A stretch of 64,000 nt of DNA from Pirellulales bacterium (GTDB lineage Bacteria; Planctomycetota; Planctomycetia; Pirellulales; PALSA-1355). Positions 1 through 64,000 of this stretch are shown here, in pieces. Numbering within the stretch: position 1 is the first letter of the stretch; every line of letters starts with the position of its first letter. A model generated the notes under the pieces. That model had not been told where the DNA came from and did not search any database. It saw nothing but the letters and a program-made list of their open reading frames with translations. The stretch covers positions 186,001 through 250,000 of the forward strand of contig JALHMI010000008.1 of assembly GCA_022844125.1 (NCBI GenBank). Reading direction: 5' to 3'. A program made the translations under genes and the position numbers.

Positions 1-2906
1 GAATACGGCGGAGCGAACACGACGGTGCGGAGCACCTGCTGGTAGTTGGCCACACTGTCGATGCCCGAGAGCGTGACGCCGCTAGCGCTGTAGGTGGCCG
101 TGATGTTGGTGCCGGAGGTGTTGACGCTGAGCTCACCGCCGATGAGCGAGGGATCCATCTGGATCGTCGCGCCGACGAGCGTGGGCGAGGAAGTGGTAAT
201 TGTGAGTTCTTCCGCGTCGACGATCGGCAGCAGCAGTTCGCCGGGATCCTTATCGGCGGCGAAGTCGATGCCTTCGGCCACGCCGTTGAGGTCGAGGACC
301 GGGAAGGCACCGAGGGAGAGGCGGCGGGCACGGATGTCGGTGTAGCCATTCAGAACCGTCGTCCAAGTCACAACCGCTTCACCCGCACCGTTCATGGCCA
401 CGAATGGAAAGCTTTGATCATGGCTCGGAAGGGAATTCATGATGACCGCGTCGCCGAATGAAACGCCAGATGCGTCAAACGCCTGCACCATAACATTCTT
501 ATCTTCATTCCAGACGATGATGGTGCGTCCGGAATCGTCCATGGCAATATCTGGATGAAATGAATCTTCGGTGAACGAACTGCGTAGCGGGATCGTGTCA
601 GATAACGGGTTTGCGTCGTTGTCGTATCTGCGTGTAAAGACTCGACGCTCATAGCCGGGAGTAAGCAGGAAGTCTCCCCAGACCGTAGTGAAGCTGCCTG
701 CGGAATCCATCGCCATATCAAACCCGGTTGGATATCCTTCGCCGGTTGCAATGTCGACAATGTTGCCAATCGGTGTCGCGTCAGCCGCGTAACGCCGAGC
801 ATGGATCGAGTAACCAGGTCCGTTCTCAGGGGTATTCAGCCATGCGATGACGAACTGACCATCGTCGGCAATTCCGATCACCGGACCATCTTGCCAGCCG
901 GGCATGGGCGGATGCACGGGCGTCGCCGGACCTAGCGGCGTCCCATCAGCGTCAAAGCGTTGGAAGTGCACGTCGTAGTCGTTACCTTGATTGTTTATCC
1001 GTTTTGTGCCGGCAACCAAGAATGTTCCATCGTGTTGAAGCGCGACAGGAGTATAGACAAGTAAGCTCGCGAAGTTTGCGGCGAGTGGCGTTAGCGGATC
1101 TGCCCCGCCCGCATCGAACCGCTGTACGCCGCCAGATACGCGAGCCAGGTATTGCCCATCGGCCACTGGAATGAGCGCTACTGGGGTCGTGTTGAGGCCA
1201 ATAGCTGGAGCAATTTGATGGCCCGTCGTATCGAAAAGACGTACTTCCGAAGTTGGCGGCGCAGAAAAGCCGCTATTGGAATAGGAAATTGCAAAGCCGC
1301 CGTTGTCATCAATTCCAACGGCATCAGCACCATACGCCCTGATAGTCATCCTCTCCGGCCCAATGCCGAAAAAGCCTTGTCTCACGCTGAAAGAAATCGA
1401 GTAGTTTCCACCAGCCGTGCCGTTGTCGTCTCCATCGAGCGCGCGGCCCAGCGAGTCTTGAATCGAGTCGGAAACGATCAACTCGTACCCAGTGCCCCGT
1501 AACGGAGCAGTAAGCGTCACGTAGGCTACGTCGCCGACATAGGCGACACTGGCGATGAGGTTGCTAACGTCGAAACCACCTTCCATTAATTGCCAGTTCG
1601 CAACCGAGACGACCGAGGCTTCATTCATCGGCCGCGCGAAGGTCACGCGAAGTCCGTTAACCTGTGACAACAGAGTCTCGCCCTGTGTGAAGGCTGGTCC
1701 CTCCTCAGGCGACACCAGTTCCACTGTGGGGAAATCATCGTCCGTGAATCGCTTGGCGAAGATGCCCTGGCCGCTACCGTCTTGCGCCGCACTCTGCCAA
1801 GCGACGACGAATGTCGAACTATCCAGCATCGTGGCGTTAGGATACCGTTGATCGCCAACGACGTAGGTGTTTACGAGGAAATCCGTCTCCACAGTTCCGT
1901 TGGCGTCGAACCGCTGCGCAATGATGCCCCGCCCCGCGCCAGGCTCGTGCCGGGTGCCGCCAAAAGTAACAAGCAAGAAGTCCCCGCCCGGCTCAAGCAC
2001 GACCTGCCCGTGCGACGTAGGGAGGAAACGAACATCCACGGGTTCACCGTCAGCCAGCCCCGTCGAGTCAAATCGTTGAACGTAGTTGTAGAACCCGTTG
2101 ACTAGGTACCGAATCGCGAAACTACCCTCGCGCGTCAGGTCGATGCTCTCTATGGACACGTCGCCCATATGTGGTTCACCGGAGACAGACGTGTGAATGG
2201 TCTCGCCCGCTCCTTTGACTAGCGTAATGCGCGCACCGTAGGCAATAAGCAGATCACCCGCCGGATTCGAATCCGTGTAAATGCTCTGATAGTCATTTAA
2301 CAACTCACTCACTTCGATTTGATCGGTAACGGGCGTGCCAGCGGAATCGAAGCGGCGATAGAAGATCATCTCTGGATTGGTGGTGGAACCGTGCCAGATG
2401 AACGTGTGATTGCCGTCGTTGTCAGTATAGACCTTAACGCCTGAGGTACCCGAAAGGGGCAGCGTGTTGACAATGAATGATCCACCAACCGTATTGCCGC
2501 TGGCGTCGTGCCGGCGAGCTCGTAGCTCGGTTCCAGAGTCGTAAGCCACGATCGAGGTTCCGTCGGCCGCGACCGCAGCGTACCCTTTCGTCCACAACGT
2601 CTGCGTTTCACTGCCGACGGGATTGCCAGCCGCGTCGTAGCGCTGAAACGTCGGATAGGCGTTGTGATTCCAAATGACGGCAAAGCTGCCGTCTGCGAAT
2701 GCGGTTACGCGTGGCGAGGTCTGATCGCCCGCCGTCGTCGTATTCACCTGGAACTCGGCCCCGCCGACGAGCGCCAGCGGTTCGGCAATCGGATCATCCT
2801 GGGTGGCGCTCAGCAGCCGGCGCTCTTCGAGGATTTCCAGCCGAGGTACAACCGCACGCTGGGAGCGCTTCCGCGCGTGGCGCGCTTGATTCCAGGGCGA
2901 ATGCAT
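1..2906 (-). CDS. Large secreted repeat protein, partial (runs off the left edge); LEPR-XLL-like N-terminus, repeated RFDxxG motifs, cadherin-like segment near the edge
   Basis: Minus-strand frame from ATG at 2906 reads MHSPWNQARHARKRSQRAVVPRLEILEERRLLSATQDDP...; no stop found down to position 1; repeated 'QRFDADGT/RFDSTG/RFDAGG' motifs; near the edge 'LSGIDSVANYQQVLRTVVF', typical of bacterial extracellular repeat proteins. Confidence 0.75.
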   Translation of the reverse strand, partial: MHSPWNQARHARKRSQRAVVPRLEILEERRLLSATQDDPIAEPLALVGGAEFQVNTTTAGDQTSPRVTAFADGSFAVIWNHNAYPTFQRYDAAGNPVGSETQTLWTKGYAAVAADGTSIVAYDSGTELRARRHDASGNTVGGSFIVNTLPLSGTSGVKVYTDNDGNHTFIWHGSTTNPEMIFYRRFDSAGTPVTDQIEVSELLNDYQSIYTDSNPAGDLLIAYGARITLVKGAGETIHTSVSGEPHMGDVSIESIDLTREGSFAIRYLVNGFYNYVQRFDSTGLADGEPVDVRFLPTSHGQVVLEPGGDFLLVTFGGTRHEPGAGRGIIAQRFDANGTVETDFLVNTYVVGDQRYPNATMLDSSTFVVAWQSAAQDGSGQGIFAKRFTDDDFPTVELVSPEEGPAFTQGETLLSQVNGLRVTFARPMNEASVVSVANWQLMEGGFDVSNLIASVAYVGDVAYVTLTAPLRGTGYELIVSDSIQDSLGRALDGDDNGTAGGNYSISFSVRQGFFGIGPERMTIRAYGADAVGIDDNGGFAISYSNSGFSAPPTSEVRLFDTTGHQIAPAIGLNTTPVALIPVADGQYLARVSGGVQRFDAGGADPLTPLAANFASLLVYTPVALQHDGTFLVAGTKRINNQGNDYDVHFQRFDADGTPLGPATPVHPPMPGWQDGPVIGIADDGQFVIAWLNTPENGPGYSIHARRYAADATPIGNIVDIATGEGYPTGFDMAMDSAGSFTTVWGDFLLTPGYERRVFTRRYDNDANPLSDTIPLRSSFTEDSFHPDIAMDDSGRTIIVWNEDKNVMVQAFDASGVSFGDAVIMNSLPSHDQSFPFVAMNGAGEAVVTWTTVLNGYTDIRARRLSLGAFPVLDLNGVAEGIDFAADKDPGELLLPIVDAEELTITTSSPTLVGATIQMDPSLIGGELSVNTSGTNITATYSASGVTLSGIDSVANYQQVLRTVVFAPPY

Positions 2907-3155
2907 CAGGTGCTCTCTCGTTCCGCGCTCGGGGCAGGTTATTCCTTTGGGGGGATTGATCCATCGTAACTGAAGTAGCGACCCATTCGCAATAATACAC
3001 CGATTTTTTTATGGAAGCTTAACTCGCATCACATTACGAAGCCGTCCGTGCTCCGGAAGTTACCGGCCGAACGGCTCGCCTTGCCGCCTCCGCGAACGCC
3101 GAGTAGCATCGCAAGTGTCGATTGTTTCCAAGCTTTTGACCCCTCAGGCCGCCCG

Positions 3156-3896
3156 ATGTCCGATCCGTCGCCAACGCTCGATTCCTCCGAAGCTGACGAC
3201 GAGGCGCTCGAGTATCGCTCACTCGAGCCGCTGGCCATCGTGTCAGTTCTGTTGGGCTTGGCCTCGCCCGTTGCAATCTTTCAACCGCTGTTGGCCGTCG
3301 TGCCGATCCTGGGACTGCTCACCGCAGTGGTCGCTTTGGCAAAGATCGGCGGCGATCGCGCTCGCGGTGGCCGCGCCGTGGCGATTGCCGGCGTGGTGCT
3401 CTCGACATTTTTTCTCGCGGTGCCGATGGCCCGCTATGCTTCGGCCCAGCTCATGCTTCGTGGTCAGGCCGTGCCAGTGGCGACCGAGTTTCTCGAGCGA
3501 CTTCAGCAGCAGCGTCCCGAGGAGGCGATGCTGCTACAGATGGCGCCGGACTACCGGCCGCCCGTCGACGATGGCCTGTGGAGCTACTATCGCAATGACG
3601 AGCAAGCCCGCACGCAACTCGAGGCCTTCGTCAAGCAGCCGTTCGTGCGAATGCTGTTAGCGCTAGGTCCGGATGCCGAGGTGAAGTTTTTCAAAGTGAA
3701 CGGCATCGCCGCCGGGAATCAGCTTGCGCTGGCGGACGTGCACTACACGGTGACATTCACCGACCAGGACGGTCAGCGTAAGACGCTCGTGGTGGGCGTC
3801 TTGCTGGAGCGACGCGGTAAGCCAATGAATGCCGAACTGAACCCCTGGCGGATCCGCGAATTCACAACCGACTTTGCCGATCGACCGCCCGTCTAG
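3156..3896 (+). CDS. DUF4190-like membrane protein
   Basis: ORF 3048..3896; internal Met at 3156 preferred; two TM segments (LAIVSVLLGLASPVAIFQPLLAVVPILGLL...GRAVAIAGVVLSTFFLAV). Confidence 0.6.
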   Translation: MSDPSPTLDSSEADDEALEYRSLEPLAIVSVLLGLASPVAIFQPLLAVVPILGLLTAVVALAKIGGDRARGGRAVAIAGVVLSTFFLAVPMARYASAQLMLRGQAVPVATEFLERLQQQRPEEAMLLQMAPDYRPPVDDGLWSYYRNDEQARTQLEAFVKQPFVRMLLALGPDAEVKFFKVNGIAAGNQLALADVHYTVTFTDQDGQRKTLVVGVLLERRGKPMNAELNPWRIREFTTDFADRPPV

Positions 3897-3906
3897 CGAG
3901 TTGTCG

Positions 3907-4503
3907 TCACTTATTGTCGCGCGCTGCCTCGGCCGCGATTGCCGCACGTTCGGCCGTGCCCGATCGACGAGCCGCCATCTGGTAGTACACGGCCGCGGCG
4001 CCGGACTTACCCTGGGCTCGCGCGCGCCGTGCTTCGGCCAATAGCCGGGCGGCTTCCTCGTCCGTGGCATTTGCGGTCGCTGTTTGGCGGCGGCGAATCT
4101 CGGCGATGCTCAACAGTGGCGCGCCGGACGCTGGTTCGGCAGCGAGATTGCGTCCGGTGAGACTTCCGCGTTGCCAGGTGGCGCGGCGCTCGCGAGCCGA
4201 CCGCAGGAGCTCCGCCTCGGCGGCCCGCGGTTCGTGAATCTGAGCGGACACCTGCAATCCACCGGCGGCTTGCGAACCGCCGATCGCGCCTTGTCGCCGC
4301 GGGCCATACATCGTGCGGGAGTAGAAAGCTTGCCGTTCAGCGGCGAGTGGCGAGGCGCCGCTGTCGGGCACAATCACGGTCGTGTTCACGCCCGTCGACT
4401 TGAAGCTGGGGAGCTGGAGCGTGACGTTCGGCCCGCTTTGAGCGAGCGCGGATTCGGCCGCCAGCAAGACGAGCAAAAGAGTGCCAGGCGTAACGCTGCG
4501 CAT
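3907..4503 (-). CDS. Secreted hypothetical protein
   Basis: Signal peptide MRSVTPGTLLLVLLAAESALAQ; C-terminal Ala/Arg-rich helix; longer upstream ORF start judged spurious. Confidence 0.5.
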   Translation of the reverse strand: MRSVTPGTLLLVLLAAESALAQSGPNVTLQLPSFKSTGVNTTVIVPDSGASPLAAERQAFYSRTMYGPRRQGAIGGSQAAGGLQVSAQIHEPRAAEAELLRSARERRATWQRGSLTGRNLAAEPASGAPLLSIAEIRRRQTATANATDEEAARLLAEARRARAQGKSGAAAVYYQMAARRSGTAERAAIAAEAARDNK

Positions 4504-4598
4504 GGGAGAGACCTCCGCACGGTCGCTCGGATGGTTTCGAATGCCACCAATCTTCAGCCGGCATTCTAACGTATGAGGGCGGCCGCGGCCAAACTGCG

Positions 4599-6065
4599 TC
4601 AGGCGATCAGTTCCTTGATCACCCGGCCGTGGACATCGGTGAGGCGGAAGTCGCGACCGGCGTAGCGATAGGTGAACTTCTCGTGGTCGAAGCCCAGGAG
4701 TTGGAGCATCGTGGCGTGGAGGTCGTGGACGTGCACGCGGTTTTCGACGGCCGCAAACCCGAACTCGTCGGTGGCGCCGTGCACGTAGCCGCCGCGCACG
4801 CCACCACCGGCCATCCACATCGTGTAGCCGTGATGGTTGTGATCGCGGCCATTGATCTTGCCGGCGTTCGAGCCCTTCTTCGGCAGCTCGACCGTGGGCG
4901 TGCGGCCGAATTCGCCGCCCCACACGACGAGCGTGTCGTCCAGCAGTCCGCGCGCTTTGAGATCCTTGAGCAGCGCGCCGATCGCCTGGTCGCACTGCCC
5001 GGCGAGCTTGCGGTGGTTCACTTCGATATCGTCGTGGTTATCCCAAGGCTGGCCTTCGCCGTGCCAGACCTGGACGAACCTGACGCCGCGCTCGATCAGC
5101 CGCCGGGCAATCAGAATCTGCCGGGCCTGGGTGCCTTTGCCGTACATGTCCAGGATGTGCTGCGGTTCGCGGCTGACGTCGAAGGCATCGGCCGCCTCCA
5201 TCTGCATCCGATAGGCGAGCTCGAACGACTGGATGCGCGATTCGAGTTGCTCGTCGCCAGTGCGCTCCGCCAGGTGCGCCTGGTTGAGCTGGGCCAGCAA
5301 GTCGAGTTGCCGCCGCTGCTCGTCGCGACTGACGGCTTTGTTCTCGATGTTCTCGATCAGCCGTTCGACTTCGCGATGCTTGGTGTCGATGTACGTGCCC
5401 TGGTACACGCCGGGCAAGAAGCCCGACTGCCAATTTTGCGATTCCTGGATCGGATACCCGCCCGGGCACATCGCGATGAAGCCGGGCAGATTCTGGTTTT
5501 CGGTTCCCAGGCCATAGGTTAGCCAGGATCCCATGCTGGGTCGGATCAGGCGCGGTTCGCCGCAGTTCATAAGCAACAGCGAGGGCTCATGATTCGGCGA
5601 GTCGCCGTGCATCGAGCGGATGACCGCGATGTCGTCGATGCACGCGGCCGTGTGTGGAAACAACTCGCTGACTTCGATGCCGCTCTGGCCGTACTTTTCG
5701 AACTTGTACGGCGAGGCGAACGCGGCGCCCGTCTTGCGCTCGGTCGGCAGATTGATCGGCAGTTCCTGGCCGTGCCGCTTCGTAAGCTCAGGCTTGGGAT
5801 CGAACGTATCGACGTGCGAGGGGCCACCGTTCATGAACAAGTGGATTACTCGCTTGGCTTTGGCCGGAAAGTGCGGCGTCTTGGGGAGCAGCGGATTGAC
5901 CGCCTCTGCTTGAGCGGTATTGAGAAGGCCTTGTTCGCCGAGCAACTGACCCAGTGCGAGCGCGCCGAAGCCGATGCCGGTGCGGGCCAGCATCTGGCGG
6001 CGCGACAGGCGGCAACTCGATCCCCAATCGCTTGAATATCCGCCGATTGAATTGTGGTCGGCCAT
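4599..6065 (-). CDS. DUF1501 domain-containing protein (Tat-type signal)
   Basis: CRLSRRQMLARTGIGFGALALGQLLGEQ signal; RVIHLFMNGGPSHVDTFDPKPEL; VVWGGEFGRTPTVE. Confidence 0.93.
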   Translation of the reverse strand: MADHNSIGGYSSDWGSSCRLSRRQMLARTGIGFGALALGQLLGEQGLLNTAQAEAVNPLLPKTPHFPAKAKRVIHLFMNGGPSHVDTFDPKPELTKRHGQELPINLPTERKTGAAFASPYKFEKYGQSGIEVSELFPHTAACIDDIAVIRSMHGDSPNHEPSLLLMNCGEPRLIRPSMGSWLTYGLGTENQNLPGFIAMCPGGYPIQESQNWQSGFLPGVYQGTYIDTKHREVERLIENIENKAVSRDEQRRQLDLLAQLNQAHLAERTGDEQLESRIQSFELAYRMQMEAADAFDVSREPQHILDMYGKGTQARQILIARRLIERGVRFVQVWHGEGQPWDNHDDIEVNHRKLAGQCDQAIGALLKDLKARGLLDDTLVVWGGEFGRTPTVELPKKGSNAGKINGRDHNHHGYTMWMAGGGVRGGYVHGATDEFGFAAVENRVHVHDLHATMLQLLGFDHEKFTYRYAGRDFRLTDVHGRVIKELIA

Positions 6066-6082
6066 GGCACGAATCCTTGGTC

Positions 6083-8215
6083 TCAGTCGACAAACATAAA
6101 CTCATTCGAGAGCAGCACGACTTGGACGTAACGTTCCCAGGCGCTGGGACGATCGGCTGGCGTCTCGGCCGGCGGAGCCTGGTTGGCGTCCTCGCTGGTG
6201 AGAAAGCTCTTGCCGAGCTCGAGTTCCTGGCCAGTGGGTTTCCGCGCCAGCGCCACTTCGTACAAGCGCTCGACCTTCGCCGCCGGCTCGGTCGCCGTGG
6301 CGGACTCCTGTCGCGCCGCCAGGTGCTTCGCCTGCTCGCGGACGAACGGGTTATTCAACAGATACAAGGCCTGCTGCGGGACGGTCGTCGTGTAACGGCG
6401 TGGACTGTGCGTGTCGGGACTGGCAAAATCGAACGTGCGAAACAGATTCGGCAAATTCTGGCGATCGATCCGGCCATACAGCGTGCGGCGCGTGGGCCAC
6501 GGCTGGGCCATCAGGTCGACGGCCGGTCCACCGACCGCGGCATCGAGCTGGCCGGAAGCGGCCAGCAGCGCGTCTCGCATCGATTCAAAATCGAGCCGTT
6601 TGCGATTCATTCGCCACACGAGCCGGTTTTCCGGATCGAGCTTCGCCGCGTCCGGGCGATTGAAGCTCGCCTGCTGGTAGGCGGCCGACGAGAGGATCAA
6701 CCGATGGATGCTCTTGAGCGACCAGTTGTTCTCGATCAGCGTGGCCGCCAGGAAGTCGAGCAGTTCCGGATGTGTCGGTGGCGCGCTTCGCAAACCGAAA
6801 TCGCTTGGCGTATCGACCAAGGGCTGCTTGAAGTAATACATCCAGATCCGGTTGACGATCACGCGCGCCGTGAGCGGATTGGCGGGATCGACGATCGCCT
6901 GGGCGAGTTCGAGCCGACCGCTGCCTTGCTGAAAAGGTTGCCTCGCTTCGCCGGCCACGATCGAGAGGAACTGCCGTGGCACCTCTTCGCCGCGGTTGCC
7001 AGGGTTGCCGCGCACGAAGACGACTGGCGTGACCGGCTGCTCGGCTTCGGCCAGTGACATGACGTCCATGTCTTTCGGCTCGACGCTGCTCGCCAGCACG
7101 CCGTACAGCGAATAGTAGTCCTTGGTCGGGATCGGATCGTACTTATGGTCGTGGCAACGCGCGCACGTGACGGTCAGCCCCATCGTGCCGCGCGTGAGCA
7201 CGTCGATCCGGTCATCGATGATGTCGTGCGGATTGTTGAGAAACCGCCGGCCGACCGTCAAGAAGCCCATTGCCGCCAGCGGGCTGTCTTCGCCCTCGAT
7301 CGGCAGTCGATCCGCCGCGATCTGCCGGATCAGAAACTCATCGTACGGCAGATCATGGTTCAGAGCCTTCACAACCCAATCGCGATACTTGTAAGCGTGC
7401 GGGTAGTTGCGATCTTCTGTGAATAGATAGCCCTTGCTGTCGGCATAGCGCGCGATGTCGAGCCAATGCCGCCCCCAGCGCTCGCCGTAATGCGGTGAAG
7501 CCAGCAGTTCCTCGAGCGCGCGGTCGAGAGTGATCTCGCCGCTGGTTACGCGATCGATGTCGGCCATTTTCGGCGGCAGACCTGTCACGTCAAAGCTCGC
7601 GCGGCGATAGATCGTGCGCGGGTCGGCGGGCGTTGACGGAGTCAGGCCGGCCGCTTCCAGCCGAGCGAGAATAAAGTTGTCGACCGGAGACTTTGGCCAG
7701 GCACTGTTTTGAACTGCGGGGAGCGAGGGTTTCGCGATCGGCTGAAAGGCCCAGTGCGTGCGCGACTGCGCGGCGCGATCTTCCGGTTTAGGGACCGGCG
7801 TGTCATCGCCCGGCGCGGGCGCGCCCAGCGAAATCCAGTGCTCGAACTTCGCAATCTCCTCGGCCGCGAGTTTGCCGTCGGGCGGCATCTTCGGTTCGCT
7901 CTCATAGCGAACGGCGCGAATCAGGCGGCTGTCGTCCGGCTTGCCCGGTACGATCGAGGGTCCGCTCTCGCTGCCGGTGAGCATCGCGGCGCGGCTGTCA
8001 AGTTGCAGACCACCCTGCTTGTCCTCCCCATGACACTCCAGGCAGTGGTTCGCCAGCAGCGGCCGGATGTTTGCCTCGAAGTATTCGAGACCCTCGGGCG
8101 AACTCGCGGCGGCCGGCTCCGCGGCACGCGCCCCGCTGGACAAGGCTGGCCCAGCCGCGAGAATCAGCAGCGCGCAGGCGACCGTCCGATTGGTTTGCCA
8201 GTTCGTGATTCCCAT
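6083..8215 (-). CDS. PSCyt1 (cytochrome c)-DUF1549-DUF1553 protein
   Basis: IRPLLANHCLECHGEDKQGGLQLDSR (CxxCH), LDIARYADSKGY, CARCHDHKYDPIPTKDYY; start at MGITNW (8215) preferred. Confidence 0.93.
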   Translation of the reverse strand: MGITNWQTNRTVACALLILAAGPALSSGARAAEPAAASSPEGLEYFEANIRPLLANHCLECHGEDKQGGLQLDSRAAMLTGSESGPSIVPGKPDDSRLIRAVRYESEPKMPPDGKLAAEEIAKFEHWISLGAPAPGDDTPVPKPEDRAAQSRTHWAFQPIAKPSLPAVQNSAWPKSPVDNFILARLEAAGLTPSTPADPRTIYRRASFDVTGLPPKMADIDRVTSGEITLDRALEELLASPHYGERWGRHWLDIARYADSKGYLFTEDRNYPHAYKYRDWVVKALNHDLPYDEFLIRQIAADRLPIEGEDSPLAAMGFLTVGRRFLNNPHDIIDDRIDVLTRGTMGLTVTCARCHDHKYDPIPTKDYYSLYGVLASSVEPKDMDVMSLAEAEQPVTPVVFVRGNPGNRGEEVPRQFLSIVAGEARQPFQQGSGRLELAQAIVDPANPLTARVIVNRIWMYYFKQPLVDTPSDFGLRSAPPTHPELLDFLAATLIENNWSLKSIHRLILSSAAYQQASFNRPDAAKLDPENRLVWRMNRKRLDFESMRDALLAASGQLDAAVGGPAVDLMAQPWPTRRTLYGRIDRQNLPNLFRTFDFASPDTHSPRRYTTTVPQQALYLLNNPFVREQAKHLAARQESATATEPAAKVERLYEVALARKPTGQELELGKSFLTSEDANQAPPAETPADRPSAWERYVQVVLLSNEFMFVD

Positions 8216-8462
8216 GACAGACCAGTGACTGTGGGGAAAGGCGGGAGGCAGGGTAGCAGTTTGGTGGGGCAACTTCGGGGCGGGCACGGCAAGCCGCCCG
8301 GGACGGCTTGTCGTCGGAACTCATTATAACTGTCCGGCCAGCGCCAGTCAGCGCCCGGAATCTTGCCAGAAGGTGTAATGCCGCCTGCACCTCGCCGGCA
8401 CGTGTGGGGTAAGCTAACGATTGCACGGAATGCGGTTCCTTTTCTGCCGTCCGCCTCGCCCC

Positions 8463-10541
8463 ATGCCGACCATCGCCGAAGCTCTGAACCACGCGGCCAG
8501 TTTGCATCGCGCGGGCGACCTGGATCAGGCTGAGGGCATCTATCGTCAGATTCTGGCCGTCGACCCGAGCAGCGCAGACGCATGGCACCTGTTGGGGCTC
8601 GTGGCTCACACGCGCGGAGCGCATGCGATAGCGGCTGAATTCATTGGGCGCGCGATCGTGTGCGATGGAGCGCAGCCGAGCTTTCATCATCACCTCGCGG
8701 AAGTGCACCTGGCTGGTGGAAAGCTCGAACTGGCCGAGCAAAGCTGCCGGCAGGCGCTGCGGCTGAATCCGCAGCTCGCAACCGCCCACAACACGCTGGG
8801 GGTGATCTTGAACCAGCAGGGACGGTCTGCCGATGCCGCGACCAGCTTCGAGCGCGCGATCGAGATCAACCCTTCGTTCACGCTGGCTTATGTGAATTGG
8901 GGGGCCACGCTGCATGGACTAGGACGCTCGGACCAAGGGATCGCCGCTTGCCGGCAGGCGTTGGTGCTCGACCCCACGCTTGCCACCGCTGAGCTCGAAC
9001 TGAGCAAAATTCTGCGCGAGACAGGACAACTTGACGAGGCGTTCGCAGCCGCGAACCGCGCAACTGCCATCGATCCGAATTCGGCCGAAGCCGCGTTTCA
9101 GCTTGCTCTGCTCGAACAGGGCCGAGGCGCGATCGGCGAGGCCATTGCTCATTACCGGCGGACCGTCAGTCTCGAACCAAGGCATGCCCCGGCCTGGTGT
9201 AACCTGGGCACGCTGCTAAAGCAAAAGAAGCAGCTTCGCGAAGCATTCGAAGCATTTCAACATGCCGCGCAAACGGAGCCCACGCTGGCGGAGGCCCATT
9301 TCAGCCTGGGTGTCCTGCTGCAGCATCAAGGGAACATGCCAGCGGCACGCGACGCATATGAGCGCGCCGTCGCGGCGAAGCCCGAGTACGCCGAAGCTTT
9401 GAACAATCTTGGCTCCGTGCTGGCTCATGTGGGTGATTGGAAACGCGCGGCAGAGTGTTACTCGCGCTCACTGGAGATTCTGCCGGACGAGCCTGAAACG
9501 CTGAACAACCTCGGCAACCTGCTCAAGGTGCAAGGGCGCCTGGCCGAAGCGGCCGTCTGCTACGAACGCACATTGAAGCTTGCGCCGGACTACCCGCAGG
9601 TGCGCTACAACTGGGGATTGATGCTGCTGGCCCACGGCAACTTCATCGAGGGCTGGCCGCACTACGAGTGGCGGCTGCGCGCGATGGACGCCGAGCGCAA
9701 GTTCGACCAGCCCCGCTGGCAAGGCGAACTACTGCGCGACAAGACTGTTGTCGTGCACGCCGAGCAAGGTCTCGGCGATACGATCCAATTTGCGCGTTAT
9801 CTGCCGCTGGTTCGCGAGCGAGTCGGCCGCGTGATCTGCGAAGTGCAACCGGCGCTCGTGCCGCTGTTGTCCAAATCGCGACTGGCCGGAGTCGCAGAAT
9901 TCGTTCAGCGAGGCGCGGCGCTTCCCGAGTTCGACGTCCAGATATCCTTGCTCAGCCTGCCTGCGGTATTTCAAACGACCGCCGAGACGGTGCCACTGGC
10001 CGAGGGTTACCTGGCCGCTGATCCCGAGCGTGTTGCGAACTGGAAATCGATTCTCGGCGCGACGGATCGCCTGCCGGTCGGCATCGCCTGGCAAGGTTCG
10101 GCCGGATATCCTGGCGACCGCGAGCGTTCGATTCCGCTCGCCGAGTTTGCCCCGCTCGCGCTTCCGGGCGTGGAACTCATCAGCCTGCAGAAAGGCTTCG
10201 GCAGTGAACAACTGGCGCAGCTCGCCGGTGAATTTGCCGTGCGTGATCTGGGGCCGGAGTTCGACGCTACAGGCGGTGCGTTCATGGACGCCGCGGCAGT
10301 GATTCAGAATCTCGATCTGGTCGTGACCTCGGATACCGCCATTGCCCATCTCGCCGGAGCTTTGGGCAAGCCGACATGGCTGGCGACGTCGCTTGTGCCC
10401 GATTGGCGCTGGATGTTCGATCGCTCAGACAGTCCCTGGTACGCGAGCATGACGCTCTTCCGTCAGGCGCGACTTCGCTGCTGGTCAGACGTCTTTCAAC
10501 GGATGGCAGCCGAACTTTCGCGGCGATTTCGCAAGCCGTAG
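8463..10541 (+). CDS. TPR-repeat protein with C-terminal glycosyltransferase family 9/41-like domain
   Basis: Many TPR units (AEAHFSLGVLLQHQGNMPAARDAYERAV); C-term GLGDTIQFARYLPLV...DLVVTSDTAIAHLAGALGKPTW. Confidence 0.85.
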   Translation: MPTIAEALNHAASLHRAGDLDQAEGIYRQILAVDPSSADAWHLLGLVAHTRGAHAIAAEFIGRAIVCDGAQPSFHHHLAEVHLAGGKLELAEQSCRQALRLNPQLATAHNTLGVILNQQGRSADAATSFERAIEINPSFTLAYVNWGATLHGLGRSDQGIAACRQALVLDPTLATAELELSKILRETGQLDEAFAAANRATAIDPNSAEAAFQLALLEQGRGAIGEAIAHYRRTVSLEPRHAPAWCNLGTLLKQKKQLREAFEAFQHAAQTEPTLAEAHFSLGVLLQHQGNMPAARDAYERAVAAKPEYAEALNNLGSVLAHVGDWKRAAECYSRSLEILPDEPETLNNLGNLLKVQGRLAEAAVCYERTLKLAPDYPQVRYNWGLMLLAHGNFIEGWPHYEWRLRAMDAERKFDQPRWQGELLRDKTVVVHAEQGLGDTIQFARYLPLVRERVGRVICEVQPALVPLLSKSRLAGVAEFVQRGAALPEFDVQISLLSLPAVFQTTAETVPLAEGYLAADPERVANWKSILGATDRLPVGIAWQGSAGYPGDRERSIPLAEFAPLALPGVELISLQKGFGSEQLAQLAGEFAVRDLGPEFDATGGAFMDAAAVIQNLDLVVTSDTAIAHLAGALGKPTWLATSLVPDWRWMFDRSDSPWYASMTLFRQARLRCWSDVFQRMAAELSRRFRKP

Positions 10542-10693
10542 CGGTCGGGCAGTCTCTGCGGGTTGCTCACCGTTCTCTCACGGATTTCGAACAAAATGCT
10601 TGCGATTCCCTTTGACGCAGCCGAGAATCACGGGGCGCCCGCGCGGGGCGCTCATCTCTTCTTTTGTATTTCGCGAATCAAAAGGGCGGTTCG

Positions 10694-12061
10694 ATGACTG
10701 GTAGAGCAGGCTTTGCGCTCACGGTGTTGTTTGCGATCAATATGATGAACTTCTACGACCGCCTGATCATCGGCGCGGTCGGCGAATCGATCGCAGTTGA
10801 TTGGGGACTCAGCGATGCGCAGCTCGGCTATCTGGGTACCGCGTTCATTCTGATCTATGCGGCGGTCGGCGTCCCGCTCGGTCGCTGGGCCGACGTCGGC
10901 AATCGCTCCCGCATCCTCACGCTTGGCGTGACCGTGTGGAGCGTGCTCACCGCACTTTCGGGCTTTGCGCAGCAGTTCTGGCAGATGGTCATGCTGCGGC
11001 TCGCGGTGGGCGTGGGCGAGGCGAGCTGCGCCCCGGCGTCGAATTCGCTGATCGGCGATTTATATCCCGCCCGCACGCGCGCTCGCGCCATGTCGCTGTT
11101 CATGCTGGGCCTGCCGCTGGGCAATGCCGCGGCACTTGCTGTGAGCGGCATCATGACCAAGAACTACGGCTGGCGCTCGGCGTTCTTCATTGCGCTGGTG
11201 CCAGGGCTGCTTTGTGCCGTTGGTGCCTGGATGATCAAGGAGCCGAAGCGCGGTGCGACCGAGACGCACAACGTCGGCTCTCGCAAGCGCGACGGTTCGC
11301 CATATAAGCTTGTGCTCTCAATTCCCACGATGCGATGGATCATCGTCTCGGGCGCGCTCCACAACTTCAATATGTATGCCATCGGCGGTTTCCTGACGCC
11401 GCTGGTGCGCCGCGTGCACGGGATGGATCCCGCCTCGGCCGGCTATCTGACGATGGCCGTGTATGGGTTGGCCGGCGTGCCAGGGATGATGCTGGGCGGT
11501 TTGCTCGGTGATGCGATCATTCGCCGCCGCCGCAATGGCCGCATGCTCGTGGCGGCCGTGGCTATCGCGTTTTCGGTCCCCTCGATGTACATCGCCCTCA
11601 GCGCCGAGGCCGGCCAGTGGATGCTGTTCGGCGTGCTGTTCGGCTTTGGCTGCATGATGATGTACGTCTACTACGCCACCGTCTACTCGACGATCCAGGA
11701 CGTCATCGAGCCGTCACTGCGGGCCACGGCCATGGCGCTTTACTTTGCCGCGATGTATGTCTTCGGTGGCGCTCTCGGCCCCATGGTCGTCGGCGGAACG
11801 AGTGACTACTACACCCAGCAGCGGGCTGTGGAGGTGGGCGCTGATTTCGACGCCCTGCCAGCCGAAGAGCAACTCCCGTTCCGGGCCTATGGGCTCAACA
11901 GCGCGCTCTATCTCTTACCGCTGATGTCGATCTTTCTGGCGGGCAGCCTCTTTGCGGGAGCCCGGACCGTGAACGCCGACGTGGACAAACTGCAAGAGTG
12001 GATGCGAAAAGTATCCGATGAAGAGAACGCCAAGCTGAAGCGCGAGCCCGCGACGACCTAG
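10694..12061 (+). CDS. MFS transporter (spinster-like)
   Basis: 12-TM pattern; MNFYDRLIIGAVGESIAVDWGLSDAQLGYLGTAF, GRWADVGNRSRI, VGVGEASCAPASNSLIGDLYPARTRARAMS. Confidence 0.85.
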   Translation: MTGRAGFALTVLFAINMMNFYDRLIIGAVGESIAVDWGLSDAQLGYLGTAFILIYAAVGVPLGRWADVGNRSRILTLGVTVWSVLTALSGFAQQFWQMVMLRLAVGVGEASCAPASNSLIGDLYPARTRARAMSLFMLGLPLGNAAALAVSGIMTKNYGWRSAFFIALVPGLLCAVGAWMIKEPKRGATETHNVGSRKRDGSPYKLVLSIPTMRWIIVSGALHNFNMYAIGGFLTPLVRRVHGMDPASAGYLTMAVYGLAGVPGMMLGGLLGDAIIRRRRNGRMLVAAVAIAFSVPSMYIALSAEAGQWMLFGVLFGFGCMMMYVYYATVYSTIQDVIEPSLRATAMALYFAAMYVFGGALGPMVVGGTSDYYTQQRAVEVGADFDALPAEEQLPFRAYGLNSALYLLPLMSIFLAGSLFAGARTVNADVDKLQEWMRKVSDEENAKLKREPATT

Positions 12062-12077
12062 CTGAGCTACACCCGGT

Positions 12078-14762
12078 TCAGTTCGAGTTCGGAGCAGACG
12101 ACGGCGCATCCGGGAGCGCCTGTTCGACCAGTTCCGTCAACTCGTGCAGGGCCGGATCGATGGCGATGATCGTTCCGCCAGCGTCCAGCAGGAACGAACG
12201 TGGGACGGCCGTGACTCCCAGCCGGCGCGCGAGCGGGTGATTCTTGCCAGCCAGTTCCTGCGAGGTCTCATGCAGCACGGGCCACGGAAGGTCCTGCTTT
12301 CTGGCGAATTCGGCGAGATTCACGCCCGGCTCGTCCAGGCTGACGCCCACGATTTCGAATCCCCGGTCGTGTAGCCTGTCGTAGATCGCCCGCAGTTCGG
12401 GCATCTCGGCCACACATGGTGCGCACCAGGTGGCCCAGAACGACACGAGGGTCACTTTGCCGCGATGAACACTGGGCGCGAGCGGCCCGCCGTCAACCGT
12501 AGTGCCGGCAAGTTTCAAAGGTTGTCCAATGGCTGGTTCGGGCAGCGTCTCGCCGGGGGACGTGGTCATGTCCCACAGGTAAACAGCGCCCTTCCCCGCG
12601 GTAGCCAAGGTGTTTCCGTCCGGACCGAAGGCGATCGACATGGCAAACGATTGGGGAATGATCATCGTTTCCAGGATCTTGCCGCTGGCGGTGTCGATCA
12701 GTTGCAGTCGCGGCTGTTCGAGTTGCGACAGTTCCGGATCGCGCCGCGCGGCAGAGTCCGGCAGCTTCAATTGCGTCGTCACCAGCCAGCGCCCTGACGG
12801 ATGAAACACCGTGTGGCGGTTATAGGTTCCAGGTTCGCAGGGAATCTCGATTGTCTGCCAGTTGTGGAGATTCAGCAGCAACAGCCGCGAGGCCCTGGTC
12901 TTCTGATCGAACTCGCCAAGCACGGCTGTGTAGCCATCGGGCGAGACGACATAGCTCGTGAGCCGGGCGCCGGGAACTTGTGGCTGCATGGCGTGCAGTT
13001 GCTTGCCAGTGGCTACGTCCCACACGCGCAACTCGCCTGTGTAGTCCTGCCAGTTGTCGCGCTCCTGGTAGCGGATGATGTCGCCGATGAGCATCGTTCC
13101 GCCCGCGGCAAACGTGCCGAACATGGCCCGATCGAGATTGCCGATGGGGATGCGAGTCACTTCCTTCCATTCGGGAAGCTGCATCAGCACGACGGCCGAG
13201 GTCAGCTCCGAACCGTCTGTCTGGGGCAGCGCTACGACGGCTAGGTTGTCGTCGCGAATCAATGTCAAATAAGCATTGGCCGTGGTGAGTTCACGAAAAT
13301 GGCCCGTCGCGGTGTCGAGCAAGCTGATGGCGCGGGGCCGCCGGCCCTCGAACTCGCCGGGCGTTTCCTCCGCGACGACGAGATACCGGCCGTCGGCGGT
13401 GGGCCTGAGATACAGGATCCCGCGCTTTGGATCCTGCTGCCAGGTGTGCAGCCGCTCGCCGGTGTTGGCGTCCCAAACGTGCACCGCGTCGCTGTACGTC
13501 ACGCGGTTCAGTTTGTTGCCATCGCGTTCTACCCGCTCGATTTCGAGACGATTATTCGTTGCCGCGTAAACGCGCTGCCCGTCGGGAGAAAGGTGGAAGA
13601 AGGCAGACCCGGCGCGCAGCCCTTTGGTCGTCTCGAAGGTTTGCAACCGTTCTCCGCTCGCCAGATCCCAGATGTGAATCACCCCGCCAGGGTAGTCGCT
13701 CGCGATTAAGCGCGCGCCGTCCGGTGAGAACTGGATCGAACTGATGTTGCCGTCCGGGTGTGCGTGCGGGAGCGTGCCTTTGAAGCGGCCGGAAATCGGC
13801 AGCAGCTTCGGTCCTGGCAGCGCGGGCAGAATTCGCAGTGAGTGCGTTGACGCGGCGACTTGGCCCGCCGCCCAGCCGTCGAGCGACATGGTGACCTGCG
13901 CCTCACCGGCCACGACGCCCTCGGGCAGATCGACCGCATCATACAGGTTGACTGCGCAACAGCGCTGCTTGAAATCGTAAGACTTGGTCAGCGTTTGGCC
14001 GCCCTCGGCAGGAAATGTGATCTCGACATGCGGCCTCGCCTCGCGCGGGATCAACTTGTCATACATGGTCGAAACCATGCTCCCAGGGCCGACGCCGGGC
14101 GTGACCACTTCCAAGTAGAACTCATCGCTTCGCCCGATTCGCAGCGCCCCCCTGCCAGACCGCGTGAGTTGCCAAGGGCCGCCAAAGTGCAGGATCGGAG
14201 CGTTCTGAGCCTGCGGTGAAAAATCCAGAATGCCGTTGATGTCGCCAATCGTGAGCAATTGCGTCACGCGTCCATCGATTCCTGTGCCGCGATGCCCTGG
14301 CATTTCGATATCGCAGGAGATGCTCAAAGCGCGGAATTCCGGCTGCTCTTGGAAGCGCGCCGTAATGTGCGGGAATCCGGGATCGCCCTTCAGATGATCG
14401 ACGTTGAACCAACTGACCCCCAGGAACTTGTGCGTGCGCGGTCCGTCCGTGATTTCCGGGACACTGAAGTGCAGCACGCCGTCCTCGGGTCGGCTGGTCT
14501 TTTCGTCCGCCTCGATGCGCTCGCCCGCTTCGGTCAGATCACCGTTTGCGTTGCGATCGACGTAGAGCACGTCGCCATCGCGGACCAGCCAGACACGCGT
14601 CGACGCCTCTGGTCCGAACACGCACAAACAGTGGAGCGGAGTGCCGGTAAGCTCAGGAAGCTTGGGCGGTGTTCGCTCGATGGACGCCAGATCGAAGGCG
14701 TTGGCGGTAGGGCAGCCGAACGCTCCCACCACGATCAGCACGGGTGCCACGTATCGCATCAT
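12078..14762 (-). CDS. N-terminal unknown domain + WD40-like propeller + TlpA/thioredoxin-fold C-terminus
   Basis: WD-like repeats (SPDGARLIASDYPGGVIHIWDLASGERLQTFE); C-term VTLVSFWATWCAPCVAEMPELRAIYDRLHDRGFEIVGVSLDE. Confidence 0.85.
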   Translation of the reverse strand: MMRYVAPVLIVVGAFGCPTANAFDLASIERTPPKLPELTGTPLHCLCVFGPEASTRVWLVRDGDVLYVDRNANGDLTEAGERIEADEKTSRPEDGVLHFSVPEITDGPRTHKFLGVSWFNVDHLKGDPGFPHITARFQEQPEFRALSISCDIEMPGHRGTGIDGRVTQLLTIGDINGILDFSPQAQNAPILHFGGPWQLTRSGRGALRIGRSDEFYLEVVTPGVGPGSMVSTMYDKLIPREARPHVEITFPAEGGQTLTKSYDFKQRCCAVNLYDAVDLPEGVVAGEAQVTMSLDGWAAGQVAASTHSLRILPALPGPKLLPISGRFKGTLPHAHPDGNISSIQFSPDGARLIASDYPGGVIHIWDLASGERLQTFETTKGLRAGSAFFHLSPDGQRVYAATNNRLEIERVERDGNKLNRVTYSDAVHVWDANTGERLHTWQQDPKRGILYLRPTADGRYLVVAEETPGEFEGRRPRAISLLDTATGHFRELTTANAYLTLIRDDNLAVVALPQTDGSELTSAVVLMQLPEWKEVTRIPIGNLDRAMFGTFAAGGTMLIGDIIRYQERDNWQDYTGELRVWDVATGKQLHAMQPQVPGARLTSYVVSPDGYTAVLGEFDQKTRASRLLLLNLHNWQTIEIPCEPGTYNRHTVFHPSGRWLVTTQLKLPDSAARRDPELSQLEQPRLQLIDTASGKILETMIIPQSFAMSIAFGPDGNTLATAGKGAVYLWDMTTSPGETLPEPAIGQPLKLAGTTVDGGPLAPSVHRGKVTLVSFWATWCAPCVAEMPELRAIYDRLHDRGFEIVGVSLDEPGVNLAEFARKQDLPWPVLHETSQELAGKNHPLARRLGVTAVPRSFLLDAGGTIIAIDPALHELTELVEQALPDAPSSAPNSN

Positions 14763-15250
14763 GATCTCCTGGTTGGAACGACGCCCACTTCCGCTCAGGT
14801 CCGGGGACCACGGTGGGTCTCAAGGGCTCGCATTCACAACCTGGCTTGGGCGAATTCGCTCAAACGAACACACGCAGGGCTACATCGGTCACTCTAGGAG
14901 TGCGATTGCAGTCTGCCGCAGGTGGGGGGCTACGGTCAAGGGAATTCTCCGGACAGGGTGCGCGCGGCCGGCTGCTACCAAGCTTGGCGCACTGTGCGGC
15001 CCCACTTATCATATGGGCGCGGGTTGATGCATCGGGCAAGGTCGAGGAGTGACCGCGCCGTTCGAAGCTACAGCCCGAGCCTGCTGATTCCTACCTACCA
15101 AGTGCCCTGCCTCGAAAATGTGCGTGCTCCCGACCGGACGTTGGGGGTGCGAAAGCGTCTGTCGGGAATAGTCTCGGTGTCTGTGGCGGATATCTCGGTG
15201 AGATGTCCGGCCGTCAAACCGACTCCGAGAGCATCGCCGGGAGAGACGAT

Positions 15251-17797
15251 ATGCCTCGCGAACGGGAAACCCGCTTGCTCCTTAGCTGCGCATTGGCGGT
15301 TGTGTTCTCCTGCAGCTCTAACGTTCTGCTACTGGCCGAAGAAGCCGCGCCGCCGGCTCCGCTGCACGCGCGGATCGATGCCCTCGTCGGGGCGTCCGCG
15401 CCGGGTCCCGCCGCTCCGCTGGCGGACGACGCCGAATTCTTGCGCCGGGTGTATCTCGACCTGGTGGGCACGATTCCGGACGCCGCCGCCGCCCGGGCGT
15501 TCCTCGACGATGCGAACCCTAGCAAGCGGGCCGCGCTGATCGACCAGCTCTTGGCTTCGCCTCGCTTCGCGCGGCACATGCAGCACACGTTCGATTCGAT
15601 GTGGCTTGAACGCCGCCGCAGCACACTCGTCGGTAAGGGAGTGGCTGCCGACGAGTGGACCGGGTATCTCTACCAGCGTTTTCTCGACAACAAGCCGCTG
15701 AATGAACTGGTGCGTGAAATCCTTGCCGCCGACGGCGGCGATCCAAAGCTTCGGCCGGCAGTGAAGTTCTATCTCGATCGCGATGCCGAGCCGAATCTAC
15801 TCGCCCGCGATGTGGGTCGGTTGTTCTTCGGCCACGACTTGCAGTGCGCCCAGTGCCACGATCATCCGCTGGTCAACGATTACTTGCAGGCGGAATACTA
15901 TGGGCTCGCAGCGTTCTTCACTCGCGGCAGCGTGTTCACGGACGCCAAGGACGAAAGCAAGCTCTACTACGCCGAGTTCGCCGAAGGCGAAATCAATTTC
16001 AAGTCCGTGTTTACGGGCAACGCGCGCGACCGCGTGTTGCCCGAGCTGCCAGATGGCGAACCGGTCGCAGAACCGAAGCTGGCCGAAGCCGAGCGTTACG
16101 TTATCGCGCCCGCCAAAGACGTTCGCCCAGTGCCGAAGTACAGTCGGCGCGCGCAACTGGCATCGCTGGCCACGAGCGGCAACAGCGCCGCGTTCAATCG
16201 CAACCTGGCGAATCGCCTGTGGGCGCACATGCTAGGCCGCGGCGTGGCGCATCCACTGGACATGCAGCACAGTGGCAACCCGGCAGTGCAGAGCGACCTG
16301 CTCGATCTGCTGGCTGCGGAACTCGTGCAGATGAAGTTCGACATCCGCGCGTTCTTCCGCGAGGTGGCCCTCTCGAAAACGTACCAGCGCACAAGCGCCG
16401 AGCCGAATCAGGCCCAGCCGGCAGTCGATCCGGGCGTACTTTTACCCGCGCTCGCGACGTGGCAGGCGGAAGTCGATCGTCTGACTGGCGAGGTTCCCAA
16501 GCTGGAAGAAGCCGTGGCCGCGGCCGATGGCGTGCAGGCCGCCGCTTACGAAGCCCATGCGGCGGCGCTCGACGCACAGGCCAAGATCGAGAAAGATCGT
16601 GCCGAGGCGAAGAAGGCCAGCGACGAACTTGCGGCGGCGCTTGCCGCCGCAATCAAGGAAGTGGAAACGAAAGCTGACGTCCACAAGACGCTGGCCGCCG
16701 CCCAGGGCCCGGCTGAAGCCGCCGCGGCGAAGCTTCCCGAGGATAAGGCCTTGGCCGAGGCCGCCGCTACGATCAAGACCCGTACGGCCGAGATCGAGCA
16801 GGCGCTGACCGCGGCCCGCGCGACGGTCGGCGAGAAGACCCCGCAGGTGCAGGCCGCCTCGGTCAAGCTGGCGGAGTTCGATGGCCCGCTGACCGCGGTT
16901 GCGGCCGAGGTGGCCAAGACCGGCGAAGCGCACCTGGCGGCCAAAGCGACATTCGACGCCGCGAGCATGGCGCACCGCGCGGCCAAGGCGAAGCAGAACG
17001 AAATGATGGCGCGCGTTACGGACGCAACAAAGTTCCTCAACTATCAGTCGCTGCTCGCGGCACTCGAGACCTCGCGTGCCGCGGTTCAGGCGGCCGTCGA
17101 GCAAGTCGCATCGCTGGAAAGCCAGACCGCCACCGAGGAGACTCTGACCGGCGCTCGAACTGAGGCCGACGAAGCGAAATCCAGGTCCGCCGCGGATCTT
17201 GCCGCCGCCGAGAAAGCCTGGCTCGAAATCGTCGACCACTCGACCACGCGCTTCGCGCTTGCACCACTCAAGCCGTTGACTCCCGAGCAGCTTACCTGGG
17301 CCACGATGCAAGCCGTCGGAATGGTCGATACCCAGCAACAGGCGCTCGCGGAGGAAGCCAAGAAGGCGGCCGCGGCCGCAGGCGAGATGACTCCCGAGGC
17401 GCGTGCTGCGTTCGAAGCCAGGGCGCTCGAGCAACTCGTCGATGCCAAGCTTACCGGCAACATCAATCACTTTCGCGATTTGTTCGGCCCGCAGCCCGGT
17501 CAAGCGCCCAGCTTCCAGGCGACCGTGCATCAGGCATTGTTTCTGGCGAATGGCGGCGTCCTGGCCGGTTGGGTCAACGCCGGCGGTGGGAATTTGACCG
17601 AGCGGCTTGCAAAGCTCGAAGACCCCAATGCCACGGCCGAAGAGCTGTACCTCACGGTCTTTACCCGACGCCCGACGCCCGACGAGGCGAAAGCGGTGGC
17701 CGACTATTGGCAAGCTTCTGGAGCCGAGCGCGCCGCCGCGGCCCGCGACCTGGTCTGGTCGCTGGTTGCCAGCAGCGAGTTTCGCTTCAATCACTAA
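15251..17797 (+). CDS. DUF1549/DUF1553 protein with long Ala/Glu/Lys-rich coiled-coil insertion
   Basis: LHARIDALVG...FLRRVYLDLVGTIPDAAAARAFLDD...CAQCHDHPLVNDYLQAEYYGLAAFF; coiled-coil between ~16440 and ~17240. Confidence 0.88.
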   Translation: MPRERETRLLLSCALAVVFSCSSNVLLLAEEAAPPAPLHARIDALVGASAPGPAAPLADDAEFLRRVYLDLVGTIPDAAAARAFLDDANPSKRAALIDQLLASPRFARHMQHTFDSMWLERRRSTLVGKGVAADEWTGYLYQRFLDNKPLNELVREILAADGGDPKLRPAVKFYLDRDAEPNLLARDVGRLFFGHDLQCAQCHDHPLVNDYLQAEYYGLAAFFTRGSVFTDAKDESKLYYAEFAEGEINFKSVFTGNARDRVLPELPDGEPVAEPKLAEAERYVIAPAKDVRPVPKYSRRAQLASLATSGNSAAFNRNLANRLWAHMLGRGVAHPLDMQHSGNPAVQSDLLDLLAAELVQMKFDIRAFFREVALSKTYQRTSAEPNQAQPAVDPGVLLPALATWQAEVDRLTGEVPKLEEAVAAADGVQAAAYEAHAAALDAQAKIEKDRAEAKKASDELAAALAAAIKEVETKADVHKTLAAAQGPAEAAAAKLPEDKALAEAAATIKTRTAEIEQALTAARATVGEKTPQVQAASVKLAEFDGPLTAVAAEVAKTGEAHLAAKATFDAASMAHRAAKAKQNEMMARVTDATKFLNYQSLLAALETSRAAVQAAVEQVASLESQTATEETLTGARTEADEAKSRSAADLAAAEKAWLEIVDHSTTRFALAPLKPLTPEQLTWATMQAVGMVDTQQQALAEEAKKAAAAAGEMTPEARAAFEARALEQLVDAKLTGNINHFRDLFGPQPGQAPSFQATVHQALFLANGGVLAGWVNAGGGNLTERLAKLEDPNATAEELYLTVFTRRPTPDEAKAVADYWQASGAERAAAARDLVWSLVASSEFRFNH

Positions 17798-17834
17798 CGA
17801 TCACATTCACTCGACAGTTTCTAGGGACCCAGCC

Positions 17835-19121
17835 ATGAAATGCCAATACGCCTGCGGGACTGCCGAACACGTGCTCGAGCGGCGAAGGTTCCTCGGCACC
17901 ATCGCAGGCATGGCTGGCGCCGCCACGCTGGGCGCCCCGCGGATGGTACAGGCCGCGATGCCCGAACTCGTGGCCGGCGACAAGCACATTATCATGATCT
18001 GGCTGGCCGGCGGCGTGAGCCAGTTGGAAACCTGGGATCCTAAGCCGAAGACCAACACTGGCGGACCGTTCCGCGCGATTCCCACCTCGGTCCCCGGCAT
18101 GCACATCTGCGAACTGCTGCCGCATACCGCCAAGCAGATGCACCACCTGGCGATCGTCCGGAGCATTAACACCAAAGAGAACGACCACGGTAAAGGCGCC
18201 TACTGCATGACGACCGGCCGCAAGCAGGAGCCGGTGGCCCAATATCCGCATCTGGGTGCCGTCGGCGCGAAGTTACTGGCTCCCGAAGACTCGCCGCTCC
18301 CGGGGCATATCCATGTCAGCGCTGGCGGCAGCGGCGGCAGCGGGAACGATGCCGCGTATCTTGGCCCGCGCTATTCGAGCATCGTGCTGGGAGACGGCAA
18401 CCCGCCGCGCAACACGGCTTTGCCCGAAGGCATCACGCCGGAAGCTGACAACCGCCGGCACGCTTTCCGCACGAGCGTGAACGATCACTTTGCCAAGCGC
18501 CGGCGCTGGGCCGAGAGTGATGCGTTTGTTTCGTCGTTCGACCAGGCTCGCCAACTGATGGAACGCCGCGACGTGTTCGATGTCAGCAAAGAGGCGGTGA
18601 AGGATCAAGAACGTTATGGCAACAGCGAGTTTGGCAAACAACTCCTGCTGGCCCGCAGGCTGGTCGAGAAAGGCGTGAGCTGCGTGCAGGTCACGCACTC
18701 GAACTACGACACGCATTATGAGAACTTCGACTTTCACATCGAACAGCTCGGCGAGTTCGACCAGCCGTTCGCCACGCTCGTGGCTGACCTGGTCGAGCGC
18801 GGCCTGTGGGACAAGACGCTGGTGGTCGTGATGTCGGAGTTCGGCCGGACCCCCAGCATCAACCAGTTTCACGGCCGCGATCATTGGGGCACGGCCTGGA
18901 GCGTGGCCCTGGGAGGCTGCGGCATCCAACGCGGTGCAATCATCGGCAAGACGAACGACAACGGCACGGAAGTCGCCGATCGCGAAGTCGACCACGGACA
19001 TTTGTTCCACACCTACCTGAGTGCAATTGGCGTCGATTCGAGTGGCGAGTTCGATGCCGGCGGTCGTAAGCTGCCGATGGCCGATCCCGCCGCAGCGCCC
19101 ATCACGGAGCTCCTGGCATGA
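17835..19121 (+). CDS. DUF1501 domain-containing protein
   Basis: ERRRFLGTIAGMAGAATLGAPRMVQA signal; HIIMIWLAGGVSQLETWDPKP; VVVMSEFGRTPSINQFHGRDHWGTAWS. Confidence 0.92.
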   Translation: MKCQYACGTAEHVLERRRFLGTIAGMAGAATLGAPRMVQAAMPELVAGDKHIIMIWLAGGVSQLETWDPKPKTNTGGPFRAIPTSVPGMHICELLPHTAKQMHHLAIVRSINTKENDHGKGAYCMTTGRKQEPVAQYPHLGAVGAKLLAPEDSPLPGHIHVSAGGSGGSGNDAAYLGPRYSSIVLGDGNPPRNTALPEGITPEADNRRHAFRTSVNDHFAKRRRWAESDAFVSSFDQARQLMERRDVFDVSKEAVKDQERYGNSEFGKQLLLARRLVEKGVSCVQVTHSNYDTHYENFDFHIEQLGEFDQPFATLVADLVERGLWDKTLVVVMSEFGRTPSINQFHGRDHWGTAWSVALGGCGIQRGAIIGKTNDNGTEVADREVDHGHLFHTYLSAIGVDSSGEFDAGGRKLPMADPAAAPITELLA

Positions 19122-20167
19122 ACGACGCACCAGCCCCTGCCCCTCCGGCGGACGCCCCGCAGGCTGATCCCAAGCTCACGCACGCCGCGGGAGAATGGAA
19201 ACACACCAGCCCCCTGCTCTCCTGCCGCTTTGATCCCAGCGGACAGTTCGTGTTCTGCTCGGCCCAGGACAATAGCGTGCAGCGGTGGAACATTGCCAGC
19301 GGCCAGGCCACGGCGCTCAATGCGCACGATAGCTGGGTCCGCGCACTGGCGTTCAACCCGGCCGGCAACCACCTTTACACCGGCGGCTACGATGGCCGCG
19401 TGTTCGTCTGGGAAACGGCCGCCGCACAGCCCACGCCGCTGCGTTCACTCAACGCTCATGACGACGTCGCACACGAAGGCTGGGTCCGGGCGATCGCCGT
19501 CAGTCCGGATGGCAAGACCGTAGCCACCTGCGGCAATGATAACCTCGTTCGGCTCTGGAATGCCGAAGACGGCAAGCTACTGAATGTCCTCTCGGGCCAC
19601 TCCAAGCACGTTTACAACGTGATGTTCCATCCCGATGGCGCCCGGCTGATCTCTGGCGACCTGAAGGGGGAAGTTCGCGAGTGGGATTTGGCCACGAGCG
19701 AACAGGTCCGCACGCTTGACGGCGGCAGCCTGTGGAAGTACGACGAGGGCTTTCGCGCCGATATTGGTGGTGTGCGGGGGATCGACTTCAGCCCCGATGC
19801 GGCGCTGCTGGCTTGCGGTGGGATCTCGGAAGTCTCGAACGCGTTTGCCGGCATCGGCAATCCGCTGGTCGTCGTGTTCGACTACGCCACGGGCGAAAAG
19901 AAGCAGTCGCTGGTTACCTCGAAGAAGCTCCGCGGCACGATCTGGAACGTGCACTGCCACCGCCAAGGCTTCGTCATCGGTTGCGACAGTGGGCACGAAG
20001 GCGGCCATCTTTTGTTCTGGAACACGAACGATCCGAACGAATTCTTCGACTTCAAACTGCCGAATCTGTGCTACGACTCGGACCTGCATTCCGATGGATT
20101 GCGTGTCGTGACGGCACATCAGGATCACGTTCTGCGCATCTGGCGGATGACGGCGCCGGCGGCATAG
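19118..20167 (+). CDS. WD40 repeat protein
   Basis: WD repeats (DSWVRALAFNPAGNHLYTGGYDGRVFVWE; GWVRAIAVSPDGKTVATCGNDNLVRLWN); overlaps upstream DUF1501 stop by 4 bp. Confidence 0.9.
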   Translation: MNDAPAPAPPADAPQADPKLTHAAGEWKHTSPLLSCRFDPSGQFVFCSAQDNSVQRWNIASGQATALNAHDSWVRALAFNPAGNHLYTGGYDGRVFVWETAAAQPTPLRSLNAHDDVAHEGWVRAIAVSPDGKTVATCGNDNLVRLWNAEDGKLLNVLSGHSKHVYNVMFHPDGARLISGDLKGEVREWDLATSEQVRTLDGGSLWKYDEGFRADIGGVRGIDFSPDAALLACGGISEVSNAFAGIGNPLVVVFDYATGEKKQSLVTSKKLRGTIWNVHCHRQGFVIGCDSGHEGGHLLFWNTNDPNEFFDFKLPNLCYDSDLHSDGLRVVTAHQDHVLRIWRMTAPAA

Positions 20168-20370
20168 AATCGCGGGCCGTTCCTTCGCAATTGGTCGCGT
20201 CAGGTGCGAACCTTGGCTGGCTTTGCGACCCCCTGGAAGGGATGTTCCGTGGCGATCTTGCGGCCTTTTCCGGCGAATCGTTAGGTAGCGGCAGACGGGG
20301 CAACCTATAGTATTAGGAGTTGCCGGCGGCGCAGCCCGCTGATCCGCGATCAACTCTGGAGAGCTTCCCC

Positions 20371-21258
20371 ATGTATCGTTGGTTCGTGCTTGCCGTTTGC
20401 ACGATCGTGGCCAGTGACTGGATTCCAATCGCTTGCGCAGCCGAGTCGGATCGAGCGGCCGATGAGCAGGCAATTCGCGCCGCGGCCCAGGAGTATGTCG
20501 CGGCCATTGCCCGTGGCGACGCCAAGGTTGCGATTGGTTATTGGGCGCCCGGCGGCGACATCGTTGACGAATCCGGCCGCCACTCCACCGCGCGCGAGCG
20601 CATCGAGCAGGACTCGGCCAGCGCAGCAAAGTCGGGCGAAGCGCCCGAGCCGACGGTCCCGCCAGAGACTGCCCTCCCGAACTCAACGATCCGTTTCCTG
20701 GGTCCCGACACCGCAATTGAGGACGGCAGTTACGGCACAAGCGGTCGGTTTTCTGCCATCTGGACGAAGGTTGATGGTCGTTGGCGGCTGGCCAGCCTGC
20801 GCGAGTCTCGCGACGAATCGCAGTCGCTTGGCGACCTGTCGGAACTCGATTGGATGGTCGGCCGCTGGATTGGCGAACACGATGGCACGACCTACGAAAT
20901 CACGACCCGCTGGAATGAGCCCCAGACTTATCTGGAGCGGACACTTTCGGCCACGCACAACGGCACGGCGCTGCTCAAAGCCCAACAGCGGATCGGCGTC
21001 GATCCTGCGGATGGGCGCGTCAAGGGTTGGATTCACGATGCCGAGGGTGGCCACAGCGAGGGAGCTTGGAGTCGGCTCGGTGGAAGCTGGATCGTCGAAA
21101 CGCGCGGCGTCGCCGCCGATGGCGAAGATCTGCGCGGCACCAGCGTCTACACCCCCGAAGGGGAAAAGCAGATTCGCTGGCAGTCGCTCAACAACTGGCG
21201 CGGCGGCCGGCCCATGCTCGATTTCGACGTCACTCTGTCGCGCTCCGCGGAGAACTAA
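20371..21258 (+). CDS. SnoaL/DUF4440-like secreted protein
   Basis: Signal peptide MYRWFVLAVCTIVASDWIPIACA; DEQAIRAAAQEYVAAIARGDAKVAIGYWAPGGDIVDESG. Confidence 0.75.
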   Translation: MYRWFVLAVCTIVASDWIPIACAAESDRAADEQAIRAAAQEYVAAIARGDAKVAIGYWAPGGDIVDESGRHSTARERIEQDSASAAKSGEAPEPTVPPETALPNSTIRFLGPDTAIEDGSYGTSGRFSAIWTKVDGRWRLASLRESRDESQSLGDLSELDWMVGRWIGEHDGTTYEITTRWNEPQTYLERTLSATHNGTALLKAQQRIGVDPADGRVKGWIHDAEGGHSEGAWSRLGGSWIVETRGVAADGEDLRGTSVYTPEGEKQIRWQSLNNWRGGRPMLDFDVTLSRSAEN

Positions 21259-21261
21259 ATC

Positions 21262-21987
21262 ATGAAGACCGCACAATCTCATACAGTTCACTGCCTGCTG
21301 CTGTCGGCGCTGTTGGCCACGCTCGGTAGTTTCGCGGCCGCTCAAGATGGCGTAGAGACTGCTTCCAATGCGGATGACGCTCGCGGTCGCGCAGCGGTGC
21401 TCGACAGCCCCGAGTGGCGGCGGGCGATGTTCGAGGTCAACGAGTGGTTCCGCACGCAGCAGGTCTACACGCCGGCGCAAGTCGAGGACGTGCGGATCGC
21501 GTTTCAACAGCGGATAGCTAATTCCAGCGCAGCGGAACTCAAGCTGATTCTGGCCGACATGCAGACCAAATTGGCGCTCATGGATAGTCCGCAAGCACGT
21601 GAAGCCCGGGCCTGGATGGCTGAATACGTGGCCGTGATGAGCAACAGCAAGCGCGAACAAGTTCTTAGCCAGTTTCCCGCACTGGCCACGCTTACCAGCC
21701 AGCAATTGCATGACGCGCTCGTCCAGATTCAGAGCAAACGAACGAGGATCGATGACAAGCAGGCGGCGTTCGGGCAACGCCAGGCCGGCAAAGTCGCGGC
21801 CCGTTCGCAGTCGCTGGCGGCCTCGCAACGGGCGGCAAATCGTCCTCGTCCGGCAGCCAGTCATTCGCCCTATCGACCGGCGTCGAATGTGAATGAGCGG
21901 CTGAACACGGCTCCGATCAACAATCGCCCAACGTTTTTCGTCAATCCGCTCGGTGGGGTTGGCCGAACGTTGCCCGGCGCGTGGTAG
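21262..21987 (+). CDS. Secreted hypothetical protein
   Basis: Signal-like N-terminus (MKTAQSHTVHCLLLSALLATLGSFAAAQ); immediately follows the previous CDS. Confidence 0.6.
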   Translation: MKTAQSHTVHCLLLSALLATLGSFAAAQDGVETASNADDARGRAAVLDSPEWRRAMFEVNEWFRTQQVYTPAQVEDVRIAFQQRIANSSAAELKLILADMQTKLALMDSPQAREARAWMAEYVAVMSNSKREQVLSQFPALATLTSQQLHDALVQIQSKRTRIDDKQAAFGQRQAGKVAARSQSLAASQRAANRPRPAASHSPYRPASNVNERLNTAPINNRPTFFVNPLGGVGRTLPGAW

Positions 21988-22759
21988 CGGACGATTCAAC
22001 GTCGCGGTGTGCCGGGTCGCGTCCGGCGGCAATCGCGTGCGCGATGCCCAGGATCGCGCCATAGACGATCAGCATCTCACCTCCCCCGTAGTTGATCCAG
22101 GTCAGCTCGTCGATTCCCGCGAACGATTCGTGGAAGAGTTGCCAGGCGAGCAGGATGTCGCTAATCAGGAACAGCGCGCCGCCGACCGCCATCGCACGAA
22201 AGGCTGGCCGTTGCACGGCGAGCGCCGTGCTGAAGCCAGGTGTGGCAGCCACCAGCAGCGTGTAGAGCAAGGTCGGGATGCGGAGCCCTGGTTCCTTGTC
22301 GGACGAGAGCGCGACGATTGCCCACCCTGCCAGTGCGACGAGCTGCCAGGCAACAATCGGCAGCCACCACCGCCGCCCACCTGTCAGCCCAGCTTGACGT
22401 CGAATGAAAATGCACGCGGCCACGTAAGCCAGGTGTCCCAGCCCGTAGAACACGATGCCGCCGACGATCTTGTGCGGGAACGGCGGCCACCAGAAGCGAT
22501 CTCCGACATGCGAGTCGCCGTAGAAGCCCAGCGACATGCCGATCGCCACCAGCAGTAGTGCGCTGCGAAATCGTGTGCCACGCATCCACCACCATGCCGT
22601 CCAGGCCGCCACGACCAACAGCAGACACGAAATCATCCGCAAGTCGAGTCGGGCGCCGTCCCACCAGTGCCTGTGAGTCCGGCCGGCGATGAAGCTGGCC
22701 AGCAGCGTCAGCAGCCAACTGATCCAGAGTCCAACGAGCGTTCTGCGGGGTTGAATCAT
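21941..22759 (-). CDS. YhhN/lysoplasmalogenase-family membrane protein
   Basis: Multiple TMs; MAVGGALFLISDILLAWQLF; GGEMLIVYGAILG; start MIQPRR preferred. Confidence 0.65.
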   Translation of the reverse strand: MIQPRRTLVGLWISWLLTLLASFIAGRTHRHWWDGARLDLRMISCLLLVVAAWTAWWWMRGTRFRSALLLVAIGMSLGFYGDSHVGDRFWWPPFPHKIVGGIVFYGLGHLAYVAACIFIRRQAGLTGGRRWWLPIVAWQLVALAGWAIVALSSDKEPGLRIPTLLYTLLVAATPGFSTALAVQRPAFRAMAVGGALFLISDILLAWQLFHESFAGIDELTWINYGGGEMLIVYGAILGIAHAIAAGRDPAHRDVESSATTRRATFGQPHRAD

Positions 22760-22991
22760 CAGGGCGGAGGCTCGCTCTCGGGTTGCTGTCTGGCGGGGGC
22801 CTGGCACGGGCGAAAGGCGCAACATATCGGCTTTCGGCCTCGACTTGTAGCGGTTCAGGACGCCACTTCGTCGCACACCCGCGCTCGCTCGCGTTGACGC
22901 CCCCGGGCAAGGCTTCTAGAATTCCCGGGCTTTTCGTCTCATAATCAGTTGGGCAGTAAGTGTTTGCGTGTGCCGGAAGGACGGCTCTTTC

Positions 22992-24029
22992 ATGTCACGA
23001 GCGCGACCAGAACCGGCCGAATCTCACCCGCGCGCGAGTGGGTCCTCGCTGGCGTTTCCCTGGCTGCTGTCGACGACACTGCATTCGGCGGTGTTTGTCT
23101 TGCTGGCGATGACGCTGCCGGCAGTCCGGACGGGCGCTCCGCCGGCCGCCGGAATCTCTCTGGAAGCGTCGATGCTCAGTTCGAGCGGTCAGGACGAAAG
23201 CGTGCCTTCGATCGAGCTCGACACTCCGCCAGAGAGTGGTCATTTCGACGAAGACGAGCCGGTGCTATATGCGGAGGAGTCGGACTCACCGGCGAGCAAG
23301 GGCGGCGCACCGTCGCTCGAATCGATACTGGCCGAGGAGCCCGCCGTGGCGATGACTGGCGTGCTTCCAGCCATGGGTGCCGAAAGCGGATTCGGCGGAC
23401 CCGAGACGGGCATTCCCTCCGCAACCGCCCTCACCAGCGAAGCAGCGCCGGCTAAACGCCTGCAAGGAGGCCAGGCCCGCACCGGCGTGTTCGGTCTCGT
23501 GGGCGAAGGGCACAAGTTCGTGTATGTGTTCGATCGCTCGGGCAGTATGGACGGTCACGGTGGGGCCCCGCTGGTCGCGGCCAAGTCGCAACTCCTGAGC
23601 AGTCTCGGCGATTTGGGGCAGACGCACCAGTTTCAGATCATTTTCTACAATGAACAGCCGCGGATCTTTTCGCCCAGCAGCGACGTCGGCCGACTGGTCT
23701 TCGGAACCGATCAGAACAAGAACCTCGCGCGCAGATTCGTTGGCAGCATCACCGCCAGCGGCGCGACGCGGCACGTCGAGGCCTTGCAGATGGCGCTGCG
23801 GATGGCGCCCGACGTAATCTTTTTTCTCACGGATGCCGATGAACCGCGGATGACGCCAGGCGAACTGGCGGGCATCGCCCAGATGAATCGCGGCACAACT
23901 ATCAACACCATCGAGTTCGGCACCACTCCGCAATCGGATAATGACAATTTCATTGTGCGATTGGCACGGCAGAACGGCGGCCAGCACGTCTATATCGACG
24001 TGACGCGGCTGAGTTCGAATAGGCGTTAG
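22992..24029 (+). CDS. von Willebrand factor A domain protein with N-terminal TM
   Basis: FVYVFDRSGSMDGHGGAPL (MIDAS DxSxS); ALRMAPDVIFFLTDADEPRM. Confidence 0.8.
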   Translation: MSRARPEPAESHPRASGSSLAFPWLLSTTLHSAVFVLLAMTLPAVRTGAPPAAGISLEASMLSSSGQDESVPSIELDTPPESGHFDEDEPVLYAEESDSPASKGGAPSLESILAEEPAVAMTGVLPAMGAESGFGGPETGIPSATALTSEAAPAKRLQGGQARTGVFGLVGEGHKFVYVFDRSGSMDGHGGAPLVAAKSQLLSSLGDLGQTHQFQIIFYNEQPRIFSPSSDVGRLVFGTDQNKNLARRFVGSITASGATRHVEALQMALRMAPDVIFFLTDADEPRMTPGELAGIAQMNRGTTINTIEFGTTPQSDNDNFIVRLARQNGGQHVYIDVTRLSSNRR

Positions 24030-24056
24030 GCACCTGTGCAGAGAACCGCGCGGAAC

Positions 24057-27000
24057 ATGAACAACCGCAACCGAGCACCGAGACTGTTGCTCGTTTGTGT
24101 CGCGCTCTGGGCATGTCTGGAAAAGTGTGCGCCTGCCGAGGACGCGGTTTACCTTAAGTCCACATCTCCCGGCGGGCCGATGGTTCGCCTCCGCGGCCAG
24201 ATCGCCGAGCACACGGGCCGCGAACTGCGGATCCGAAATACCACGGGCGGAGAGCGCACGATTCCCTCGGCCAGCGTGGCCCGCGTCGAGTTTGTTCGCA
24301 CACCCGAGCAAGTGAGCGGCGACGAGCAGTTCGCGGCGGGAAACTGGCAACTGGCACTGGCCAGCTATCAGCGGGCGCTCGAAGCGAGTCGTGAGCCGCG
24401 CGAGTGGGTGCGGCGGCAGATCCTTTCGCAAGTGGTCTGGTGTTACCGCAATCTCGGCCGTTGGGACGAGGCGGGCAAGTATTTTCTACTGCTTGTGGCG
24501 AGTGACCCGGCGACTCCGTACTTCGACGCGATTCCGCTGGTGTGGCGCGAGGAGCCGCTGCCTGCGGAAGTCGCGCGACAGGCCGCCGCGTGGCTCGCCG
24601 CGAACGAGCAACCGGTGAGCGTACTGATGGGAGCGAGCCTGCTCATCCATTCGCAGGCGCGCACCGAAGCACTCGCAGTGCTGCGCGGACTGCTGGCAAA
24701 TCCCGATCCGCGCATGGTCTGGCTGGCCTATGCCCAGCTCTGGCGCGCAGGAGCGAACAATGCGACGGTTGATCAGCAGCGATCGTTCGCCGCGCGGATC
24801 AACACGAGCGACGAGACTCTGCGCGCCGGGCCGTACTTGATTCTCGGGCGATCGCTGCTGGCAACGCGTCCCGAGGAAGCCGCGATCGCGCTCTTGCATG
24901 TGCCGATCGAGTTCCCGCGTGAACGGATTCTGGCGGCGGAAGCCCTGGTAACAACCGCCGGTGTGCTCGAGCAGCTCAAGCAACCCGAGCTGGCGATCGG
25001 GCTTTATCGCGAAGCCGCGGCAGTCTTTTCCGAAACGGCCGCCGGAAAACTCGCGGCGCTGCAACTGGAACGGCTGGGTGCCCAACCGCTCACTCGCGAT
25101 GTGCGACCGCTGGCGGGCGACTTCCTGGATGGACTTCGCGCGCGGCGCCTGTATGCCCTGGCCGAGAACTACTGCGAAGGCCAGCTGACGGGAACGGAAT
25201 TGGACGAGCGGCAGCGCGCCGATTTGGTGGTTGAGCTCTCGCGGACGCTGGCTGAGCACGCCCTGTCTGTGCCGCCGGGCGACGCGCTGCCGCTTTGGGA
25301 ACGCGCTGGCGAAGTGACCCGGGTGTACGCCGAAAAGTTACCGCAATCGCCCCGGTTGATCCTGGTAGGCTTGCAGGGTGCGCTCGCCCGACTGGCCGAG
25401 GGCGAGGCGGCGCGATTCGACGCCCACGAAGATTTTCCTTCACCGGCCATGGAGGACGCCCGCCGAATTCTGCGCGATGCCATCGGGCAACTGGAAGAAG
25501 TGGCCAAGCTGGTGGCGACTGGATTGCGCCAGCAAGCCTCACCGCGCATGACTAGTGACGAGCTCACGACCGCCGAGCTGCAGTCCCTCGAATTGAACGT
25601 ACACCTGGAGATGGCCCGCGCCCTTCGTAACCAGGCCGAATGCTATCCGCCTTCGAGCGCCGACCGAATCAACTCGCTGACGCGAGCCGGCGAGGCGATC
25701 TCGGTGCTCTCGCGACACAAGACGCAGAACGTGCTTTACTGGCGGGCGGCGCTGGAGCAAATCGCTCGGCTACGGCTGCTGGGCGATCTTCGTGAGGCCG
25801 AGCAGCAGCTCGAAGCCGCCAGCGCGCAGAATGCGCCTGCTTCGATTGAGCAGCAACTCCGGGCCGAGCGGATTCGTGTGGCGCTTGCGCGCGGTAACGT
25901 GGACGACGCCCTGGCCGAAGCAGGCACCGCGGCCGATCGGGTGGCGAGCGCCGAACTCGACTTTGCGCGGCTGGAGGTCTTTTTGGCTGCGGCCAAGCGT
26001 GAGACCGATCGCCACAAGGAGGCTGACGCGGCCGAGTGGCAGCGGCGCGCGGTCGATCAGGCAAGCGAGATTCGCCGTGCATTCGGCGGGCCGTGGATGC
26101 GCCGAGCCGATTCGCTCCTGGCGGCCACGGTGGCCGGTCGCGGTGGCTCGCAGAACTACGCTACGCTGGCCTTCAGTGCGGCCGGCTACTATCGCGGAGG
26201 CGAACTGGCCAAGGCGATTACGGCGTTCGACGAAGCTGCTCAGAAGGCCCACGACGAAAGGCTTCCCGAGAAAGCGACTGAAGCGGCCTTCGCGGCGGCG
26301 ACGATCGAAAAAGAACGCGGCAACTTTGCCGAGGCGCTGAAGCGGTACGTGCAGCTTGCCAGTGCCTCGCCGGACCCGTCGCAAGCTGCTTCCGCGCACC
26401 TGATGGCGGCGTTCTGCGCCGGACAGATTGCGCAGAAAGAGAAGCCTCCGCGGCTGGACGAATACGAACGACTGCTCCGCGAACATGTCCAGAAATGGCC
26501 CGCGAGCGAAACCGCCTCGCAAGCCTATAGCTGGCTGGGCCGCCTGGCCGAGCTCGATCGCAAGTGGCCCGAGGCAATCGAGCTCCTATCGCAGGTGAAG
26601 CCCGGCGATCCGCAGTACGGCGGCGCAGTCGAAGCCCTTGGTCGATCGTACGAAGCATGGCTGGCCGAGACGCAAGCCTCGGGCGCGGACACACGCGCGC
26701 TGGCCAACCAGGCGCTCGGCGTCCTGGAAAAGGCCGCGGGCACAGCGGCGAGTCGTGGCGCCAAACCCGATGCTGCGACCCGCGGCGCGGCGCTGGCCGC
26801 GGCGCGAATCTGGTTGACGCAAATGCCTGGCGGCGCGCTCCCGGCGGAACAGCTGTTGAGCGGCGCACTTCAGGCCGATGAGGAAGCTCCCGAGGCCTGG
26901 AAGGTCGAAGCCCGGCGGTGGCTTATCCCGGCGCTCGTGCTCCAGGGGAAAGGCGGCCAGGCCGACGCGCTCGTCGACGAATTGGCGGGTGGGAAACAGC

Positions 27001-27524
27001 AGCTCGCGCTCCTGGATACGTTGGCCAGGGTACGGCGACGACAGACAGATCCCGACGCTCGGCTGAAGCTGGCGCAACTGGAGCTCGACGTGCAGACGCA
27101 ATTGCTCGAACAGCCAGGCGATTTGGACGGCGATGCGATGCGCGCCGTGCGTCGAAGCTACCCACTGACGCTCGCCGAGACGGGTCGCCGGCAACAGGGC
27201 CTGGAAGCCTTGCAGCAGCTTGCCCGCGAGTTTCCGCGCGATGGGCAGACGTCAGAGGATCTGGCGACGCTCTTGTCCGAGGGGAACAAGGCCGACCAGG
27301 AAACAGCGCTCACGATGTGGACGGACGTCGCCCGCAAGAGTCGCCCCGGAACCGCCCGCTGGTTTCGCGCCCACGCGGGTTTGGCCAGTACTCAACTTAA
27401 GCTCGGCCAGCGCGCCGAAGCCCACACGACAATCGAGCGCGTGCGGGCGAAGTATCCGAGCCTGGCTGGTGAGCAGAAGGCGATGTTCGACGCGCTCGCG
27501 GCCGAGGCCGAGGCTGGGCGGTAG
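24057..27524 (+). CDS. Large secreted TPR-repeat protein
   Basis: 1155-aa ORF, signal-like N-terminus, many TPR-like helices (GNWQLALASYQRALEA; YYRGGELAKAITAFDEAAQKA). Confidence 0.8.
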   Translation: MNNRNRAPRLLLVCVALWACLEKCAPAEDAVYLKSTSPGGPMVRLRGQIAEHTGRELRIRNTTGGERTIPSASVARVEFVRTPEQVSGDEQFAAGNWQLALASYQRALEASREPREWVRRQILSQVVWCYRNLGRWDEAGKYFLLLVASDPATPYFDAIPLVWREEPLPAEVARQAAAWLAANEQPVSVLMGASLLIHSQARTEALAVLRGLLANPDPRMVWLAYAQLWRAGANNATVDQQRSFAARINTSDETLRAGPYLILGRSLLATRPEEAAIALLHVPIEFPRERILAAEALVTTAGVLEQLKQPELAIGLYREAAAVFSETAAGKLAALQLERLGAQPLTRDVRPLAGDFLDGLRARRLYALAENYCEGQLTGTELDERQRADLVVELSRTLAEHALSVPPGDALPLWERAGEVTRVYAEKLPQSPRLILVGLQGALARLAEGEAARFDAHEDFPSPAMEDARRILRDAIGQLEEVAKLVATGLRQQASPRMTSDELTTAELQSLELNVHLEMARALRNQAECYPPSSADRINSLTRAGEAISVLSRHKTQNVLYWRAALEQIARLRLLGDLREAEQQLEAASAQNAPASIEQQLRAERIRVALARGNVDDALAEAGTAADRVASAELDFARLEVFLAAAKRETDRHKEADAAEWQRRAVDQASEIRRAFGGPWMRRADSLLAATVAGRGGSQNYATLAFSAAGYYRGGELAKAITAFDEAAQKAHDERLPEKATEAAFAAATIEKERGNFAEALKRYVQLASASPDPSQAASAHLMAAFCAGQIAQKEKPPRLDEYERLLREHVQKWPASETASQAYSWLGRLAELDRKWPEAIELLSQVKPGDPQYGGAVEALGRSYEAWLAETQASGADTRALANQALGVLEKAAGTAASRGAKPDAATRGAALAAARIWLTQMPGGALPAEQLLSGALQADEEAPEAWKVEARRWLIPALVLQGKGGQADALVDELAGGKQQLALLDTLARVRRRQTDPDARLKLAQLELDVQTQLLEQPGDLDGDAMRAVRRSYPLTLAETGRRQQGLEALQQLAREFPRDGQTSEDLATLLSEGNKADQETALTMWTDVARKSRPGTARWFRAHAGLASTQLKLGQRAEAHTTIERVRAKYPSLAGEQKAMFDALAAEAEAGR

Positions 27525-27664
27525 CTCGGCTTCGCCCAGCTTTTGTCGACGAATATCCACTTGCCAACGAGAAGGTGTCGTGGCGATTGGGGGAATCACC
27601 ACGACACCATCGGCAGGCCATGCTGGTTACGCGTTATCCGTCAACGCGTCATGCGGCAGTCCGC

Positions 27665-28039
27665 TTACCACGGACCGCGGGTGTAATAGTAGCCAAACTG
27701 CCGCGTGTCGCTCGGAAAACCGGGCGTCGGCAGGAAACCATACGGAGTCCAGCGGCCGACCGGTCCGGGCCAGGGGCGCTGGTACTGATGGTCGATCCGC
27801 GTCATGCGCGACGAGACCGAGCCCCAACCGTAATCGGTGGTGAGCTCAGCAGTCGGCGGTACGACGACCGACACGGCCTGTCCGTATTGCACGTTGTAGT
27901 AGCGGCCGTGCCAGGGGCGCAGGCTCGCGCGATACCGGGCGTTGTGCCCGTGGTGCGTTTCGTCGAAGGCCTGAGCGGTCGCCGCAGAGACGGCGGCAGC
28001 CAGCAGTAGCGCCACGACGATCCATTTGCGGCGATGCAT
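27665..28039 (-). CDS. Small secreted aromatic-rich hypothetical protein
   Basis: MHRRKWIVVALLLAAAVSAATAQA signal; Tyr/His/Trp-rich mature part. Confidence 0.5.
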   Translation of the reverse strand: MHRRKWIVVALLLAAAVSAATAQAFDETHHGHNARYRASLRPWHGRYYNVQYGQAVSVVVPPTAELTTDYGWGSVSSRMTRIDHQYQRPWPGPVGRWTPYGFLPTPGFPSDTRQFGYYYTRGPW

Positions 28040-28078
28040 AGGCGGGATCCTTTATTGGCGGGAGAGAACGTAGGGGGA

Positions 28079-28117
28079 GCGTCCGGCCGCGCGTGGAGGT
28101 GGCGCGCGGCCGGACGC
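28079..28117. repeat. Perfect 15-bp inverted repeat, 9-nt loop
   Basis: GCGTCCGGCCGCGCG-TGGAGGTGG-CGCGCGGCCGGACGC. Confidence 0.8.
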
Positions 28118-28164
28118 CGGAGGAGGAATGCGCTGCGGGGTGTTTTGCTACCGACGGGCGTCTT

Positions 28165-28195
28165 CTGTGGCCGGGCTCTGTGAGCCCGGTTACAG
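28165..28195. repeat. Palindromic element, family II copy 1
   Basis: CTGTGGCCGGGCTCTGTGAGCCCGGTTACAG; similar to reverse complement of 54469..54493. Confidence 0.6.
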
Positions 28196-28210
28196 AGCGG
28201 ACCAGGTCCA

Positions 28211-28531
28211 CTACCAGAAGCAGAAGCCGTATTTGACTTTGGCCGTGGTGTAGCCGCCGTTGCGGTAGTACTTGTAGTACTTGCGGTGGTGGTGATACAT
28301 AAACTCGTGCGGCGCCAGCGGCGGATACGTGATCCACGTGTGCCCCACCAGCGGTGGCGTCGGGCGCGGCGAGATATAAAGCTGTGTCGGCGTGCCCTGG
28401 CCGAAGACGGTCGGGCCGTTGTAGTAGTTGTTGAAAATGTCGGGGTGCTCAGCCTGGGCTTCAGATGCTCCGAAGCCGGCGAGGCCAATGGCGAGTGCCG
28501 CAAGGGCGGCGCGCAGCGACGTGCGGATCAT
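28211..28531 (-). CDS. Small secreted Tyr/His-rich hypothetical protein
   Basis: MIRTSLRAALAALAIGLAGFGASEAQA signal; C-term YHHHRKYYKYYRNGGYTTAKVKYGFCFW. Confidence 0.55.
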   Translation of the reverse strand: MIRTSLRAALAALAIGLAGFGASEAQAEHPDIFNNYYNGPTVFGQGTPTQLYISPRPTPPLVGHTWITYPPLAPHEFMYHHHRKYYKYYRNGGYTTAKVKYGFCFW

Positions 28532-28978
28532 TGCCGTATTCCTCCATGAACGATGGGCGAAGTGACGAAGGCGTCCTGGTTCTCCAGGGCGGTCACCGGT
28601 TCGAGCGAACCGTGGTGATCGCCTTACACAGGACGTTGCGATCGAAGGGAAGTGCTGAATCGGGGTTGCTGGCAGGCGGAAAAACCGCGCTCTTTTGGCG
28701 GTGGCCAACGGCGCGTCCGTCGCTCCAAAAACAATCTCGGCAGGGGCGGCCTGGGAGGGTGAATCTTTGTCTGCCGGAGATGGCAATTGAGCCTGTTTTT
28801 CCGAAGGTTACACCTGATTGCGGCTGACAGCCCGGCCTTACAATCGTTATATTCAGCACCAGCGGAATCCCTTCCTGGACAAGTCGACACGGATGGTCAA
28901 GTCGGGCGATAAAACGCCCCACAGCTCTCCCCTCCGACTTGTGCCCTCAGCAAGCTTTACCACCTTTGACTATTTACG

Positions 28979-31132
28979 GTGATGGCCAAGCAACCCAGCA
29001 AAAATGGCGTGCACGCCGAGCGTGCGCCGAAGCCCAAAAACCGAATCGCTGCCGCCGAAGCTGATATTGAAGCTGCCGAGGCCGAAGATCACGCCGACGA
29101 ATCCGTCGGCGAGGAGAACGGCAAAGAGGCTGCTAGCAACGGTCGCAAGCCGCGCCGCGCCACGGCCCAGAGCATGGCCGCCAGCCAGCGCGATATCTCG
29201 GTCAGCGAGTTCTTCGCCAAGAATCGGCACCTGCTCGGCTTCGACAATCCGCGCAAGGCCCTGCTCACCACGATCAAGGAAGCGGTCGACAACTCGCTCG
29301 ACGCGTGCGAAGAGGCCGGCATCCTCCCCGAGATCTGGGTGCACGTCGAACAGACGGGCCCCAACCGCTTCAAGGTGGGCGTGCAGGACAACGGTCCCGG
29401 CATTCTCAAGAAGCAAATTCCGCTGATCTTTGGCAAGCTGCTTTACGGCTCGAAGTTTCACCGCTTGCGAATGAGCCGCGGTCAGCAAGGTATCGGCATC
29501 AGCGCTGCCGGCATGTACGGCGTGCTGACGACCGGCAAGCCGGTGAAGATCGTCTCGAAGATCTCGCCCAAGAAGCCGGCCCACTACTACGAGATCAAGA
29601 TCGACACGAAAAAGAATCTGCCCGAGATTCTTAACGGCAAGGGCGAGGGCGTGGACATTCCGCCCAACGAAGCCGGCCGGCAGTACATCGAGAAGCACGG
29701 CATCGAGTGGGTCGAGATCGACCACGGCACGCGCGTCACGATCGAGCTCGAAGGCAAGTACCTCCGTGGGCGCGGCAGCGTCGACGAGTATCTCGAGCAA
29801 ACGGCGATCGCCAATCCGCACGTGCGGATCCACTACCAGGATCCGGAGTCTGGCTCGGGCCAAACGGAAGAGAAACTCTACGACCGCTCGACCGATCAGT
29901 TGCCGCGCGAGCCGAAGGAGATCAAACCGCATCCCTACGGCATCGAGCTGGGCATGCTCGTCGCCATGCTCTCGGACGCGCGCGGGCAGACGCTCTCGCA
30001 GTTTCTCACTTCGAGCTTCAGCAAGGTCAGCTCGGCCGTCGCCTCGAAGGTGTGCCAGACGGCCGGCGTCGGCACGCGCACCAGCACTGCCAAAGTCGGC
30101 CGCAATGAAGCCGACAAGCTGTTTCAGGCCTTGCGCGAAACGAGAATCGCGCCGCCTTCGACCGATTGCATCTCGCCCATCGGCGAGGAACTTTTGCTCA
30201 AGGGCTTGCACCAGGTTGTGCCCGGCGAGTTTTATGTCGCGGCCACCCGCCCGCCGGCCGTCTATCGCGGCAACCCGTTCCAGATCGAAGTCGCGCTGGC
30301 CTACGGCGGGATGTCGAGTGCCAACAAGGTGCCGTTCGACGTCCTGGAAGATTTGCTCGAAGAGACCGATGCCCGCACGCTGCGGCAGTTCCTCACGACG
30401 ACGTTCTACGGCCTGGGGAGCGACGCCGCGGATCAGATCATCAAGGAAGCGGACCTCAGCCCGCGCACTTCAGCCAGCAAGATGAAGCCGGCCGAAGTGA
30501 AGAAGCTGCACGAGGCGATGCGGAACGTGAACCTGGAATCGGGCCAGACGATGAACGTTCTGCGGTATGCCAATCGTGTGCCGTTGCAGTTTCAGCCCGC
30601 CGCCTGTGCGATCACGCAAACCGTGATGGGCACCAACTGGCGCAGCTATGGGCTAAGCCAGTCGCGTGGCAGCCTGCCGACCGGTCCGGTCACGATCATG
30701 GTCCACATGGCCAGCGTCTGGGTGCCGTTCACCAGTGAATCGAAAGAGGCGATCGCCAGCTACCCGGAGATCCAAAAGGAGCTGCGGCTCGGCTTGCAAT
30801 CGGCTGGCCGGAAGCTGGGCATGTATCTCCGTCGCCGGCTGAAGGTGAAGCAGGAAGGCGAGCGGCGGAACATTTTCCTGCGTTACCTGGGCGAAGTGGC
30901 CACGGCCGTGAGCGACATCAACAACGCCGACCGCAAGAAGCTTTACGAGCAGTTATTGTTAGTCGCGAAGAAAAAAACCGCCACCGCGGACGCGAAGTTC
31001 AACGAGCGCGGCGAGTTCGTGGATCCGGCCGAGATCGAGCTGGAGAAGGATCCGAGCGTGCTGATCGTGGAAAAGCCCAGCGAGTTTGGCATCAAAGAGA
31101 AGGCAAAAGGCAATGGCCAAGAGACCTCGTAA
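28979..31132 (+). CDS. top6B: DNA topoisomerase VI subunit B
   Basis: GHKL motifs KEAVDNSLDACEEAG, VGVQDNGPGI, GQQGIGISAAGMYG; archaeal-type Top6B; Met at 28982 also possible. Confidence 0.93.
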   Translation: MMAKQPSKNGVHAERAPKPKNRIAAAEADIEAAEAEDHADESVGEENGKEAASNGRKPRRATAQSMAASQRDISVSEFFAKNRHLLGFDNPRKALLTTIKEAVDNSLDACEEAGILPEIWVHVEQTGPNRFKVGVQDNGPGILKKQIPLIFGKLLYGSKFHRLRMSRGQQGIGISAAGMYGVLTTGKPVKIVSKISPKKPAHYYEIKIDTKKNLPEILNGKGEGVDIPPNEAGRQYIEKHGIEWVEIDHGTRVTIELEGKYLRGRGSVDEYLEQTAIANPHVRIHYQDPESGSGQTEEKLYDRSTDQLPREPKEIKPHPYGIELGMLVAMLSDARGQTLSQFLTSSFSKVSSAVASKVCQTAGVGTRTSTAKVGRNEADKLFQALRETRIAPPSTDCISPIGEELLLKGLHQVVPGEFYVAATRPPAVYRGNPFQIEVALAYGGMSSANKVPFDVLEDLLEETDARTLRQFLTTTFYGLGSDAADQIIKEADLSPRTSASKMKPAEVKKLHEAMRNVNLESGQTMNVLRYANRVPLQFQPAACAITQTVMGTNWRSYGLSQSRGSLPTGPVTIMVHMASVWVPFTSESKEAIASYPEIQKELRLGLQSAGRKLGMYLRRRLKVKQEGERRNIFLRYLGEVATAVSDINNADRKKLYEQLLLVAKKKTATADAKFNERGEFVDPAEIELEKDPSVLIVEKPSEFGIKEKAKGNGQETS

Positions 31133-32276
31133 GACCGTCGCCACCAACAACGGCGATGCGAAAAAGGCCGCAGTCAATCTGAGCGACCGCGACAAGAAGA
31201 CGCTGCGCGACCTGGTGAGCCTCGCCGACCGCATCGTGCTGGACGCGGACAAGAAGCGAGATCCGTATCTGGACATCCCCGCCCGCACCCTGTCGAACAT
31301 CAAGTACAACAAGACCAAGCGGTTCCTCGAGATGGGCTCGAACAGCAATCGCCGGCAGCTGTTCAATCTCTCGCAAGCCAAGGTCTACATGCAGTCGCTG
31401 CTGGTGGCCAGCGGCAGCAAACGCCTGATCGACGAAGGTAAGACGACCAGCCTGCGAGGTCTCTACTACATGCTCAAGCACTCGATTGAAGGCACCAAAG
31501 AGGAAACCTTCGACGATCAGACGCAGTCGGACACGATCATCGAGGACATGGAAGTTACGCTGAACTCGATGCGCGAGGAACTGCACCTGTATGCGAAGAA
31601 CGCTGGATCGATGGTGGGCCCCATCACGCTCACCGACACCGGCGACGAAATCGATTGCTCACGGATGGGCTCCGGCGGCTACAGTATTCCCTCGATCGTC
31701 GAACCCGAGGTTGTGCAATTCGGCAAGTGCACGGCGAAGTTCATCCTGCATGTCGAAAAAGACACGGTCTGGCGCCGCTTCAACGAAGACAAGTTCTGGA
31801 AGACGCACAACTGCATTCTGACCCACGGTGGCGGACAGCCGCCCCGCGGCGTCCGGCGAATGCTCTATCGCCTGCACAACGAACTCAAGCTGCCGGTCTA
31901 CTGCCTCCTGGATAACGACCCCTGGGGGTACTATATCTACAGCGTGCTCAAACAGGGTTCCATCAACCTCGCCTACGAGTCGAAGCGGATGGCAATTCCG
32001 GACGCCAAGTTCCTGGGCATTCGCTCGCGCGATTACGAACGCTGCGAACTCTCGCCCAGCGTCAAAATCAATCTCAACGACACGGACATCAAGCGGGCCA
32101 AACAGATCGCCGCTTACCCGTGGTTCGAGCACAAGAAGCCCTGGCAGAAAGAGATCGAGCAGATGCTCAAAAACGGCTTCAAGCTCGAAGTCGAATCGCT
32201 GATCTCGAAAGACATCAGCTACGTGACCGAGGTCTACACGCCCGAGCGGTTGAAAGAGCAGGATTGGCTGGATTAG
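31113..32276 (+). CDS. top6A: DNA topoisomerase VI subunit A (Spo11-like)
   Basis: Catalytic Tyr region TSLRGLYYMLKHSIEG; Toprim CLLDNDPWGYYIYSVLKQGS; overlaps the end of top6B. Confidence 0.93.
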   Translation: MAKRPRKTVATNNGDAKKAAVNLSDRDKKTLRDLVSLADRIVLDADKKRDPYLDIPARTLSNIKYNKTKRFLEMGSNSNRRQLFNLSQAKVYMQSLLVASGSKRLIDEGKTTSLRGLYYMLKHSIEGTKEETFDDQTQSDTIIEDMEVTLNSMREELHLYAKNAGSMVGPITLTDTGDEIDCSRMGSGGYSIPSIVEPEVVQFGKCTAKFILHVEKDTVWRRFNEDKFWKTHNCILTHGGGQPPRGVRRMLYRLHNELKLPVYCLLDNDPWGYYIYSVLKQGSINLAYESKRMAIPDAKFLGIRSRDYERCELSPSVKINLNDTDIKRAKQIAAYPWFEHKKPWQKEIEQMLKNGFKLEVESLISKDISYVTEVYTPERLKEQDWLD

Positions 32277-32316
32277 CCAACCCGCGCTTTACTCGGAGCT
32301 AGGTGCCCGCTGGTCG

Positions 32317-33450
32317 CTACTTCGCCGCGATCGGCGTTTGTACCGCGGTGGCCGGGCTATTCGGGGCCGGACCATAGATCCGGTCGCGATAGATCATCAG
32401 CCCATGCACGGCATGATACAGCGCGCCGCATTCGAGGTCGTACTGCTCGGTCAGTTCCAGGGCTTGCACCAGGTGCTGCACGGCCCGAGTGACCCACGGC
32501 TGCTTGAGCTCATCGTCATTGAGGGCCACGGTCAGGAACTCCAGCACGTGGCCGGTGGTGCTGATCCGGTCGTTGATCTCCGCGCTGCGGGCGGCACGCG
32601 AGAAATAGTTGGTCGAGAAGCTGCCGTCCGGCTGCTGGAATTCACGAGCCGCTTTGGCGACGTCCGTAATCTTCTTGTCGACGATCTCCCACGAGCCGTT
32701 CGGATCTTTGGAGAGCTTGCCGCCGTCTTTCAGGTATTTGTTGCGGGCGATCGCCAGAGCGTACATCCGGTGCGTGCCGCCGCAGGCGCTATCGGCCAGG
32801 TCCTGGCCGGCTTCCATCCTGGCGAGTCGCGCGATGTCCCACTCCTGGCCGTCCTTGGCGGTCCATTTCGCGTCCAGCGGCAGGAACGTGCTGAACGCCA
32901 TCAGTGTCCATGTGCCTTCCATGCCTTCGTAGAGATCCCATTGGGCCTGCGTGAGCAGGTCGTTGATCTTAAACGTCTCGCCACCCACGACGAGTTTGTC
33001 GTCGAGCGACAGGCCCGCTTGCGAGAGGTAGCCGAGCCACTGGTCGGGATGCCCCTGCCCCATCTTCGAGCCCTGCTCGAGCACTGCCACCACGCCGCGA
33101 TCACCTTTGCGCATGTCCCACCCACGCAGCTTCCCGCCATTCAGCAGGTAGGCGATGGCCGGGGTGAGCTTGCCGTCGACGTAGATCTCATAACCGGGGC
33201 CATACGCCAGCGCCCCGTGGACGATCTGCCAGGCGGCCTGATCGCCGACGCTCAGGTGCCGGTTCTGGCCGTTGAAGGCGATCACCTTGTCGATCCGGTC
33301 CCGCAGGTCGTTCTGGTCCGGAAGCTGCACCTCGGCAACCTGGGGCTGCGGACGGTTGCAACCGATGCTCGCACCAAGGGTTGCGGCGGCCAACAGAACC
33401 AGGGCGGTGCGAAACAGGAATCGCGAGCGACCAGCGGCGGGAGTCATCAC
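32317..33450 (-). CDS. Conserved planctomycete-type lipoprotein, possible alpha/alpha-toroid fold
   Basis: Lipobox-like ATLGASIGC; FQQPDGSFSTNYFSRAARSAEINDRISTTGHVLEFLTVAL. Confidence 0.6.
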   Translation of the reverse strand: MMTPAAGRSRFLFRTALVLLAAATLGASIGCNRPQPQVAEVQLPDQNDLRDRIDKVIAFNGQNRHLSVGDQAAWQIVHGALAYGPGYEIYVDGKLTPAIAYLLNGGKLRGWDMRKGDRGVVAVLEQGSKMGQGHPDQWLGYLSQAGLSLDDKLVVGGETFKINDLLTQAQWDLYEGMEGTWTLMAFSTFLPLDAKWTAKDGQEWDIARLARMEAGQDLADSACGGTHRMYALAIARNKYLKDGGKLSKDPNGSWEIVDKKITDVAKAAREFQQPDGSFSTNYFSRAARSAEINDRISTTGHVLEFLTVALNDDELKQPWVTRAVQHLVQALELTEQYDLECGALYHAVHGLMIYRDRIYGPAPNSPATAVQTPIAAK

Positions 33451-33798
33451 GTGGAGAAGTGCCTTGTTAACGGAGAGGCCTGGGGTGGCGGCCAGCTTCC
33501 GTGAGCCGGCCGAGGGTGGAGGATTGTGTTTTAAGGTTTTCGGCTCGCGCGGGCAACGATTTGGATAAAAAACACAGACTGAGCAGTGTGGCGGGGATGT
33601 GCCGAAAATGCGGGCCAGCGTCCGTCCGGGGCGGTTGGTGTCGAACTAAGAACGCGGGTTTACGTACATAACAGGGAGCAAAGCACGCCCCTCGTTGGAC
33701 GAATAGTCCAACAGGGTTCCGCTACATAAAGTTCTTGTGGCGATTGGTTTGGAGACTTAGCGGCCCTCAGCCGCGATATCGAAAGGAACGCAGCAAAC

Positions 33799-34482
33799 GT
33801 GTTGGTTTGGGATCCGATGTATTTTCTGTTCCTTGCCCCGGCCCTGATATTGGCCCTATGGGCGCAGTTCCGCGTGAAGGCGACGTATGCCGCCGCCATG
33901 CAGGAGCCTGCGCCTTTGAGCGGCGCCGCCGCGGCTCGCCATATCCTGGACTCGGCCGGCTTGCGCGACGTTCCCGTGGAGCAAGTCCCCGGCCAGCTTT
34001 CGGATCACTATGACCCGCGCGACAAGGTGCTCCGCCTCAGTCCGGAGGTGTACCAGGGCCGGACGCTGGCGGCCGTGGGCATCGCTGCGCATGAAGCGGG
34101 GCACGCCCTGCAGGATGCGCACGCTTATGCGCCGATGACGATCCGCAACGCCGCGGTGCCGGTCGCCAATTTCGGCAGCGGCCTGGGCGTGGGCATGATC
34201 CTCGGGGGCTATTTCTTACAGCTATTTCCGCTCGTCTTGCTTGGCATCGGGCTGTTCTCTTGCGTGGTGTTCTTTCAGTTGGTGAACTTGCCAGTGGAGT
34301 TCAACGCCAGCAGCCGGGCCAAGGCGCAGCTCGTCTCGTTGGGAATCGTGCCGCAGCATGAGATGGCGGCCGTCAACAGCGTGCTCAACGCCGCGGCCTG
34401 GACCTACGTAGCCGCCACGCTGCAATCGGTACTGATCCTGCTGTACTACGTAATGCGCTTCACCGGCGGCAGCCGCGAGTGA
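33799..34482 (+). CDS. Zinc metallopeptidase (YugP/neutral zinc metallopeptidase-like)
   Basis: HExxH in VGIAAHEAGHALQDAHAYAP; multiple TMs; YDPRDKVLRLSPEVYQGRTLAAVG. Confidence 0.88.
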   Translation: MLVWDPMYFLFLAPALILALWAQFRVKATYAAAMQEPAPLSGAAAARHILDSAGLRDVPVEQVPGQLSDHYDPRDKVLRLSPEVYQGRTLAAVGIAAHEAGHALQDAHAYAPMTIRNAAVPVANFGSGLGVGMILGGYFLQLFPLVLLGIGLFSCVVFFQLVNLPVEFNASSRAKAQLVSLGIVPQHEMAAVNSVLNAAAWTYVAATLQSVLILLYYVMRFTGGSRE

Positions 34483-34536
34483 GCCACACGCGAAATTGCC
34501 GTCCGTCTGGACTCGAAAATAGCCAACTGCAAGACT

Positions 34537-34570
34537 ACTCCCCTGGGGACGCATCCCAGTGGGAGTTTTT
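34537..34570 (+). terminator. Rho-independent-terminator-like hairpin plus T tract
   Basis: ACTCCCCTGGG-GACGCAT-CCCAGTGGGAGT followed by TTTT; one bulged T. Confidence 0.6.
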
Positions 34571-34576
34571 CTCTTT

Positions 34577-35245
34577 ATGCCGACACTGATTGCGCTGTTG
34601 TTTCTGCCGCTGGCGATCATCGTGGCGCAGCTCGCGCTGGGTGCGACCGGCGGGCTAGCCAATGGCATCTACAAGCTGGCGTTCATCATTCCGCCGGTGA
34701 TCTACTGCCGCGTGCATGGCATCCGCATTGGTCGCGATATCTTCCGCTGGCAGAATTGGCGCAACGACCTGGGCCTGGCCATGCTGCTGGGACCGGTAGC
34801 GGCGGCGGTGTTCCTGGGGCTGTACGCCGTGCTCGGGCCGCTGGTGATCGACAAGCAGGCGATCGCCGCGAAGATCCACCAGCAGTTCAGCGTCTCGGCC
34901 GGCACCGTGCTGCTCATCGCGCCGTTCACGATCCTCATCAACTCGCTGGTCGAGGAGTTTTTCTATCGCGGGTTTGCCTTCGGGCTGATCGCCTCGCGGC
35001 GGCCGGTGCTAGGCACGCTGCTGCCGGCGGCCGTATTCACGGTGCAGCACCTGATGTTCGCCTACCATTGGGTCGGCCCGGGTATGATTGCGCTAGGCGT
35101 CGTGGCGCTATTCGTGTTCTCACTGATCGCGCAGGCCTTGTACGCCAAGGCCGACAGCATCGTGGCGCCGTGGATCGTACACATCTTTGGCGACCTGGCG
35201 ATGATGGCGATCGCGCTGGAATTGGTGTCGCTCGGCGACGGTTGA
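34577..35245 (+). CDS. CPBP-family intramembrane metalloprotease
   Basis: SLVEEFFYRGFAFGLIASRRPVLGTLLPAAVFTVQHLMF (EExxxR motif). Confidence 0.85.
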   Translation: MPTLIALLFLPLAIIVAQLALGATGGLANGIYKLAFIIPPVIYCRVHGIRIGRDIFRWQNWRNDLGLAMLLGPVAAAVFLGLYAVLGPLVIDKQAIAAKIHQQFSVSAGTVLLIAPFTILINSLVEEFFYRGFAFGLIASRRPVLGTLLPAAVFTVQHLMFAYHWVGPGMIALGVVALFVFSLIAQALYAKADSIVAPWIVHIFGDLAMMAIALELVSLGDG

Positions 35246-35293
35246 GAGCGCAGATAGAAGCCGCTCTCAGGCAGAAAAAAGAAGAATGATGCC

Positions 35294-36106
35294 CTACGCC
35301 CGCAGCAACAGTTCGCCGCGGCCGACGGTCACTTCGTCGCCGTGATAGGTTTGGTAGCTCGCATCCAGCAGCGAGCGTGAGAACGGATAGCCGAGCTGTT
35401 CGAGTTCGCGCAGCACGAGCGTCATAATCAGCAGCTTGTCGCTCGCGCCCCGGCGGAATGTCGGCAAGATTCGCGGCGGCCGGTCGCCCAACAGGCCAAT
35501 CGTCCCGCGGCGCATACCCGCGCCGGTCCGGAAGCCGGCTTCGCCAAAGACCAGGATCGTGCCGGCGATCATATTGATGCCGGCGAAGTCGCCGCAGCCA
35601 CCCGCGGCGATCAGGCCGCGACGCATCGAGTGGCCGATCTCGTTGCCGACCGTGCCGTGAACCAGCAGCGTGCCACCGGTCATCCCGCGCCGGCTGCCGC
35701 GATAGGCTGCTCCGACAAGGTTGCCGGCCGAGCCGCGAATGTGGATCAGTCCGCCGCGCATCTCCCCGGCGGCCCAATCGCCGGCATCGCCGCTGGCGTA
35801 AATCGCGCCGCCTTGCATTTCGCTGCCCAAATGGCGGCCGGCAGGGCCTTCGATGCGAATCGTCCCCGCGCTCATCTTGGCGCCGATCCAGTGTACACCT
35901 GCCAGATCGCCCGTGAGCTCGATCTGCATGTCCGCCGCGTCTCCTTCGATGCGGAACAGCTCGCCGAGCGGCACCTGCCGATTGCCCACAAACGAGGTGA
36001 GCCGCTCGATCTCGGCCAGCTTCAACTCGCGCAGCGCGTCGGGCGCGAAGCCTTTCAGCTCCACGGGCACGGCGTGCGTTTGCAGGTAGGTTAGTCGAAG
36101 CGGCAT
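35294..36106 (-). CDS. fhcC: Formyltransferase/hydrolase (formylmethanofuran dehydrogenase) subunit C
   Basis: Gly-rich beta-helix repeats: GLIHIRGSAGNLVGAAYRGSRRGMTGGTLLVHGTVGNEIGHSMRRGLIAAGGCGDFAGINMIAGTILVFG. Confidence 0.85.
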   Translation of the reverse strand: MPLRLTYLQTHAVPVELKGFAPDALRELKLAEIERLTSFVGNRQVPLGELFRIEGDAADMQIELTGDLAGVHWIGAKMSAGTIRIEGPAGRHLGSEMQGGAIYASGDAGDWAAGEMRGGLIHIRGSAGNLVGAAYRGSRRGMTGGTLLVHGTVGNEIGHSMRRGLIAAGGCGDFAGINMIAGTILVFGEAGFRTGAGMRRGTIGLLGDRPPRILPTFRRGASDKLLIMTLVLRELEQLGYPFSRSLLDASYQTYHGDEVTVGRGELLLRA

Positions 36107-36152
36107 TGGGTGCGGCGATTGGCGAGCGTTCCAGTATGGACCGGCGGTCGAT

Positions 36153-36158
36153 TATAAT
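36153..36158 (+). promoter_or_regulatory. Candidate -10 element (TATAAT) upstream of mobA
   Basis: TATAAT ~50 bp upstream of the mobA start in the fhcC/mobA divergent intergenic region; no good -35. Confidence 0.3.
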
Positions 36159-36209
36159 CTGGGCTCGCTTCCAGCCCCACTCAAAAGTAAGCCACTCACC
36201 GCACCTGCT

Positions 36210-36863
36210 ATGAATTCACGCGGCGGCATCATTCTCTGCGGCGGCCAAAGCACCCGAATGGGCGCGCCCAAGGCGTGGCTGCCGTTCGGCGAAGAACCGA
36301 TGCTCGCGCGCGGGGTGCGGTTGGTGAGTGAGGTGTGTGCGCCGATCGTGGTCGTACGCTCGAATGCCGAGCAGGCGCTCCCCCCCCTGCCCTCTGGCGT
36401 GATCTTCACCGAGGATCGTCAACCGAATCGTGGTCCGCTGGAAGGTCTGGCGGCGGGATTGGCCGCCCTGCCAGTTGACGTGGAAGCCGCATTCGTCACC
36501 ACCTGCGACGCGCCGCTGATCAGGCCTGCGTTTATCGAACGACTCTTCGAACTGCTGGGCGACCACTCGGCCGCCGTGCCCGTCACCGAGGGCTTCGTCC
36601 ATCCGCTGTCGGCCGTGTATCGCACCAGTATTCTCGATCTGGTCGAGGAGCTGCTGGCGAGCGATCGGCAGCGGCCGTCGCTACTGATTGATTGTGTGGC
36701 GTCGAGACGCGTCGAACCTGCGGAATTGGTCGGCGTCGATCCGCAACTCGACTCCCTCAAGAATCTCAACCATCCGGCCGAGTATCTCGCCGCGCTCGCC
36801 CGCGCCGGGTTTCGCGCACCGGCCGATTTCGTGGACCAACTTGCGATCAGGAATGTTGAATGA
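36210..36863 (+). CDS. mobA: Molybdenum cofactor guanylyltransferase
   Basis: GGIILCGGQSTRMGAPKAWLPFGEEPML; FVTTCDAPLIRPAFIERLF. Confidence 0.85.
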   Translation: MNSRGGIILCGGQSTRMGAPKAWLPFGEEPMLARGVRLVSEVCAPIVVVRSNAEQALPPLPSGVIFTEDRQPNRGPLEGLAAGLAALPVDVEAAFVTTCDAPLIRPAFIERLFELLGDHSAAVPVTEGFVHPLSAVYRTSILDLVEELLASDRQRPSLLIDCVASRRVEPAELVGVDPQLDSLKNLNHPAEYLAALARAGFRAPADFVDQLAIRNVE

Positions 36864-38380
36864 ACGATCATCTCCGCGCTATCCTGACCTCAGTCGTCCT
36901 GCTGCTGGTCGTAATTTTCGGCCGCGAAGGTGCCGCTCGCGAACAGCGGCCGCCCAACGTGCTGGTGATTTGCGCTGACGACCATGCCGCGTACGTCACC
37001 GGCTGCTACGACAACGGTCAGGTGCGCACGCCAAACATCGATCGGCTGGCCGCCGGAGGCATCCGCTTCGAGCACGCCTACTGCAATTCGCCAGTCTGCA
37101 CTGCCTCGCGGCAATCGTTTCTGTGCGGCCGCTATCCGCGCTCGATCGGCGTAACGGAACTCAAGACGCCGCTGCCAGAGAGCGAAGTCACGATGGCCGA
37201 GACGCTCAAGCTGGCGGGCTTCGACACGGCGTCGATCGGCAAGATGCACTTCAATAGCGATCTGAAGCACGGCTTCGACCTGCGGCTCGACGCGCCGCAG
37301 TACCGCCAGTGGCTGCGCATGCAGCCGACGCTGCCAACGCCCGAGGGAGTGCTGGTGCAGCCGCCGTGGCGACCGTTCAAAGATCCTGCGCGGATCTGGC
37401 TGAACGCCGAGGCCCGGCCGATCGACGTGCCGGAGGCGCAGATGGATGGTACCTGGTACGCCGAGCGCGCCGCGGAGTACATCACGGCCGAACGGGCGAA
37501 GCCGTACTTCCTGATGGTCAGCTTCTACCAGCCGCATTCGCCGTACCAGTTTCCGCTCGAGTATCGGGGCAAGTACGATCCGGCGTCGTTTGACGTTCCG
37601 CCGGTGGGGCCGGAGGACGAGAACCAGATTCCGGCGCAGTTTCGCGACCTCACGGACAGCGAGAAGCAAGGGATCAATGCCGCCTACTACACCGCCACCG
37701 AGTTCATGGACTCCTGCGTCGGTCGGGTGCTCGACGCGCTCGATCGCTCGGGCCAGGCCGACAACACGATCGTGGTTTACCTAGGCGATCACGGCTACAT
37801 GCTCGGCCAGCATGGCCGCTTCGAAAAGCATTGCAGCTACGAAGAGGCCGTGCGCGTGCCACTCGTGATTCGCTATCCAAATCGCATCGGCGCGGGGCGG
37901 ATGACGCACGCCTATGTGGAGCTGGTCGACCTGGTGCCGACGATCTACAACCTTTGCGAGTACAACTCGACCGCGCCGCTGCAAGGCCAGAGCCTGATCG
38001 AGCTGTTGGATGGCAAGATCACGCAGCATCGCGAGCACGTGATCGTCGAGTACGCCCAGAACGACGAGGTGATGATTCGCGATCGACACTGGAAGCTCGT
38101 CTACGAGCGGAACGCGCGGCGACGGACGGACGGCTATGACATCGAGCGTCCGATCAAGTCGAACCTGGTCCGCCTGTTCGATCTGCACAGCGACCCGGCC
38201 GAGATGCACAATGTCGCCGCCGATCCGGCAAATGCCGAACGCGTGGTCACAATGCTACGACTGCTGGCGGATCATATGATCAAAACTGCCCGGACGCTGG
38301 AAGGCGTGCCGGTTGGATCCGATCCGCTGACGATTCTCGACTACTGTGTGCAGCCGCGGGATGCGCAGGCCCTCAATTGA
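36860..38380 (+). CDS. Sulfatase
   Basis: NVLVICADDHAAYVTGCY; CTASRQSFLCGRYPRSIGV (C-x-A-x-R sulfatase motif). Confidence 0.92.
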   Translation: MNDHLRAILTSVVLLLVVIFGREGAAREQRPPNVLVICADDHAAYVTGCYDNGQVRTPNIDRLAAGGIRFEHAYCNSPVCTASRQSFLCGRYPRSIGVTELKTPLPESEVTMAETLKLAGFDTASIGKMHFNSDLKHGFDLRLDAPQYRQWLRMQPTLPTPEGVLVQPPWRPFKDPARIWLNAEARPIDVPEAQMDGTWYAERAAEYITAERAKPYFLMVSFYQPHSPYQFPLEYRGKYDPASFDVPPVGPEDENQIPAQFRDLTDSEKQGINAAYYTATEFMDSCVGRVLDALDRSGQADNTIVVYLGDHGYMLGQHGRFEKHCSYEEAVRVPLVIRYPNRIGAGRMTHAYVELVDLVPTIYNLCEYNSTAPLQGQSLIELLDGKITQHREHVIVEYAQNDEVMIRDRHWKLVYERNARRRTDGYDIERPIKSNLVRLFDLHSDPAEMHNVAADPANAERVVTMLRLLADHMIKTARTLEGVPVGSDPLTILDYCVQPRDAQALN

Positions 38381-38420
38381 GATGGTCAGGCGGGGTGATT
38401 TGCCGCTGAACAAGGAAGAT

Positions 38421-38622
38421 TTACCGCAGAGGACGCGGAGGAAAAGATAGAGGGGGATGAGAGGAATGAACCACAGATGGACACAAATGAACACAGATGA
38501 AGCGAAAGGCAGTAGTTGGTAGTTGCCAATTATCCTCGCATTGATCCTCTCCTTGCCCAATGTGTTTATCTGAGTTTATCTGTGGTTCTGTTTTTCGTTT
38601 CTCTGCCTTTTCCTCTGCGGTT
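38421..38622. repeat. Imperfect long inverted repeat with three 10-bp tandem units
   Basis: Left arm ...ACCGCAGAGG...GAACCACAGATGGACACAAATGAACACAGATGAA; right arm TGTGTTTATCTGAGTTTATCTGTGGTTC...CTCTGCCTTTTCCTCTGCGG. Confidence 0.65.
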
Positions 38623-38636
38623 CATCTATAGTTTTC

Positions 38637-39878
38637 TCATTCGCTCGGCGTGCCGATCGCAATCAGATGCTTCTCGCCGCGGAAGATCAGCTGGCCGTGG
38701 CTCACCGCGGGCGAAGCGTAGCTGTACTCGCCGAGCTTGTTCTCGGCCACGATGTCCAGCTTTTCGCCGGGGCGGATCACGGTCGTGTTCCCTTCGTCGG
38801 ACGTGAAGTACACGAGCCCTTCGACGACCACGGGTGAACTCGAGTAGTGCGTGCCGATCCGCTCCATCCACAGTCGCTCGCCGCTCTGCGCCTCAAAGCA
38901 ACTCGCTACCCCGCCGTCGCTGACCACCAGGAAGTAATTGCCCACGGCCGCAGGCGACGGCACATAGCTGGCTCCCTTCCTGGTGCGCCAGGCAATGTGC
39001 GTGTGGGTCACGTTGCCCGTGCCGTCCGGGCGCACGGCCATCATGTGCAGCTCCGGAAAGCCGGCGGTCAGGAACAAGAGGTCGAGCTCCGGGTTGTAGA
39101 CGATCGAGGCCACGAACTGATCGGTCGGGCCGTCGATGATCCAGTGCCTGTGGCCGCTCCGCGGATCGTAGCTGGCGACGCACTTTGAACCCGAGAGGAT
39201 GAGCTGCGTGCGCCCGCCGATCTCGCGAATGATCGGCGTCACGTAGCTGCGGGTCTTGTTCTCGCGTTCGGTTTTCCAGCGCTGCTGGCCGGTCGCTTTG
39301 TCGAGCGCCACTAGGTAGGCGTCGCCGTCGTGATCGCCGTTGACGATCACCGTGTCTTCGAATAGCACGGGACAACTGCAATAGCCGTGTTTGCTGGAGA
39401 ATCCTCCTGGCCGAACCATCCACTGCTGCTTGCCGCTGTAGTCGTACGCCGCGACGACCATCTCGGCCTGGTCGAGAAACGTGACGTACACGAACTTTCC
39501 GTCCGTGGCCGGCGTGCTCGAGGCAAAGCTGTTCAAAATGTGCTTGTCTTCGAGCGGAGCTTCGAGCACGACACGCTGCCAGAGCTCTTTGCCGTTCGTG
39601 CGGTCGTAGCAAACCAGCACTCGCTGCTTTGCTTCTTCCAGGCAGGTGGCAATGAAGATCCGGTCGTCCCACACCACCGGCGAAGCATGCCCTTTGCCGG
39701 GAACCTCGACTTTCCAGGCGATGTTCTCCTCTGGGCTCCACTTCGTCGCAATGCCGGTCTCCTGACTCGTGCCGTCTCCGCGCGGCCCGCGCCAGCCAGG
39801 CCAGTTTTCAGCATGAGCGAGAGAGCACGTCACGAGGGCGAGCAAGATTGCGGCTGCCAGACGACAAAGCGCGAGCAT
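38637..39878 (-). CDS. PQQ-like beta-propeller repeat protein
   Basis: ENWPGWRGPRGDGTSQETGIATKWSPEENIAWKVEVPGKGHASPVVWDDRIFIAT. Confidence 0.9.
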   Translation of the reverse strand: MLALCRLAAAILLALVTCSLAHAENWPGWRGPRGDGTSQETGIATKWSPEENIAWKVEVPGKGHASPVVWDDRIFIATCLEEAKQRVLVCYDRTNGKELWQRVVLEAPLEDKHILNSFASSTPATDGKFVYVTFLDQAEMVVAAYDYSGKQQWMVRPGGFSSKHGYCSCPVLFEDTVIVNGDHDGDAYLVALDKATGQQRWKTERENKTRSYVTPIIREIGGRTQLILSGSKCVASYDPRSGHRHWIIDGPTDQFVASIVYNPELDLLFLTAGFPELHMMAVRPDGTGNVTHTHIAWRTRKGASYVPSPAAVGNYFLVVSDGGVASCFEAQSGERLWMERIGTHYSSSPVVVEGLVYFTSDEGNTTVIRPGEKLDIVAENKLGEYSYASPAVSHGQLIFRGEKHLIAIGTPSE

Positions 39879-40096
39879 CGAATAATTCTCCCACTCAGAA
39901 AGCTTGGCCGGGGATGCGGTGGCGGGGATATCGCGGTGTTTCCCTCAGCATGCGGACATTGTATCAGCTGGAAATGGCCGCAGGCAGCGGTCCCAAGCAA
40001 TCTGGTGGCTCGGCCTCTCTGGTCTTTGCCGCGGCTCACAAGGCGGGTAATCTTGTGACATCCATTCCCTACGTTTTCCACCATCCGTTTGGCTCC

Positions 40097-41899
40097 ATGT
40101 TTGAACTCTCCTGGGCGAATAGCCCTGTATCGCCGGCCAATTTCACGTTGTCCGTCGTGGCGCTGGTGTTCGTCCTGCTGATCTTCAGCAGCCTGACTCC
40201 CGACGTGATCCTGATCGGCGCGGTCGTAATCCTGCTGCTGACCGGCGTGATCGACGCCAATCAAGCTCTCTCGGGCCTTTCGAACGAGGGCATGGTCACG
40301 ATCGCCGTGCTGTTCGTCGTGGGTGCCGCCGTGCGCGAAACCGGTGCCGTCGACTTCATTGCCAGCCGCATGCTCGGCCGGCCGAAAACGGCCGAACGGG
40401 CGATCGCCCGGATGATGTTTCCCACGATGGTGCTCAGCGCCGTGATGAACAACACGCCGCTGGTGGCGATGATGATTCCGGCGGTCAACGACTGGGCTCG
40501 CACCGCGCGGATTTCGGTTTCGAAACTGATGATTCCGCTGAGCTACGCCGCGATTCTCGGCGGCACCTGCACCCTGATCGGCACCAGCACCAACCTGGTT
40601 GTCCGCGGCATGCTGCTCAAGGCCGAACCGGACGGCCCCGGCATTGGCATGTTCGACATCTCGTGGGTGGGCGTTCCGTCGGCCCTCGCCGGCGGGTTGT
40701 TCATCATCCTGACCAGTCGCTGGCTGTTGCCCGACCGACGCGCTGCGATCAGCATGACCGACGACGCCCGCGAATACACGGTCGAGATGCAAGTCCCGCA
40801 GGATAGCCCACTGGTGGGCAAGACGATCGAAGCGGCCGGACTGCGGCATCTGCCGGGCGTGTACCTGGCCGAGATCGATCGCGACGGCATGAGCATTCCG
40901 GCCGTGTCGCCGCAGGAAGTGCTGCGCGGCGGCGACCGCTTGCTGTTCGTCGGCATCATCGAATCGGTGGTCGACCTGCAGCGGATGCGGGGCCTGCTGC
41001 CAGCCGCCAACCAGGTCTCCAAGCTCTCCTCGCCGCGGCCGCAGCGGTGCCTGATCGAAGCCGTGGTGTCGAACAGTTGCCCCCTGATCGGTAAGACCAT
41101 CCGCGACGGGCGGTTTCGCAACGTCTATAACGCCGTCGTGGTAGCCGTGGCCCGCAACGGCGAGCGGCTGCACATGAAAATCGGCGACATCGTGCTGCGT
41201 CCGGGCGATACGCTGCTGGTCGAGGCGCATCCTTCTTTCGCCGATCAGCAGCGCAACAGTCGCGACTTCTTCCTGGTCAGCCGGCTGGAAGGCACCAGTC
41301 CCCCGCGTCACGATCGGGCCTGGATCGCGATCGCGATTCTGGCCGGGATGGTCACGCTGGTGACGCTTGAATGGCTGCCGATGCTGCAAGCCGCACTGCT
41401 GGCGGCGGCGGCGCTGCTGATGACTCGCTGCGTGAACATCGACACCGCGCGGCGCAGCATCGACTGGGAAGTGCTGCTGGCGATCGCCGCTTCGCTGTCG
41501 TTGGGGCTGGCCATCGAGTCGACCGAAGCCGCCAAGCAGATCGCAGAGCGAACCGTAGCCCTGGCGGACGGCAACCCCTGGATCACGCTGGCGATCATCT
41601 ACTTCGTGACGTTGATCGTGACCGAACTGGTGACGAACAACGCCGCGGCCGCGCTGATGTTTCCGTTCGCCCTGACCACGGCCGGCCAGCTTGGCGTCAG
41701 CTACATGCCGTTCATGATCGCGATCATGATGGCCGCCAGCGCCGGCTTTGCCACCCCGATCGGCTACCAGACGAACCTGATGGTTTATGGCCCCGGCGGC
41801 TACAAGTTCAGCGACTACCTGCGGATCGGCGTCCCGCTCGACATCCTGATCGGCATCATCACGATCCTGCTGGCGCCGTTGGCGTTTCCGTTTCGGTAA
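40097..41899 (+). CDS. SLC13-family permease with TrkA-C domains
   Basis: GTCTLIGTSTNLVVRGML; VEMQVPQDSPLVGKTIEAAGLRHLPGVYLAEIDRDG; longer upstream start (39848) overlaps the opposite gene. Confidence 0.85.
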   Translation: MFELSWANSPVSPANFTLSVVALVFVLLIFSSLTPDVILIGAVVILLLTGVIDANQALSGLSNEGMVTIAVLFVVGAAVRETGAVDFIASRMLGRPKTAERAIARMMFPTMVLSAVMNNTPLVAMMIPAVNDWARTARISVSKLMIPLSYAAILGGTCTLIGTSTNLVVRGMLLKAEPDGPGIGMFDISWVGVPSALAGGLFIILTSRWLLPDRRAAISMTDDAREYTVEMQVPQDSPLVGKTIEAAGLRHLPGVYLAEIDRDGMSIPAVSPQEVLRGGDRLLFVGIIESVVDLQRMRGLLPAANQVSKLSSPRPQRCLIEAVVSNSCPLIGKTIRDGRFRNVYNAVVVAVARNGERLHMKIGDIVLRPGDTLLVEAHPSFADQQRNSRDFFLVSRLEGTSPPRHDRAWIAIAILAGMVTLVTLEWLPMLQAALLAAAALLMTRCVNIDTARRSIDWEVLLAIAASLSLGLAIESTEAAKQIAERTVALADGNPWITLAIIYFVTLIVTELVTNNAAAALMFPFALTTAGQLGVSYMPFMIAIMMAASAGFATPIGYQTNLMVYGPGGYKFSDYLRIGVPLDILIGIITILLAPLAFPFR

Positions 41900-41955
41900 C
41901 GACTGCGGGCCCTTCAACGTCATTCGCGACTGATGTTGTTCGCTTGCCGCTGCCG

Positions 41956-41981
41956 ATATAGTATACACATGTGTACTATAT
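41956..41981. promoter_or_regulatory. Palindromic candidate operator
   Basis: ATATAG-TA-TACACATGTGTA-CTATAT: perfect 12-bp core palindrome with outer ATATAG/CTATAT arms, 19 bp upstream of the helicase ATG. Confidence 0.5.
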
Positions 41982-42000
41982 GCCAACGGAGGGCACTTAC

Positions 42001-44382
42001 ATGGACGTCGAACGGTTCTTGGATCGGATTCGCACGCAGGACTTCTACGCGGGGCAGATCGAACACGTCGAAGCGCTCGCCGAGCGGCCGGGCAAGTTCG
42101 CCTCGCCGGCCAGTCCCCTGCCCCCGGCGCTCGCCGAGCTCTTGGCCTTCCGCGGCATCGATCAGCTTTACGCCCACCAGGTCGAGGTGCTCGAGCGGGC
42201 TCGCGCCGGGCGCGACGTCGTCGTGGTCACCGGCACGGCCAGCGGCAAAACGCTTTGCTACAACCTGCCGATTCTCGAAACCGTGCTCGCCGAGCCCGAC
42301 GCCCGGGCGCTGTACCTGTTTCCGACCAAGGCCCTGGCCCAGGACCAACACAAGGGGCTGCTGGAGCTCTTCGCCGGCAGCCCCGAGGTGATCGATCGGG
42401 TCCGCGCCGGCGTGTTCGACGGCGATACGCCCGTGGCCCAGCGCAGGCGCATCCAGGCCGAGTCGCAGCTCGTGCTGTCGAATCCCGACATGCTGCATGC
42501 TTCAATTCTGCCATACCATCCGAAGTGGGCTCGGTTCTTTGCGAGTCTCCGGTACGTCGTGATCGACGAGGTGCACACCTATCGCGGCATCCTGGGCGCG
42601 AACGTAGCAGGAGTGCTGCGGCGGCTCGAGCGAGTGTGCCAGCACTACGGCTCGCGGCCCGTGTTTCTGGCGGCGAGCGCGACGATTGCCAATCCCGGCG
42701 AGCTGGCCGGCAAGCTGCTGGGTCGCGAACTGGACGTCGTCGATGGCGATGGCGCTCCGCGCGGCCGCAAGTACTTCGTGCTGTGGAACCCCAGCCCGCT
42801 GGGCGAAGACCGGCTGGCGCGGCGCAGCGCCACGGACGATGCCGTACTGCTGATGACCGAGGCGATGCTCGACGGCGCGCAGGCGCTCACCTTCACGCGC
42901 ACCCGACAAGCCGCTGAGCTCGTGCATCGCTACGTGCAGGAGGGGCTCGCGGCGAACCACTCGAAACTGGCCGGGCAGATTCGCGCCTATCGCGGCGGAT
43001 ACCTGCCAATCGAGCGGCGCGAAATCGAATCGCAACTGTTTAATGGCAACCTGCGCGGCGTCGCGGCGACCAACGCGCTGGAGCTGGGCGTCGACATCGG
43101 CTCGCTCGACGTGGCGCTGCTCGCCGGCTATCCCGGCACGATCGCCAGCACCTGGCAGCAAGCCGGTCGCAGCGGCCGCCGGCACGACGAGAGCGTGGCG
43201 ATCCTGCTGGCCGGCAACGACCCGGTCGATCAGTACCTCACGCGTCATCCCGAGTATTTCTTCGCCCAGTCGCCGGAACATGCGGTGGTCGATCCGGAGA
43301 ATCCCTACGTGCTGGCGAACCACCTGCAGGCCGCGGCCTTCGAGTTGCCGCTGTCCGAGGCGGACGTCGAACTGTTTGGCCCCTTGGCGATGCCGATCGC
43401 CGGCGTGCTCAGCGACTCGGGCGCACTGACGGCGGTCGGCGGGGAGTACTTCTACAGCGGCGGCAGTCAGAATCCGGCCCAGCGGATGAGCCTGCGGCAC
43501 ATGAGCGACAACACGTTTTCGATCGTGCTCAAGCGCGACTTTGCTCGCCCGGGAAAAGGTGCTCGCCCCGGCAAGGGACCCCAGCGCGATCACGAGGTGA
43601 TTGCCAACGTCGATGCGATCAGCGCGCCGGAGCTGATCTATCCCGAGGCGGTTTATCTGCACAACGGCGAAAGCTACTTCGTGCGCGAGCTGGACCTTGA
43701 CGGCAAGGTCGCTTACGTCGAGCGGCGCGAAACGGACTACTACACGCAGGCCGTGCTGGAGTCGAGCGTGCGGATCAAGCAGCAGCGCCGCCAGCGCGAA
43801 GGTGCACCGCAATCGCTGCTGGCGTTCGGCGAGGTGGACGTGAGCTGGCAAACCGTGGCCTTCAAGAAGATCAAGTTCGGCACGCGCGAAAACATCGGAC
43901 TGGGGCCGGTCGATATCCCGGCGCAAACGCTGCCGACCACGGCGCTCTGGCTCGCGCCGGACGACGCCCTGCGCGCGGAGATGAAAGCCTCCGGCCATCG
44001 GACGAGCGAAGGGATGACCGGCCTCAGGAACCTGGCCATGGTCGCGCTGCCGATGGTGGCGATGTGCGATAGCCGCGACCTGGGCGGGCTGGTCGACAGC
44101 AAAAACCTGGGCCGCTCGACGATGATCCTTTACGATCGCTATCCCGGCGGGCTCGGCTACTGCGAGAAAGGTTTCGCCCGGCTCGAAGACGTGCTGGCGA
44201 TCTGCCGGCAGATGGTGGCCGAATGTCCCTGCGACGAGGGCTGCCCCAGTTGCGTCGGCCTGCCGAACCTGCGGCCCGCGATTCACAGCGATCCCGACCT
44301 CTCGCGCGGATATCCCATGCCCGACAAGTCGGCGACGATCGCACTCTTGGAAATGCTTTGCCCGATGCGCGTACCGGTTTGA
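42001..44382 (+). CDS. DEAD/DEAH-box helicase, MrfA/YprA type with DUF1998-like Zn-binding C-terminus
   Basis: VTGTASGKTLCYNLPI, VIDEVHTYRG, WQQAGRSGRRHDESVAI, CPCDEGCPSCVG; GGAGG ribosome-binding site before ATG at 42001. Confidence 0.9.
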   Translation: MDVERFLDRIRTQDFYAGQIEHVEALAERPGKFASPASPLPPALAELLAFRGIDQLYAHQVEVLERARAGRDVVVVTGTASGKTLCYNLPILETVLAEPDARALYLFPTKALAQDQHKGLLELFAGSPEVIDRVRAGVFDGDTPVAQRRRIQAESQLVLSNPDMLHASILPYHPKWARFFASLRYVVIDEVHTYRGILGANVAGVLRRLERVCQHYGSRPVFLAASATIANPGELAGKLLGRELDVVDGDGAPRGRKYFVLWNPSPLGEDRLARRSATDDAVLLMTEAMLDGAQALTFTRTRQAAELVHRYVQEGLAANHSKLAGQIRAYRGGYLPIERREIESQLFNGNLRGVAATNALELGVDIGSLDVALLAGYPGTIASTWQQAGRSGRRHDESVAILLAGNDPVDQYLTRHPEYFFAQSPEHAVVDPENPYVLANHLQAAAFELPLSEADVELFGPLAMPIAGVLSDSGALTAVGGEYFYSGGSQNPAQRMSLRHMSDNTFSIVLKRDFARPGKGARPGKGPQRDHEVIANVDAISAPELIYPEAVYLHNGESYFVRELDLDGKVAYVERRETDYYTQAVLESSVRIKQQRRQREGAPQSLLAFGEVDVSWQTVAFKKIKFGTRENIGLGPVDIPAQTLPTTALWLAPDDALRAEMKASGHRTSEGMTGLRNLAMVALPMVAMCDSRDLGGLVDSKNLGRSTMILYDRYPGGLGYCEKGFARLEDVLAICRQMVAECPCDEGCPSCVGLPNLRPAIHSDPDLSRGYPMPDKSATIALLEMLCPMRVPV

Positions 44383-44521
44383 GAGGGAGTGCTCGGGGTG
44401 AGCGCAAAGATCCCCGGCCGATCCGAGCTGGGCCTGTTGGCGACAGGCCGCGGCACGGTCATAATGGGCCCCGTTCGCCGTGCGTTTACTGGAAGCCTGA
44501 ACCGTCCGGGAGCCCTCCGCC

Positions 44522-44953
44522 ATGATTCTTCGCCGCTGCGTCCTGCTTGCCGCCGCTGGTTATCTGACGTTCGCCGCCTGCACCGTTGTCCGCGCCCAAG
44601 ACGACGGCGCAGCGAAGCCCGATCGGCTGTTCGAAATGCGGACCTACGTGGCTAACGACGGCAAGTTTGAGGACCTGCACAAGCGGTTCCGCGAGCACAC
44701 GAACAAGCTGTTTGTGAAGCACGGCATGGACCTGGTCGGCTACTGGGTGCCGGCCGACGGGCCTGATTCTGAAAACACGCTGGTCTACATCCTGGCATAT
44801 CCGGACATGGAGTCGCGGGAGAAGTCGTGGAAGGCATTCATGGCCGATCCGGACTGGCAGGCCGTTTACAAGAAGTCGCATGAGAACGGCCCGCTGGTGA
44901 AGAAGGTCGAAACGAAGTACCTGAAGCCGACGGACTATTCGCCGATCAAGTAG
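44522..44953 (+). CDS. NIPSNAP-family protein
   Basis: RLFEMRTYVANDGKFEDLHKRFREHTNKLFVKHGMDLVGYWVPAD. Confidence 0.85.
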   Translation: MILRRCVLLAAAGYLTFAACTVVRAQDDGAAKPDRLFEMRTYVANDGKFEDLHKRFREHTNKLFVKHGMDLVGYWVPADGPDSENTLVYILAYPDMESREKSWKAFMADPDWQAVYKKSHENGPLVKKVETKYLKPTDYSPIK

Positions 44954-45024
44954 CAACACCGACCCGGCGAGAGCCCTTTTGCGCCGTGTTGCGCTGCGTG
45001 CCTACTCATTACCACGAGGCCCCG

Positions 45025-45681
45025 ATGACCGATCGTGAACGTTGGACCGTGTATCCGCTGTTGTTCCTGGCGCTGGGAATCTCGCTCAAGGACAAGCTTG
45101 CGCGGTCCGTCGAGACCGATCGCATTGAGTGCAAGACGCTGGTCTGCGAGGGGCTCGAAGTCGCCGGCCCGGAACCTGGCAAACGCGTGACGATTACCCA
45201 AGGCAACATCGTGGCGAAAGGGGGCATTCTGACCGAAGGACTCGAAGTCTCGGGACCCAAACCTGGGCAGCGAGTCACGATCGCCCAGGGCAATATCGCC
45301 TGTCGCTCGCTCGTTGCGACCGATGAGTCCGGCAAGCTGCAACTGGCCGTGGTCTCGTCGAATCAGGACGGCGGAATCCTCCGCACCTTCGGCACGCACA
45401 CCGGAACGCACGCCGTGCTGGGCAACTTCAACCAGTACGCGGGCCTACTGTTCGTCGACGCTCGCGGCGCGGCGCACGCCGGCCCGATGTACGGTTCACC
45501 CGTGCCGGTGCAGAAGCCTGAAGCGCGCAGCGGCGAACCCGAAGGCGGCACTGCGCAGCCTGCCGAACAGCCCAGCGGTAGCGAGAAACCGCATGAGGCG
45601 GAAACGTCGGCAGCGCAGCCTGAAGGATCGGAACCGGCGGATGAGCCCAAGGCAGCGAACGATCCCGCCGCGCAACCCTAG
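45025..45681 (+). CDS. Hypothetical protein with internal GLEVxGPxPGxRVTIxQGNI repeat
   Basis: ORF with two copies of the ~20-aa repeat; Glu/Pro-rich tail. Confidence 0.6.
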   Translation: MTDRERWTVYPLLFLALGISLKDKLARSVETDRIECKTLVCEGLEVAGPEPGKRVTITQGNIVAKGGILTEGLEVSGPKPGQRVTIAQGNIACRSLVATDESGKLQLAVVSSNQDGGILRTFGTHTGTHAVLGNFNQYAGLLFVDARGAAHAGPMYGSPVPVQKPEARSGEPEGGTAQPAEQPSGSEKPHEAETSAAQPEGSEPADEPKAANDPAAQP

Positions 45682-45713
45682 CCTGTCAACTCGAAGTAGA
45701 TCGCGCCCTGGCG

Positions 45714-45998
45714 CTACTTCTTGTTCGCAAAGCGGAAGCGAATGTGTTCGACCAGCACGCGGCGATACTCCTCGGCGTCGACGTCGCGCTCGCTGCATAC
45801 CAAAAACAGCGTGCCGTCGTCACGGAAGTTGTCGTCCCAGGCCATCAGCTTGTCGTCGTTCCAGGTCGGATCGTACTCGGCCAGCTTCTCGTCCGACATC
45901 CGCGTAAAGTGCGCGCGAAGATTGATGTCCGTCTCGTCCATGGCCATTCCGAGCGGCATGCGTTCGTAGTCGATGTCCTGGGCTTTTAAATTGCTCAT
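45714..45998 (-). CDS. Small conserved hypothetical protein
   Basis: 94-aa ORF with balanced globular composition ([44 protein letters not shown]). Confidence 0.6.
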
Positions 45999-46283
45999 GG
46001 CGGTTGGTTTCCTGGCACGAATAGAGAATGATCAGCCGAAGCGATTGGAATCGCACGCCCCCCTGGCCGCCATTCATTGTACCCGGCGGCGCGGCGGGGC
46101 AATACTCGCCCGGCAAGAACCTGACGTCCGTTTTGCGGCGTTCGCCGTTGCGCCAACAGGTTTCTCACAACCCGACGCGTAAGTGCGTAAGCGAGGCAAA
46201 CTCCGATGCCGGCCTCGCTGACAGGTTGGGTTGCGACGTTCGACGCGGAGTCCCAAGACTCTACCGTCGGGTCCGGGGCGTGC

Positions 46284-46682
46284 CTAGGGCCCGAAAATCA
46301 CCTGGCCTTCGAGCCCCTGCACCACGTTCAGCGGGATGCCATCGCTCCGCAGATCGTTCAAATTGCGGTACGGCCGACCGGCAAAGATCCGGGCCGCCAT
46401 CGACGAGGTGATGCCCGGCAGGTTCTGGATCTCGCTGAACGAAGCCGAGTTGATGTCCAGCTTGCGGGGCACAAAGGGCGCCACCAGCGGCCGGCGCTGC
46501 TCCACTGCGGTCGGCGCCGGCTCGGGAAGCTGGACCGAGGGCCGAGTCGAGCGATACAGCGGCCACAGCCGAACTAGCAGTTCCGGCGGCTTTTGAATCT
46601 GGCCGAGGCAGACCGACGCGAACACCGTGGCGAGCAGCATCGCGCAGGTGACTCTGAAAATAATCCGCGAGAGCGCGTTCAT
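46284..46682 (-). CDS. Secreted helix-hairpin-helix (ComEA-like) protein
   Basis: Signal peptide; KLDINSASFSEIQNLPGITSSMAARIFAGRPYRNLNDLRS. Confidence 0.75.
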   Translation of the reverse strand: MNALSRIIFRVTCAMLLATVFASVCLGQIQKPPELLVRLWPLYRSTRPSVQLPEPAPTAVEQRRPLVAPFVPRKLDINSASFSEIQNLPGITSSMAARIFAGRPYRNLNDLRSDGIPLNVVQGLEGQVIFGP

Positions 46683-46877
46683 GACACGAAATCCTCGGCG
46701 TGTCGGTTGATCGAGCGGAGGGACAAACGCACCAGTTCTCCTGGCCGTCAATTGTACAACATACTTGTCCGGGTTTGCCGCAAGCCTCCTCTCAGGCCGT
46801 AAAAGCTGGACAACCCGCGCCGCCCGGGGCGAGAATGCCGCGGGACCCTATCGACCGCAACCGTGGAGCACACAACT

Positions 46878-47855
46878 ATGGAACGACGCGAATTTCTGGG
46901 CGGCACGCTTTCGGCCACGCTGCTCTCGGCGGATCCAAAAAGTAAACCGCCCGCAACGCCTTCGCCCGGGGGCGCACTCAACGCCGAGACGACTGCCGGC
47001 GGACCGGCGCCTGAGATCGAACGCGCACAAAGCGGCCGTCCACATGCCGGCAAAGTCCTGGCCACCATCGCGCCGCACTCGGACGATCACTCGATCCTCT
47101 GCGGCGGCACCGTGGCCAAGCTGATCAGTGAGGGCTACACCGGCTACCTGATCCGGACCAGCAACGATGAGATGGATTCGTACGACCTCTCGGTCGGTGC
47201 GACGATTGCCGCCAACGAAAGCGACAATGAGCGGATGGCAAAGGTGCTGGGGATCAAGCAGGTGTTCGACCTGAACTATCGCAACCACGCCATGGACGAC
47301 GTCTCGCGCGTGGAGATGCGGGCGCGGCTGATCTTTTTGATTCGGCTGCTCAAGATCGACACCATTTTCAGCTACGACCCATGGGGGCACTACGAGGAGA
47401 ACCCCGACCACTACATCACGGCCTCGTGCGTCGAAGCGGCCTGCTGGATGGCGGCCGGGCACAACGACTTTCCCGAGCACATGGCGGCTGGCCTCAAGCC
47501 GCACGCAGTGAGTGAGAAGTACTACTACGCGCGCGGGCCACAGCTGGTGAACCGCGTGGTGGACATCACGGCGCAGATGGACCAGAAAATGGATGCGATC
47601 TGTGCGAACCGAACGATGCTAGGGAACATGGTCCGGGAATTCCGCGACGAACTGGCTGCGCGAAAGCTCAAGCTGCCGGAACTGGAGGGAGATCAGGATG
47701 CTGCGATCCGGGCGTATGCGAACCTGCGATTCAAGCCGCGTTTCGCCAGCGTCGGCGAGCCGTATGGGCTCAAGTACGCAGAGCAGTATCATTACATCGG
47801 GCCGAGCAGGGCGCTCGACGCGTACATCAAGGAGCACGCGGTACCGATCCGGTGA
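46878..47855 (+). CDS. PIG-L/LmbE-family deacetylase
   Basis: VLATIAPHSDDHSILCGGTVAKLISEGYTGYLIRTSNDEM; NERMAKVLGIKQVFDLNYRNH. Confidence 0.85.
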   Translation: MERREFLGGTLSATLLSADPKSKPPATPSPGGALNAETTAGGPAPEIERAQSGRPHAGKVLATIAPHSDDHSILCGGTVAKLISEGYTGYLIRTSNDEMDSYDLSVGATIAANESDNERMAKVLGIKQVFDLNYRNHAMDDVSRVEMRARLIFLIRLLKIDTIFSYDPWGHYEENPDHYITASCVEAACWMAAGHNDFPEHMAAGLKPHAVSEKYYYARGPQLVNRVVDITAQMDQKMDAICANRTMLGNMVREFRDELAARKLKLPELEGDQDAAIRAYANLRFKPRFASVGEPYGLKYAEQYHYIGPSRALDAYIKEHAVPIR

Positions 47856-48342
47856 GGTGGCTTTTTCCAGAATTTCGCGCGCGAGCGCTCTCCGGCGGCG
47901 AGTGTCACCAAACTGACGGCGCTTGTGGATACACAACATTTTCCTAGGGTCCACAACGTCCAGTCGCCAACTGGTAAGCACATCGTATGCAGCTTTCCCG
48001 GCTTGCCGGCAAAGTGCAGGTCGCGAATCGCGTTTCGTTCTCGCTAGGGAGTTCATCGAACGTACGCTAAACGATCTGCTGGCCTAATTTCAAGCGCGCA
48101 AGCGTTTAATTCGCTGCGGAGGTCGCAGAGGCATGCAGCGCAGGCCACAAGCACAGCCAGCGGAAAGCGTGAATCGCTGGGAGCTGGTGAAGGTTGCGGT
48201 GAGCGAGGTTGTGGACGCGTGCGCGCAAGGAAGTGACGAAAAAAAATTCGGAAGTGAGTTAGCGTCGCCGTGGTGGCGGGAAGATGGCGGTTCTCGCCCT
48301 CGACGTCAACTGCTTCCGTCCCACTGGTTCTGCGGTCGAGTG

Positions 48343-51300
48343 TCACTCCGCCTGCAGCCGGCGGATCATGGCTTTGAGCTCTTGCATCTCTTCCTGCATG
48401 CGGAGGAACTGCGTGGCGTCGGTCCCTTCGATCCGATCGATCACCCGCGGATCGGCTTCTTCGCGCCAGCCGCCGAGGGTGAGGAGCCAGGGAACGGCAC
48501 TCTCCGGGGCCCTACCGCCCAATGCGAACTCCGAGGCAGTTGTCCAGTTTTTGCGGGCCGCCTCTTGCGCCTCTTCTAGAGTTAAGCCGGCTACTTGCAC
48601 TTTTTGTTTGCTGCCGAGGTTCCCGTCACCGTCGACGGCGTAAGTGAACATATTTTCCTCCACTTCACCCAAGAGAAGCTTATCGCCAGGTTTAATCTTG
48701 TAGTCAGCCGCCGGTTGGCTGCCTTTGTCAAAAACCGCTCGCCCGCGACGCAGAACGCGTGTAGTGGGCAGGGCTGTTCTGGTCGAGAAGCTCTCGGACA
48801 GGTGCTTGCGCAATGCTTCGCCCGCCTCGATTTCCGTTAATCCGCCAAGTGTGGCGCGACCGCCGGCATGGGGCAAAGCCACGCGCCCGTCCGGTTCGAT
48901 CAGGTACGTGCCGCTGAGATTCGGAGTTTCACCGTTCAATTCGACGGGTTGCCCTTCATGGCTCGCAATGCGAATGCGTGGTTTCAGTGGAGCGATAATT
49001 TCAATCGTGTCCAGCGACTGCAGGACGACGGGCTCGGGGCGCATCGAGCCGACGACACCTGCGTTCGAGTTCGGTCGGCCGCTGTCACTGGGAGCAATCG
49101 CGGTCGCCGCAACGTTTTCGGCCACGACGCCGTTGTTGTGACCTTCGATCCGATCGATCACCCGCGGATCGGCCTCTTCGCGCCAACCGCCGAGGGTGAC
49201 GATCCAGGGAGTTGTGTACTCGGCGACATCCGGCGGATTTCCAAACTTAAAGGTGATTTTGCGTAGCGCGGCTTGGGCTTCTTCCAGCGAAAGACCGGCG
49301 AGATTTGCCTTTTCGGTCCCAGCTATGTGCGTAGCTGAGACATTCCCGTCAGCGTCAACCACGGTGGGCCAAAGCTGCGAGATCATCGTGCCCTTTAGCA
49401 CCGTATCGCCTGGCTTGATTCGATAGTCGGCCGCAGGCTCTTTTCCTTTGGCGAATACCGCACGTCCGCGGCGATAAACAGTTACCGACGGCAGCGCGAT
49501 CCGCGGAAACAAATGAACGGACAGATGCTCGCGTAGTTGCTTTCCGGCTTCTTCTGTTGTCAGCCCTGCCAACTTTACGCGACCTCCCGCTTCCGGCAGG
49601 GCAACGCGGCCGTCCGGCTCAATCACGTAGGTACCGCTGAACGACAAGTTCGAGCCAGTAAGGACTTCTCCGACTCTGCCATGGGAGTCGGACAAGAACG
49701 ATCGTGTTCGACCCAGCGGCAGGATGATCTCGATTGTGTCCAGTGGTTGCAGGAGGACAGGCTCGGCTGCGGGGGCGGGCATGTCTTGAGTGGACGCTAC
49801 TGCGGCCGCCGCGCCTTCGGCCACGACGCCATCGTCGTGACCTCCATAGGTGACAACGACTCGCGGGTCCTTGAGCACTTGCTTGAGTTTGTCGGTGATC
49901 GTCTGGCCGGCTTCGATGAGCGTCAGACCGGCGACGTTCACGCGACTGGCCGGGCCATAAATCGCGCCCAGGACCAGATTACCGTCGGGTTCGACTGTGC
50001 GCGGCGGGGGCGGCAAAGTATCGAAGCCGCCCGCGAGGTCAATGCCGAGGATGTCGCCGGGTCGGATGCGGCCGGAGAAAGGCTGGGATCTGTTGCGATT
50101 GGGATCGTCTCTGGATGCTCGTTCCTTCGTCGCAGACTCGGTGGCCAGCGTCTCCTGCTTTTCGTAGGGGTTTGTCGGTGGCGTCTGCCCAGCAAGCTGG
50201 CTCGCGAGTTGGCTCCAGCGATTGTCGAGCTTTTGCTCGAGCTCGGCGAGTTGCTGATCGATCGGAGTAATCTGCTTGTGGATTCTGTCGCGTTCTTTGG
50301 TCAGGATCTGCATCGCAGCCTGCTGCTTAAGGTAGTCGCGAGACAAACGCAGCCCCGCAATTTCGTCTCGGAGTTTGGCGACCTCCGTTTCAAACTGCCG
50401 CCGCTTCTTTTCAACATCCTCCGAACGAGCGGCAGGCGACGCTTCCGTGGCCGCCGGTTTTTCTGCTGGCGCCGGCTCGGCCGCTTCTGGCTCGGCACGC
50501 AGCGTTGCCACGCCGGCGATGAGTGCGATGCCGAGCATCACAGCCGCCACGTTCCAGCGGCGCGGAATCGTGCGCTCCAGCGGACGCGACTGATCGACGA
50601 GCATGACGACTCTCCGGTACAGTTCGCTGCGGCGCGGGGCGATACCCAGGCCCGGCGAGAGCGGCGTGGGACACAGCATCCGCGAAAGCGTGGTCAGCAG
50701 TTCGGCGTAATCCTCGGGAGTAGACGCTCCCGCAGCCGCTGCGTCGGCCAGGTAGTCCTGCGAGATCCGCAGCTCGCGGCGGAGCAGCCAGACCAGCGGC
50801 TGGTGAAAATGCACGAGGCGCACGAGACTCGCGAGCATCCAGGTGCGGATGTCACTGCGGGCGACGTGCGACCACTCGTGCGAGAGTGCGAGGCGAAGCT
50901 GATCCGGCGTAAGCTGCTTCACGACCCGCTCGGGAAGGATGATCGTCGGTCGCAGCCAGCCGAACGCGCAGGGCTGAGCGGCCCGGGGCGAGACAAGCAG
51001 TCGGACGTGGTTAGCAGTGAGTTGGCCCGTGTGAGTGGCGGCGATCTCTGCAAGCAGCCCGCGAACGTGCGGTTCCGCGGGTGCGGAGGTGCGAAGCAAT
51101 CGCCACATCGCGACGCGGCCGACGAGCCACCACAGCGCGAGTAGCGCGACGCCGAGCAAGTAGGCGGAGAGAATCAGCCGACGATAGTCGGGGAGTGAGG
51201 GAGTTGCGGCCGTCGAGCGTTCGCGCGGCGTTGACGCGGCCGGTCGCAGGGCGCGAGGCGGTGCGGGTGTGATCGTTGTCGGTGCAATCGGCGACGGCGC

Positions 51301-51744
51301 GATTGGCTCCGCGGCGATCGGTTGGGTCGGGCGAGCGTCGGCGTGGGGACTGTTCGCACGGGGCGTCGCGTCGTCCGGCATTGATGCCGGCTCGGGCGGG
51401 GCCGCATCGACGAGCGGGGTCGAGAAAGACCCCAGCGAAGCCGGGGGCTGAACGCGCTGCGGGACGGATACCGGGGTAGCCCCCGGCTTTGCCGGGGGGT
51501 TCTTCGCTTCCATCGCGATCGGCGTTCGCTCAGCAACCGCCGGCCACAACGTCGCGCGCGGGTAGCCCGGCAATAACGCGAGCGCCGGCAGCGCAAGCAG
51601 GCCGACAAGCGTGAGCTGGATCACGCGGATCTTGCGCGCGGGCTGGCGAATCGCCAGCACGGCGAGCGACGCCGCGGCTGTGAGCGCGAGGCCAGTAAGG
51701 GTCACGTTCAGCCACAAATCGAACGCAGGGACGAACCACGACAT
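48343..51744 (-). CDS. BlaR1/MecR1-like M56 metallopeptidase fused to multiple polysaccharide-export (Poly_export-like) domains
   Basis: LALSHEWSHVARSDIRTWMLASLVRLVHFHQPLVWLLRRELRISQDYLAD (HExxH); repeats IRPGDILGIDL...EPDGNLVLGAIYG, LQPLDTIEII...IEPDGRVALPEAGGRVKLAGLTTEEAGKQL, YRIKPGDTVL..., LQSLDTIEII..., YKIKPGDKLL... Confidence 0.88.
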   Translation of the reverse strand: MSWFVPAFDLWLNVTLTGLALTAAASLAVLAIRQPARKIRVIQLTLVGLLALPALALLPGYPRATLWPAVAERTPIAMEAKNPPAKPGATPVSVPQRVQPPASLGSFSTPLVDAAPPEPASMPDDATPRANSPHADARPTQPIAAEPIAPSPIAPTTITPAPPRALRPAASTPRERSTAATPSLPDYRRLILSAYLLGVALLALWWLVGRVAMWRLLRTSAPAEPHVRGLLAEIAATHTGQLTANHVRLLVSPRAAQPCAFGWLRPTIILPERVVKQLTPDQLRLALSHEWSHVARSDIRTWMLASLVRLVHFHQPLVWLLRRELRISQDYLADAAAAGASTPEDYAELLTTLSRMLCPTPLSPGLGIAPRRSELYRRVVMLVDQSRPLERTIPRRWNVAAVMLGIALIAGVATLRAEPEAAEPAPAEKPAATEASPAARSEDVEKKRRQFETEVAKLRDEIAGLRLSRDYLKQQAAMQILTKERDRIHKQITPIDQQLAELEQKLDNRWSQLASQLAGQTPPTNPYEKQETLATESATKERASRDDPNRNRSQPFSGRIRPGDILGIDLAGGFDTLPPPPRTVEPDGNLVLGAIYGPASRVNVAGLTLIEAGQTITDKLKQVLKDPRVVVTYGGHDDGVVAEGAAAAVASTQDMPAPAAEPVLLQPLDTIEIILPLGRTRSFLSDSHGRVGEVLTGSNLSFSGTYVIEPDGRVALPEAGGRVKLAGLTTEEAGKQLREHLSVHLFPRIALPSVTVYRRGRAVFAKGKEPAADYRIKPGDTVLKGTMISQLWPTVVDADGNVSATHIAGTEKANLAGLSLEEAQAALRKITFKFGNPPDVAEYTTPWIVTLGGWREEADPRVIDRIEGHNNGVVAENVAATAIAPSDSGRPNSNAGVVGSMRPEPVVLQSLDTIEIIAPLKPRIRIASHEGQPVELNGETPNLSGTYLIEPDGRVALPHAGGRATLGGLTEIEAGEALRKHLSESFSTRTALPTTRVLRRGRAVFDKGSQPAADYKIKPGDKLLLGEVEENMFTYAVDGDGNLGSKQKVQVAGLTLEEAQEAARKNWTTASEFALGGRAPESAVPWLLTLGGWREEADPRVIDRIEGTDATQFLRMQEEMQELKAMIRRLQAE
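51428..51451. repeat. REP-like element family I, divergent copy
   Basis: GACCCCAGCGAAGCCGGGGGCTGA inside the M56 CDS. Confidence 0.45.
51477..51502. repeat. REP-like element family I
   Basis: TAGCCCCCGGCTTTGCCGGGGGGTTC; 8-bp arms CCCCCGGC/GCCGGGGG with 3-nt loop. Confidence 0.65.
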
Positions 51745-51746
51745 GG

Positions 51747-52133
51747 CTATTTCCCCTTTCGCGATGGCTCTTTTCGCTTGCGGGCAGCGGAGATAATCTG
51801 CTCCAACTTTTTGAGCTCGGCATCGCTAACGTTGCGCGAGCTGAGCAGGCTGACAACGAGCTGATCGAGAGAACCATCGAACATCTTGTCGACCAGCCGC
51901 GACGTCTCATTCTCACGTGTGCGGCGCGGCGAGTAAACGAACGTGCGTCCCTCGCGCTGGTGCTCGACCAGCCCCTTGTCGTCCATGATCCGCAGCAGCG
52001 TCTGAACCGTGTTGAAGGCCAGTTCGCCATCCGGCGCCATCTGCTCGTGGACCTGGCGCACGGTCGAGGGGCCGGCGTCCCACAGGATTTTGAGAATTTC
52101 GAGCTCGCGGCCCGAGGGATTGCGATCGGTCAA
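51747..52133 (-). CDS. BlaI/MecI/CopY-family transcriptional repressor
   Basis: PSGRELEILKILWDAGPSTVRQVHEQMAPDGELAFNTVQTLLRIMDDKGLVEHQREGRTFVYSP. Confidence 0.92.
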   Translation of the reverse strand: MTDRNPSGRELEILKILWDAGPSTVRQVHEQMAPDGELAFNTVQTLLRIMDDKGLVEHQREGRTFVYSPRRTRENETSRLVDKMFDGSLDQLVVSLLSSRNVSDAELKKLEQIISAARKRKEPSRKGK

Positions 52134-52170
52134 GGCGACGCCCTCCGTGAAACCTGATCGGACTGGAGAA

Positions 52171-52188
52171 AACCTAATAACTTAGGTT
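52171..52188. promoter_or_regulatory. Candidate BlaI-type operator
   Basis: AACCTAA-TAAC-TTAGGTT perfect 7+7 inverted repeat, 38 bp upstream of the blaI-like start. Confidence 0.6.
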
Positions 52189-52244
52189 ATTGTGCCGCCC
52201 GCGGAATCGATTGTCAAGATCGAGCACCGAAAAAATTAGGTCTC

Positions 52245-52262
52245 AGCCCCCGGCCGGGGGCT
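52245..52262. repeat. Perfect 18-bp palindrome
   Basis: AGCCCCCGGCCGGGGGCT. Confidence 0.7.
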
Positions 52263-52311
52263 CTGCTGCGTCTTGTGTGCGGCGAAAGACAACGTGCTGA
52301 AATGAAGAGGA

Positions 52312-52336
52312 GAACCCCCCGGCAAAGCCGGGGCTG
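52312..52336. repeat. REP-like element family I
   Basis: GAACCCCCCGGCAAAGCCGGGGCTG; near-identical to the reverse complement of 51477..51502. Confidence 0.65.
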
Positions 52337-52344
52337 CCAGGCAA

Positions 52345-53166
52345 TCACTGCAGCACGCAGCGCAGGCCCACCGCGTCGTCTTTCAAGGTGCGGTCGGCGG
52401 CGCGGCGAAAGCTGCTGGTGAGCTGCTCGGCGGGGTCTTTCCAACTCCCGCCGCGAAGAACGCGCTGCGAGGCGTCGCCGCCCGCAGTCCAGGCAGTTCC
52501 GTCCGCCGGCGCGCCGGTGTAGTCCTCGTGCCAGGTGTCGGCGCACCACTCCCAGAGATAGCCGTGCACATCGTAGAGCTGCCAGGCGTTGGGCTTCAGC
52601 ACGCCGACGGCCGGATCATTGCCAGCCGCGTTCCGCGTGCTCCAGGCATGGGCATCGAGCTGGGCCACGTCGTCGCCAAACGAGTACACAGTCGTGGAGC
52701 CAGCCCGGGCGGCGTACTCCCACTCGGCTTCCGTGGGCAGGCGGACCTTCTGGTCGAGATTGATCTTCTGTAGTGCCCGCAGAAGCATTGTGATCCGCTT
52801 GCAGAACTCATTGGCTTCGTCCCAGGTGAGCATCTCGACGCTGTTGCGGGGACCTTTCCAGCGGCTGGGATTCGTGCCCATCACGGCCTGCCACAGATTC
52901 TGCGGCACCTCGTAGCGCGAGATACAAAAGGGCTTGAGCGCGACGCGATGCGCGGGGCGTTCGCTCGCCGGGCCATCGTCGCGACCCATGTTGAAGTCGC
53001 GAGGAAAGCCATTCTCGCCAGGCGTCACGGCGATGAGTTCTTCGAAAAAAGTCGTTACCAAGCGGCGCTGCTCGTCGCTGATGTCGATCGCGAGTGCGGG
53101 CTCGGCTGCGAGAGAGAGCACTGCCGCGAGGAAGAAGAACGAAGTGGCCGTTAAGCGAAGGATCAC
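52345..53166 (-). CDS. SUMF1/formylglycine-generating-enzyme-fold protein, apparently without the catalytic cysteines
   Basis: LPTEAEWEYAARAG, GYLWEWCADTWHEDY, RVLRGGSWKDPAEQLTSSFRRAADRTLKDDAVGLRC. Confidence 0.88.
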   Translation of the reverse strand: MILRLTATSFFFLAAVLSLAAEPALAIDISDEQRRLVTTFFEELIAVTPGENGFPRDFNMGRDDGPASERPAHRVALKPFCISRYEVPQNLWQAVMGTNPSRWKGPRNSVEMLTWDEANEFCKRITMLLRALQKINLDQKVRLPTEAEWEYAARAGSTTVYSFGDDVAQLDAHAWSTRNAAGNDPAVGVLKPNAWQLYDVHGYLWEWCADTWHEDYTGAPADGTAWTAGGDASQRVLRGGSWKDPAEQLTSSFRRAADRTLKDDAVGLRCVLQ

Positions 53167-53311
53167 GGAGAGCTCGTTGTCAGAGTGTGTGCGAATGGAT
53201 CACGCGTGAACGAGTGGCATGCACCGTCTCAGATCGCGCGGTGCTTGAGCCCTGTTGTGCCAGGGCACCCCGACAACGAGTTGTCGCGGCCACCCAGCAG
53301 CGATCGGAACG

Positions 53312-54340
53312 CTACTTCTTGCCGTTGCCGGGCGTGTCGCCGCCACTGGTGCCGGTGGTCAGATTGCCCGAGCGGAACGCGGCAGCCATCGCGCGGGGCA
53401 CCTCGGCTTCAGCCATGATCACGCGGGCGCGGTTCTCGGCGACGCGGGCTTTCATCTCCTGTTCCGAGGCAATCGCGATCGCGCGGCGCTCTTCGGCTTT
53501 CGCCCGGGCCACGCGCGTGTCGGCCTCGGCCTGATCGGCCTGCAGGCGGGCGCCGATGTTTTCGCCCACGTCAATGTCGGCGATGTCGATCGAGACGATC
53601 TCGAACGCGGTGTGCGCGTCGAGGCCGCGATCAAGCACGGCCTTCGAGATGCGATGCGGGTTTTCCATCACTTCGAAGTGACTGGCGGCCGACCCAATCG
53701 AAGTAATGATCCCTTCGCCGACGCGGGCGATGATTGTTTCTTCGGTCGCTCCACCGATGAGCTGGGCCAGGTTCGTGCGCACCGTGACGCGGGCGCGAAT
53801 CCGCAACTCGACGCCGTTCTTCGCCACGGCGCTCAGGTGCGACCGCTTGGACTTGGAAGGATCGGGGCAGTCGATCACCTTGGGATAGACGCTCGTGCGC
53901 ACCGCTTCGAGCACGTCGCGCCCGGCCAGGTCGATGGCCGCGGCGCGGTCGAAGTCGAGATCGATGTCGGCCCGATGCGCGGCGATGATTGCCATGATCA
54001 CGTTCGGCACGTTGCCGCCGGCCAGGTAATGGGCCTCGAGCCGGCGGGTGGTGATGCCCGTGGTCGGATCGTTGCCGACGCCGGCCTGCAAGGCCATGAT
54101 CCGGGCCTTCACGATCACGCTGGAGTTCACCTGTCGCAGGCTCATCCCGATCAGGCTGGTGAAGCCCACCCGGGCATTCGACATGTAGGCCTGGAACCAA
54201 ACGCTGCCATAGGCGGCGATCGTGATCAGGAAGAAAAAGAAGAACACCGCGATCGCGAGCAGGCCGATGTACATCAGCCAGCGACTGATATCGATGTCGG
54301 GGCCGGCCTGGGCGAGCAGGAGCGTGGAGAGCAAGCTCAT
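53312..54340 (-). CDS. floA: Flotillin-like protein FloA
   Basis: [107 protein letters not shown]. Confidence 0.92.
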
Positions 54341-54468
54341 GACCTAATTCCTTCCAGTGCAGAACGAGTGGCCGCCAAGGCGGCGTGTGTCATCAGGATA
54401 GCGGACGTGCGGGGTGGTGGCCAGCAAGCCCGTCTTCGGTAGGTGGTCTCTGTCCGGCCGCTAGGCGT

Positions 54469-54493
54469 CCGAGGTCACAGACCCCGGCTACAG
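54469..54493. repeat. Palindromic element family II copy 2 (overlaps the mnmA 3' end)
   Basis: CCGAGGTCACAGACCCCGGCTACAG. Confidence 0.6.
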
Positions 54494-55647
54494 CCATTGG
54501 TGGCGGATGTTGTCTCAATCCAGCCGCCGCCCAGCACGCGGTCTCCGTCATAGCAAACCACGGCCTGACCCGGAGCGACGCCGTATTGCGGGGCGTCGAA
54601 TGTGACGCGAAGCCGATCGCCGGCCAGCCGCTCAACCACGCCATCTGCCGGGCGGGCGTTGTAGCGTATCTTCGCCAGGCAGCGAGTCGGTTCATTCAGC
54701 GGAATGTCAACGAGCCAGTTTGTGCGATCAGCCGTGAGCTCGTTACGGGCAAGATCGTCCTTCGTGCCGAGGACGACGCGGTTGGTTTCGGGTTCCAGGC
54801 GGACGACGAAGTATGGATCGCCCAGCGCGATGCCCAGCCCGCGGCGCTGGCCGATGGTGAATCGCTCGAGGCCGTTGTGCGTGCCGACGACCTGGCCGCT
54901 GGTGGTGACGACTTCGCCGGAGAGATCCACCCCGGGCCGGCGGCGGCGAATGAACTCGGCATGGTCGCCGCTGGTGACGAAGCAGATTTCCTGGCTGTCC
55001 TTCTTTTCGGCCACGGCCAGGCCGATCTCGCCCGCGCGGCGGCGGATCTCGGGCTTTTCGAACGAGCCGACCGGCAGCAGCATTCGCGGGAGCAGTTCTC
55101 GCTCGATGCCGAACAGGACGTACGACTGGTCCTTGCTGGTGTCGATGCCACGGAGTAGCGCGGGCTGGCCGTCGGCGTCCGTTTCGAGCCGGGCGTAGTG
55201 CCCCGTGGCGACGAACTCGGCGCCGATGCTGTCGGCATAGTCGAACAGCCGGCCGAACTTGATCCAGTTGTTGCACATCACGCAGGGGTTCGGCGTGCGG
55301 GCGGCCGTGTACTCGTCGACGAAGTAGTCGATGATCCGGTTGAAGTCCTGCTGGAAGTCGATCGCATAGAACGGGATGTCGAGGCGATCGGCCACGCGGC
55401 GGGCGTCCAGGGCGTCGCTGGCGGTGCAACAGCCCTGCTTGTGATCGGTGCGATGGCTAACGATTGCCAGCGCGCCGCCGAGTTGCGGTCCGCCAGCGGC
55501 TTGCGCCAGGCCGGTGCTGCACGCGGTGGCTGGCGGCTCGCCATGGCGCATGAAGACGCCGATGACGTCGTGCCCTGCATCTTTGAGCAGATGAGCCGCG
55601 ACGCTGCTGTCGACGCCTCCGGACATGGCCAGAACGACGCGTGCCAT
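54475..55647 (-). CDS. mnmA: tRNA 2-thiouridine(34) synthase MnmA
   Basis: VVLAMSGGVDSSVAAHLLKDAGHDVIGVFM; NPCVMCNNWIKFG; GHYARLETDADG; KDQSYVLFGI. Confidence 0.95.
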   Translation of the reverse strand: MARVVLAMSGGVDSSVAAHLLKDAGHDVIGVFMRHGEPPATACSTGLAQAAGGPQLGGALAIVSHRTDHKQGCCTASDALDARRVADRLDIPFYAIDFQQDFNRIIDYFVDEYTAARTPNPCVMCNNWIKFGRLFDYADSIGAEFVATGHYARLETDADGQPALLRGIDTSKDQSYVLFGIERELLPRMLLPVGSFEKPEIRRRAGEIGLAVAEKKDSQEICFVTSGDHAEFIRRRRPGVDLSGEVVTTSGQVVGTHNGLERFTIGQRRGLGIALGDPYFVVRLEPETNRVVLGTKDDLARNELTADRTNWLVDIPLNEPTRCLAKIRYNARPADGVVERLAGDRLRVTFDAPQYGVAPGQAVVCYDGDRVLGGGWIETTSATNGCSRGL

Positions 55648-55782
55648 GTTCGCCTGGTTTCCTAAGCTGCCACGTGGAATGATCTTATCGCTGCAGCATC
55701 AAGTCTAACGGTGGCCGGGGTTTCGGGCAATGAACGGGGTTAGGGCTACGCCTTTGTAAGCAATTGGCAAATGTGGGTTCCC

Positions 55783-55814
55783 CTAACAAAACGCTAACAA
55801 TCGGCCCGTATCAT
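55783..55814 (+). promoter_or_regulatory. Candidate Pho box plus -10 upstream of pstS
   Basis: CTAACAA-AACG-CTAACAA direct repeats at 11-bp period, then TATCAT 8 bp downstream. Confidence 0.5.
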
Positions 55815-56028
55815 GAGGGTCGAAACCAGAAGCAGATAAAAGACCAATGACGATGCGGCGCTCGGACGTGTTGGGGGCCGCAGGGAAGCAGTAGCCATCA
55901 GGAATCGAAACCACAGCGCCAGACGGCGCCTCGTTCGCTCGGCAGCGAGCGTTCTGACCGACCGAGTCTCTTCGGCGCACGGTCATGCCGATTCGTTTCA
56001 AACCTTGGACAGCGTGCGCGCCCAACCC

Positions 56029-57012
56029 ATGAAGCCGATCACCGCCACGAGCGTGACAGCCTTGTCCGTGGTCTGTGCCGCTGTGCTGATGTTCGTGGCC
56101 GGGTGCGCGCCAAGCGCCGGTGGGCACGATGGCACGATTCGGATCACGGGCTCAGACACGATGGTCAACCTGGCCCAGGCCTGGGCCGAGGCCTATCAGG
56201 ATGAGAAGCCGGACGTCTCCTGCCAGGTGCGGGGCGGCGGTTCGGGCGTGGGCATTGCCGCTTTGATCGGCGGCAAGGTCGACATTGCTCCGGCGAGCCG
56301 GGCGATGAGCGAAGCGGAAATGAAGCAGGCCGAGGAGAAGACCGGCAAGCGGCCTATGGAGATTATTGTCGGCTCCGACGCGCTGGCGATCTACGTTCAC
56401 AAAGACTGTCCGCTGGATGCGATCTCGATCGAAGAGCTGGACCAGGTCTACGGCGAAGGGGGCAAGATCGAAAAATGGCAGCAGTTGGGTGTGGACGACC
56501 CTGCCTGCCCCAGCGGCGAAATCATTCGCGTCAGCCGGCAGAATAACTCGGGCACCTACGTGTACTTTCGCGACGCGGTGCTCGGTAAGGACGGGCAATA
56601 CAAGCAAGGCACCACGGCGCTCAGTGGTTCATCGGACGTGGTCGACCTGGTGGGTAACACGCCCTGCGCGATGGGCTACAGCGGCATGGGTTACTTCGAC
56701 GCCGCCAAGGTGAAGATGCTCAAGGTCGGGAAGAAAAAAGGCGACGAAGCGGTTTCGCCGACGCTCGCCACGGCGCTCGACGGCAGCTATCCGATCGCCC
56801 GGCCGCTCTATATTTACACCCTGGGCGAGCCGACCGGCGCGGTGGCCGAGTTCATCGATTGGATTCTCAGCCGGCAAGGACAACAGATCGTCAAGGACGT
56901 AGGCTACGTGCCGAGAGAGATTTCGCAGAACGATTCGAAAGCTGGCGAGTCGAAAACCGGCGAGCCGACGCCCGCGGAAAAGCCCGCGCCCGAAGACCAG
57001 CCGAAGGCCTAG
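56029..57012 (+). CDS. pstS: Phosphate ABC transporter substrate-binding protein
   Basis: Lipobox-like LMFVAGC; IRITGSDTMVNLAQAWAEAYQDEKPDVSCQVRGGGSGVGIAALIGGKVDIAPASRAMSEAE. Confidence 0.95.
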   Translation: MKPITATSVTALSVVCAAVLMFVAGCAPSAGGHDGTIRITGSDTMVNLAQAWAEAYQDEKPDVSCQVRGGGSGVGIAALIGGKVDIAPASRAMSEAEMKQAEEKTGKRPMEIIVGSDALAIYVHKDCPLDAISIEELDQVYGEGGKIEKWQQLGVDDPACPSGEIIRVSRQNNSGTYVYFRDAVLGKDGQYKQGTTALSGSSDVVDLVGNTPCAMGYSGMGYFDAAKVKMLKVGKKKGDEAVSPTLATALDGSYPIARPLYIYTLGEPTGAVAEFIDWILSRQGQQIVKDVGYVPREISQNDSKAGESKTGEPTPAEKPAPEDQPKA

Positions 57013-57021
57013 TACACGCAG

Positions 57022-57966
57022 ATGGCGACCATCACCGGCAACTTGAACGAGCGACCAACCCCAGCTCGCCGCGGCACTTCGAGCTTGCAGCGGCTGGGAG
57101 AGTTGGCGATCGAATCGCTGATTCGCCTGTGCGGCTACAGCGCGATCCTGTTCGTGTTCGGCATCTTTTTCTTCGTGTTTCGCGAAGGGGCGCCGATGCT
57201 GTTCGGCGGGCTCGACCTGCTGAAGTTCTTCACGTCGACGGACTGGAACCCGGTTTCGAAGACGCCGAGCTACGGCATCCTGGGCCTGCTGGCAGGCACG
57301 GCTTCGGTCACCGTGCTGTCGATGGCGCTGGCCGTTCCGCTGGGACTTGGCGCGGCGGTGTTCGTTTCCGAGTTCTGCTCGCCCAAGATCAAGGAAGCGC
57401 TCAAGATTGCCATCGAGATGCTGGCCGCGATCCCGTCGATCGTGTGGGGCTTCATTGCCTACATGATGCTTAATCCGCTGATCATCTGGGCGACCGGCGC
57501 GCCCGTGGGGCTGAACGTGCTGAACGCGAGCATCATCCTGGCGCTGATGAGCGTGCCGGTGATCGTCTCGGTGGGCGAGGACGCGCTCAAAGCGGTGCCC
57601 GATTCCTATCGCGAAGCGGCGCTGGCCCTGGGCGCCAGCCGCTGGGAGATTGTCTATCGGGTCCTGTTTCCCGCGGCGAAGAACGGTCTGTTGGCGGCGG
57701 TGTTGCTGGGCATCGGCCGCGCGATCGGCGAAACGATGGCCGTGCTGATGGCGACGGGCAACGCCAACCAGATTCCGACCAGCCCCTTGGATCGCGTGCA
57801 GACCCTCACCGCCACCATCGCCGCCGAGCTCGGCGAAGCCGTGCAGGGCGACGATCATTACCGGGTGCTCTTTGTGATCGGCATCCTGCTGTTCGTGATC
57901 GCGTTTGTGGTCAACCTTTCGGCCGATTTGATCGTGCGAGGCATTCGGGGCAAGCAAAATGCCTGA
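57022..57966 (+). CDS. pstC: Phosphate ABC transporter permease PstC
   Basis: YGILGLLAGTASVTVLSMALAVPLGLGAAVFVSEFC; IGRAIGETMAVLMATGNANQIP. Confidence 0.93.
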   Translation: MATITGNLNERPTPARRGTSSLQRLGELAIESLIRLCGYSAILFVFGIFFFVFREGAPMLFGGLDLLKFFTSTDWNPVSKTPSYGILGLLAGTASVTVLSMALAVPLGLGAAVFVSEFCSPKIKEALKIAIEMLAAIPSIVWGFIAYMMLNPLIIWATGAPVGLNVLNASIILALMSVPVIVSVGEDALKAVPDSYREAALALGASRWEIVYRVLFPAAKNGLLAAVLLGIGRAIGETMAVLMATGNANQIPTSPLDRVQTLTATIAAELGEAVQGDDHYRVLFVIGILLFVIAFVVNLSADLIVRGIRGKQNA

Positions 57967-59317
57967 GACAAAAATGCCCGACAAGAATCTACCCGAGAAT
58001 GGCTCAACGCACTTCCGCTACTTCGTCGCTGCGAAACCCAATGGCAGCCCGGGAGACGGGACCCTCGAGCATCCCTCGCGTAGCATTCGCGATGCGATCG
58101 AAGGTATCCGCGCGCGGCATGCCGGTGACTCGCCTAGCGTGCGGCGACTGAACGGTTACGACCGGATCGACATCTGTTCGGTCCTCAAGGGTCCGGCCGC
58201 CAAGGCGGAGACGAAACAACGATACGAGTTCTTCGTCGATCCTTTGGGGGCCACGGACCTGGCGATCGGTAGTGCGCAGCTCCCCTGGCCCGATCTTGAG
58301 TCGGCGCTCGAGGGCGTGGCCAAGATGGATGCCGAAGGGGCGATTTCGCTGGCCGCGGGCGAGCATCTGAGTCTCTCTGTGCGCGAGGTGTTCTCGGCCA
58401 CTCCGGTCGATCGCCGCAAACGCCGCCACGAGCGGATCGCGCAAATCGCGCTCGGCCTCGTCACGTTATCGCTGGTCGTGCCGCTGGTGGCGATCCTGAG
58501 TCACTTGATCTACAAGGCCTGGCCGGTGCTGACGCCGTCGTTCCTGTTCGAGAACCCGCGCAACCAGATGACGGCCGGCGGCGTCTGGGCTCCGCTGATT
58601 GGCACGTTCTACCTGGTGTTCATCTCGCTGATCATCGCCTCTCCGATCGGCGTGCTGGCCGGCGTGTATCTGAACGAGTATGCCCGCGATAACTGGTTTA
58701 CTCGCGTCGTGAACCTGGCCGTGGTCAACCTGGCCGGTGTGCCGAGCATCGTGCACGCATTGTTCGGCGTGGGCGCGTTTGTGATGTTCGCCAACATGGG
58801 CGAAAGCGTGCTGGCAGCTTCCTGCACACTGGCGATCATGACGCTGCCGGTGATCATTACCAGCACGCGCGAAGCTTTGGCCAGCGTGCCAATGAATTTC
58901 CGCGAAGCTTGCTGGAACATGGGCGCCAGCCGCTGGCAAACCATTCGCACAATCGTGCTGCCCAACTCGATCAGCGGGATCCTGACCGGCGTGATCCTGC
59001 AAGTCTCGCGGGCGGCGGGCGAAACAGCCCCCATCCTGTTTACCGGCGCCGCGCTGTACATGACCATCCCGACCAAGGGGCTGCGGTCGTTCTTTCCCTA
59101 CTCGCTGCAAGACGGCTGTATGGCCCTGTCCTATCACTTGCACGTGATGATGACGCAGGTGAAAGGTGCTTCGCCCGAGGCGATCGAGGCGGGTAAGTCC
59201 CTCCCGCTCGAGCACCTGCAATACGGCACGGCGGTGGTGCTGATCGGGCTGGTGCTCACTGTAAACAGCTTTTCAATCGGGCTGCGAATGTACCTGCGCT
59301 CACGGAAGAAGTGGTAG
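57959..59317 (+). CDS. pstA: Phosphate ABC transporter permease PstA with ~155-aa N-terminal extension
   Basis: C-terminal permease (GVLAGVYLNEYARDNWFTRVVNLAVVNLAGVPSIVHALFG; VSRAAGETAPILFTGAAL); unusual hydrophilic N-terminus. Confidence 0.92.
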   Translation: MPETKMPDKNLPENGSTHFRYFVAAKPNGSPGDGTLEHPSRSIRDAIEGIRARHAGDSPSVRRLNGYDRIDICSVLKGPAAKAETKQRYEFFVDPLGATDLAIGSAQLPWPDLESALEGVAKMDAEGAISLAAGEHLSLSVREVFSATPVDRRKRRHERIAQIALGLVTLSLVVPLVAILSHLIYKAWPVLTPSFLFENPRNQMTAGGVWAPLIGTFYLVFISLIIASPIGVLAGVYLNEYARDNWFTRVVNLAVVNLAGVPSIVHALFGVGAFVMFANMGESVLAASCTLAIMTLPVIITSTREALASVPMNFREACWNMGASRWQTIRTIVLPNSISGILTGVILQVSRAAGETAPILFTGAALYMTIPTKGLRSFFPYSLQDGCMALSYHLHVMMTQVKGASPEAIEAGKSLPLEHLQYGTAVVLIGLVLTVNSFSIGLRMYLRSRKKW

Positions 59318-59320
59318 CGC

Positions 59321-60076
59321 ATGGCATCGGTCGGCATTCAGATTCGCGACCTCTCGGTCAAGTACGGCGACAAGCCGGCCCTGCGCGAGGTGTCGCTCGA
59401 CATTCCGCCAAACCAGATCTTCGGGATCATTGGTCCGGCCAACAGCGGCAAGACCACGCTGCTCAAGTGCATCAACCGCACGATCGACTTTGTGACCACG
59501 GCCAGCGTCAACGGCAGCCTGCTGGTGGGCGACCAGGACGTGCGTCGGATGCGGAACGTGTATGAACTGCGCCGGCGGATCGGGATGGTATTTCCGCTGC
59601 CGGTGGGCCTGCCGATGTCGATCTACGACAACGTGGCTTACGGACCGCGAATGGCCGGTGTGCGGCAGCGTGGCGAGCTGGACGTGCTGGTCGAGCGGTG
59701 CCTGCGGCAGGCCGCGCTGTGGGACGAAGTCAAGGATCGGCTCACCCTGCTCGGCACGAAGCTCTCGGGCGGGCAGCAGCAGCGGCTCACGCTGGCCCGG
59801 GCGCTCTCGCTGGAGCCGGATGTTTTGTGCCTCGATGAGTTTTCGATCGCGATCGACCCAGTCACGACGATGAAGATCGAAGAGGTGCTCTTGGAGCTTT
59901 CGCGCGAGATGACGATCGTGCTCGTGACGAACCTGGTGCAGCAGGCGCGGCGGCTGGCGCAGAACGTGGCCTTCTTCAACAGCTCGCGATTGGTCGAGGT
60001 GGGTGAAACGAAGCAGCTCTTCACCAAACCACGCGAGCAACTGACTTTCGACTATGTCACGGGGAACATCGGCTGA
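59321..60076 (+). CDS. pstB: Phosphate ABC transporter ATPase, first paralogue (Q-loop Gln and H-loop His replaced)
   Basis: GPANSGKTTLLKCINR, KLSGGQQQRLTLARALS, LCLDEFSIAIDP; GMVFPLPVGLPMSIYDNV; TIVLVTNLVQQARRL. Confidence 0.92.
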   Translation: MASVGIQIRDLSVKYGDKPALREVSLDIPPNQIFGIIGPANSGKTTLLKCINRTIDFVTTASVNGSLLVGDQDVRRMRNVYELRRRIGMVFPLPVGLPMSIYDNVAYGPRMAGVRQRGELDVLVERCLRQAALWDEVKDRLTLLGTKLSGGQQQRLTLARALSLEPDVLCLDEFSIAIDPVTTMKIEEVLLELSREMTIVLVTNLVQQARRLAQNVAFFNSSRLVEVGETKQLFTKPREQLTFDYVTGNIG

Positions 60077-60849
60077 TGGCGCCCCAGACCTACAGCATCT
60101 GCACGCGCGACTTGAATCTTTGGTACGGAGATTTTCAGGCGCTCAAGAAGATCAGCGTGGACATCCGCGCTTCGTGCGTCACCGCACTGATCGGTCCTTC
60201 GGGCTGCGGCAAGACGAGCCTCTTGCGGTGCTTCAACCGGATCAATGAGCGGTACGGCAACGTCCGGACGACGGGTGAGATCTCGATCCTGGGGAAGAAT
60301 GTCTACGACGAGGACGTGTCGCTTTCCGAGCTGCGGAAGACCGTGGGCATGGTTTTCCAGCGGCCAAACCCGCTGCCGATCTCAATCTATGAGAACGTCC
60401 TGTTTGGACTGAGGGTGCACACGCGGCACAACGCGATCAACAAGAGCCAGCGAGACGAGCTCGTCGAGACGGCCCTGTCGGACGTGTTCCTCTGGCAGGA
60501 CGTCAAGGACAAGCTGCAGAGCAAGGCCACGCTGCTCACGCTCGAGCAGCAGCAGAAGCTATGCATCGCACGGCTGCTGCCGCTCAAGCCGCGGGTGATC
60601 CTGATGGACGAGCCCTGCAGTGCCCTGGATGCCGAGGGGACGCAGGCCATCGAGACGCTGATCGACACGCTCAAGGAGCGGTACACGATCGTGATCGTGA
60701 CGCACAACATGAGCCAGGCCGCGCGAACCAGCGAGGAATGCATTTACATGCTGCTGGGCGAGGTGATCGAGCACGGTAAGACCAAGACGATCTTTCTGAA
60801 GCCGCAGCGGAAAGAGACGGAAATGTATATCGAGGGGCGATACGGTTAG
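60076..60849 (+). CDS. pstB: Phosphate ABC transporter ATPase, second paralogue (degenerate signature motif)
   Basis: GPSGCGKTSLLRCFNRINE, GMVFQRPNPLPISIYENV, LTLEQQQKLCIARLLPLKPRVILMDEPCSALD, TIVIVTHNMSQAARTS. Confidence 0.92.
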   Translation: MAPQTYSICTRDLNLWYGDFQALKKISVDIRASCVTALIGPSGCGKTSLLRCFNRINERYGNVRTTGEISILGKNVYDEDVSLSELRKTVGMVFQRPNPLPISIYENVLFGLRVHTRHNAINKSQRDELVETALSDVFLWQDVKDKLQSKATLLTLEQQQKLCIARLLPLKPRVILMDEPCSALDAEGTQAIETLIDTLKERYTIVIVTHNMSQAARTSEECIYMLLGEVIEHGKTKTIFLKPQRKETEMYIEGRYG

Positions 60850-60873
60850 TCGCTCGTGGACGGCGAAGTGCAG

Positions 60874-60890
60874 CCCCGGCTTCGTCGGGG
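60874..60890. repeat. REP-like element family I, divergent copy (pstB2-phoU gap)
   Basis: CCCCGGC-TTC-GTCGGGG. Confidence 0.45.
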
Positions 60891-60963
60891 GCCTCTGAGA
60901 GTATGCACATCCTACACCCGTACACACTTTACAGATTTGTTCGCTTCGGCGAGACTTGAGGAT

Positions 60964-61626
60964 ATGGCCAAGCAGTTGCCCCGACAGATTGAAGCCCTCA
61001 AGCAGAAGATTCTGTTCGTGGGGACGCTGGTCGAAGAGGCCATCGCCAAGGCAACGCTGGCCCTCAACACGCGTGATCCAAACCTGGCCCGGGCCGTGAT
61101 TGAGGCCGACTCCGAGATCGACCGGATGGAGGTCGATGTCGAGGAGGAATGCCTGAAAGTGCTCGCGCTTTATCAGCCGGTGGCCGCCGATCTGCGGTTC
61201 GTCGTGGCGGTGCTCAAGATCAACAACGATTTGGAGCGGATGGGCGACCTCGCCCGTAACGTTGCCAAGCGAGTTGTGTTCCTGGCGGAGCGCGAGGCGC
61301 TGCACGAATTGCCGATCGACTATCGGCCGATGGCGGCGAAAGTGAAGTCGATGGTCAAAGACAGCCTCGACGCGCTGGTGAACGCGGACACGGCGCTCGC
61401 CACCAGAATTCGCCATGACGACGACGACGTGGATGCCCAGCGGCGAATTATTGAAAAGCAGATCGAAGCCCACATCCGCGATAACCCCGGCCAAGCCGAA
61501 GGGCTGATGCGACTGGCGTCCGTGGCGCGGCATCTGGAGAGAATTGCCGACATGGCCACAAACATCGCCGAGGACGTGATCTACATGGTCGAGGGCGAGA
61601 TCGTGCGGCATCATTTCAACGAGTAA
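60964..61626 (+). CDS. phoU: Phosphate signalling complex protein PhoU
   Basis: EEECLKVLALYQPVAADLRFVVAVLKINNDLERMGDLARNVAKR; ARHLERIADMATNIAEDVIYMVEGEIVRH. Confidence 0.94.
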   Translation: MAKQLPRQIEALKQKILFVGTLVEEAIAKATLALNTRDPNLARAVIEADSEIDRMEVDVEEECLKVLALYQPVAADLRFVVAVLKINNDLERMGDLARNVAKRVVFLAEREALHELPIDYRPMAAKVKSMVKDSLDALVNADTALATRIRHDDDDVDAQRRIIEKQIEAHIRDNPGQAEGLMRLASVARHLERIADMATNIAEDVIYMVEGEIVRHHFNE

Positions 61627-61988
61627 GGTACGGGCGGCGAATGCCGCCGTCCGACGGCAATATCTTAGGTGGCAGAAAGGATCTGGCCGTTTGCCGTGCT
61701 GGCCGGTCTCCGGCTGCGCTTCCGCCAGACGAACCGGACGCTGTGGGCTCCGCCGGGCAAGGTGCTCGTCAATCTGCGGTCGTACCAAGCACAGGTCTCC
61801 GCTGGATGTGCCAAGCGTCGTGGAATTGGCCGACAACGAAGTTGCCGAGATCCGCCGCCACGAGGATCGGTATACCGTGCCGCAAGGCAGCGGTCGCCGC
61901 ACATCGTACAAGCTGGTCTCGCTCCGACATCGTGCTCCGCACGCCCGACGACGGAACGCTGGCCACGCCCTGGTCCCACGAGGTTAAC

Positions 61989-62075
61989 ACCACGCAGCGC
62001 GGAGTCGATTGGCAGATGAAAGTCAAAGACGCCCGCGGTAAACTCAAGTCCCTCTACCCGAAAATCAGGGTGTGA
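61989..62075 (+). pseudogene. Candidate 3' remnant of an IS630-family transposase
   Basis: NTTQRGVDWQMKVKDARGKLKSLYPKIRV resembles the IS630 C-terminal 'vDWqFttaDARiKLKrLYP' pattern; no upstream catalytic domain. Confidence 0.4.
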
Positions 62076-62161
62076 CAGGGCACTAGAGGCATTCTCAATT
62101 ATGCTCTCTCGGTACCGAAAATGCCCAGCAACTTGTTACCGTGTTTGTCGTTACCGGGCGG

Positions 62162-63976
62162 TCAATCCGCAGGTTGAGGCAACAGCCGCACCGAGCGCAA
62201 ATCCATCACCGCCGCGCCCGGCTTGGTGCGCGGCTTAACTGTGAGCGTGTAGCGGCCAGGTTCAGCGATCTTCACGCTGCCGATCGTGCGCGGAGTAAAC
62301 TTTTGGAAACCGCCAGTCTCTTCGACGGTCATCGACAGCTTTTGATCGGCAACCTCGACGTCAACCTGGCTGCCGCCGCTGCCGGCGCCGCAGCCTTGCA
62401 AAAGTTCCACTGCGAACTCGCCGGGTGTCGTGACAACGAACTCCCAACTGGCCCAGTCGTCCTGACGAACCCAAAAGCCGAGCGTGTCCTTGTGCGGCAA
62501 CGGTTCGTAGCGAAGCATGATGCCGTGAACGTCAGCTGTCTCGGCTGCCAGCGTGATCGAGCCATCCGCGGCCTGTTCGTTTGGCACGAAGCCGGGACTC
62601 GGCGTCGGCATCTGGGCGTCGACCTGTTTGAGCCAACTGGCCAGCTTCGCGGCGAGCCGCTGGGCGACTTCCGGCTCGCGGTCGACAAGGTTTTGCGATT
62701 CGCTGACGTCGGTGGCCAAGTGGAACAGCTCCCGGCGGCCCGAGTCGTAATACTCGATGAGCTTGTAGTCACCGTCGCGAATGGCGCCGCCGGCGCGGCC
62801 GCCTTGCGGGCTGTAGTGGGGATAATGCCAGTACAAGATATCGCGCGGCGGGATGTTTTGGCCTGCGAGCAGTGGCACGATGCTGACGCCGTCAAGTGGA
62901 TCGCTTACCGGGACCTCGCACGCGGCACAGATCGTGGACGCCAGGTCCATCGTGATTGTCGGCACGTCGCAGGTCGAGCCCGGCGCCGCATCTCCCGGCC
63001 AGCGAACGATCAGCGGAACGCGAATCCCGCCTTCGTAGAGATAGCCCTTGCCTTCGCGCAGCGGCGCGTTATTTGTGGCCGGAAGGTTCGTCGGCTGGCC
63101 GCTGGTGGCGAGGCCGCCATTGTCGGACGTGAAAATCACGAGCGTATTGTCCGCGAATTTCAGTTCATCGAGTTTCGCCAGCACCCGGCCAACGCTCTTG
63201 TCCATGGCATCGACAAGGCCTGCGAAGACGGGATTGCGCTGCAGCCCCGGCGGTTTGATCGCCGCATAACGAGCGATGGCCTCCGCTTGGGCCTGGATCG
63301 GCGTGTGTACGGCATAGTGCGACAGATACAGAAAGAACGGCCGCTCGGCGCTCTGCTGCTCGAGGAACTTTTCGGCTTCGGTGGTCAGCCGCTCGGTAAT
63401 GAATTCGCCGTCGGGCGGGTTTTCGAGTCCCGGGAGCTGCCGGCCGTCTTTCAGGTATGGAGCAAAGTGGCTCAACACGCTGCCGCGTTCGAAGCCTCCC
63501 CTCGCGATCTCAAAGCCATGTCGCTGGGGCTCGAAGCCCGCCGCGCCCAGATGCCACTTTCCAATCGCGGCGGTTACGTAGCCGGCGCCTTTCAAGCGTT
63601 CGGCAATCGTGACGGTTTCCAGCGGTAGCTCCTGATGGAACTCCGGGCGCAAGAGCTTGTGCTTGCGAGGATTGACTTCGCCGGGAATGAAGTCCGTCAG
63701 ATGCAAGCGCGCGGGATATAGCCCCGTGAGCAGCGCGGCACGCGTGGGTGAGCAGACGGGGCATGCCGAGTAGGCTTGCGTGAAGCGCATTCCCTGGGCG
63801 GCCAGTCGGTCGATGTTCGGCGTCTGGTAGTACTTCGATCCGGTGCAGCCTAGATCCGTTGCGCCCAGATCGTCCATCATGATGAAGACGATGTTGGGTC
63901 TCCCAGCATCGGCCGCCGAGGCGAGACCGGACAACAGGGGCAGAATCACCAGTGCCGGAATGCAGATTTGCAACAT
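62162..63976 (-). CDS. Sulfatase (arylsulfatase A-like) with C-terminal extra domain
   Basis: NIVFIMMDDLGATDLGCTGSKYYQTPNIDRLAAQGMRFTQAYSACPVCSPTRAALLTGLYPARLHLTDF (C-x-P-x-R motif). Confidence 0.95.
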   Translation of the reverse strand: MLQICIPALVILPLLSGLASAADAGRPNIVFIMMDDLGATDLGCTGSKYYQTPNIDRLAAQGMRFTQAYSACPVCSPTRAALLTGLYPARLHLTDFIPGEVNPRKHKLLRPEFHQELPLETVTIAERLKGAGYVTAAIGKWHLGAAGFEPQRHGFEIARGGFERGSVLSHFAPYLKDGRQLPGLENPPDGEFITERLTTEAEKFLEQQSAERPFFLYLSHYAVHTPIQAQAEAIARYAAIKPPGLQRNPVFAGLVDAMDKSVGRVLAKLDELKFADNTLVIFTSDNGGLATSGQPTNLPATNNAPLREGKGYLYEGGIRVPLIVRWPGDAAPGSTCDVPTITMDLASTICAACEVPVSDPLDGVSIVPLLAGQNIPPRDILYWHYPHYSPQGGRAGGAIRDGDYKLIEYYDSGRRELFHLATDVSESQNLVDREPEVAQRLAAKLASWLKQVDAQMPTPSPGFVPNEQAADGSITLAAETADVHGIMLRYEPLPHKDTLGFWVRQDDWASWEFVVTTPGEFAVELLQGCGAGSGGSQVDVEVADQKLSMTVEETGGFQKFTPRTIGSVKIAEPGRYTLTVKPRTKPGAAVMDLRSVRLLPQPAD

Positions 63977-64000
63977 GAAGAGAGCGCCAGGTTAAGCGGA

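Follow-up and report, generated by a model that had tools for sequence, protein, structure and literature searches.

BlaR1 is a known antibiotic (penicillin) sensor of staphylococci. In the window analyzed here, the whole stretch of 64,000 nucleotides, one gene encodes a membrane protease of this kind with an array of Poly_export-like (PES) units in place of the penicillin-binding sensor. This raises the question of what such a protein, designated M56-PES in this report, responds to and which genes it controls. The preliminary description regarded it as part of an antirepressor system sensing exopolysaccharide or an envelope polymer. The gene is composed as follows:

48343..51744, minus strand: fusion of M56 metallopeptidase, coiled coil and Poly_export array (1133 aa, ATG start; Pfam and models)
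50599..51183, minus strand: Peptidase_M56 domain, residues 188–382 (Pfam E = 5.2e-22)
50866..50880, minus strand: HEWSH zinc/catalytic motif, residues 289–293 (sequence, alignment)
51178..51567, minus strand: Pro/Ala-rich TM2-TM3 loop of 130 aa at the position of BlaR1 EL1 (hydropathy; low-confidence and unstructured in the model)
50194..50430, minus strand: long helical, coiled-coil-like segment past TM4, residues 439–517 (AF2 helices 439–478 and 482–517)
49834..50076, minus strand: PES unit 1, residues 557–637 (PES profile; best Pfam stretch 559–632)
49141..49764, minus strand: PES block A, residues 661–868, two PES-like units (PES profile, block comparison)
48424..49035, minus strand: PES block B, residues 904–1107, a duplicate of block A (55% identical; DNA repeats)
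48346..48417, minus strand: C-terminal helix, residues 1110–1133 (model; kept in the G001 orthologue)

The N-terminal half is a BlaR1-type protease, as had been described. Its Peptidase_M56 domain scores 78.8 bits in Pfam (cut-off 31). In the full-length AlphaFold model the membrane-protease part has a pLDDT of about 90 and the C-terminus is weak. The best PDB matches of the N-terminal model are the cryo-EM structures of S. aureus BlaR1 (E 5e-7), with an r.m.s. deviation of 3.1 Å to 8exr_A for 175 aligned columns. Residues H289, E290, H293, D298, D334, Y346 and R378 are invariant among 17 aligned M56 proteins. We match them to H201, E202, H205, D210, D246, Y261 and R294 of BlaR1, the roles of which have been described (PMC9834060). 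The predicted third zinc ligand is Asp330 (E242 in BlaR1); this residue is Asp in the nearest relatives and Glu in most others. Of the third ligand and support residues (ExxxD, D210, Y261 and R294 in BlaR1), D298, D334, Y346 and R378 are invariant, but the Glu position is occupied by Asp330 in this subclade.

The C-terminal part past TM4 comprises 716 aa. The long coiled coil and the "about five" Poly_export-like units of the preliminary description are both recovered, the former as the modelled helical segment and the latter as five stretches matching Poly_export (PF02563, Pfam E = 3.5e-35). The array consists of one free unit and two blocks of ~210 aa with two units each. Blocks A and B are 55% identical (E 3e-70), and at the DNA level their duplication shows up in direct repeats of 69 nt (94%) and 39 nt (82%). 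A separate model of residues 545–1133 has a mean pLDDT of 66, with well-modelled unit cores of 80–94, so the predicted structure of the PES array is of moderate quality only. OPX proteins are the best matches of this model: WzaB (3.2e-5), Wza and Wza-Wzc complexes. The PES profile also retrieves Wza by sequence, and the sequence of M56-PES retrieves PslD and BlaR1 weakly. No SLBB domain was detected by Pfam at E ≤ 1. The N-terminus of the protein is the M56 membrane domain, and the protein does not have the signal peptide and the secreted or outer-membrane form of OPX proteins.

The penicillin-binding sensor is missing, in agreement with the earlier claim. Neither Pfam nor NCBIfam detects a transpeptidase or beta-lactamase-like domain, and with the NCBIfam model of the BlaR1 beta-lactam sensor, for which the cut-off is 400, the protein reaches 48 bits. 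The protein is therefore an M56 protein, yet it is not classed as a beta-lactam receptor. Sensing of beta-lactams was rejected on this domain content. A divergent sensor of beta-lactams or peptidoglycan fragments, akin to classic BlaR1, would fit the BlaR1-like M56/BlaI core. Another M56 system of the genome, moreover, has the operator TACTACATATGTAGTA upstream of its blaI gene (L076, G000:C14, M56 with HEAT ectodomain), which presumably resembles the classic staphylococcal mec/bla operators. Against the domain content and the low equivalog score, we regard such a sensor as very improbable.

BlaR1 has an N-out/C-out topology (PMC9834060). Hydropathy indicates four hydrophobic segments in M56-PES (14–32, 41–59, 190–208 and 399–417), and the C-terminus follows TM4. 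Since the topology of BlaR1 is N-out/C-out, the PES array is predicted to be extracytoplasmic, as had been proposed, and would face the periplasm. According to hydropathy the TM2-TM3 loop lies where BlaR1 has its EL1 loop, which occupies the sensor (PMC9834060).

The region upstream of the protease gene contains the following features:

51747..52133, minus strand: blaI-like repressor gene, 128 aa, TTG start (Penicillinase_R E = 5.6e-27)
52172..52187, no strand assigned: predicted operator O1, ACCTAATAACTTAGGT, a perfect ACCTAA-N4-TTAGGT just downstream of the -10 element (palindrome search)
52189..52217, minus strand: sigma-70-like promoter TTGACA-17-CACAAT between O1 and O2 (10/12 matches; mean of 0.0 in shuffles)
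52226..52241, no strand assigned: predicted operator O2, directly before the -35 element and at a distance of 54 bp to O1 (one mismatch)

The adjacent repressor gene noticed earlier is thus a Penicillinase_R member, located upstream and ending 2 nt before the M56-PES gene. A blaI gene adjoins the M56 gene also in the genomes G001 and G002 and at nearly all sampled M56 loci. At the putative BlaI cleavage position, as aligned to an S. aureus BlaI sequence, the clade of this locus has Ser-Leu and not Asn-Phe. The aligned BlaI proteins have Leu at P1' more often than any other residue. Phe has been reported as almost invariant at P1' (PMC9834060).

G001 and G002 carry the same fusion. The G001 orthologue (1514 aa) has one PES block and more free units than M56-PES, hence the number of PES units varies. 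In the G002 orthologue there is an in-frame TAG right behind the second PES unit (L068:2748-2750). The frame beyond it holds 148 further codons with a coiled-coil-like stretch; this may reflect decay, a sequencing error or the real end of the protein. Nothing was found in favor of an artefact of assembly or gene prediction that fuses two genes: the gene at hand is a single uninterrupted frame, and the fusion is present in G001 and G002 together with blaI and the operators as well as in other families. This explanation is refuted thereby.

O1 and O2 are predicted to flank the blaI promoter. G001 and G002 each have two perfect operator copies, likewise with a distance of exactly 54 bp between them. 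In the 6.44-Mb genome O1 is the only perfect match to ACCTAA-N4-TTAGGT. If one mismatch is allowed, three sites are found genome-wide, two of them at the M56-PES locus; the one site outside the locus compares with four for the reversed control. With two mismatches, 27 sites face 112 in the reversed control, i.e. noise. This operator search of the 6.44-Mb genome yielded no output gene outside the blaI-M56 operon. The pair O1/O2 around the blaI promoter, including the sole perfect copy in the genome, therefore predicts a tightly autoregulated two-gene operon. All perfect operator copies in G001, G002, G007, G021 and G023 are located at blaI-M56 loci. The M56 proteins at these loci of G007 (HEAT), G021 and G023 have ectodomains without PES. 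A constant operator and M56 core are thus combined with different ectodomains. Differing promoter palindromes of their own are found at several further blaI genes in the genome, e.g. CGTTAA-N4-TTAACG and TACTACATATGTAGTA. In view of these palindromes, we interpret the BlaI-M56 pairs of the genome as circuits that are insulated from each other and regulate themselves.

Control of its own promoter alone would also suit a PES array that is itself the effector. The self-amplifying loop would then make an inducible, membrane-tethered or shed OPX-like protein and the protease would only set the dose. The only detectable operator sites are on the operon's own promoter, no clear same-strand gene follows the M56-PES gene, and other families have M56 joined to an almost complete OPX-like piece. 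M56-PES itself, however, lacks SLBB, a lipobox and any outer-membrane part, and promoter palindromes are arranged similarly at other M56 genes whose products have enzyme-like or repeat ectodomains. An effector of this kind is unlikely.

The genome contains ten M56 genes, of which that of M56-PES is the only one with PES. The ectodomains of the others include LRR, HEAT, carboxypeptidase-regulatory (CarboxypepD_reg), thioredoxin and secretin-like domains. Another M56 gene of the same genome (L070:8603-9865(+), C8:111382) contains an in-frame TAG inside the protease domain, followed by 977 open codons. Two Poly_export genes on different contigs (G000:C2:454384-454818 and G000:C20:47336-47770) have identical scores and frame lengths, which may result from duplication or assembly overlap.

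A profile search for fusions of Peptidase_M56 and Poly_export had been suggested beforehand. In the sampled genomes of the order, 14 M56-PES fusions were found in addition to the present one (families f1, f2, f7, f9, f18 and f19). Some have isolated PES units, whereas in others the OPX-like piece is almost complete (L079, L118, L159, L160, L163, L164 and L166, from other families). Eight changes of the PES label are required on a tree built from 77 M56 domains, and well-supported branches force at least six of them. The rows of this tree were picked by similarity to M56-PES or for PES, so its PES fraction is not a frequency. A single origin of the PES fusions in one clade was rejected (p-AU 1.8e-37). 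G007, the nearest relative without PES, nests within the well-supported four-row clade of M56-PES. At the ectodomain position of M56 there were hence no fewer than six gains or losses of PES.

PES units are not confined to M56 proteins. ECF sigma factors with one to six C-terminal PES units are present at L110:6168-9707(-), L112:5210-9172(+), L113:5815-7875(-), L114:4897-7068(-), L115:5911-7941(-) and L165:3898-6021(-); that of L112 also bears two peptidoglycan-binding domains. A Ser/Thr kinase (L111:3495-5798(+)) has Secretin_N and two Poly_export units past its membrane segment. Given these fusions to M56, ECF sigma factors and a kinase, PES is a recurrent sensor-position module in the signalling proteins of the order. 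It seems centred on the order, since among 199 genomes sampled across the phylum only one from outside the order had such a unit above threshold. No description of M56/Poly_export or PES signalling fusions was found in the open-access literature. The BlaR1/BlaI core is already known; the PES input is new.

The array could alternatively be a scaffold for oligomerisation or docking, which forms rings or ties the protease to a Wza/Wzc-type machine, with the signal sensed in the membrane or the TM2-TM3 loop. Among solved structures, its nearest relatives are OPX proteins such as the octameric Wza; helical segments flank the PES array on both sides and the number of units differs between orthologues. 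Yet PES is repeatedly placed where other M56 proteins carry LRR, HEAT, carboxypeptidase-regulatory or thioredoxin domains, which fits an exchangeable input module. A mere scaffold is rather doubtful.

The neighborhood gives no hint of the ligand. No EPS genes are linked to the M56-PES locus (Pfam of the neighbors) or to the sampled fusion loci. PIG-L, FGE-sulfatase and FloA are the neighbors here; at other fusion loci the adjacent genes are unrelated and not conserved. The gene for the flotillin-like FloA (53312-54340(-), E = 6e-131) lies close upstream and is not a conserved neighbor. Between it and the blaI-M56 locus there is a gene with an FGE-sulfatase domain (52345-53166). The OPX architecture includes SLBB, which is predicted to contact sugar (PMC9603273). 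Of the preliminary reading, the antirepressor unit with a swapped sensor gains support from operator, promoter, catalytic residues and repeated fusions, whereas the exopolysaccharide or envelope-polymer ligand does not, as neither linked EPS genes at the sampled loci nor SLBB in the protein were found. Judging from the domain, a polysaccharide or the Wza/Wzc machine is a natural first guess for the partner of PES. Polysaccharide sensing by the array is plausible; a scaffold or effector role of the array itself is possible.

Taken together, the locus probably encodes a proteolytic antirepressor unit of the BlaR1/BlaI type, in which a PES array has replaced the ectodomain sensor. The sequences and models show the domains with their fold matches, the catalytic residues, the conserved pair of operators and the repeated independent fusions; BlaI binding and cleavage, the periplasmic location of the array, sensing and ligand are inferred. 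Considering the conserved sites, a dimer of the BlaI-like protein would bind O1 and O2 around the promoter and repress its own two-gene operon. Homology and topology suggest that the 4-TM M56 protein directs its protease towards the cytoplasm and the coiled coil and PES array towards the periplasm. The trigger would be an altered binding partner of the PES array, most probably the state of an OPX/PCP assembly for polysaccharide export or another polymer partner in the periplasm. The signal may be relayed by the coiled coil together with TM4 and the long TM2-TM3 loop. The active site would be freed from the autocleavage loop (predicted site G367-I368), and the protease would then cut BlaI (predicted at S95-L96) and the operon would be derepressed. 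Several points count against this account: Asp330 instead of Glu, Leu at P1', no EPS neighbors, no SLBB, no output gene beyond the operon, a PES array that may serve oligomerisation only and the moderate C-terminal model. In a broader and tentative extension, PES might be a general extracytoplasmic input of the order that reports polysaccharide export to M56, ECF and kinase outputs, with the BlaI-M56 pairs, each with an operator of its own, as insulated, self-amplifying loops and the M56-PES loop controlling itself alone.

M56-PES resembles the BlaR1/MecR1-BlaI/MecI systems (S. aureus, B. licheniformis; MEROPS M56) in the 4-TM M56 protease with catalytic residues in place, the predicted extracytoplasmic C-terminus, the adjacent winged-helix BlaI and the palindromic operators at a shared promoter. 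It differs in the PES array replacing the penicillin-binding sensor, Asp for Glu as third zinc ligand, Leu at P1' of BlaI, the long Pro/Ala-rich TM2-TM3 loop, the operator ACCTAA-N4-TTAGGT and the lack of a resistance gene as output. With OPX proteins (Wza, PslD, WzaB; PF02563) it shares the Poly_export domain in sequence and fold. Unlike these, it has no signal peptide or lipobox, SLBB or Wza_C pore, and its five tandem PES units are anchored to a protease of the inner membrane. The core and gene order are the same in other BlaI-M56 pairs of the order; their promoter palindromes differ from pair to pair and their ectodomains are LRR, HEAT, CarboxypepD_reg, thioredoxin or secretin-like. The PES-bearing ECF sigma factors and the Ser/Thr kinase (L110, L111, L112-L115 and L165) have PES at a presumed extracytoplasmic position as well, whereas their output is a sigma factor (L110, L112-L115, L165) or a kinase (L111) and not a repressor protease. 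No sensor of the M56-PES type for feedback on polysaccharide export is described in the papers searched. At these loci the BlaR1 protease-repressor core is present in many copies per genome, its ectodomain is exchangeable and its operators differ, and its PES variant is a testable candidate for a bacterium reading the state of its own polysaccharide export. As the operator pair O1/O2 is defined, a direct reporter assay is possible. Because the sensor was swapped for export-pore domains several times independently, the comparison suggests a BlaR1-type signalling machine that has been redirected to the envelope or sugar coat of the cell itself.
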